Shown: piece after piece, positions 1-26,881 of the stretch
How the letters are laid out: every line of letters begins with the position of its first letter
How positions within the stretch are numbered: position 1 is the first letter of the stretch
Virus record (IMG/VR): IMGVR_UViG_3300042465_001304
Location: 1 to 26,881 of that record
Origin: a virus
Strand: one strand, 5' to 3'
Length of the DNA stretch: 26,881 nt
Position numbers and translations under genes: made by a program
The notes under the pieces: model-generated
What the model was told of the DNA's origin: nothing
Database searches by the model: none
The model's input: the letters and a program-made list of their open reading frames with translations, nothing else

Positions 1-1069
1 CGGGCCGGGGATCGCTCTCCGGTGCGAGGGTGTTGCCTGACGACACGCTGACGACCTGATTGGCCGGAAACGTGACGCCGTGCTCCTTGCAGACCTTCTC
101 CATCTGAGCAGGACTGCGCAATTTGATTTCTTGGTAGACAGTGGGGTCAATGCCTGCGTTCAGCCACAGGACGTGCATCCCCTTGTCGTCGACCCACTGC
201 CGGGTCGCCCGCTTGGGCACCAGTTTATAGCCTGGCACCGGCATGCCCTTCTCCAGCCGCTCCTGCGCCAGCTTGCGAGCGTCAGCGATGAAGTCCTCCA
301 GCCGCTCGGCCAGCGCCAGCGCCTGGCCCAGCGCCTCGGGATCCACCGTGGCCAGCGCCGTGTGGGTCACGCGGTCCACCGCGCCGTTGACTTGCGGGCA
401 GATCGGCTTGGCGGTACACCACCGACAGTGGTCACCGGTCACGACGGGAGCGTCGGGTCGCTTGGCGGCTTGCACGGCCACGACCAATTCACGCTCAAAC
501 TCATGCACGCGCTTGAACGTCGTCACCCAGCGCCTGACGTGCGGCGGCTGCACGATGATGATCTCGACCTCAGTCGCACCGTCGAAGGCCCACTGCACCT
601 TACTGGTCTTCATGGCCGCTGCGGCGTAGAACATGCCCTGCTCGTTCTCCTCGGCCTCGACCATTACACCGTCGCCGAACTTCCAGTCAAGGATGATGGC
701 GCGGTCGCCGATGCGGCCCACCAAGTCGGCGTTGCCAAACACGCCGTCCAACTCCTTCACGCCTTCAAACTCGACTTGGACCTCTTGGACGTACTGCATC
801 TCTTGCTTGGGGTCGATAGCGTCAATGGCGTCAAGGCAAAAGACGATCTTTTCCGCCTGATCGTCGGTCAGGTCGTGCTTGTACCGGAACGACCCGAGCG
901 AGAAGTGATCGTCTGCCAGCGCCTCCTCCATGCAGCCGTGCAGGAGCGTGCCCTCCTCGGCGTACTTGGACGACGCCTGCGGCGGCATCTTGGCGACGAG
1001 CGCCACGCTGCCTGGGCACCGCAAAACTCGTTTTGCAGTCGAACCACCAACAACTTTACTGTGTTGCAT
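1..1069 (-). CDS. DUF2800-family Fe-S nuclease (RecB/Cas4-like), 3' end cut by window
   Basis: Likely a DNA exonuclease of the PD-(D/E)XK superfamily in the phage replication/recombination set. 356 codons are visible and the frame is still open at the window edge. The N-terminus has the family signature: S10-T11-A12, CPGS around C18, then EGT..H ending at H44. The nuclease core shows D115 (NADLVG) and D128-W-K130 (IILDWK), fitting the D...DxK active site. Three cysteines, C215, C218 and C224 (CRWCTAKPIC), together with C18 give the 1+3 arrangement that holds a 4Fe-4S cluster in Cas4/AddB-like nucleases. The ATG at 1069 has GGAGG nine bases upstream. It overlaps the zinc-ribbon gene by 14 bp, so translation is probably coupled. 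Family assignment rests on recognised motifs; exonuclease polarity and partners are unknown. Confidence 0.88.
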   Translation of the reverse strand, partial: MQHSKVVGGSTAKRVLRCPGSVALVAKMPPQASSKYAEEGTLLHGCMEEALADDHFSLGSFRYKHDLTDDQAEKIVFCLDAIDAIDPKQEMQYVQEVQVEFEGVKELDGVFGNADLVGRIGDRAIILDWKFGDGVMVEAEENEQGMFYAAAAMKTSKVQWAFDGATEVEIIIVQPPHVRRWVTTFKRVHEFERELVVAVQAAKRPDAPVVTGDHCRWCTAKPICPQVNGAVDRVTHTALATVDPEALGQALALAERLEDFIADARKLAQERLEKGMPVPGYKLVPKRATRQWVDDKGMHVLWLNAGIDPTVYQEIKLRSPAQMEKVCKEHGVTFPANQVVSVSSGNTLAPESDPRP

Positions 1070-1352
1070 ATTTTTTAGCCTCCAACATGACTTGCCCCGC
1101 CAGCCATTTAGCAAAGAATAGCTTGGGGTCACCGGAACCGTGCCTCACCCACACACCGCGCCAACCACAACGATGGCGCAAGCAAAGGCAAGGCGGGTTG
1201 TCCGTAAACTCTTCGATGACTTGACAACGCTCTGTACTGCCGCATAGATCGCACGCAGCGCCAGAACTTTTATCAGCCTTGTAAACGGCAAGGATCGCTT
1301 GGTAAAGCTCTGCGACCTTGGCTACCGAGGCGGGGTTATTTAGCAGTGCCAA
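1056..1352 (-). CDS. Small zinc-ribbon protein with TTG start
   Basis: A 98-aa protein not assigned to a named family. The central part has C-x2-C (CDLCGS, residues 34-37) followed by a Cys/His-rich second half (CLCLRHRCGW, residues 55-64), which looks like a treble-clef or zinc-ribbon metal site, so nucleic-acid or protein binding is plausible. I chose TTG at 1352 because a good Shine-Dalgarno (GAGGGG) sits six bases upstream and no ATG or GTG precedes the conserved-looking part. The frame stays open much further upstream, but that sequence is low-complexity Ser/Arg and is the shadow of the neighbouring gene. It overlaps the preceding gene by 17 bp and the DUF2800 gene by 14 bp, so it lies within a tightly packed leftward early operon. 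Confidence 0.72.
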   Translation of the reverse strand: MALLNNPASVAKVAELYQAILAVYKADKSSGAACDLCGSTERCQVIEEFTDNPPCLCLRHRCGWRGVWVRHGSGDPKLFFAKWLAGQVMLEAKKYATQ

Positions 1353-1572
1353 TTTTGATCCCCTCAGACGCCAACGCGAGCGGCTCAAACCGAAGCCCAC
1401 TCTTGTAGAACATGGCCGCGTCGATCTCAAGGCGCTTGGTGTTGATGATCTGCACTGCCAGCTTGGCGACCGCTGCGGCCCGATGGTTGTCGCTCTTGCC
1501 GGCGCGCAGGAGATCGAACTCCTGAAACAGCGCCTCGCAAAGACCTTCGCTGGTGCGTGGTGTAGTGTCCAT
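1336..1572 (-). CDS. Conserved small early phage protein, function unknown
   Basis: A 78-aa acidic/helical protein beginning MDTTPRTSEG. Its middle, RAGKSDNHRAAAVAKLA followed by QIINTKRLEID, resembles short helical proteins found next to replication nucleases in many phages. No catalytic motif is visible, and a DNA-binding or regulatory role is only a guess. The ATG at 1572 is preceded by CTGGAG with proper spacing, and it is the first gene of the leftward operon, directly next to the divergent control region. A frame extending to 2193 exists, but the sequence upstream of this ATG is antisense to the VRR-NUC gene and has no protein character. Confidence 0.75.
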   Translation of the reverse strand: MDTTPRTSEGLCEALFQEFDLLRAGKSDNHRAAAVAKLAVQIINTKRLEIDAAMFYKSGLRFEPLALASEGIKIGTAK

Positions 1573-1615
1573 ACTGAACTCCAGTGAACTGATGAGGCTT
1601 GCAGTGTAGCCGACA

Positions 1616-1639
1616 AAAAAGACTTGCACAAGACTTTTT
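1616..1639. promoter_or_regulatory. Operator-like inverted repeat in the divergent early control region
   Basis: Two 11-base arms (1616-1626 and 1629-1639) match at 10 of 11 positions as an inverted repeat around a 2-base centre. The form is AAAAAG-n-CTTG / CAAG-n-CTTTTT. It lies between the start of the leftward operon (1572) and the rightward operon (1690). Weak sigma70-like promoters can be drawn in both directions with their -35 elements inside the palindrome: rightward TTGCAC (1624-1629), 17 bases, TAAAGT (1647-1652); leftward TTGTGC (1631-1626), 17 bases, TACACT (1608-1603). The symmetry fits a dimeric repressor site covering both promoters. The palindrome is seen directly; the promoter and operator roles are inferred. 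Confidence 0.5.
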
Positions 1640-1689
1640 GCCGCTGTAAAGTTACGGACATGGACAAACACAAAATTTCGGAGAAGCCG

Positions 1690-1971
1690 ATGCTTGAGAA
1701 AGATGTCGAACGCAGGCTGGTCAAGGGTGTAGAAGCCCTCGGCGGCAAAGCGTACAAGTTTGTCAGCCCCGCTCACCGAGGTGTGGCCGACCGTTTGGTC
1801 GTGCTGCCAGGTGGGCGCGTGTTGTTCGTGGAGGTCAAGACCGACAACGGCAAGTTGTCGCCGTTGCAGGAAGTGTTCAAGCGCGAAGCGCAAGCACTGG
1901 GCTGCAACTACTGCTGCGTTTACGGCGCCGCAGATGTGGACAACTTCCTGCGTTATGTGGTGACGATATGA
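1690..1971 (+). CDS. VRR-NUC domain nuclease
   Basis: A 93-aa stand-alone VRR-NUC protein of the PD-(D/E)XK class. Phage members of this family are often compact and are considered structure-specific nucleases resembling Holliday-junction resolvases. Visible catalytic elements are E7, D34 in RGVADRLVVLPGG, E48-V-K50 in FVEVK, and Q60 after KLSPLQ, in the normal family order. The ATG at 1690 is preferred because GGAG lies six bases upstream. An ATG at 1660 and a TTG at 1624 are in frame but have poor ribosome sites and would add a non-conserved leader. First gene of the rightward operon; it overlaps the next gene by 4 bp. It probably processes branched replication or recombination intermediates. 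Confidence 0.88.
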   Translation: MLEKDVERRLVKGVEALGGKAYKFVSPAHRGVADRLVVLPGGRVLFVEVKTDNGKLSPLQEVFKREAQALGCNYCCVYGAADVDNFLRYVVTI

Positions 1972-2195
1972 CCCGCGAAGAAGTAATGGATATGGCGTAT
2001 GAAAGCGGAATGATTGCTGGATATGAAGGAGAGCCGGACCTGCTTGAACGCTTCGCCGCCCTTGTCGCTGCGCAGGAGCGCGAGGCGTGTGCGAAGGTGT
2101 GCGATGAACTTGCAGCAGAGCGACCAACCACTGGAGCGGGGAAGCTGATTGCACAGGAGTGCGCTGCCGCCATCCGCGCAAGGAGCCATGCATGA
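1968..2195 (+). CDS. Small early phage protein, function unknown
   Basis: A 75-aa protein starting at the ATGA overlap with the VRR-NUC gene and ending in an ATGA overlap with the helicase gene. The mid-region AALVAAQEREACAKVCDELA followed by AAAIRAR is a recurring helical pattern in small proteins of proteobacterial phages, with two cysteines in the EACAKVCDE segment. No enzymatic motif or membrane segment is visible. Its place between nuclease and helicase suggests co-expression with DNA-processing genes, but that alone does not give a function. Confidence 0.75.
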   Translation: MTREEVMDMAYESGMIAGYEGEPDLLERFAALVAAQEREACAKVCDELAAERPTTGAGKLIAQECAAAIRARSHA

Positions 2196-3484
2196 AACTG
2201 CGCCCCTACCAAGAGCAGGCCGCTGACTTCCTGTATGAGCACGACCGGGCGATGATCCTCGCGCCGGTCGGCGCGGGCAAGACGGCCATCACGCTGACGG
2301 CCATGCGCGATCTGGTGGAGGACGAAGGCATTCGCCCCCTCGTCGTCGCGCCGCTGCGGGTGGCCACCTCGGTCTGGCCTGTGGAGGCTACCAAGTGGGC
2401 GCCGTCATTGCGCGTGCGGGTGGCGGTCGGCACGCCCGCCCAGCGTAAAGCAGCACTTGACAGTGACGCTGACGTCATCGTCACCAACTACGACAACCTG
2501 CAGTGGCTGGCCGAGCAGGACGTGCAGTTCGATGCGGTAGTGTTCGACGAACTCACGCGGCTGAAGAACCCCAGCGGCAAACGCTTCAAGGCGTTTGAGA
2601 AGGTCATCAAGTCCGTCGAGATCCGCTGGGGCCTGACCGGCTCGTTCACGTCCAACGGGCTGGAGGATGTGTTCGGTCAGTGCAAAGTGATTGACCAGAG
2701 CCTGCTGGGCCGCAGCAAGGGTGCGTTCATGCAGCAGTATTTCTACCAGAACAACCGCGGCACGCACACCGAGTGGGAGCCCCGGCCCGGCTCACTGCCC
2801 GCCGTCATGCAGCGCATCAAGCCGGCCACCTATGTGCTGGAGCCTGGCGAGTACAAGGACAAGCTGCCCCCGCTGCACACGGTGGAGATGCCCTGCAGCA
2901 TGGCGATGGACGACTACGCCAAGATGAAGAAGGATTTCGTGCTGCAGTTCAACGACGAGACGACCATTGCGCAGAACGCTGCGGTGGTCACGCAGAAGCT
3001 GCAACAGATGTCCAGCGGGTTCCTGTACACCGACAACGGGCCGCGCTGGTTGTCGCCGCACAAGTTCGACGCGCTGGACGACATCTTGTCAGAGAACCAG
3101 CACGCCAACACCATCGTCGTTTACAACTACGTCGAGGAGTTAAACGAATTGCGCAGGCGCTACCCCACGCTGGCGGCGATGGACGAAAAGTGGGACGTGA
3201 TCGGGGGCTGGAACGCTGGCCAGGTGCGGCTGCTGGCCATCCATCCCAAGAGCGCCGGCCACGGGCTGAACCTGCAGCACGGCGGGCACCACATGATCTG
3301 GCTGTCGCTGCCGTGGTCGCTGGAGTTGTATGAGCAGACCATCGGGCGGCTGCACCGCAGCGGCCAGGCGCGTGACGTGTGGAACTACGTCCTGCTGACC
3401 GCAGACACCGTGGACCAGAAGATCTGGGCGGCGCTGCACGACAAGCAATCCCTTTCCCAACTGGCCTTGGAGGCACTGAAGTGA
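2192..3484 (+). CDS. SNF2-like superfamily 2 helicase/translocase
   Basis: A 430-aa DEAD/H-type ATPase of the compact phage SNF2 group. Starting from MKLRPYQ it shows the Q-motif-like RPYQ, Walker A GAGKT (27-31), motif II DELT (119-122), motif III-like LTGS (148-151), and motif VI QTIGRLHRSGQ (382-392) with the arginine finger region. The length is usual for phage members, which lack the long insertions of chromatin remodellers. The ATG at 2192 has AGGAG upstream and overlaps the previous stop as ATGA; an in-frame start at 2159 lies inside the preceding gene and is less likely. It is expected to hydrolyse ATP to translocate on duplex DNA or remodel branched DNA, working alongside the VRR-NUC and DUF2800 nucleases. 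Confidence 0.93.
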   Translation: MKLRPYQEQAADFLYEHDRAMILAPVGAGKTAITLTAMRDLVEDEGIRPLVVAPLRVATSVWPVEATKWAPSLRVRVAVGTPAQRKAALDSDADVIVTNYDNLQWLAEQDVQFDAVVFDELTRLKNPSGKRFKAFEKVIKSVEIRWGLTGSFTSNGLEDVFGQCKVIDQSLLGRSKGAFMQQYFYQNNRGTHTEWEPRPGSLPAVMQRIKPATYVLEPGEYKDKLPPLHTVEMPCSMAMDDYAKMKKDFVLQFNDETTIAQNAAVVTQKLQQMSSGFLYTDNGPRWLSPHKFDALDDILSENQHANTIVVYNYVEELNELRRRYPTLAAMDEKWDVIGGWNAGQVRLLAIHPKSAGHGLNLQHGGHHMIWLSLPWSLELYEQTIGRLHRSGQARDVWNYVLLTADTVDQKIWAALHDKQSLSQLALEALK

Positions 3485-3651
3485 ACAAGTTTGCGGAGCG
3501 GCTGAAGGTAGCGCGGGCCGAGCACAAGATCGCGCTCAAGGCGTTCAACATGGCGCAGCGCAGGCTGCATAGGGTGCTGGTCACCATCAACACACTGGAG
3601 AAGAAGCATGAACTGGCGATGGCTCAACGAGCACCTGTCAAGCAAGACTGA
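3481..3651 (+). CDS. Small basic helical protein, GTG start
   Basis: A 56-aa, strongly helical and basic protein (MNKFAERLKV start). GTG at 3481 forms a GTGA overlap with the helicase stop and is preceded by GGAGG at good spacing. Heptad-like charge patterning (RLKVARAEHKIALKAF) suggests a coiled coil. No family recognised. Its 3' end overlaps the next gene by 44 bp in a different frame, which shows how compressed this operon is. Confidence 0.7.
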   Translation: MNKFAERLKVARAEHKIALKAFNMAQRRLHRVLVTINTLEKKHELAMAQRAPVKQD

Positions 3652-3790
3652 GCAGGAGGTTAGCGCCCTGCTGGAGCAGGAGCGCAAGACGCTGCGCCGC
3701 GTCACCATCTTGGAGCGGCTGCATCAACGCTACACCGTCCTGCGCGCTGCGCGGGAACGCATGGAGATCCTGAAGGAGGCAATCAAGTGA
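3608..3790 (+). CDS. Small coiled-coil protein, function unknown
   Basis: A 60-aa protein with almost continuous charged amphipathic helix (EQEVSALLEQERKTLRRV and RAARERMEILKEAIK). GGAG lies upstream of the ATG at 3608. It overlaps the preceding gene by 44 bp and the following one by 4 bp (GTGA). Like its two neighbours it is short, helical and coiled-coil-like; the three may be diverged relatives or subunits of one small complex, but the sequence does not prove that. No catalytic motif. Confidence 0.7.
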   Translation: MNWRWLNEHLSSKTEQEVSALLEQERKTLRRVTILERLHQRYTVLRAARERMEILKEAIK

Positions 3791-3978
3791 TCCGCGACCA
3801 CATCCGCCGCCTGTGCGGCAACATCAGCCACGCTGAACTCATGCAGCGCGAACTTGACCAGGCCCACCGCAGCCTCTTGGAGGCTCAGAGCGCCCGCGAA
3901 TACGCCGAGGCAATGGTGACGTACCACCAAGCTCGCATCGAACGCTTGCGGAACACGTTGGCACGGGAGGCAGCATGA
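3787..3978 (+). CDS. Small coiled-coil protein, GTG start
   Basis: A 63-aa helical protein, third in a run of coiled-coil-like small genes. GTG at 3787 overlaps the upstream stop (GTGA) with GGAGG eight bases before it. The pattern ELMQRELDQAHRSLLEAQ followed by ARIERLRNTLAREAA is heptad-like. There are no membrane segments and the family is not recognised. The stop overlaps the next ATG by 4 bp. Confidence 0.7.
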   Translation: MIRDHIRRLCGNISHAELMQRELDQAHRSLLEAQSAREYAEAMVTYHQARIERLRNTLAREAA

Positions 3979-4235
3979 GCAGAGCCCTTACCGAAGCCCT
4001 CGCAGCGGCTGCAGCGTCGCCGTGCGCCGGGTACTCATGCCCCAAGCAGAGTGATTGCGCGAGCGAGAAGCTGGCGTGTGAATCGTTTGTCTACTACGTC
4101 GATTCTGGCAGGGCAGCACATCCATTGATGATGTTCCGTACCAACAAGAACGGGTGGAAGGCTTTGCATATGCTGAAGCAGGAGCACGCTCCTACGCGTG
4201 CGTTGTACGACCGTGTTTTTAAGGAGGGAGTATGA
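3975..4235 (+). CDS. Cysteine-containing small phage protein
   Basis: An 86-aa protein with four cysteines clustered in the first half (C17, C22, C28, C35: CAGYSCPKQSDC...LAC) followed by FVYYVDSG. The spacing could bind a metal, as small zinc proteins do, and the segment through LACESFVYYV looks familiar from hypothetical proteins of proteobacterial phages. The C-terminal half is basic. It starts at an ATGA overlap and ends in another. Function unknown; metal binding is inference. Confidence 0.72.
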   Translation: MSRALTEALAAAAASPCAGYSCPKQSDCASEKLACESFVYYVDSGRAAHPLMMFRTNKNGWKALHMLKQEHAPTRALYDRVFKEGV

Positions 4236-4381
4236 ACGACAAACCCATCCCCGCCGAGGCGGCAACTGAGATTGGCGTCGATGACGACGCCCCTGAATCC
4301 TTGGGCAAACTTGTGGTGCTCGGTCTGGGCGTTGTTGTCCTTGTCGGTGCGATTGCGCTTGCGGTGGGGGTGTTGGTATGA
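4232..4381 (+). CDS. Single-pass membrane protein, 49 aa
   Basis: A 49-aa protein found from the ATGA overlaps at both ends. A soluble acidic N-terminal half (MNDKPIPAEA through DDDAPESLGK) is followed by one strongly hydrophobic C-terminal segment rich in Val, Leu and Gly (about residues 27-49) with no charged tail, as in a tail-anchored membrane peptide. AAGGAGGGAG lies just upstream of the ATG. It sits among early genes far from the lysis cassette, so an early membrane function is more likely than a holin. No family recognised. Confidence 0.7.
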   Translation: MNDKPIPAEAATEIGVDDDAPESLGKLVVLGLGVVVLVGAIALAVGVLV

Positions 4382-4668
4382 CTGACCGCGAACTGCTTGA
4401 GGCCGCTGCGAAGGCCGAGGGCCATGCGTACCCGTGGGTACTCCCAGCGCGTGGGGGAGAGCGCCCTTGGAACCCCCTCACCGACGACGGTGATGCGCTG
4501 CGGCTGGCGGTGAAGTTGAAGATGACTGTGGATATAACAGATGAGGCATCTGGGGCTGGTGCAATAGGTCTTAAGTGGTGCTCAGAGCCTTACAAAGACG
4601 ACCCCTACGCAGCCACCCGCCGCGCCATCGTCAGGGCTGCGGCTGAGATTGGAAGGAGTATGAAATGA
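4378..4668 (+). CDS. Phage ABA-sandwich domain protein (DUF2591-like)
   Basis: A 96-aa protein matching the pattern of the phage alpha-beta-alpha sandwich family (DUF2591). It has an N-terminal MTDRELLEAAAKAEG, then WNPLTDDGDALRLAVKL near the middle, and the characteristic DPYAATRRAIVRAAAEIGR C-terminus. The family is common in small-gene clusters of proteobacterial phages and has no established biochemical role. ATGA overlaps at both ends. Family recognition is by motif and is fairly confident; function is unknown. Confidence 0.82.
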   Translation: MTDRELLEAAAKAEGHAYPWVLPARGGERPWNPLTDDGDALRLAVKLKMTVDITDEASGAGAIGLKWCSEPYKDDPYAATRRAIVRAAAEIGRSMK

Positions 4669-4832
4669 CCGACCTGAGAACCGCCGTCCAGCAGGCGCTG
4701 GAGGCGTTGGAAGAACTGAACGGCTGGCAGTCGCTGGCGCCGCCCTTGGCATCCCAAGCCGGAAGACATGCCGCGATAAACCTCCGCGCCGCGCTGGAGC
4801 AGCCCATTGAACCGGAGGACAACCATGAGTGA
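4665..4832 (+). CDS. Small ALEALE/LRAALEQ-type phage protein
   Basis: A 55-aa protein with an N-terminal VQQALEALEEL helix and a C-terminal INLRAALEQ helix. The same two motifs recur in the next gene, partly with identical DNA (17-bp and 22-bp exact repeats), so the two genes share a duplicated or exchanged module. It starts at an ATGA overlap with GGAAGGAG upstream and overlaps the next ATG by 8 bp. Such short ALEALE proteins are frequent in Burkholderiales phage accessory clusters; none has a known function that I can name. Confidence 0.72.
   Translation: MTDLRTAVQQALEALEELNGWQSLAPPLASQAGRHAAINLRAALEQPIEPEDNHE
4695..4711 (+). repeat. 17-bp direct repeat, copy 1
   Basis: Encodes the ALEALE motif of the 55-aa protein. 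An identical 17-bp copy lies at 4867-4883 in the next gene, and a shorter 12-base part recurs near 5400. Confidence 0.75.
4781..4802 (+). repeat. 22-bp direct repeat, copy 1
   Basis: Encodes the LRAALEQ motif at the end of the 55-aa protein. An exact 22-bp copy lies at 4944-4965 in the next gene, in the same reading register. Confidence 0.8.
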
Positions 4833-5286
4833 AACGATAACCCTGCCCCGCGCCACGGTGAAGAAAGCGCTGGAGGCGTTGGAGAACAGTTCGCCTGACC
4901 AGTACCCAGAAGACGCTGGCGTCTTCTACGATGCTAAGGACGCCCTCCGCGCCGCGCTGGAGCAGACGGTGCAGGCCGAGCCGGTGACGAACAACCCAGA
5001 CCCCTATCACCTGTCGCGCATCCTGCACGAACTTGCGGGGTCAGCGTCGATGTGTTGGGATCACGTTGATCGTGCCGGTGTATTCCAATCAACGCAGGCG
5101 GCAGACGTTGTAGCTGCGGCTATTGCTGAGATTCGGCAGCGCATGAAAGACGCCCCACCCCGCCGCGAGCCCCTGAGCGACGAGGAGCTTGATCGCCTAT
5201 GGCGTGAGCCAATGAGCGCAGATTGGGAGCACCGGGAATTTGCCCGAGCGGTCGAGGCCGCGCATGGGATCAAGGAGAACACATGA
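4825..5286 (+). CDS. Mosaic small-cluster phage protein with ALEALE module
   Basis: A 153-aa protein from the ATG at 4825, which has GGAGG upstream; an earlier in-frame ATG at 4807 is inside the preceding gene and lacks support. The N-terminal third repeats the preceding gene's module (VKKALEALE, then DALRAALEQ). The rest has AADVVAAAIAEIRQRMKDAPPRREPLSDEEL and a C-terminal LWREPMSADWEHREFARAVEAAHGI, a pattern often seen at the ends of phage hypothetical proteins. It therefore looks like a composite of short recurring modules. No enzymatic motif. It ends in an ATGA overlap. Confidence 0.78.
   Translation: MSETITLPRATVKKALEALENSSPDQYPEDAGVFYDAKDALRAALEQTVQAEPVTNNPDPYHLSRILHELAGSASMCWDHVDRAGVFQSTQAADVVAAAIAEIRQRMKDAPPRREPLSDEELDRLWREPMSADWEHREFARAVEAAHGIKENT
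4867..4883 (+). repeat. 17-bp direct repeat, copy 2
   Basis: Exact copy of 4695-4711, encoding the ALEALE motif near the start of the 153-aa protein. Confidence 0.75.
4944..4965 (+). repeat. 22-bp direct repeat, copy 2
   Basis: Exact copy of 4781-4802, encoding LRAALEQ in the 153-aa protein. Both repeat pairs occur in the same order and frame, about 165-172 bp apart. Confidence 0.8.
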
Positions 5287-5501
5287 GTAAACAACCTACC
5301 GCCCTATATCTGGCAGAAATACTGCAATCTGAGCCGGGTGCTGTTGCTGATGCAGCATCCGCCGAACTGCGCCGCCTGCATGCCCTGAACGGGGAACTGC
5401 TGGAGGCGTTGAAGGCGCTGTGCGAGTCGCACTCACGATTTTCAGGAGGCGTGTGGGACAAGGCCCGCGCCGACATCAAGAAAGCGGAGGGGGAGGTATG
5501 A
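5283..5501 (+). CDS. Small phage protein with NGELLEALKAL motif
   Basis: A 72-aa helical protein. The segment ELRRLHALNGELLEALKALCE with a C-terminal KARADIKKAEGE is a recognisable recurring pattern in phage accessory proteins, usually written as hypothetical. The ATG at 5283 forms an ATGA overlap and has AAGGAG upstream; the in-frame ATG at 5223 lies within the preceding gene and is not used here. It overlaps the winged-helix gene by 4 bp. Confidence 0.78.
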   Translation: MSKQPTALYLAEILQSEPGAVADAASAELRRLHALNGELLEALKALCESHSRFSGGVWDKARADIKKAEGEV

Positions 5502-5785
5502 GCATCGTCACCCACGTCGCCGTCTTCTTCGCCCGCAACCCCGAAGAAGAGCTGACAACCCACGACGTCGGCATCAAGTGGGACATGAAGCCCAACAACG
5601 TGAGCGCATCCCTGCGCTATGCCGAGCAAGCAGGCTGGGTCACCCGCACCAAGCGCGCCGACCCGACCACGCGGGCCAAGTTCCGGTGGGTCTACACCGC
5701 TGGCCCGCTGCTGCGTCAGATCACTTCTGCCGCTTGTCCCACACAGACCAACCCAGACCGGCAGCAGCAGACGCCCCGGAAATGA
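5498..5785 (+). CDS. Winged-helix DNA-binding protein
   Basis: A 95-aa protein whose first 55 residues read as a winged helix. VAVFFARNPEEELTTHDVGIKW supplies helices 1-2, MKPNNVSASLRYAEQAGWV resembles a recognition helix, and TRTKRADPTTRAKFRWVY fits the wing. It is the last gene of the rightward operon and may be a transcriptional regulator or a DNA-binding accessory factor. The ATG at 5498 has GGGGGAGG upstream and an ATGA overlap. Its last 21 codons run antisense over the 3' end of the leftward holin gene (65 bp shared), and the Gln/Pro-rich tail there is probably little constrained as protein. No terminator is seen between the two. Confidence 0.78.
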   Translation: MSIVTHVAVFFARNPEEELTTHDVGIKWDMKPNNVSASLRYAEQAGWVTRTKRADPTTRAKFRWVYTAGPLLRQITSAACPTQTNPDRQQQTPRK

Positions 5786-5888
5786 TGGCGTCCATCGTGC
5801 CGCCGTCCACGCCATACTTCACGGCGAAGCCGCCAGCAAGAGCGGTGAGGATGTGGCGCACCAGCGCCTGAATGATCGTAGCGTTCAT
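5721..5888 (-). CDS. Pam3-gp28-type putative holin
   Basis: A 55-aa protein with an N-terminal hydrophobic helix (ALVRHILTALAGGFAV) and a C-terminal hydrophobic segment ending in GLGWSVWDK. It matches the pattern of the Pam3-gp28 family of putative phage holins (a short loop with GVDGGTMDAIISG, then a second helix and WSVWDK). It would form membrane lesions that release or activate the endolysin. GGAG lies upstream of the ATG at 5888, one base after the endolysin stop, so it is the last gene of the late operon. It overlaps the convergent winged-helix gene by 65 bp at the 3' ends. Confidence 0.8.
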   Translation of the reverse strand: MNATIIQALVRHILTALAGGFAVKYGVDGGTMDAIISGASAAAGLGWSVWDKRQK

Positions 5889-5889
5889 G

Positions 5890-6366
5890 TCAAGTCTCCA
5901 TCAGGTCAGCAATGCGGCGAGCCCAGCCGCGTGAGAAGGCCGGCCAGTTCGTCAGGCCGGTCATGAAGCGCAGTCGCTGCGCCAAGATGCGCAACCGCAG
6001 CGCGTTCATGTCCTGCGCATACGCCGCGGCCAACGTCTTGGGGCCGATGATGCCGTCAGCTTCCACACCCAGCGCCCGCTGCAGCCACAACGTGGCTTGA
6101 CGCGGGCCCGAGTTCACCGCGGCGTCGAACGTGGCGTAGCGGATGCCTGGCGGCAGATTGTCAGCGCGGATCGGCTTCCAGTACCGCTCAAGGTAGATCC
6201 GCTTGGCCAGATCCAGCGGCAACTCGCGCATGTCGCCCTTGTAGCCGACCTCGCGGGCCACCACCTCGGTGACGCCGAAGCGGGTCTTGCCGCCCGGGTC
6301 TGCCGGGTGATCGCTGAAGTCGCCCTCGTGGTTGAGCAGCAGCGCGAACGCGGTGTCGAAGTTCAT
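5890..6366 (-). CDS. GH108 endolysin (N-acetylmuramidase)
   Basis: A 158-aa lysozyme-type endolysin of glycoside hydrolase family 108. The N-terminal catalytic region begins AFALLLNHEGDF with E14 as expected general acid, followed by DPGGKTRFGVT. The C-terminal part (DAAVNSGPRQATLWLQRALGVEADGIIGPKTLAA) matches the companion peptidoglycan-binding domain (PG_binding_3). The ATG at 6366 is chosen since it gives the normal family N-terminus; a TTG at 6393 is possible but adds nothing conserved. No signal peptide is seen, so it should depend on a holin. It overlaps the upstream small membrane protein by 4 bp and is followed after one base by the holin. Confidence 0.92.
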   Translation of the reverse strand: MNFDTAFALLLNHEGDFSDHPADPGGKTRFGVTEVVAREVGYKGDMRELPLDLAKRIYLERYWKPIRADNLPPGIRYATFDAAVNSGPRQATLWLQRALGVEADGIIGPKTLAAAYAQDMNALRLRILAQRLRFMTGLTNWPAFSRGWARRIADLMET

Positions 6367-6569
6367 TTGCCTGGCCAGTGAGTAGCGACCCAAGACACGA
6401 TGCCGCCGAACGCAGACGCGATGGTCATGCCCATCCAGAAGCCGCCCTTGCCCTTGTTGGCCAAGGCCAGCAACTCCTTGATGTCACTCTGCATCGCTGC
6501 CACCTGGTCTTCCAGTGTCTTGACCTGGCCGATCAGCAGACCGAATTTCACGGGGTCGATGTCGCTCAT
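6363..6569 (-). CDS. Small coiled-coil/membrane protein of the lysis cassette
   Basis: A 68-aa protein. The N-terminal half is a coiled coil (IGQVKTLEDQVAAMQSDIK) and the C-terminal half is one transmembrane helix (FWMGMTIASAFGGIVSWVA) ending THWPGK. Proteins of this shape commonly sit next to GH108 endolysins and are often called holins or lysis accessory proteins. Being just upstream of the endolysin with ATGA overlaps at both ends, a lysis role is likely, but holin versus antiholin versus spanin-like function cannot be told from sequence. Confidence 0.72.
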   Translation of the reverse strand: MSDIDPVKFGLLIGQVKTLEDQVAAMQSDIKELLALANKGKGGFWMGMTIASAFGGIVSWVATHWPGK

Positions 6570-8914
6570 GGTGCTAAGGCGTTTTGAGGTTGAGTGAAGG
6601 CGTTGTAGTTTGCCGGTTCCGCTCGGGGGGCAATTTCGACCCCAGCGCCTATTGTTGCTGCACGACCATACTGTTGGCCGCGCAGTTGGTTAGTTACTGC
6701 GCGATCAGCCTGCAGACGGATGGCCTTGGAAATTGAATCGGCAGCCATCGCAGGGCTGGTAAGTTCGCGTGCAATCTCCAACGCAATCTTATCGTCCATC
6801 CGCAGCGCCAACCGCTTGTAGACGTTGTTGAAAAGCGTAACCGCCACTATCAAAGGATTGGGTAGTGGGAGGCCCAACTGCTTGCCTGTCTCCGTACCCA
6901 ACCCTTTGACCTTAACTTCAGATTGCGCGCCAGCTTGGACAAGGCGTTGAAACTCGGCCTCTCGCAACAGGTCTTCCTTGACAGCGCCGATGTGCGTCTT
7001 TTGCTGAGGCGTCAAGCCTTGCGTAAGCTCATCAATACGCTTTTGCACTGCCATCGCGTTTGCGCCCGGCGGCAGCGCAGGTGCAAGTTTGTTGCCGCTG
7101 GCTTCAGCAAGTTCTTGGATCTTGGCCAGCCGCGCAGCATCCTTGGCAACAACGTCAAGGCGCTGCGAGACGTTCACTCCGGCGTCGTCAAGAATGCGCA
7201 GCGGGTCTGCGTACTTCTTGACAAACTTGGCGTGTGCCTCGGGCGTCACGCGGCCAGCAGCGTCCGTGACTTCGCGGCGGTACAGGTCTTCAATGCCCGA
7301 GCGCGCCACCTTCAACGCATCGGCGTTCTTGCCGAACATCGTCACAAACTGCTGGGCCTCGCGCTCGCCCTTGGGCTGGAAATACGTCTTGACGACATCA
7401 TCCGGGTTCAGCTTGGGCTCGTTGAGCGCCGTCTGCTTGAACAGGTTGGCGTTGACGCCGGTCTTGAACCGAGGCGCGTACTGCGTGCGGTACGTATTCA
7501 GCGCTTCGCGGTACAAACCCTTGGCCTCATCGGACAACGTGGCGCTGCCCGCTATTGCCTCGTCAATTGACTTGTGCAGGTTGCCCAAGTTGCGCAGCGT
7601 TGTGGCCGCAGCCGGGTCGCTTGACCGCGCGGCAGCCGCGATGTCGGCGTTGATGGCTTTGCGCACGTCATCAAGCTGCGCCAACGTGACCTCAGGCGCG
7701 CCAGCAGGCGGCGTCGGGGCTTTCAGTTTGGACGACACGACGCCAGCACCAACCGGCTTGGCGGCGGGGGCTTTTGGTTGCAGTGACAGCAGCTTGCCAA
7801 CCGTTTCTGGTGCAGTGCTGGGATCAAACGTAGACAGTTTGCGCTTCAGAATCGACTCGGCTTCTTTGACGACGTTGCTGACGTCGATCTTGTCGTCACC
7901 AGCCGCCGCAAACGCTTTTGCATACGCCGGCTCAACCACCTGCTTCTTGACGGCTTCCTTCTCAGCCTCGGCAGCAGCCAACAATGTCTCGCCAGTTTCG
8001 CGCTGGCTTACGGTGGTCAGGCCACGATCAATCTTGGCCTTGGCCTTGGCGGCTGCCGCTTGGAACTTGGCGTCTGCCCGCCCCTGCTGCGCCAGCCGAG
8101 CTTGGTTGGTCTGCGCGGCCATCGCGGCGTAATCAGACGCCATTGCAGGCACCTTGGACGCTTGCGATTGCAACGCCGAGAACCGTACACTGCCCGCAGG
8201 CGCGGCTATCTCGCCGGCAGTCGGCGCCGCGCCTGGCACAGCAGACGGCTTGCCGCGCAGCGCGGCGATGATGTCGTCGCCCTTGTTGTCAAGGGCCTGC
8301 AAGTAGGTGTCGAGCTTGATGTTCTTGATCTTGCTGACGTACTCGCCAGCCTTGGCCACGGCAGGGCCTACGATGCCACGGCCAATACCACCTATAAGCG
8401 AGCCGGTCGCAACGTCTTTGGCGCCGGTTTCCACTGCCTCAAGCACGGTGCGTGGACCTTGACGATAGCCAAGCGCCGTCTCCAACACGTCCAAGCCTGT
8501 CTTCGCGGCGCCGTACCCTAACCCCTCGCCGGTAATTGCGCCGACCAGCGTGCCGACAGGCCCTGCGCCAAACGTGCCGGCGGTGCCGCCCACAATGCCG
8601 CCGCCTACGCTACCAAGCGCCTCGACAGTAGGTCGCACAAACTGAATCGCGCGGCGCCCGAACGGAACTTCTGACGGTTGAGCGGGCGCACTCCCGGTGC
8701 CAGTGATGGTCACTCTGTAAACGCCGTCGGGGGCCTTGATTGAATCTATGGATTGGGCAGACGTGGCTGCTCGCCCACCGTCCATCGCCTTGACAGCCTT
8801 ACCAAACTCCTTTTGCGCCCGCGTCTGAACTGCGTCAGGCGTGACGTCATCGGGCGCGTTGCGATAGACGTGCGAAGTGCCGTCGTCGAAGGTGACTGTG
8901 ATGTCGCGTGGCAT
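6566..8914 (-). CDS. Large putative internal virion/ejection protein
   Basis: A 782-aa protein, the last and largest of three virion-type proteins before lysis, in the position of P22 ejection protein gp16. The N-terminal 50 residues contain ITVTFDDGTSHVYRNAP and EFGKAV...DGGR, a small module shared by many phage virion proteins. Residues about 95-170 are rich in Gly/Ala (GGGIVGGTAGTFGAG, GTLVGAITGEGLGYG), like a glycine-zipper segment that could insert in membranes. The rest is long alpha-helical and Ala/Lys-rich, with Pro-rich linkers near residue 400. No lytic transglycosylase or peptidase motif was recognised. The start and the preceding stop share one base (TAATG), so translation is coupled. 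Role inferred from order and composition. Confidence 0.75.
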   Translation of the reverse strand: MPRDITVTFDDGTSHVYRNAPDDVTPDAVQTRAQKEFGKAVKAMDGGRAATSAQSIDSIKAPDGVYRVTITGTGSAPAQPSEVPFGRRAIQFVRPTVEALGSVGGGIVGGTAGTFGAGPVGTLVGAITGEGLGYGAAKTGLDVLETALGYRQGPRTVLEAVETGAKDVATGSLIGGIGRGIVGPAVAKAGEYVSKIKNIKLDTYLQALDNKGDDIIAALRGKPSAVPGAAPTAGEIAAPAGSVRFSALQSQASKVPAMASDYAAMAAQTNQARLAQQGRADAKFQAAAAKAKAKIDRGLTTVSQRETGETLLAAAEAEKEAVKKQVVEPAYAKAFAAAGDDKIDVSNVVKEAESILKRKLSTFDPSTAPETVGKLLSLQPKAPAAKPVGAGVVSSKLKAPTPPAGAPEVTLAQLDDVRKAINADIAAAARSSDPAAATTLRNLGNLHKSIDEAIAGSATLSDEAKGLYREALNTYRTQYAPRFKTGVNANLFKQTALNEPKLNPDDVVKTYFQPKGEREAQQFVTMFGKNADALKVARSGIEDLYRREVTDAAGRVTPEAHAKFVKKYADPLRILDDAGVNVSQRLDVVAKDAARLAKIQELAEASGNKLAPALPPGANAMAVQKRIDELTQGLTPQQKTHIGAVKEDLLREAEFQRLVQAGAQSEVKVKGLGTETGKQLGLPLPNPLIVAVTLFNNVYKRLALRMDDKIALEIARELTSPAMAADSISKAIRLQADRAVTNQLRGQQYGRAATIGAGVEIAPRAEPANYNAFTQPQNALAP

Positions 8915-10269
8915 TACCAGTTACTCACCGTTGCGCCGGATTTGGTTGCGGCTGGCGCTGCGCCAGCAGGCGTCACAGCCCCACCGGACTTGCGCCCCTT
9001 GGGCTGCGTTGACTTTGGCGGCGGTAGGTCTCTGAACTGCGGGAACCGCTCAAAGTCTTCATTGAACTGGCGTGAATACTCATCGCGCATTCGCTCCATC
9101 GCGCCCAATGCCTGCGCCTCTACAAGACCAATCTGTTCCAGTAAAGGCCCTGCGCCCTTAACAGGATCAATGGCCGCAATCTGATCGGAAAGAATTTTCC
9201 ACTCTTGGTTAGCGATAGATCCAATCGCGCCTGTTGCCGCAGCTTGCGCTTTACCAAGTGCAGTGATCTTGCCTTTCAAATTCGCCAAACGAGTTTCTGC
9301 TTGCGCAGCTTGGCCTTCCGGAAACGAAGGCAACATGGTGCCCGTAAACCCGGTTGCTCTTGACAGCCCCGGCGAATCTTTAACTGCGGCAATCGAGTCC
9401 AGCACGTCTTGCGTCGTTTGCAACGCAGACGAAGCCGACTTAAATTCCTTGCCCAGTTTGTCGCGCCGCGTTGCCTCTTGCGCAGCGGTGAGCGGCTTGG
9501 GGGCAGGCTCTTTCGGCTGCGGGGGCGGTTCCCTGGGTTCACGCGGCTTGCGCATCCCCGCAAATCGAGCGTAACCTTCCGGCGTGATGGGCAGGCCAAG
9601 CGCCGTCATCGTAGCGATGTCGGCGGGCGGCTTTTCACGCTTTTCCGGCTGGCGCTGCGCGGCGCGGAACTGTTCATACCCCTGCTGCGTAAGCGGAAAG
9701 CCAAGAGCTTGCATTGTGGCCACATCCGCAGGTGTAGCCGGGGCGGCTGGTGGTGCTGCAGCAGAGGCGCCGTACTGAGCCAACACTTGCCCGCGTTGCT
9801 CGGGGGGCATAGCCAAAAGCTGCTGCAACTGCGACGACGCCGTGCCTTCGTCTGTAACTCCCAGTTCAACAGCGCGGCGTGCAAGGCCGGCCACCACATC
9901 GTCGGTCGGCGTGCGAGCGGAATCGCGGGCCAGCCCTTGCCAATAGGACAGATTCTTGGCGCGGCCTTCGGCTTCCGACGCAGCGGCTGCGCGCTCGGCG
10001 GCGGTCTGTTGTTTGGACCGCAGCATGAGCTGCGAGCCCAGCTCGGGGTCTAGCCGCATGACTTCCGTCATGTAGTTTGCCGCGCTTGGGTCAAGGCTGC
10101 GCAAGCGGTTCTGCGTTTCCACCCCGCGCCGGTACTCTTGCATCTTCAGCGCGGCCAACTGGTTCTGCTGCTGGGCCTGCTGAATCTGGCTGATGCGGCC
10201 ATACTGCTCCAACGGGTCCTGCAGTTGCAGCCCTCGGAACCCCCCGGCGATGACAGGATCAAGCGGCAT
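8914..10269 (-). CDS. Putative internal virion/ejection protein
   Basis: A 451-aa protein in the position of P22 gp20. The N-terminus is Gln-rich and helical (ISQIQQAQQQNQLAALKMQE). The centre carries two copies of a short motif, ADVATMQALGFPLTQQGY and ADIATMTALGLPITPEGY, separated by charged linkers, then a Pro-rich stretch (PREPPPQPKEPAPKP). The C-terminal helical domain (SALQTTQDVLDSIAAVK, ATGFTGTMLPSF, GAIGSIANQEW) resembles domains in podoviral ejection proteins. AAGGAG precedes the ATG at 10269. No enzymatic motif seen. A role inside the capsid with DNA delivery into the cell is inferred from gene order. Confidence 0.74.
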   Translation of the reverse strand: MPLDPVIAGGFRGLQLQDPLEQYGRISQIQQAQQQNQLAALKMQEYRRGVETQNRLRSLDPSAANYMTEVMRLDPELGSQLMLRSKQQTAAERAAAASEAEGRAKNLSYWQGLARDSARTPTDDVVAGLARRAVELGVTDEGTASSQLQQLLAMPPEQRGQVLAQYGASAAAPPAAPATPADVATMQALGFPLTQQGYEQFRAAQRQPEKREKPPADIATMTALGLPITPEGYARFAGMRKPREPREPPPQPKEPAPKPLTAAQEATRRDKLGKEFKSASSALQTTQDVLDSIAAVKDSPGLSRATGFTGTMLPSFPEGQAAQAETRLANLKGKITALGKAQAAATGAIGSIANQEWKILSDQIAAIDPVKGAGPLLEQIGLVEAQALGAMERMRDEYSRQFNEDFERFPQFRDLPPPKSTQPKGRKSGGAVTPAGAAPAATKSGATVSNW

Positions 10270-10278
10270 GACTACTCC

Positions 10279-11013
10279 TTAACCTTGGTACATGCCAGTA
10301 TCGGGGATTACCGGGTAATTCCCGATACTGCCGCCACCGCCGCCACCAGGCAGCAATCTGTTCATCAAATTCTGATTCTGAGTGTAGTTGAGGTACTGCC
10401 CCAAAGCTCCGGTCAGCGCGTTGGCGCCGCCGATGTAGCCCGACGCCCGTGCAGACCCTGCACCCAGCATGCCCTGCGCGGCGGCTTGCCCACCGGCCAT
10501 CAGGTTCTGACCGTATTGACCGGCAAAGTTCTGCCCCAGACCACTCATCACGCCTGCGGCGCGGGGGCCGACGTCAGCCAGCCCGGCCAGACGGTTGTAC
10601 GCCGCGCCGAACTCCTGTGAGCCGAGGTCTTGGCCGTACCGCTGCGCGGCCTTCAGCGCACCGCCCGAGATCAGCCCACCCCGCGCCGCGGCTTGGCGGT
10701 CCAGCGCCTTCATGCCTTCGCTCAGACGAAACTGGTAGCCGGGGTCCATCTGCAGGAAGTTCTGCGCTGCGCCAGGCCCGCCGCTCATCAGCGAGCGCAG
10801 TCGGTTGTAGTCCTCAGTCCCGCCTTGCAGAAACGGCTGCTGCCGGCCAATGTTCTCTTCGTAGATGCGCTGCTGCAGCGCGTTAGCCTCGCGGCTGGCC
10901 TGCAGTTGCGCATCGGCGGCGTCCCGCGCGGCGCCGGCTTGCGTCTTGGCTGCGCTTCGGGAAGAAGCAGCACCCAGAACTGCCGAGCCGATGATGGCGG
11001 CTTCAATGCCCAT
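10279..11013 (-). CDS. Putative DNA-transfer/ejection protein (P22 gp7 position)
   Basis: A 244-aa, Gly/Ala/Gln-rich protein. The N-terminus starts with a hydrophobic stretch (AAIIGSAVLGAASS) followed by a helical Gln/Ala region. The middle has LQMDPGYQFRLSEGMKALDRQAAARGGLISGGALKAAQRYGQDLGSQEF, a pattern I recognise from phage DNA-transfer/ejection-type proteins. The C-terminus is a poly-Gly linker then GNYPVIPDTG. The ATG at 11013 has AGGAGG six bases upstream and overlaps the GNAT-like gene by 11 bp. It is the first of three consecutive ejection candidates. Confidence 0.77.
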   Translation of the reverse strand: MGIEAAIIGSAVLGAASSRSAAKTQAGAARDAADAQLQASREANALQQRIYEENIGRQQPFLQGGTEDYNRLRSLMSGGPGAAQNFLQMDPGYQFRLSEGMKALDRQAAARGGLISGGALKAAQRYGQDLGSQEFGAAYNRLAGLADVGPRAAGVMSGLGQNFAGQYGQNLMAGGQAAAQGMLGAGSARASGYIGGANALTGALGQYLNYTQNQNLMNRLLPGGGGGGSIGNYPVIPDTGMYQG

Positions 11014-11374
11014 GATGAGCCTCCTTTACGAACATCCCGTCAGGCTGTTCAGTGAACCCCAATCGCTTGAGGATGTCGTTCATATACTCATGCCCCGGCG
11101 TCACGCGGGTGGTTACGCGGTCCTTGGCAAACAGTTCTTTCAACACACCCTTAGTCGCCCAGCGCTTACGCCACTCAGGCGCCACAGAAGCGTGTACTTC
11201 GTCGTCTTTGAAAAACGCCGCGCCGATGCACTGACCGTCACGCTCAATAGCTTTGACGTCCCAGTCGGCCACCGCTGCGGCGTAGGTGTCAAAATCCATC
11301 GGGCGTGACCAATCCGTAGCCGCGTAACCGACTTGCAAGGCTTCGCTACGGTTGGGTACTAGCCGAGTGGTCAC
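11003..11374 (-). CDS. GNAT-like protein in the virion operon
   Basis: A 123-aa protein with a fold pattern like GNAT acetyltransferases. VKAIERDGQCIGAAFF looks like strands 2-4, VAPEWRKRWATKGVLKELF suggests the region before and into helix 3, and TRVTPGHEYMNDILKRLGF gives the familiar C-terminal GNAT ending. The usual R/Q-x-x-G-x-G/A acetyl-CoA loop is not clear, so it may be inactive. GNAT-like proteins also occur among podoviral internal virion genes, where they are structural or assembly-related. GTG start at 11374, in a GTGA overlap with the preceding gene. Confidence 0.66.
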   Translation of the reverse strand: MTTRLVPNRSEALQVGYAATDWSRPMDFDTYAAAVADWDVKAIERDGQCIGAAFFKDDEVHASVAPEWRKRWATKGVLKELFAKDRVTTRVTPGHEYMNDILKRLGFTEQPDGMFVKEAHHGH

Positions 11375-11706
11375 GTTACCTCGCGCCCGCTTGCGCGGAT
11401 GTTGATGGCGCTTGCCGTGCCGGCGATTGTAGAGATGAACCCGCCAGGCGCAAGCGCTGCGCCCACGATCTCGGGAAACGTGTACGCCTCGGACGGCGCC
11501 AGCGTTTTGGTCTTGACGATCAAGTTCTGGTTGCCCGCCGTGTCCGCCAGCGTGACCAGGTTCACGCTGATCGTCGCAGCCGAGGCGCTGTAATTCGTCG
11601 CGGTGAACTTGTCGATGATCGCGGTCACGTTCGTGGCGGTGTACTGCGTGGTTTGCGACGCTTCCGCGGTCTTAGCGGGAATGAGAACTTTGACGGTGAC
11701 AGTCAT
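11371..11706 (-). CDS. Small beta-rich virion protein
   Basis: A 111-aa protein of mostly short beta strands: TTQYTATNVTAIIDKFTATN, ISVNLV, and a C-terminal FISTIAGTASAINIRASGREVT. It is similar in style to a small structural protein found near tail genes in many phages; the pattern 'YTA.NVT.IIDKFTATN...GREVT' is recurrent. It probably forms a beta-sandwich attached to the virion. AAGGAG precedes the ATG at 11706, and it follows the tailspike gene by 10 bp. Confidence 0.7.
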   Translation of the reverse strand: MTVTVKVLIPAKTAEASQTTQYTATNVTAIIDKFTATNYSASAATISVNLVTLADTAGNQNLIVKTKTLAPSEAYTFPEIVGAALAPGGFISTIAGTASAINIRASGREVT

Positions 11707-11716
11707 TTTTGACTCC

Positions 11717-13603
11717 TTACGGGAAACACTCTACGTTGCAAACCACGGAGGAATTACCAGTAATGACGGTGATGGTAAAACCGTCAATATCATATGACGT
11801 CATGTTTGCAGCCGCCACTACTGTACCTGCGCTGTCTTTGATGTTGATAACGCCCGTATCGCCGCCGCCGCGTCGGCCTGTTCCGTCCACCGAGCTAAAA
11901 ATTACCGTGCCCGACGTGCCGTCATGCGTACCCACAGACGTAAACGCCTGCGTAGTTGACGTAAGCACCGCAGTAATTCGCAAAGCGCGGGGGCGAAACC
12001 CGATGCCTGTGATGGATTGCAGACCGGCGCTGGCGTTGAGTTGAAACGTAACGTATCGGAACGGCGGCAACAGCGCGCCAGTCCGGTCGTAGTTATTTAG
12101 TGTGTAGCAGCCCGTACCAAACCGAGCCGCCGTCAGGTTGTAGTAAGTGGCGGTCTTCTGCTCTGCAAAGTCGTTGTTGTAGATGGCGACGTTGGTGCAC
12201 GCTGCGCCGGCACCGCCAAAACCAATGGCTGCGTACTGCGTCTTCGTCCCTTGACGGTCGCCAATCCGGTTGCCGTGGATCTGGATGTGGTCGGGCTGGC
12301 TAGGCGCAGCGACCGAGCCGATAATGGTGATACCGTTTGAAAACGGGTAGTACGCTGTGTCTTGCCCGTTGTTGAAAATCATGTTGTCAGCAATCGTGAC
12401 GTTTTGAACGTCCGAAAGTGCGATGCCTTCAGCAGCGCAACCGTCAATTGTGTTGCCTACGATTATTGTGTATGGCGAGCCACATTCAATTCCCGACCCA
12501 GAAATGTTAGACCGGGTAGCGCCGGTAATCGTATTGTTTTCAATGCGAAGGTACGCGCCAGTGTCGTTGCAAAAGACCGTAGATTCGCCGTTATCGGCGC
12601 AGTTGTTGTTTGTAAATGACCCTCTGGTCGGCATAAAGTACGCGGCAGACCAGTTGTTATCGCGGAAAAAATTGTTCTCTACACGCGCGTCATAGGGTGT
12701 CCCCAACACAGACGTCGCAATCCAGAGCGCCGGGGCGCTGACCGTAGACGGAATGGGGCGCCCGTTGTTGGTGAAGTAGCACTCTGTAACCACCATGTTG
12801 CTGTTGGCCGTCATGGCTAACGCAATGTACGTGTGATTCTGGAAACCGCAGTTGGAGAACGTGACGTTCTGCACCTTGGCGATACCCACAAGCTCACCTG
12901 TGCGAGTGGAGTTGTTGTTGCCGTCAAACGTCAGCCCGTAGAACTCCAAGTCGGTGTCGTAGTAGACATTGACCGTACCTGAGATGATCTCGTTGCGGAT
13001 TGCGGTCACGCCTGCCCCGAACCCGGAGGTCAGCTTGATGATCGACTTGTTCATCCCCTCGCCGATCAGCGTCGTCTTGGTCTTGACGAGCAGCGTCGTG
13101 GAGATGCGGTAGGTGCCCGCGGGGAAGTAGACGCTGCGCCCGGTGCCGGCGTTCAGCGCGTTCTGGATCGCCGTGGTGTCGTCAGTAGTGCCGTCGCCCG
13201 TGGCGCCGAAATCTTTGACCGACAACGACTGGCGCAAACGCGCTTGGACCGTGGTGGCCACCGCGCCCGTGCCCGACTGAACGTACCCTACAAGACTGGA
13301 GCCATTGGACGCGGACAGTGTGGTCAGCGCCGAAATGACGTCGATGTTGTCCACCGTCCAGATCTCAACGTCAGTGGCTGAGGTCAGCTTGAGCTTGTAC
13401 GAAGCATTACCCAGCCACACAGACGCCTCGCCTCGGCTGTCAAGAATGACGGGATTGGTGTTGGCCACCAGGCCACTGGCCGAGGTGTACGTCAGCAGCG
13501 GCGTGGTCGTGCCGGCTGCATAGGAGTACAGCTTCCCGCCAGACAGAGGCACGCCGTTGGCGTCAAAGAACTGAAGTTTGGGTGCGGGCGAGAGAATGGC
13601 CAT
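11717..13603 (-). CDS. Tailspike with right-handed beta-helix (pectate-lyase-like)
   Basis: A 628-aa receptor-binding protein. Residues 1-90 are a tail-attachment module (FFDANGVPLSGGKLYSYAAGT, NPVILDSRGEASVWL, YKLKL) common to podoviral fibres. Then SVKDFGATGDGTTDDTTAIQNAL opens a pectate-lyase-3 type parallel beta-helix with repeated Asn-rich turns (VENNFFRDNN, IENNTITGA, IADNMIFNNG, IHGNRIGD). The C-terminal 120 residues are a beta-rich cap. It probably binds and possibly depolymerises a surface polysaccharide; catalytic residues cannot be assigned. GAGG lies upstream of the ATG at 13603. This is the downstream one of two beta-helix spikes in the window and has the GC content of its neighbours. 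Confidence 0.88.
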   Translation of the reverse strand: MAILSPAPKLQFFDANGVPLSGGKLYSYAAGTTTPLLTYTSASGLVANTNPVILDSRGEASVWLGNASYKLKLTSATDVEIWTVDNIDVISALTTLSASNGSSLVGYVQSGTGAVATTVQARLRQSLSVKDFGATGDGTTDDTTAIQNALNAGTGRSVYFPAGTYRISTTLLVKTKTTLIGEGMNKSIIKLTSGFGAGVTAIRNEIISGTVNVYYDTDLEFYGLTFDGNNNSTRTGELVGIAKVQNVTFSNCGFQNHTYIALAMTANSNMVVTECYFTNNGRPIPSTVSAPALWIATSVLGTPYDARVENNFFRDNNWSAAYFMPTRGSFTNNNCADNGESTVFCNDTGAYLRIENNTITGATRSNISGSGIECGSPYTIIVGNTIDGCAAEGIALSDVQNVTIADNMIFNNGQDTAYYPFSNGITIIGSVAAPSQPDHIQIHGNRIGDRQGTKTQYAAIGFGGAGAACTNVAIYNNDFAEQKTATYYNLTAARFGTGCYTLNNYDRTGALLPPFRYVTFQLNASAGLQSITGIGFRPRALRITAVLTSTTQAFTSVGTHDGTSGTVIFSSVDGTGRRGGGDTGVINIKDSAGTVVAAANMTSYDIDGFTITVITGNSSVVCNVECFP

Positions 13604-13605
13604 TT

Positions 13606-14229
13606 TTACCTCGGTACAAGGGTCATGGTTGGCGCCGCCGAATACGTCACGCGCAACCGATCATACGGGGAAAGCATGAGCATTCCGCTGGTGACGCCGA
13701 CACCAAAAAATGTCGCACCGTCCCGTGAGAATTCTATTTGAGACACAGTGCCTCCGCTGACAATAACGTCTGCGGTGACGCCGGTCTGGTTGATGTATGT
13801 GAACGGCGACGCGGTAACGGTGATAGCGCTGGGTGCGAGCCCATAGTTCTGCGGCGGCGGCGCAATGGGCGGCTGGTTGCCAATCTCCAAGTCCGCGCGC
13901 AGACTGGCGATGTTGGCGAAATAGTCAGCAGGCGGCTGGTTGCCAATCTCCAAGTCCGCGCGCAGACTGGCGATGCTGGCGAAATAGTCAGCAGGCGGCA
14001 GTGTGCCGATCTCAGCGATGTTTGCGACTGCAGCTATTTCTGCGGTGTAATCAACCGGCGACGGAACTAACTGCAAATCTTCCAGCGTAGCGGCGCTTTG
14101 GCCGCTGCCTGTCAGCGTGAATAGGTTCAGCAAGAACCGATACCACTCACGCGAGATCAGGCCCGTGCGCTCATCAGTAAACGGCACACGCGGCGGCGTG
14201 ATATTGGTGATGTTCGGCGGGCTGGTCAT
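13606..14229 (-). CDS. Repeat-bearing tail protein (tail-needle position)
   Basis: A 207-aa protein directly after the gp10-like gene, where P22 encodes its tail needle gp26. The N-terminus (PPRVPFTDERTGLISREWYRFLLNLF) is a motif shared by many tail proteins. Residues about 60-123 hold three 21-residue repeats: one diverged, then two near-identical ones with core DYFA.IASLRADLEIGNQ. The C-terminal domain (SPFTYINQTG, DVIVSGGTVSQIEFSRDG) is a beta module common in phage tail proteins. Twenty-one residues equal three heptads, so a trimeric rod is possible, though each unit contains Pro-Pro. No sequence match to gp26 is evident, so the needle role is inferred from order only. Confidence 0.7.
   Translation of the reverse strand: MTSPPNITNITPPRVPFTDERTGLISREWYRFLLNLFTLTGSGQSAATLEDLQLVPSPVDYTAEIAAVANIAEIGTLPPADYFASIASLRADLEIGNQPPADYFANIASLRADLEIGNQPPIAPPPQNYGLAPSAITVTASPFTYINQTGVTADVIVSGGTVSQIEFSRDGATFFGVGVTSGMLMLSPYDRLRVTYSAAPTMTLVPR
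13868..13993 (-). repeat. Tandem repeat, two 63-bp units
   Basis: Unit A is 13868-13930 and unit B is 13931-13993. They differ at one base (T versus C in the gatg/ctggc part). A third, diverged unit follows from 13994 to about 14056. Each unit is 21 codons, so the tail-protein frame is kept. The near-identity suggests a recent duplication. Confidence 0.93.
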
Positions 14230-15767
14230 GCGTTGGTGCCGCTGATGTTCAACTCAGCACCCATGATGGCAATCTTTACGGGGTCTGTGCCACTGAGCTC
14301 GTACACGCGGTCGCGCAGCTTCAGCGTCATGCCTAGCCGGCGCCAGAACGCGCGGTGGCCATACTCTCCGACGCGGCCGATTGACGTCCAGTGTTCGTTT
14401 GACCAAGTGTGCCCGCCGTCATCACTCCAACGCAACATAACCTTGGGAGATGTCGTCAGCACCGCCGACGAAGTGACTGTCAATGGCACGCCGTTTTCAG
14501 TAATGATGATATATCCATTCTCAGCCGACAAAAACCCAAGAACAGTCTCAACAATTTCTGGTGGGTCGTAGACGTTGAGCCCCACGCCCGTTTCGCAGTC
14601 AAGCTGAAGCGTGTGGTGCGCTGTGCGTTTCAAATTGTTCTGGCCAGTGGGCAGCGCCCGCCACGACCGCAGCCATTTTTGCGCCGTGCCGTTGTCGGCG
14701 TACACATCCAAGTCCAGCGCGTAGATGTTGCCGTTCTCGTAGTCGCCCACCACGATCTCGTTGGCGAACGACATCTGGCAGTTGCCGCGGTGGCGTGTGA
14801 ACACGCCGTTTGGCGTGTCCCAGCCGGCACGCTCGTGCCAGGCGCTGGTAGACACGTCGTAAACCCAAGTGGTGTTGGCCGTGGGGAAGTTCAGCACATA
14901 GAAGGCGTGGCCGTCTTGCTGGTAGGTGTACCCCACCGCGTCGGCCAAGTTGCCATACTGCTGGATCTGCCACTCCACCGCGTGCGTGCTGATGCGCTGG
15001 CCCGTGTAGCCGTTTGCGCGGTAGACGATGCCGCGCCCGCGAGCATCCGAGCCCAGCCAGAACAACCCATTGTCCAGTCTGGCCACAGAGAACGCCGCAG
15101 CGCAACCGATCTCGTTGAACGCACCCTGAATCCGCGTCAGGGGAAAATCAGCGGCGCCGCTGTCGTACCAGACTTCGACCGAGTTGGTGCCGAAAAGCCA
15201 GGCTTCACGGTGGTCGATGATCAGGCTCACCAAGCCGTCTGGCGAGCCCTCTGCGCTCGCAAAGTCCAGCGGATCTACCGAGGTGCCATCCAGCAGGCTT
15301 GTGACCCATACGCGCTGGCTGGTAGGCTCGTTGAAGACGAAGTACCCGTCAAGGTAGCCGACCGTCACCGCGCCGGGGAAGTCTGGGTCTGTGATCTGCG
15401 CGAATTGACCCGAGCCGGAGTAGATGTAGCTGGGGCCGTTGCAGGCGATGAACAACTGCGTGCCGTTGTCGGCCATGCTGACCGGGCCGGTGCCCGTCAG
15501 CGTGCCGATTGTGGTCACCTGCCAACTGGAATCGACGCGGTACAGCGTGTTGCCGCTGGCCACATAGCCGTAACCGCCGAAGGCCCACAAACCTCGGACA
15601 GGCCCGCTGCCGACAGACGCCAACAGCCGCAGCCCCGGCGCGCGCTGCAAGAACGCCGGCTCCTTGCCTGCCTCCGGTACGATCTCCGGAAACAGATTGA
15701 TCATGCGGTTGTCCGCAGCATTGACGCTGCGGGCAACATACGCTGATCCAAGAATAGGCGTTTTCAT
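14226..15767 (-). CDS. P22 gp10-like packaged-DNA stabilisation protein (tail hub)
   Basis: A 513-aa protein matching the P22 gp10 family, which forms the hexameric tail hub and closes the portal after packaging. The start (PILGSAYVARSVNAADNRMINLFPE) and PAFLQRAPGLRLLASVGSGPVRGLW are typical. Later blocks include SLIIDHREAWLFGTNSVEVWYDSG and LFWLGSDARGRGIVY, and the C-terminal half has the beta-propeller-like pattern with WSDDGGHTWS and FWRRLG. P22 gp10 is 472 aa, so the length is close. ATGA overlaps occur with the upstream HExxH gene and the downstream tail-protein gene. With the gp4-like gene just upstream, the order follows P22. Confidence 0.92.
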   Translation of the reverse strand: MKTPILGSAYVARSVNAADNRMINLFPEIVPEAGKEPAFLQRAPGLRLLASVGSGPVRGLWAFGGYGYVASGNTLYRVDSSWQVTTIGTLTGTGPVSMADNGTQLFIACNGPSYIYSGSGQFAQITDPDFPGAVTVGYLDGYFVFNEPTSQRVWVTSLLDGTSVDPLDFASAEGSPDGLVSLIIDHREAWLFGTNSVEVWYDSGAADFPLTRIQGAFNEIGCAAAFSVARLDNGLFWLGSDARGRGIVYRANGYTGQRISTHAVEWQIQQYGNLADAVGYTYQQDGHAFYVLNFPTANTTWVYDVSTSAWHERAGWDTPNGVFTRHRGNCQMSFANEIVVGDYENGNIYALDLDVYADNGTAQKWLRSWRALPTGQNNLKRTAHHTLQLDCETGVGLNVYDPPEIVETVLGFLSAENGYIIITENGVPLTVTSSAVLTTSPKVMLRWSDDGGHTWSNEHWTSIGRVGEYGHRAFWRRLGMTLKLRDRVYELSGTDPVKIAIMGAELNISGTNA

Positions 15768-16048
15768 GCCGTGCTTACTTCAGCCGCGCGGGCTTCAACT
15801 TCCATCGGATTGTTCCGATAGCCGTAGCGGATTGTGTACCAGATGTAGAGCAGGTAGAACCGCCGCGCGCCGAGCATCTGGTACTGAAGCCAGTGCCGCT
15901 GCTCATGCCTGACAAGCGCCGTCTCGTTAATGCGCTCGGCTAGGATGAAGATGCCCAGCGGTGGCAGCGTGATGCCGCCATAGCCGAAGGTTCGCAAGAA
16001 CCAGCGGATGACGTGCTTTGCTGGCTTGGGCTCAATAGTTGCCAGCAT
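15764..16048 (-). CDS. Small HExxH (zincin-like) protein
   Basis: A 94-aa protein containing HEQRH (residues 48-52) in LVRHEQRHWLQYQMLG, an HExxH zinc-peptidase motif. A later acidic site (PMEVEARAAE, E83/E85/E90) could supply the third ligand, as in gluzincins. The segment FYLLYIWYTIRYGYRNNPMEVEARA resembles the ends of minimal metallopeptidase domains. The N-terminal half has a hydrophobic patch but no clear signal peptide. It lies between the gp4-like and gp10-like genes, overlapping the first by 17 bp and the second by 4 bp, so it is co-expressed with head-completion proteins. Peptidase activity is inferred from the motif only. Confidence 0.75.
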   Translation of the reverse strand: MLATIEPKPAKHVIRWFLRTFGYGGITLPPLGIFILAERINETALVRHEQRHWLQYQMLGARRFYLLYIWYTIRYGYRNNPMEVEARAAEVSTA

Positions 16049-16745
16049 AGATGTTGAACCGCTGGCGAGTGGCCACCAGCGAGTACGGCAGGCTCATGAT
16101 GTCGTCAGGGTTGTTGATGCGCTTCAGATTGCGCTTGGACGTCATGGCGATTCGCACCACCTGCGGCGAAGGCTCTACACCAAACTCAGGCGCGATCTCC
16201 ATGGCCAAGTTGTAGGTGAATGCTCGCAGATAGCCTGGCGGGAACGACAATATTGTGGCAAGCGTAGCCGGCTGCGTCAGTTCTTGGACCGAGATGAAGT
16301 GCCACTCCAGCAGCCGCGTGGGTACTGGATAGATGTACATCTCAATGTCAGGGTACGTCATGTTGACCCACAACACCTGCGGATACGTTGACGTGACCGT
16401 CTTGACAGCAATACCGTTGTACTGCTGCTGGTTGATCATCTTGATGCCGAAGCTGACGTTTGTGCCGGGGTCGCGGAAGTACGTCGAGTCGTCCAGCAGG
16501 ATGGGCCTGTTGCCCACAAAGTCGCCCGTAGGCCCAAGCGTTCGGCTGATCGTGCTGGTGGGCCAGTTGAACACTTGGTCTTGCGTGCTGAACACAGACA
16601 ACCGCTCGGTGTTCCACGAGTCGATCATCTGGTTCATCGCCGTCAGCGAATCCTGCATGACGGCGGCGGATGTGGTTTCGCCTTCTGCCAATACGCCCAG
16701 CAGACGCAAGGCGCGCTGGATCTGATCACCCGCTGTGGTGGACAT
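16032..16745 (-). CDS. P22 gp4-like head-completion / tail accessory factor
   Basis: A 237-aa protein of the P22 gp4 family, which binds the portal and starts tail assembly. Recognisable are the N-terminal helical LRLLGVLAEGETTSAAVMQDSLTAMNQMIDSWN and the C-terminal FPPGYLRAFTYNLAMEIAPEFG with SKRNLKRIN. The middle region is beta-rich. It is longer than P22 gp4 (166 aa), as are many relatives in this family that carry an inserted mid domain. The ATG at 16745 is used because GGAGG is six bases upstream; a TTG at 16751 lies two codons further up. It overlaps both neighbours by about 20 bp. Confidence 0.88.
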   Translation of the reverse strand: MSTTAGDQIQRALRLLGVLAEGETTSAAVMQDSLTAMNQMIDSWNTERLSVFSTQDQVFNWPTSTISRTLGPTGDFVGNRPILLDDSTYFRDPGTNVSFGIKMINQQQYNGIAVKTVTSTYPQVLWVNMTYPDIEMYIYPVPTRLLEWHFISVQELTQPATLATILSFPPGYLRAFTYNLAMEIAPEFGVEPSPQVVRIAMTSKRNLKRINNPDDIMSLPYSLVATRQRFNIYAGNY

Positions 16746-16929
16746 TGACAACCTCCCTACGGCGGCGGGTGCGCTCAGTCAAAGCGTTGACTGCAAGCGC
16801 GGGTTCGACATCATCGTCTTGATCGAGAGTATACCGCTCCCATCCGCTGCGCTCGTCGTATTCCGCTTCCATCTCCAACGTCGCTACCTTAGCGCCGTGG
16901 ATCGGATGTCTCATGTAGATGATGGGCAT
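16726..16929 (-). CDS. Small conserved head-region protein
   Basis: A 67-aa charged protein beginning MPIIYMRHPIHGAKVATLEMEAEYDE then GWERYTLD, a short conserved pattern I recognise from hypothetical proteins adjacent to head-completion genes. It has a basic C-terminus (RTRRRRE). The gene starts immediately downstream of the hairpin at 16937-16952, and there is no Shine-Dalgarno before either ATG 16929 or the internal ATG 16914. Translation may depend on a leaderless or processed mRNA. It overlaps the gp4-like gene by 20 bp. Confidence 0.72.
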   Translation of the reverse strand: MPIIYMRHPIHGAKVATLEMEAEYDERSGWERYTLDQDDDVEPALAVNALTERTRRRREVVNVHHSG

Positions 16930-16952
16930 AGAAGAAGGGGGCCGAAGCCCCC
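16930..16952 (-). terminator. Hairpin terminator or attenuator with TTCG loop
   Basis: On the minus strand there is a perfect 6-bp GC stem (GGGGGC / GCCCCC, 16952-16937) closed by a TTCG tetraloop, followed by TTCTTCT. It lies between the stop of the 155-aa virion protein and the start of the 67-aa gene. The T run is broken, so termination may be partial; an mRNA 3'-end stabilising role is also possible. Confidence 0.66.
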
Positions 16953-16958
16953 TTTCCG

Positions 16959-17426
16959 TTACACGCAGTGGATCAACGCGAAGTTGATGATGACCGCTTC
17001 AGACAGCGACCCCGCAGTCAGGTTACGCAGCGCAATGACCGCAGAACCAGCAGTCATGCTGGAAATGTAGGTCGTATACGCCGCAGCCGTAGCGCCGCCC
17101 GACACGTTCACGACGATTGAGTCGTTGGCGGAAATGAAGCTGTTGTTCATCGTGAAAGTCACTGCGGTATTGCCCGCCAAAGCCGTGGCAGCCATAGTGA
17201 TGCGGCCAGCAGCCTTGTTCAGCGTTACCGCTGTGGTCTTGTCCGTGGCCTGCGTTACCGTGCCCTGCGCGTCTGCGGTGTACCCCAACTCGCTGGATGC
17301 GTAGACGGTACCCCCACTAACCGAAGCGCCGGTAACAGCGCCCGTAACAGCAACCGCACCCGTAACGGTAACGCTTTCGAACTCGGGGTCGCTGTACGCG
17401 ACGCCGACAGCCTTGGTATTAGGCAT
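16959..17426 (-). CDS. Putative head decoration / fibre-like virion protein
   Basis: A 155-aa, very Thr/Ala/Val-rich beta protein with no charge clusters. The N-terminus has short VTG-type repeats (VTVTGAVAVTGAVTG). The C-terminal 100 residues (QATDKTTAVTLNKAAGRITM, AVTFTMNNSFISANDSIVV, VIALRNLTAGSLSEAVIINFALI) match a beta domain I recognise from head-associated proteins of several phages. Start ATG 17426 has AAAGGA upstream; a more upstream frame overlaps the terminator hairpin. It stands alone between two hairpins, two genes after the coat protein, suggesting a separate, abundant transcript. Confidence 0.76.
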   Translation of the reverse strand: MPNTKAVGVAYSDPEFESVTVTGAVAVTGAVTGASVSGGTVYASSELGYTADAQGTVTQATDKTTAVTLNKAAGRITMAATALAGNTAVTFTMNNSFISANDSIVVNVSGGATAAAYTTYISSMTAGSAVIALRNLTAGSLSEAVIINFALIHCV

Positions 17427-17439
17427 GATCAATCCTTTC

Positions 17440-17465
17440 AAAAATGCGCGGCCCGTAGGCCGCGC
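17440..17465 (-). terminator. Strong intrinsic terminator hairpin
   Basis: On the minus strand there is a perfect 8-bp GC stem (GCGCGGCC / GGCCGCGC, 17465-17446) with a TACG loop, followed by A then five T's (17444-17440). It separates the 138-aa and 155-aa virion genes. This is the best terminator in the window, and the T run directly precedes the next gene's AAAGGA ribosome site. Confidence 0.82.
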
Positions 17466-17471
17466 TGTGCG

Positions 17472-17888
17472 TCAAGCCACGCGATACAGCGTCCAAGCGC
17501 CAGCGGCGCTCTTGCGAGCAACCAGGCTTGCGCCGGTCGTAACGGGGATCGTCATGGTCAAAGAACCAGAGACAGTCCAGCCGGTGCCCGCAGCGATGAT
17601 CGCGGTGCCAGAAGATGTGCCAAGGTTGACCAGACTGAAAGTGAACGAAGTGCCCACTTTGTCCGAATTGGTCAGCACGGCTTCCAGATCCGCCACAGTG
17701 GGCAGCGTGTAGGTCTGAGCCGCAGCGGTGACACCGCTGTTGGCCAAGATCAGACCGTTCAGCACTTGTGCCGGGGTCAAGGTTGCGGTAGCCGCAATCG
17801 ATACCGGCTCGGGGAGCGCGTCGATCAGGGGTTCGTTGAGGTTGCCGTCGCCGACTTGATAGCCGCCGCCACCATTAGGGAGTGCCAT
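17472..17888 (-). CDS. Putative head decoration protein
   Basis: A 138-aa protein following the coat protein. Gly-rich start (MALPNGGGGYQVGDGN), then beta-rich sequence: ATLTPAQVLNGLILANSG, AQTYTLPTVADLEAVL, KVGTSFTFSLVNLG, SGSLTMTIPV, and a C-terminal SAAGAWTLYRVA. The pattern of an abundant small beta protein beside the coat gene fits a capsid decoration or stabilising protein, but no specific family is proven. AAAGGA precedes the ATG at 17888. It is flanked by hairpins on both sides (17924-17939 and 17446-17465). Confidence 0.76.
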   Translation of the reverse strand: MALPNGGGGYQVGDGNLNEPLIDALPEPVSIAATATLTPAQVLNGLILANSGVTAAAQTYTLPTVADLEAVLTNSDKVGTSFTFSLVNLGTSSGTAIIAAGTGWTVSGSLTMTIPVTTGASLVARKSAAGAWTLYRVA

Positions 17889-17923
17889 GATTGAGTTTCC
17901 TTTCAGTGTTCAATTGTAAGACT

Positions 17924-17939
17924 GGGGGCCGTAGCCCCC
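17924..17939 (-). terminator. Hairpin with TACG loop after the coat gene
   Basis: A perfect 6-bp stem (GGGGGC / GCCCCC) with TACG loop on the minus strand, nine bases past the coat-gene stop at 17948. The following AGTCTT has few T's, so it is likely a weak terminator or an RNA-stabilising hairpin that lets part of the transcription continue. Confidence 0.6.
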
Positions 17940-17947
17940 CATTGTCA

Positions 17948-19150
17948 TCAGCCCCAGAGACGGCAGGCCATCTGCGGACGAATGGTGCTGAAACCATACA
18001 GCACGTCGATCCGGCAAGGCATGCGGTCGTTGTTGATGTCGTACTGACGCACGACGCGCAGACTGATGCCATTGTGAACGGCACGCGCAGCCATGTCCAC
18101 GCCTTGGGGCAGGAGCAGGTCAGCGGTGGCGAACGTGATGGCATCCTTGTGGTACACCAAGTTCTGAGCGTACTGCGTAGAGGCAGCACCCACGAACACC
18201 ACAGCCTTGCTGGTAGCAGGCAGAGTGTTCACGGTAGCCAGAGCGTGGTTGGCCGAGTAGATCGGAGCCACGGTCACGGTAACGGCGGTGCCGCTGGCGG
18301 TGACGTCGGACAGCACGACGAACTGGAACAACGAGCCGGTGGACTCACGAGTCTGCGGGTTTACAGCGAAGCAGTCAGCCACGGTAAACACGTCGCCAGC
18401 CTTAATGGTGACGTTAGACGCCACGGTCAGTGCGATGGAGGTTGTGCCTTCAGCGGTAACTGCCGCAGAGGTGGTGTTGCCGGTAGCACCGCGCGAGCCG
18501 GTCGTGAACTGCTTGATTGACTGAGACATGTTGACTTCTTCGAAGCCAAGCACGCCAGTGCCCATCATGCCGTTCTTGAACTGCTTGCTGATGGTGTCGG
18601 TGGGATTGAACAGACCCTTCATGCCTTCCACCAAACCGGCGTTGGCAGCCGGGTTGACGGTAGCGTAGCGGGGCGACATCACAGCGGCGTTCTCGTTGAG
18701 CTTCTGCTGGGCTTGCAGCAGAACCAGCGAGGTGGCCGGCGTGGTGCCAGGGGTGCCCACAGAGTTACCGATGGTGCGGAAGGCGTTGGCAACGTCAGCG
18801 TCGATGCTGGAGGCCAATTGGCTGATACGAGGCTTCAGCACACGATCTGCGAAGTCGTCCAACTGCATCGTCAGTTCGGCGGACGTGAAGTTCACGCCGA
18901 TGTGCTTTTGCGAGGCGACCGTCAGGGTCGTGAACTGCTCATTGTCGTCCTGCACTTGCAGAGCGGCGCCGTCAGTCACCAGAGCGCGGTCCGGCAGGCG
19001 GATGCGCAGCGTGGAGCCGATCTTGGCCCCTTCAACAGCAAAGCTGTCGTCGTACTGGCGGTTCACGTTGCGCGTGAGCACCAAGTTGTTTTCCAGGATC
19101 TCCAGGGCCTTCCTGGTGATCATGTCAATGGTCAGAATACTATTGGCCAC
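17948..19150 (-). CDS. Major capsid protein, P22 coat-protein family
   Basis: A 400-aa protein of the P22 gp5-like coat family (HK97 fold). Typical blocks are ANSILTIDMITRKALEILENNLV and NRQYDDSFAVEGAKIGSTLRIRLP at the start, VNFTSAELTMQLDDFADRVLKPRISQLASSIDADV, and the C-terminal KDAITFATADLLLPQGV, RVVRQYDINNDRMPCRIDVLYGFSTIRPQMACRL. A Thr/Val-rich central insertion (about residues 230-290: ALTVASNVTIKAGDVFTVADCFAVNPQTRES) corresponds to the variable telokin-like I-domain region. The length is slightly under P22's 430. The start is GTG at 19150 with AAAGGAG six bases upstream, unusual for such an abundant protein. It follows the scaffold gene by 19 bp. Confidence 0.94.
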   Translation of the reverse strand: MANSILTIDMITRKALEILENNLVLTRNVNRQYDDSFAVEGAKIGSTLRIRLPDRALVTDGAALQVQDDNEQFTTLTVASQKHIGVNFTSAELTMQLDDFADRVLKPRISQLASSIDADVANAFRTIGNSVGTPGTTPATSLVLLQAQQKLNENAAVMSPRYATVNPAANAGLVEGMKGLFNPTDTISKQFKNGMMGTGVLGFEEVNMSQSIKQFTTGSRGATGNTTSAAVTAEGTTSIALTVASNVTIKAGDVFTVADCFAVNPQTRESTGSLFQFVVLSDVTASGTAVTVTVAPIYSANHALATVNTLPATSKAVVFVGAASTQYAQNLVYHKDAITFATADLLLPQGVDMAARAVHNGISLRVVRQYDINNDRMPCRIDVLYGFSTIRPQMACRLWG

Positions 19151-19169
19151 AGCGGGCTCCTTTCAAGTC

Positions 19170-19970
19170 TTAGCGGTTTGCTTGTGCCTGCATCTTTCGC
19201 ATCTGGCGGGCGCGTTCAGCTTCAATCCACTCCGACGTACTCATGCTCTTGATGGAACGCGGGTCAGTCGTGTCGTAAGACGGGTTGTTGCTGCTTCGGG
19301 CTGTGACAGGTGTGATCGGTGCTGGCGCTGACGTAGTTCGTTTGACGGGCGGATTGTCGGTCAGTCTGCCTTCAATCTTCCCAATTTCTTTTGCCTGCAA
19401 GAACGGCGACAAGCGCGAGATACGGTCCGCTTCTTTGGGGTTGGCTCCGAGGTAGTAGGCTACATCAGGGCCAACATCAGAAGCGCGGATCGTTTCAGCC
19501 ATCACGTCAGTGATTCGGACGCTCGGGTTGTAGGCGACTTGTTCAAAGTCGTCGTACTTGCTCCGGGCCTCTTCTTCTCTGTCGTGGTAGGCGTCAGCAA
19601 TCGCTGCCTGTGCCTTCTGCTGCTCTCGCAAGGCAATCAGTTCTTCGGCCTTCTTTACGGCCAGCGCCTCCGCGTAGGCTTCAGGAGACTCGAACTGATC
19701 AACTGGCGGAACATCTTTTGGCGCAGACTGCCGGGTTTGCATTTCTGCTGACCTGGCCGCTTGCTCTCGTTCCCACTTGCGCTGCTCTCTTGCAAGGCGC
19801 TTGCTGATCATTGCGTCGATCTCAGCTTGGGAGAACTTCTTCTCCTCTGCCGTCTGCTCGACTTGGTTCTCAGCTACTTCCGGCGAACTTGCTTCGACTT
19901 CAGGCGCAGCCGTTGCTGCCTGTGCCGGCGCGGAGTCTACTTCCGCTAGGACTTGGACTTCTTCAGTCAT
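19170..19970 (-). CDS. Putative scaffolding protein
   Basis: A 266-aa, strongly charged helical protein just before the coat gene, the standard scaffold position. The N-terminal part is acidic (Glu/Ala/Val rich), followed by a KFSQAEIDAMISKRLAREQRKWEREQ coiled-coil segment typical of phage scaffolds, then DQFESPEAYAEALAVKKAEELIALREQQKAQA. The C-terminus is basic (EWIEAERARQMRKMQAQANR), the part that binds coat protein in P22-like systems. No protease motif was seen, so scaffold is probably released intact as in P22. Assignment is from composition and position. Confidence 0.86.
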   Translation of the reverse strand: MTEEVQVLAEVDSAPAQAATAAPEVEASSPEVAENQVEQTAEEKKFSQAEIDAMISKRLAREQRKWEREQAARSAEMQTRQSAPKDVPPVDQFESPEAYAEALAVKKAEELIALREQQKAQAAIADAYHDREEEARSKYDDFEQVAYNPSVRITDVMAETIRASDVGPDVAYYLGANPKEADRISRLSPFLQAKEIGKIEGRLTDNPPVKRTTSAPAPITPVTARSSNNPSYDTTDPRSIKSMSTSEWIEAERARQMRKMQAQANR

Positions 19971-19987
19971 GGATGCTCACTAGAGCC

Positions 19988-20004
19988 CTGGTGAGCCTCA
20001 CCAG
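19988..20004 (-). promoter_or_regulatory. Stem-loop in scaffold gene leader
   Basis: A perfect 7-bp inverted repeat (CTGGTGA / TCACCAG) with a 3-base loop, 18 bases upstream of the scaffold ATG at 19970 on the minus strand. No T run follows, so it is not an intrinsic terminator. It could be an RNA-processing or translational control site for scaffold, whose level in P22 is tightly regulated. Role inferred. Confidence 0.42.
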
Positions 20005-20020
20005 TACGGTTATTTTAATC

Positions 20021-20275
20021 TTACACCAGATTAGTCTGGACGTTCATAGCTTTTTGGTAAGCATCAATCACTTCAAGCGTGTGGATAGATGCGGCAATGG
20101 CTTGCACCTTGGCATCTTCAGCGCTTACGTCAGCACCAGGCACGACAACGTGGCGGTGAAACTTGCTACTGATTTCAACGCCATCTTCTTTGATGGCGGT
20201 CTTGGTGCGAACTTGAATTACGTTGGATTCGATTACTTCAATCAAATCGACAGAGATAACTTTTTCGAGAGCCAT
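20021..20275 (-). CDS. Small partner protein downstream of the tailspike
   Basis: An 84-aa mixed alpha/beta protein from MALEKVISVDLIEVIES. The centre reads RTKTAIKEDGVEISSKFHRHVVVPGADVSAEDAKVQAI and the end is helical (IHTLEVIDAYQKAM). I recognise this as a short protein commonly found beside fibre or spike genes in environmental phages; a chaperone or capping role is possible but not shown. The ATG at 20275 with GGAAA upstream is preferred over TTG at 20290. It shares the lower GC of the spike gene 17 bp upstream and seems part of the same exchanged cassette. Confidence 0.7.
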   Translation of the reverse strand: MALEKVISVDLIEVIESNVIQVRTKTAIKEDGVEISSKFHRHVVVPGADVSAEDAKVQAIAASIHTLEVIDAYQKAMNVQTNLV

Positions 20276-20292
20276 GATATTTCCAATCAAAA

Positions 20293-22407
20293 TTAATTAA
20301 CAAATTTGCTGCGTAAATAGGCGCACTCTAAGGCAAGCGCTTCTTCGTAACGAATTCCATAGGATTCACCAGCCGCAACAGCCAAACGTTTTTCACCTGT
20401 TGGCACGCCATCCGCGTTACAGACTGGCTTGCCTTCTTTGTCAAGAACAGCCTCATACTGGTTTTCCCACTCATCCCAGCACAGGATGCCATAGGCAAAC
20501 GGGTCAAGATTTTCAGATTCAAAAGCCTCTTTGACACGCTGGGCAATCACTCCAAAGTGCCAACGTGCGCTGTCGCCTTTTTTTTCAACAGCGTGACTCA
20601 TCTTGAATTGAGCGTAATTTACTTTGCCCCAAGCCCGCAACACAGCTTCATCAATGCCGCCATCACGTTGCACCTTCAAGCGTTCGTCGGACGTGTTAAT
20701 CGCGCCGTTGACAGCAAAAACTTCAGACCAACGGTTTCCAGCAATACCCAACTTCATTGTGTTATTTGTAGCTGGATATAGGTCTCCGGTTGCGTTGACG
20801 ACAGTTTTTGATGTGTTGTCGTTTGTTCGCAATACCAGCGTGTTGGCCGTGTGGTCGTAGCTCACGCCTCCAATATAAGTGCCATCATTAAACCGTAAGT
20901 AACCTTCTTGACCTGTGAGTATTTGTTCTAAGTTAAATGAACCAACCGAATAGGCCTCAGTGCCACCAGCCACATTTCCAATGTAACGCTGAGTTGCTGC
21001 TCGAATTACGTTGTCCATCATTGTTACGTTTGCAAGTGATGTAACGGCATTCAAGTTGAATCCATACGATGTGGCGTGAGCAACGCTAACATTGATGTTC
21101 ATTCGGTTGTCATTCATCTGCAAATTTGGCAATCCCGAATTGCCAATAAAGAAGATTCCGCTAGGATTTGTGTCATAGCTTGCAAGACTGCCGAACTGCG
21201 GATTCGTTGCGTAGTTTGCTTTGATGTCGCTGATAACGTTGTTACTGATGACGCTGCCGTTTCCAATCAGCGCAAAGATGCCAGCAAATGCGCCAACGTT
21301 AGTAATCCAATTTTCTTCAATAATGGAAGGATCACCACCAGTTGCACCGACTGCAGCAACGTTAATCCCATAGCCACCAACATTTGTAATTTTGTTGCGG
21401 CTGATGGTTGCATTTCCAACAAAGCACATAATGCCGTTGGTGTAATCGTTGTCTTCATAAGCCGTGTTGTCGATTACGTTATCCGTAACTTGGGCATATA
21501 GACAATCTTCCTTGATGTCGATATATCCTTCATAAGTTCGAATATCACGCAAAATGTTATTTGTAACAATGGCGTTTCCAACGTCACGAATATAAATACC
21601 TTCGCAGTCTTCGCCATTTACATCGCTGTTTTGAATGTCCACAATGGTGTTGCCAGCAATGTAGCAAGCGTCAGCCTCGTGAATCATAAAAGCGTGAGTT
21701 TCACGCTGACCAGCAAATGTATTAAGAAATGCCGAAACAAAGTTGTTGGTGATTGACACCATTTTGCGTGTGGCTGGAACAACCAAGTCATATCCAAAAA
21801 AGACTGCTTGAACAGAACCAGACCCTGTAAATCCAGTAAACAAATTTCCGTCAATTACTGCATTGTCGCAGCGCTTAAAGGTCATTGAAAGACCCCAAGC
21901 TGTCAAAGTGTCAAAACGGCAACTTTGAATGTTTAGTTGACGCAAGCCGCTTTGTGTATTATCTCCAGCTAATCCATCTAAAAACAATGCACTTGTAGAG
22001 CCTGTAAATCGCACGCCAACAAATGACATTTCATCGTAAGGCAACACAACGCCAGCGCCAGGACGACCATAAATTATCTTACTAAATCTATTAAGCGTGA
22101 TGCTGTTAATGACAATGCTTTCTTCCATGTTCAGGAAGTTCACAAGCACAGCAGGGCCAGTGACCGTTGATTTGTCAATGCCTTCGCCGTAAATCCTAAT
22201 TGGACTTGTGATCGTTGGAGGCGACCAAGAGGTCAGCAAATACTCGCCCGCTGGAAAAAACAATTCCTGACCAGAAGCAGCTGCTGCATTTATTGCTGCC
22301 AACACAGCGGCTGAATCATTTGCAACACCATCTCCAACAGCGCCATAATCAAGCACATTGACTGGCGCGCCAGTAATCATCGAATAAGAAACTTTTGTTA
22401 GTGCCAC
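20293..22407 (-). CDS. Tailspike with beta-helix and C-terminal S74 chaperone/peptidase
   Basis: A 704-aa receptor-binding protein. The N-terminus (KVSYSMITGAPVNVLDYGAVGDGVANDSAAVLAAINA) enters a pectate-lyase-3 type beta-helix at once, without the long attachment module seen in the other spike. Asn-rich turns follow (VTNNILRDI, ISRNKITNV, IEENWITNV, ISNNVISDI, MNDNRMNIN). From about residue 570 an intramolecular chaperone of peptidase family S74 is clear: INTSDERLK with the expected Ser573/Lys578 pair, then HFGVIAQRVKEAFE and YEEALALECAYLR. The chaperone is expected to cleave itself off after trimerisation. GTG start at 22407 with AGGAGA upstream. The gene is about 40% GC in sampled stretches, far lower than the flanks. 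Confidence 0.9.
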   Translation of the reverse strand: MALTKVSYSMITGAPVNVLDYGAVGDGVANDSAAVLAAINAAAASGQELFFPAGEYLLTSWSPPTITSPIRIYGEGIDKSTVTGPAVLVNFLNMEESIVINSITLNRFSKIIYGRPGAGVVLPYDEMSFVGVRFTGSTSALFLDGLAGDNTQSGLRQLNIQSCRFDTLTAWGLSMTFKRCDNAVIDGNLFTGFTGSGSVQAVFFGYDLVVPATRKMVSITNNFVSAFLNTFAGQRETHAFMIHEADACYIAGNTIVDIQNSDVNGEDCEGIYIRDVGNAIVTNNILRDIRTYEGYIDIKEDCLYAQVTDNVIDNTAYEDNDYTNGIMCFVGNATISRNKITNVGGYGINVAAVGATGGDPSIIEENWITNVGAFAGIFALIGNGSVISNNVISDIKANYATNPQFGSLASYDTNPSGIFFIGNSGLPNLQMNDNRMNINVSVAHATSYGFNLNAVTSLANVTMMDNVIRAATQRYIGNVAGGTEAYSVGSFNLEQILTGQEGYLRFNDGTYIGGVSYDHTANTLVLRTNDNTSKTVVNATGDLYPATNNTMKLGIAGNRWSEVFAVNGAINTSDERLKVQRDGGIDEAVLRAWGKVNYAQFKMSHAVEKKGDSARWHFGVIAQRVKEAFESENLDPFAYGILCWDEWENQYEAVLDKEGKPVCNADGVPTGEKRLAVAAGESYGIRYEEALALECAYLRSKFVN

Positions 22408-22419
22408 AAGTTTCTCCTA

Positions 22420-23052
22420 TTAAGCAACTAAAAATGAGCCTGCATACCGAATGGTGGCAGCAGTATCAATGGGAACGTCTGTAACAGCGCCACCTCCGAC
22501 TGGATACTGCAAAACTTCAGCGTAGGTTGCATTTCGTCTGAATGTGGCCTGAGCCACATTTAAAGCAGTCAATGTAACGTCACTAACTTGCAAACTAAGT
22601 GGGGGTTCAAGACTAGTCACGTTCAACACCGTGAATGGCAAACCAGAAAGCCTCATATTACCTGTGCCAGTGTGTGCGCTCCACACAATAGTCGCTGTCA
22701 CATAAACCAGATTTCCAATTTTTGTGTAATAACCAAGCTGGGTAGAATAAGTCCCAGTGCCAGCACTTGATGAGCCAGAAATGGTCGGGGTGAATGTGCC
22801 TTCTTCATAGTCGCTGAACAACTCGCTTGTGCCTGTGCCCGGTGTGGCAGAAAAGTCGACGCCTTGACCAGATGTGCCAACAATAAAATTTCCTGTTGAC
22901 GCAGTAACCGCCGTTGCGCTAATTGCGCGGCCAGCAGTCAAGTTGGCAACGCTGACTTGTCTTGTTACACCACTTTGAACAATCGGCAGCACCTCAGTGC
23001 CGGCAAGCGGTGTAGTTGACGCCGGTAGGGCGGATATTTTTAAGTCAGCCAT
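22420..23052 (-). CDS. Short tail-fibre-like protein
   Basis: A 210-aa beta-rich protein upstream of the S74 spike. The N-terminus (ADLKISALPASTTPLAGTEVLPIVQSG...VSVANLTAG) is the standard anchoring motif of small phage fibres and is shared in outline with the next gene upstream. The middle has SELFSDYEEGTFTPTISG, GTGTYSTQLGYYTKIGNLVYVTATIVW, a recurrent domain of environmental phage tail proteins. The C-terminus ends TAATIRYAGSFLVA. It probably attaches to the virion by the N-terminus and supports or presents a receptor-binding head. AGGGAC precedes the ATG. GC is low. Confidence 0.8.
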   Translation of the reverse strand: MADLKISALPASTTPLAGTEVLPIVQSGVTRQVSVANLTAGRAISATAVTASTGNFIVGTSGQGVDFSATPGTGTSELFSDYEEGTFTPTISGSSSAGTGTYSTQLGYYTKIGNLVYVTATIVWSAHTGTGNMRLSGLPFTVLNVTSLEPPLSLQVSDVTLTALNVAQATFRRNATYAEVLQYPVGGGAVTDVPIDTAATIRYAGSFLVA

Positions 23053-23061
23053 GATTGTCCC

Positions 23062-23373
23062 TTAGACGTAGTTGACTTCAATTGTTGAAGTAGCCGGAGG
23101 TGCTTCGGAAAAGGTAAGCGTTGTACTTGCAACAGAAAAGCTGCTGTGGTTTTGATACACGCCGTTGATGTATACGTCTAAACCGTTTGGCGCTTTGGTC
23201 AACGTAAACGCGACTTGAGCGCCAGTTCCTGTAAACACATCGGTTGTTTGTGCGCTAAATAACGAAGCAACTGTTGCCTTAACAGTTGCTCCATTTTGCA
23301 CTGCGGGGACAATGTCCGTGCTACCTAACGGGATCGTAGCTGGCGGCAGTTGGGAGATTTTTATGGTACTCAT
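23062..23373 (-). CDS. Small virion anchor/fibre-base protein
   Basis: A 103-aa protein starting STIKISQLPPATIPLGSTDIVPAVQNGATVKATVASL, the same type of anchor motif as the next protein (KISALPAS...TEVLPIVQSG). It is followed by a compact beta module (FTGTGAQVAFTLTKAPNGLDVYINGVYQNHSSFSV and TLTFSEAPPATSTIEVNYV) known from many tail proteins. It may be an adaptor carrying the same virion-binding module as the fibre. ATGA overlap with the preceding 52-aa gene; its own ribosome site is poor, so translation is probably coupled. Confidence 0.76.
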   Translation of the reverse strand: MSTIKISQLPPATIPLGSTDIVPAVQNGATVKATVASLFSAQTTDVFTGTGAQVAFTLTKAPNGLDVYINGVYQNHSSFSVASTTLTFSEAPPATSTIEVNYV

Positions 23374-23528
23374 AAAAGTATCTGGCCTTCATCTTCTTGC
23401 ACAAGGTTGTCGCTACTCTCGGTAAGAAGGTTGTCTTGGGCCTGCTCGTTTCCACGCCCGCCAAAAAGCGAGATGATGCCGCCCAGCCCAAGGGCGACGG
23501 CGTTGCGAAAGGCTACACCGAAGCTCAT
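23370..23528 (-). CDS. 52-aa small protein with Gly/Leu-rich N-terminus
   Basis: A 52-aa protein recovered from overlapping starts and stops. The N-terminal half has a mildly hydrophobic Gly-rich stretch (AVALGLGGIISLFGG) that could insert in or lie along a membrane. The second half is acidic and polar (NEQAQDNLLTESSDNLVQEDEG). It has ATGA overlaps with both neighbours, which supports it being real. Function unknown; virion or membrane peptide are both possible. Confidence 0.66.
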   Translation of the reverse strand: MSFGVAFRNAVALGLGGIISLFGGRGNEQAQDNLLTESSDNLVQEDEGQILL

Positions 23529-23833
23529 TGCTTGTTGATCGGTTTGGCGTAAGCAGTGCCGTCAGTGCTGCCGATTCGCAGCACGCTGACGCGCCAAGGA
23601 GCGCCGCTGGTGTTGAGGGGCACCCCAAACGGGATGGGGGTGAAAGACGGAATTGGGGTGCTGGCGCTGGTAGCCACGGCCCCAACGCCCACCTGAACGT
23701 AGCAGGGCACTTCAGACCACACCACCACACCTTGGGGACCAGCGCCCCATGCCGTCGTGTTGCCCGCAGAGGCTCCGGCAGTTGCGGAGTAAGCGGGAAA
23801 ATCCGCTTGGCTCATTGGATTAAGAAGTTCCAT
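23525..23833 (-). CDS. Small beta-rich structural protein
   Basis: A 102-aa protein with MELLNPMSQADFPAYSATAGASAGNTTAWGAGPQGVVVWSEVPCYVQVG, then VPLNTSGAPWRVSVLRIGSTDGTAYAKPINKQ. The 'SEVPCYVQVGVGA-TA' and 'PWRVSVLRI' parts are features of small virion proteins that sit near tail or head genes in environmental podoviruses. The ATG at 23833 has AAGGAA upstream. No enzymatic motif. It overlaps the next gene by 4 bp. Confidence 0.7.
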   Translation of the reverse strand: MELLNPMSQADFPAYSATAGASAGNTTAWGAGPQGVVVWSEVPCYVQVGVGAVATSASTPIPSFTPIPFGVPLNTSGAPWRVSVLRIGSTDGTAYAKPINKQ

Positions 23834-23842
23834 TGTGATTCC

Positions 23843-23965
23843 TTACGCAAAAAATTTCAGTTTGGCTTTCATCACAAAACGCCTGTACCACCCAGCAATT
23901 TTGTGCGCGAACTTCTTGTGCAGCGGCCAAGACAGGTTGTCCGGCAGATCGTTGTAAATGTACAT
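23843..23965 (-). CDS. 40-aa basic protein
   Basis: A 40-aa protein, MYIYNDLPDNLSWPLHKKFAH then KIAGWYRRFVMKAKLKFFA, aromatic and basic toward the C-terminus. It fills the gap between two virion genes with no unused space: four bases after the upstream stop and nine before the next ATG. The composition (W, Y, F, K, R) is not like antisense noise. It has no strong Shine-Dalgarno, so re-initiation after the upstream gene is likely. Family unknown. Confidence 0.6.
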   Translation of the reverse strand: MYIYNDLPDNLSWPLHKKFAHKIAGWYRRFVMKAKLKFFA

Positions 23966-23969
23966 GGTG

Positions 23970-24275
23970 TCAGGCGTAGTAAGAAATGTTCAACTTGGCG
24001 CCAGCGCTTTGCTGAATGAAGCGAATTCTGGAGATGTCGCCGTCGTACTGCAAAGTCACACCGGCTGCAAGAGGCATCCCAACCGATGCTGTAGGCACAC
24101 CACCATCATCACGCCACCGCACGGCGGCGGCTTCACAACTGATTAGCGCAAACGAAGGCCGGCAATTCAGCCCGTTGGCGTCCGTAGTCGGAGCGCTAAG
24201 CCCGGTTGACGCGGATAGGGTCGCAATCTGCTCGTAGCCGATGCAAGATGTGATGGCTTTGAGGTTGATGGCCAC
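23970..24275 (-). CDS. Small conserved virion protein, GTG start
   Basis: A 101-aa protein, AINLKAITSCIGYEQIATLSAS at the start, then FALISCEAAAVRWRDDGGVPTASVGMPL and ISRIRFIQQSAGAKLNISYYA at the end. This pattern (a compact beta-barrel-like protein with VRWRDDG and a closing aromatic SYY) recurs in phage structural operons and is usually unnamed. GTG at 24275 has GGGAG upstream. It overlaps the preceding 46-aa gene by zero bases and is followed by the 40-aa gene. Confidence 0.74.
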   Translation of the reverse strand: MAINLKAITSCIGYEQIATLSASTGLSAPTTDANGLNCRPSFALISCEAAAVRWRDDGGVPTASVGMPLAAGVTLQYDGDISRIRFIQQSAGAKLNISYYA

Positions 24276-24416
24276 TTAGAATCTCCCGCGTTCAGTGAAC
24301 GAGCGCAATTTTACATAGGGTTGAGAAGAAGAGAACGGGGGCGTGGGCCCGCCCTCCACCGGAGGGAAGAAGTACCCCGAGAAGAACGCTGCAGCGAAGT
24401 ACGTCTTAGGAAACAT
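24276..24416 (-). CDS. 46-aa YFA-type small virion protein
   Basis: A 46-aa protein beginning MFPKTYFAAAFFSGYFFPPVEGG, with a polar basic tail (SQPYVKLRSFTERGRF). The start resembles very short phage proteins of the form 'M...YFA..YF...YFP' found between structural genes. It overlaps the end of the 284-aa gene by 11 bp and abuts the next gene's start. No good ribosome site is visible, so translational coupling is assumed. Function unknown. Confidence 0.66.
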   Translation of the reverse strand: MFPKTYFAAAFFSGYFFPPVEGGPTPPFSSSQPYVKLRSFTERGRF

Positions 24417-25260
24417 CGTAAGTCACGCCTGTGCGGTTGCCGTTAGCATCTACTGTGGCCGTAATCCGTACTGTAGTGCCATTCACGCTCTTGATCAAAA
24501 TGGGCCCGCCAGGCGAGCCTGCCAGTTCGCCTGCGGCAGAGGCAGAAATCAGCTTTAGCAAGTCGCTGGCAGTGTACGTCCCGTCGATGACTTCCGTCCA
24601 CGGGTTGGCCGCGCTGCCGGCGTCGTTGAGCTTCTCGCCCATCGTGCCAGCGACGTTGTACGCACTGGCTAAAGCGCTCCAGACCGCTGCGGACAGCGAC
24701 TGCGGGCTGAGTTCGGTAAACGGTGTGATGTCGCCGCTCAAATTTCCCGTGGCCCTGATCGTGGCACTGTTTGAGAACTGCACCAGCGCAGCGCCCACGG
24801 CGTCGACGATGGCGCCGAGCGTGGCGTTGTTGACCGTGAACGAGAAGGACGTGCTGCCAGATGCGGACAGGGCACCAGCCAAGTTGGCCGCAAGGTTGAA
24901 CGTGATCGACGTGGAGCCGACCGCCGAGACGATCAGTTGCCCGTCTGCCGGGTTGACAGTAATCGTGACCGTCGAGTCGCCGCTGATGTTGACGCCAGCC
25001 GCAAGATTTAGCAGCCCCGGCGTGACCGTCACCACGCACTGCGTGAACGACGACATCGCCCCAGGCTTATAGGGCAGCACCCACGACGATGGAGCCAAGT
25101 GCCCGCTGGGGATGCCTGCCAGCTTGGACGGGATGCCCTGGCCTACGGACTGGTTCATCCGGTCGCCACGCCCCCACATGGAACGGAAAGTTCCAGGCGA
25201 GCCGCCGATCTGGCGCAGGGGTAGCTGCGCCAGGAGCGTGGTGTTTGTCTTGAGAGCCAT
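24406..25260 (-). CDS. Beta-rich virion protein with C-terminal conserved domain
   Basis: A 284-aa protein. The N-terminus (RQIGGSPGTFRSMWGRGDRMNQSVGQGIPSKLAGIPSGHLAP) is Gly/Pro-rich. The middle is a long Ser/Thr/Ala/Asn-rich beta stretch with pseudo-repeats (SGDSTVTITV, VGSTSITFNLAANL, SGSTSFSFTVNNATL, ATIRATGNLSGD). The C-terminal 95 residues (LSAAVWSALASAYNVAGTMGEKLNDAG through ILIKSVNGTTVRITATVDANGNRTGVTYD) match a domain common at the ends of phage tail proteins. Likely an adhesin-like or fibre protein. ATG 25260, six bases after the previous gene. Confidence 0.72.
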   Translation of the reverse strand: MALKTNTTLLAQLPLRQIGGSPGTFRSMWGRGDRMNQSVGQGIPSKLAGIPSGHLAPSSWVLPYKPGAMSSFTQCVVTVTPGLLNLAAGVNISGDSTVTITVNPADGQLIVSAVGSTSITFNLAANLAGALSASGSTSFSFTVNNATLGAIVDAVGAALVQFSNSATIRATGNLSGDITPFTELSPQSLSAAVWSALASAYNVAGTMGEKLNDAGSAANPWTEVIDGTYTASDLLKLISASAAGELAGSPGGPILIKSVNGTTVRITATVDANGNRTGVTYDVS

Positions 25261-25266
25261 GCCCGA

Positions 25267-26145
25267 TCAGCCCCAGCCGACCTCGACCGCGCCGTAGAAG
25301 TTGGTGGACGCCGCCGTAGCCGCACCCGCGAAGTAGAGCCACGTGAGACAGGCACCGTCCATGACGCGAGGAAGGCTCGGCAGTTGGTTGAGCAGATCCC
25401 GCTCGGCAGCGACGGACACGGTGGTCAGCGGCAGCGTCAGCAAAGGCCGCGCAAGGCACAGCGCCCCGGTGCCGGTGTTGGCCGCGCTGAAGGTGACCGT
25501 CGCCACGGTAGACACGCCCGTGTCGCCCGATGCCAGGGGTAGGAAGGGACCGTAGTTGTTGGCAGCCGTGCCGCTGTGGCTGATGTGCCCCACGATGCCG
25601 GAAGCCGTCATGGCGACCGTCACCGGCAGGCTGCGGCCCGAGGTGGGCACTGTGTTGCTGTAGCTCAGCGCGATGTTCTGCGCCGTGGCGCCCGCTGCAG
25701 CGGTTTGCACCCAGAACAACCTGCACCCGGCCCCGTTGGTGTAGCGCAGGCTGGGCGTGCCCGTCAGGGTTTGCGCCACCGCGCTGTTGTTCGTGATACC
25801 GGGCCAGTAGCCCTGCAAGTCCACCAGCATCAACTGCGCCGGAACGCCTGTCGCCACAGAAGTGAGCGCCGAGACGTTCAGAACGTGCTTGGTGTCTGGA
25901 CTGACATTCCCGCCGTGCGGCAGGCCGAAAATCTGCGTGCCGTTGCCGGTGGTTTCGTCGCAAGTGCGCCAAGCCAGCGCAGTGCCAGCCCAGGCGTTGG
26001 CGACAGGCGTTCCGGCCAAACCGCTGAAGTCATACCACCGGCCTGCGGTGTAGGCTGCAGCGCCCGTGAGTTTGTTCCAGTCGGCGCGGTTGAACTTGCC
26101 GCTTGTGATCTCGTTGACGAGATCGTCCATTGAACTGAATGGCAT
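25267..26145 (-). CDS. Virion protein, paralogue B of a tandem pair
   Basis: A 292-aa, beta-rich protein with an N-terminal helical lead (FSSMDDLVNEITSGKFNRADWNKLTGA). Its second half lines up with the neighbouring partial gene: RYTNGAGCRL against RYTDGEGVRM, NNYGPFLPLASGDTGVSTV against AGPFFPLADGDRGVRSV, LCLARPLLTLPL against MLLAKPLFTMSA, and LPSLPRVMDGACLTWLYF against QAALPRIYDGAFLNYIYN. So the two genes are tandem duplicates that have diverged. The family is a structural one without a known name to me. AAGGAA precedes the ATG at 26145. It lies upstream of the head genes, where portal-proximal or fibre genes would be expected. Confidence 0.76.
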   Translation of the reverse strand: MPFSSMDDLVNEITSGKFNRADWNKLTGAAAYTAGRWYDFSGLAGTPVANAWAGTALAWRTCDETTGNGTQIFGLPHGGNVSPDTKHVLNVSALTSVATGVPAQLMLVDLQGYWPGITNNSAVAQTLTGTPSLRYTNGAGCRLFWVQTAAAGATAQNIALSYSNTVPTSGRSLPVTVAMTASGIVGHISHSGTAANNYGPFLPLASGDTGVSTVATVTFSAANTGTGALCLARPLLTLPLTTVSVAAERDLLNQLPSLPRVMDGACLTWLYFAGAATAASTNFYGAVEVGWG

Positions 26146-26154
26146 GGTGATTCC

Positions 26155-26881
26155 TTACGGTGTCCAGATGAATTGCGCCTGACCCACCATCGGCAACAAG
26201 CCGCTTGTCTGGGTGGATATGTTGTAGATGTAGTTGAGAAACGCGCCGTCGTAGATTCTGGGCAACGCTGCCTGCTCACGAAGGAAGTTTTTTTCAACGG
26301 TTGACGACAACTCGTTGGCGGACATCGTGAACAGCGGCTTGGCCAACAGCATCACGCCGAACCCGCCCACGCCTGTCGTAAGCTGCACAGACTGCACAGA
26401 CCGCACGCCCCGGTCACCATCGGCCAGCGGGAAGAACGGCCCTGCAGAGCCCCCGGAGGTGCTGATCATGTTGGGTCCAATGACAGCAATGCCGCCCGAG
26501 GCTCTGTACGCTGTCGTAATGGTCTTGGCAACGCCGTCTTGGTTGGTGTAGTTGATGGTGATGTTCGTGGCAGTGTTTGTTCCAGGCGTTTGCATCATCA
26601 TCAGCATCCGCACACCCTCACCGTCTGTGTATCGCGGCAAGGTCACATCGTTGGTCAAGTCTTGCTGGTCGGTGTTGTCTAGGTCGATGTACGGGTAAAA
26701 CATCAAATAGTCGAGAAAGTAGACCGAAGGCAGAAAGCCGGTTGTTCCGCCATGCGTCAAAGACATGCTGAGCAGATACCGCTCAGACACGCCCGCAGGC
26801 CCGACATAGATGCTGTTGTTGCGCTGGCCGATGAGTTGCGTGGCCTCAAGCGCGGTGCCAACGTATGCGTTGTAAGACGGG
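26155..26881 (-). CDS. Virion protein, paralogue A of a tandem pair (5' end beyond window)
   Basis: At least 241 residues are visible and the frame is open to the window edge, so the true start lies outside; the GTG at 26790 is internal to the alignment with its paralogue and is not the start. The visible part begins SYNAYVGTALEATQLIGQ and contains RYTDGEGVRMLMMMQTPG, SAGPFFPLADGDRGVRSVQSV, MLLAKPLFTM and ALPRIYDGAFLNYIYN, matching the downstream gene throughout. Likely a capsid- or tail-associated beta protein. It is followed by paralogue B after 9 bp. Confidence 0.76.
   Translation of the reverse strand, partial: PSYNAYVGTALEATQLIGQRNNSIYVGPAGVSERYLLSMSLTHGGTTGFLPSVYFLDYLMFYPYIDLDNTDQQDLTNDVTLPRYTDGEGVRMLMMMQTPGTNTATNITINYTNQDGVAKTITTAYRASGGIAVIGPNMISTSGGSAGPFFPLADGDRGVRSVQSVQLTTGVGGFGVMLLAKPLFTMSANELSSTVEKNFLREQAALPRIYDGAFLNYIYNISTQTSGLLPMVGQAQFIWTP

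Follow-up and report, generated by a model that had tools for sequence, protein, structure and literature searches.

With high probability, the stretch from 20021 to 23373 is an exchangeable receptor-binding cassette that lies between the scaffold gene and the genes on the portal side, at a position which serves a lineage of freshwater P22-like phages as a standing exchange site. The window, by which we mean the whole stretch of DNA analysed, is one linear virus record of 26,881 bases, an uncultivated fragment. Composition, domains, exchange at the site and the linkage of gene A with the knob domain were computed directly. The features are as follows.

11717–13603, minus strand: TSP2, second beta-helix tailspike with ordinary GC, serving as internal control.
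17948–19970, minus strand: right flank, conserved backbone, with coat (17948–19150) and scaffold (19170–19970) by profile matches.
20010–23410, no strand: best-fitting low-GC segment of a one-segment likelihood fit.
20012–23891, no strand: stretch replaced in the near relative L007.
20021–20275, minus strand: gene A, 84 aa, PHROG 6228 (E 7.7e-21; AlphaFold2 mean pLDDT 93.5).
20293–22407, minus strand: TSP1, 704-aa tailspike with S74 domain, by domain and profile matches (SDER at residue 573).
22420–23052, minus strand: B, 210-aa short fibre (alignment; knob pLDDT mostly 95–98; Z 14.9 to the Dettilon tailspike tip).
23062–23373, minus strand: C, 103 aa (B-like N-terminus and short DUF4183-like domain).

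The preliminary description had called the genome P22-like, and profile matches bear this out. The coat protein matched the P22 coat family PF11651 with 142.5 bits, and PHROG matches were obtained for Hc3 (441 bits), DNA ejection (130 bits) and scaffold (108.5 bits). Coat, scaffold, head-closure and ejection genes of the P22 type are present in P22 order, the portal being beyond the window. In P22 the scaffold gene directly follows the portal gene, whereas in the window it is preceded by the cassette, whose left neighbours we infer to be the portal-side genes. The portal–scaffold gap is absent in P22 and P26218. Coat relatives in genome assemblies (18 loci) included Rhodoferax and Burkholderiales metagenome-assembled genomes, a Rhizorhabdus isolate and bins of other phyla, which may be mis-binned.

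The AT-richness of the cassette, claimed in the preliminary description, was confirmed: 1534 of the 3353 bases in 20021–23373 (45.8%) are G or C, as against 60.5% in the remainder of the window, and the earlier counts (48 of 120 in 21421–21540, 42 of 60 in 24781–24840) were exact. When segments of 3353 bases were moved along in steps of 100, the lowest GC (0.458) was found for the one starting at 20000, and the lowest without cassette overlap was 0.577. The block was placed at 20010–23410 (0.456 vs 0.605, log-likelihood gain 134) by a one-segment likelihood fit in which the left edge was allowed to vary over 18000–21500 and the right over 21600–25500. The block is sharp and matches gene borders. 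A search for promoters and terminators in 19900–23700 gave no excess over shuffled sequence (5 vs 4.5 and 3 vs 5.5, respectively).

The composition signal resides at silent sites. GC3 is 0.478 in A, 0.417 in TSP1, 0.408 in B and 0.442 in C, and ranges from 0.603 to 0.826 in the other 18 listed genes. At four-fold sites, the pooled cassette genes have a GC of 0.39 compared with 0.71, the lowest other gene being the scaffold gene (0.56). Codon use, checked across the window together with GC, deviates most strongly in TSP1 (z 24.3) and B (z 11.5), followed by C (3.8) and A (3.4). As the coat gene (z 8.0) and two ejection genes (3.3 and 3.6) deviate as well, C and A alone are unexceptional by this measure; GC3 of these three backbone genes is high (0.65–0.78). 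TSP2 has a GC3 of 0.717 and a codon-use z of 1.4. The GC dip is therefore no property of tailspikes as such, and the idea that tailspikes are AT-rich by nature was dismissed.

The cassette genes are transcribed from the minus strand in the order C, B, TSP1, A, followed by the scaffold gene. Receptor-binding genes are represented by tailspike, S74 and knob domains, for which binding is predicted. TSP1 consists of a conserved N-terminal peptide, a pectate-lyase-type start, beta-helix repeats and a C-terminal S74 domain (45.5 bits, Pfam cut-off 22). The SDER sequence at residue 573 aligns with the first residues of 3gud and has Ser-Asp at the expected S74 cleavage site. By its domain and the Ser-Asp pair, TSP1 is classified from sequence as an S74 (endosialidase-type) tailspike, with autocleavage being predicted. 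Exactly 19 residues precede the D[YFL]GA motif in 64 of 95 distinct TSP1-like genes from the fetched loci; the N-terminal consensus, derived from the 77 genes with at most 25 residues before the motif, is approximately MSLTKVSYSMIxGAxxNVL. Protein B has an N-terminal KISALP-type segment and a C-terminal knob at about residues 80–210. In the predicted model, the C-terminal 130 residues have high and the first 80 low confidence, and the knob superimposes on the Dettilon tailspike tip with an rmsd of 2.3 over 123 residues at 20% identity. An N-terminal motif is common to C and B. The DUF4183-like Pfam match of C is weak and below the cut-off (22.0 vs 25.1 bits), whereas its counterpart in relatives passes with 39.9 bits. 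We propose that C is an adaptor or short tip protein.

A donor of the cassette was found neither by scanning viral contigs with TSP1 nor by DNA and protein searches of phage records. The whole-protein scan gave no relative (three pattern matches, none of them confirmed); in phage records, DNA matches extend over 18% of the cassette at most, and all protein matches to TSP1 fall short of 80% coverage. The lack of a relative of complete TSP1 in viral contigs, and the nature of the record as an uncultivated linear fragment, would suit an assembly artefact in which two phages were fused in one metagenomic contig. This is extremely improbable, as the order C–B–tailspike–A–scaffold recurs in independent contigs and in GenBank entry OR003940.

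To follow the fate of the site within the lineage, the best 80 coat relatives were used (at least 80 exist). Together with two GenBank records these gave 53 with a recognised scaffold gene and at least 2.5 kb upstream, which were scored for the cassette. A knob is encoded upstream of the scaffold gene in 18 of these 53 among the matches listed, in 15 of the 18 along with A. A looser BLAST count, which takes in matches to the N-terminal motif of B alone, found any of A, B and TSP1 in 29 of 52 (among the matches listed). Matching flanks with other contents, a mark of an exchangeable module which had been predicted, were found in L007 and L041. The DNA match to L007 stops at 20011 and resumes at 23892, and different genes lie between, one of them coding for 389 residues. 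L041 has a gene similar to this one, with a weak carbohydrate-binding match (22.4 bits, Pfam cut-off 25.9). None of the fetched loci matched 20501–22000 at the DNA level, whereas coat and scaffold were matched by more than 100. Among the matches listed, 35 relatives have both portal and scaffold genes; the gap between the two is 694–796 bp in eight and 1933–6559 bp in 27.

The distribution of the knob cassette on a tree built from coat DNA (54 rows) requires at least 11 gains or losses, and the two rows nearest to the window, L002 and L003, are without it (among the matches listed). The labels are clustered, with 11 changes compared with a mean of 15.9 after shuffling and only one of 500 shuffles as low, which means that the cassette is also inherited within subclades. 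Among coat relatives the contents of this spot are hypervariable; it is a standing exchange site and not the trace of one isolated acquisition. The preliminary description had named as contrary evidence the same cassette in the same spot across the whole lineage at equal GC; this was not found, given the 18 knob-bearing relatives and a GC dip in 28 of 29 carriers. Exchange of receptor-binding genes between phages was already expected. One lineage with one defined site in empty, alternative and filled states makes it measurable.

Homologues of the cassette with different flanks, likewise predicted for an exchangeable module, were also found. We fetched 80 loci with A, of which 73 had enough downstream sequence; the scaffold gene is next to A in 49 of the 73. 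In 19 of the 80, none of the tested P22-lineage genes is within reach. Five of the 19 were sampled by ten neighbour proteins from four loci and one protein from the fifth. L207 has a terminase and a head–tail adaptor, with clearly different head genes. L201 and L231 have ejection-type families among their neighbours and, judged by these, may be remote members of the P22-like group in which the cassette sits elsewhere. The neighbours sampled for L256 and L257 gave no clear assignment.

Cassette GC is 0.417 for the P22 lineage (19 distinct loci) and 0.408 for 10 other loci, and is uncorrelated with flank GC (rho 0.09, p 0.65). This comparison left out loci with less than 6 kb upstream of A, near-copies and five A-fetched loci already included. 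The data favour a pool of circulating cassettes whose composition, at about 41% GC, is its own. Outside the window, cassette GC stays at this level whatever the backbone; low GC marks this shared pool and not one recent arrival. The cassette of the window, at 45.8%, is somewhat above the pool.

Low GC could also be native, fast-evolving adhesion genes having drifted towards AT in place without import. A constant bias of this kind would give a dip in nearly all relatives with the cassette, as is seen in the 28 of 29 carriers among the matches listed, and even where no cassette genes were recognised, GC is lower upstream of the scaffold gene in 17 of 23 relatives (mean difference −0.020; among the matches listed). 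However, TSP2, a gene of like kind in this very genome, has a normal GC3, the GC of cassettes does not track that of their flanks, the block stops at the limits of DNA similarity to L007, and the nearest relatives of the window, among the matches listed, are without the cassette. Native drift is thus largely refuted and very unlikely, and we retain the exchangeable cassette.

The pairing of gene A with the knob domain is the most interesting result of the analysis. Gene A belongs to PHROG 6228, a family annotated as of unknown function. Its start is more likely the ATG at 20275, which gives 84 residues and is common to its relatives, than the listed TTG. Among all fetched loci we counted 139 distinct ones with A. 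A knob is encoded upstream in all 106 having at least 3 kb upstream, and was seen in 23 of the 33 with less. Part of this set was fetched with B and is hence biased; the sets not chosen by B agree, with a knob in 15 of 15 coat-fetched loci (best 80) and in 62 of 62 A-fetched loci before removal of near-copies. In the coat-fetched set, among the matches listed, 15 loci have knob and A, three the knob only, none A only and 35 neither. In the reverse direction, A is missing within 3.5 kb in 11 of 125 knob loci. The knob gene and A are direct neighbours in 64 loci and apart in 65, in 58 of which a TSP1-type gene lies between them. The link of A to TSP1-type genes is less tight: among the coat-fetched matches listed, A occurs 13 times with and twice without such a gene, and is absent from seven of 20 loci that have one.

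The pairing extends to many phage types. From 47 GenBank phage records with A, 17 and DSL-LC05 were picked for variety, covering T4- and T7-type cyanophages, pelagiphages, a roseophage, a methylophage, the siphophage Kolga EXVC016S and unclassified phages. In 17 of 17 records the gene immediately before A ends in the knob domain of B; in DSL-LC05 a tailspike intervenes. The literature searched gave no report of the knob and A gene pair, including under phrog_6228 or the letters of the knob motif.

The AlphaFold2 model of A has three strands followed by two helices. Foldseek gave no match to solved folds at E 0.001 (the best VIA Z, 4.0, is too weak for use), and no solved relative was found by sequence. 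Within the lineage of the window A is well conserved, with a median p-distance of 0.23 compared with 0.69 for the knob. Divergence of A tracks that of the scaffold gene (rho 0.41) and not that of the knob (−0.01; knob distances are near saturation, so that this test is weak) or the TSP1 N-terminus (−0.08). The right edge of the cassette is therefore blurred, and A may be part of the backbone instead. A search for co-divergence between A and its presumed client was negative, subject to the same saturation, which counts against a rigid four-gene unit. Of the original picture of a horizontally acquired host-range module, the receptor-binding module and its exchange (L007 and L041; other flanks) hold; a single acquisition has to be given up in view of the standing site, and the membership of A in the cassette becomes uncertain.

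From its linkage, size, conservation and predicted fold, we propose that A is a knob-specific fibre chaperone or cap. As expected for a chaperone, it is small and its gene accompanies that of a fibre; being conserved where the knob is variable, it also resembles a folding helper more than a variable adhesin. With a likelihood that comes close to even, PHROG 6228 would be a widespread family, as yet without a name, whose very small members act as chaperones or caps for fibres with one knob only, the DYEEGTFTPT knob (related to the Dettilon tip); knob and A would move together as a building block among phages of aquatic bacteria, namely P22-, T7- and T4-like ones and a siphophage. It is possible, if rather doubtful, that A is instead a small virion part, such as a baseplate adaptor or a knob cap staying on the particle, or an adhesin in its own right. 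Structural genes adjoin A in all GenBank records examined, and profile comparison with the known chaperone V22 gp27 gave no match, both consistent with a virion part. On the other hand, A is conserved where the knob varies, which argues against an adhesin, and it lies downstream of the fibre gene as do the chaperones of T4, Mu and V22 in the account given in PMC7289586, which argues against a virion part. The pairing with the knob offers a testable function for the family and would be helpful to anyone producing such fibres.

With A as a folding helper or cap, we infer virion attachment, docking, cleavage, receptor type, the role of A and recombination as the route in the following way. C and B would be short proteins attached to the virion, B ending in a fibre-tip-type knob. 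TSP1 would be a tailspike that binds or cuts surface polysaccharide, docks via the conserved peptide, some 19 residues long, at its N-terminus and folds together with an S74 domain before cleavage removes the latter. A would aid folding of the knob of B, or cap it. The cassettes would recombine within the lineage and beyond, retaining their own GC.

The closest known system is phage DSL-LC05 (OR003940), for which the family Luchaoviridae has been proposed (PMC10611076). Its coat is 80.5% identical, and the domain of C, B, a tailspike and A precede the scaffold gene at the same spot. Unlike in the window, the middle of the tailspike differs, an extra small gene lies between tailspike and A, and the domain of C is fused to a TSP2-like N-terminus. 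The cassette is not a topic of the article as far as its accessible text goes, and neither tailspike nor pectate lyase occurs as a word in it. In the Dettilon tailspike gp208 (PDB 6f7k), the fold of the knob of B ends a large tailspike, whereas here it ends a 210-residue protein.

As excerpted from PMC10579305, Alteromonas phages A5, V22 and P24 likewise combine a fibre with a small downstream protein across unlike morphologies; their chaperones have 195–240 residues and DUF4376, in contrast to the 84 residues of A. The Pam3 pair gp24–gp25, in the portion of PMC9608196 drawn on here, includes a chaperone with a fibre-tip-binding strand domain and a helical domain, to which A can be likened; gp25 has 162 residues and A is half that size, its fold search being without a convincing solved relative. 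In Klebsiella phages, according to sections of PMC6872550, second receptor-binding proteins are believed to dock through short N-terminal peptides of this sort. In these anchor-branched systems the second tailspike, like TSP1, starts with a short conserved peptide and has no anchor domain of its own; they have a T4gp10-like branching domain, whereas the window is likened to them by the TSP1 peptide alone. In marine metaviromic islands, host-recognition genes are the most variable between co-existing lineages, as here (PMC3909814, in part). What differs here is that one defined site is empty, filled or occupied by alternative genes, in a freshwater P22-like lineage and with a GC signature; the phrase GC content is absent from the text of that article. 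Apart from the cassette, the window holds in TSP2 a second variable receptor-binding gene.

TSP2, the second beta-helix tailspike of the phage (11717-13603, minus strand), varies at the DNA level, with matches to 12001-14000 in few of the fetched loci. This variability, present despite a normal GC content, argues that TSP2 is a second exchangeable receptor-binding gene of the phage.

The C-terminal domain of C, the 103-residue cassette protein, was compared between:
23062-23373, minus strand, the window
L024:2450-2950, a relative
L082:11641-12150, a relative
The N-terminus ahead of this domain is TSP2-like in the relatives but resembles that of the short fibre B in the window, suggesting that the attachment part was exchanged.

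In several cassettes the tailspike and gene A (PHROG 6228) have another small gene between them, about 90 codons long, whose product has a C-terminal end resembling HLKTLPEF.GA.DC:
L082:14257-14547; also in L005 and L090, near A
Gene A itself is tandemly duplicated in two loci (L027:3836-4398 and L124:3253-3755).

Further genes of the window are:
11003-11374, candidate N-acyltransferase gene (weak PHROG match)
15764-16048, small gene flanked by gp10 and the gp4-type adaptor
25267-26145 and 26155-26880, adjoining paralogues
The first, which possibly encodes an N-acyltransferase, is surrounded by tail and ejection genes. Among the 82 loci fetched by coat (best 80 relatives and two GenBank records), three have homologues, one with 100% identity. 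In the same set, 15764-16048, which looks like an insertion, has a counterpart only in L024 (91%). The paralogues, about one-third identical as compared via their L007 counterparts, have high GC and gave no match in the family search; the pair is common to the window and its near relatives L007 and L041.
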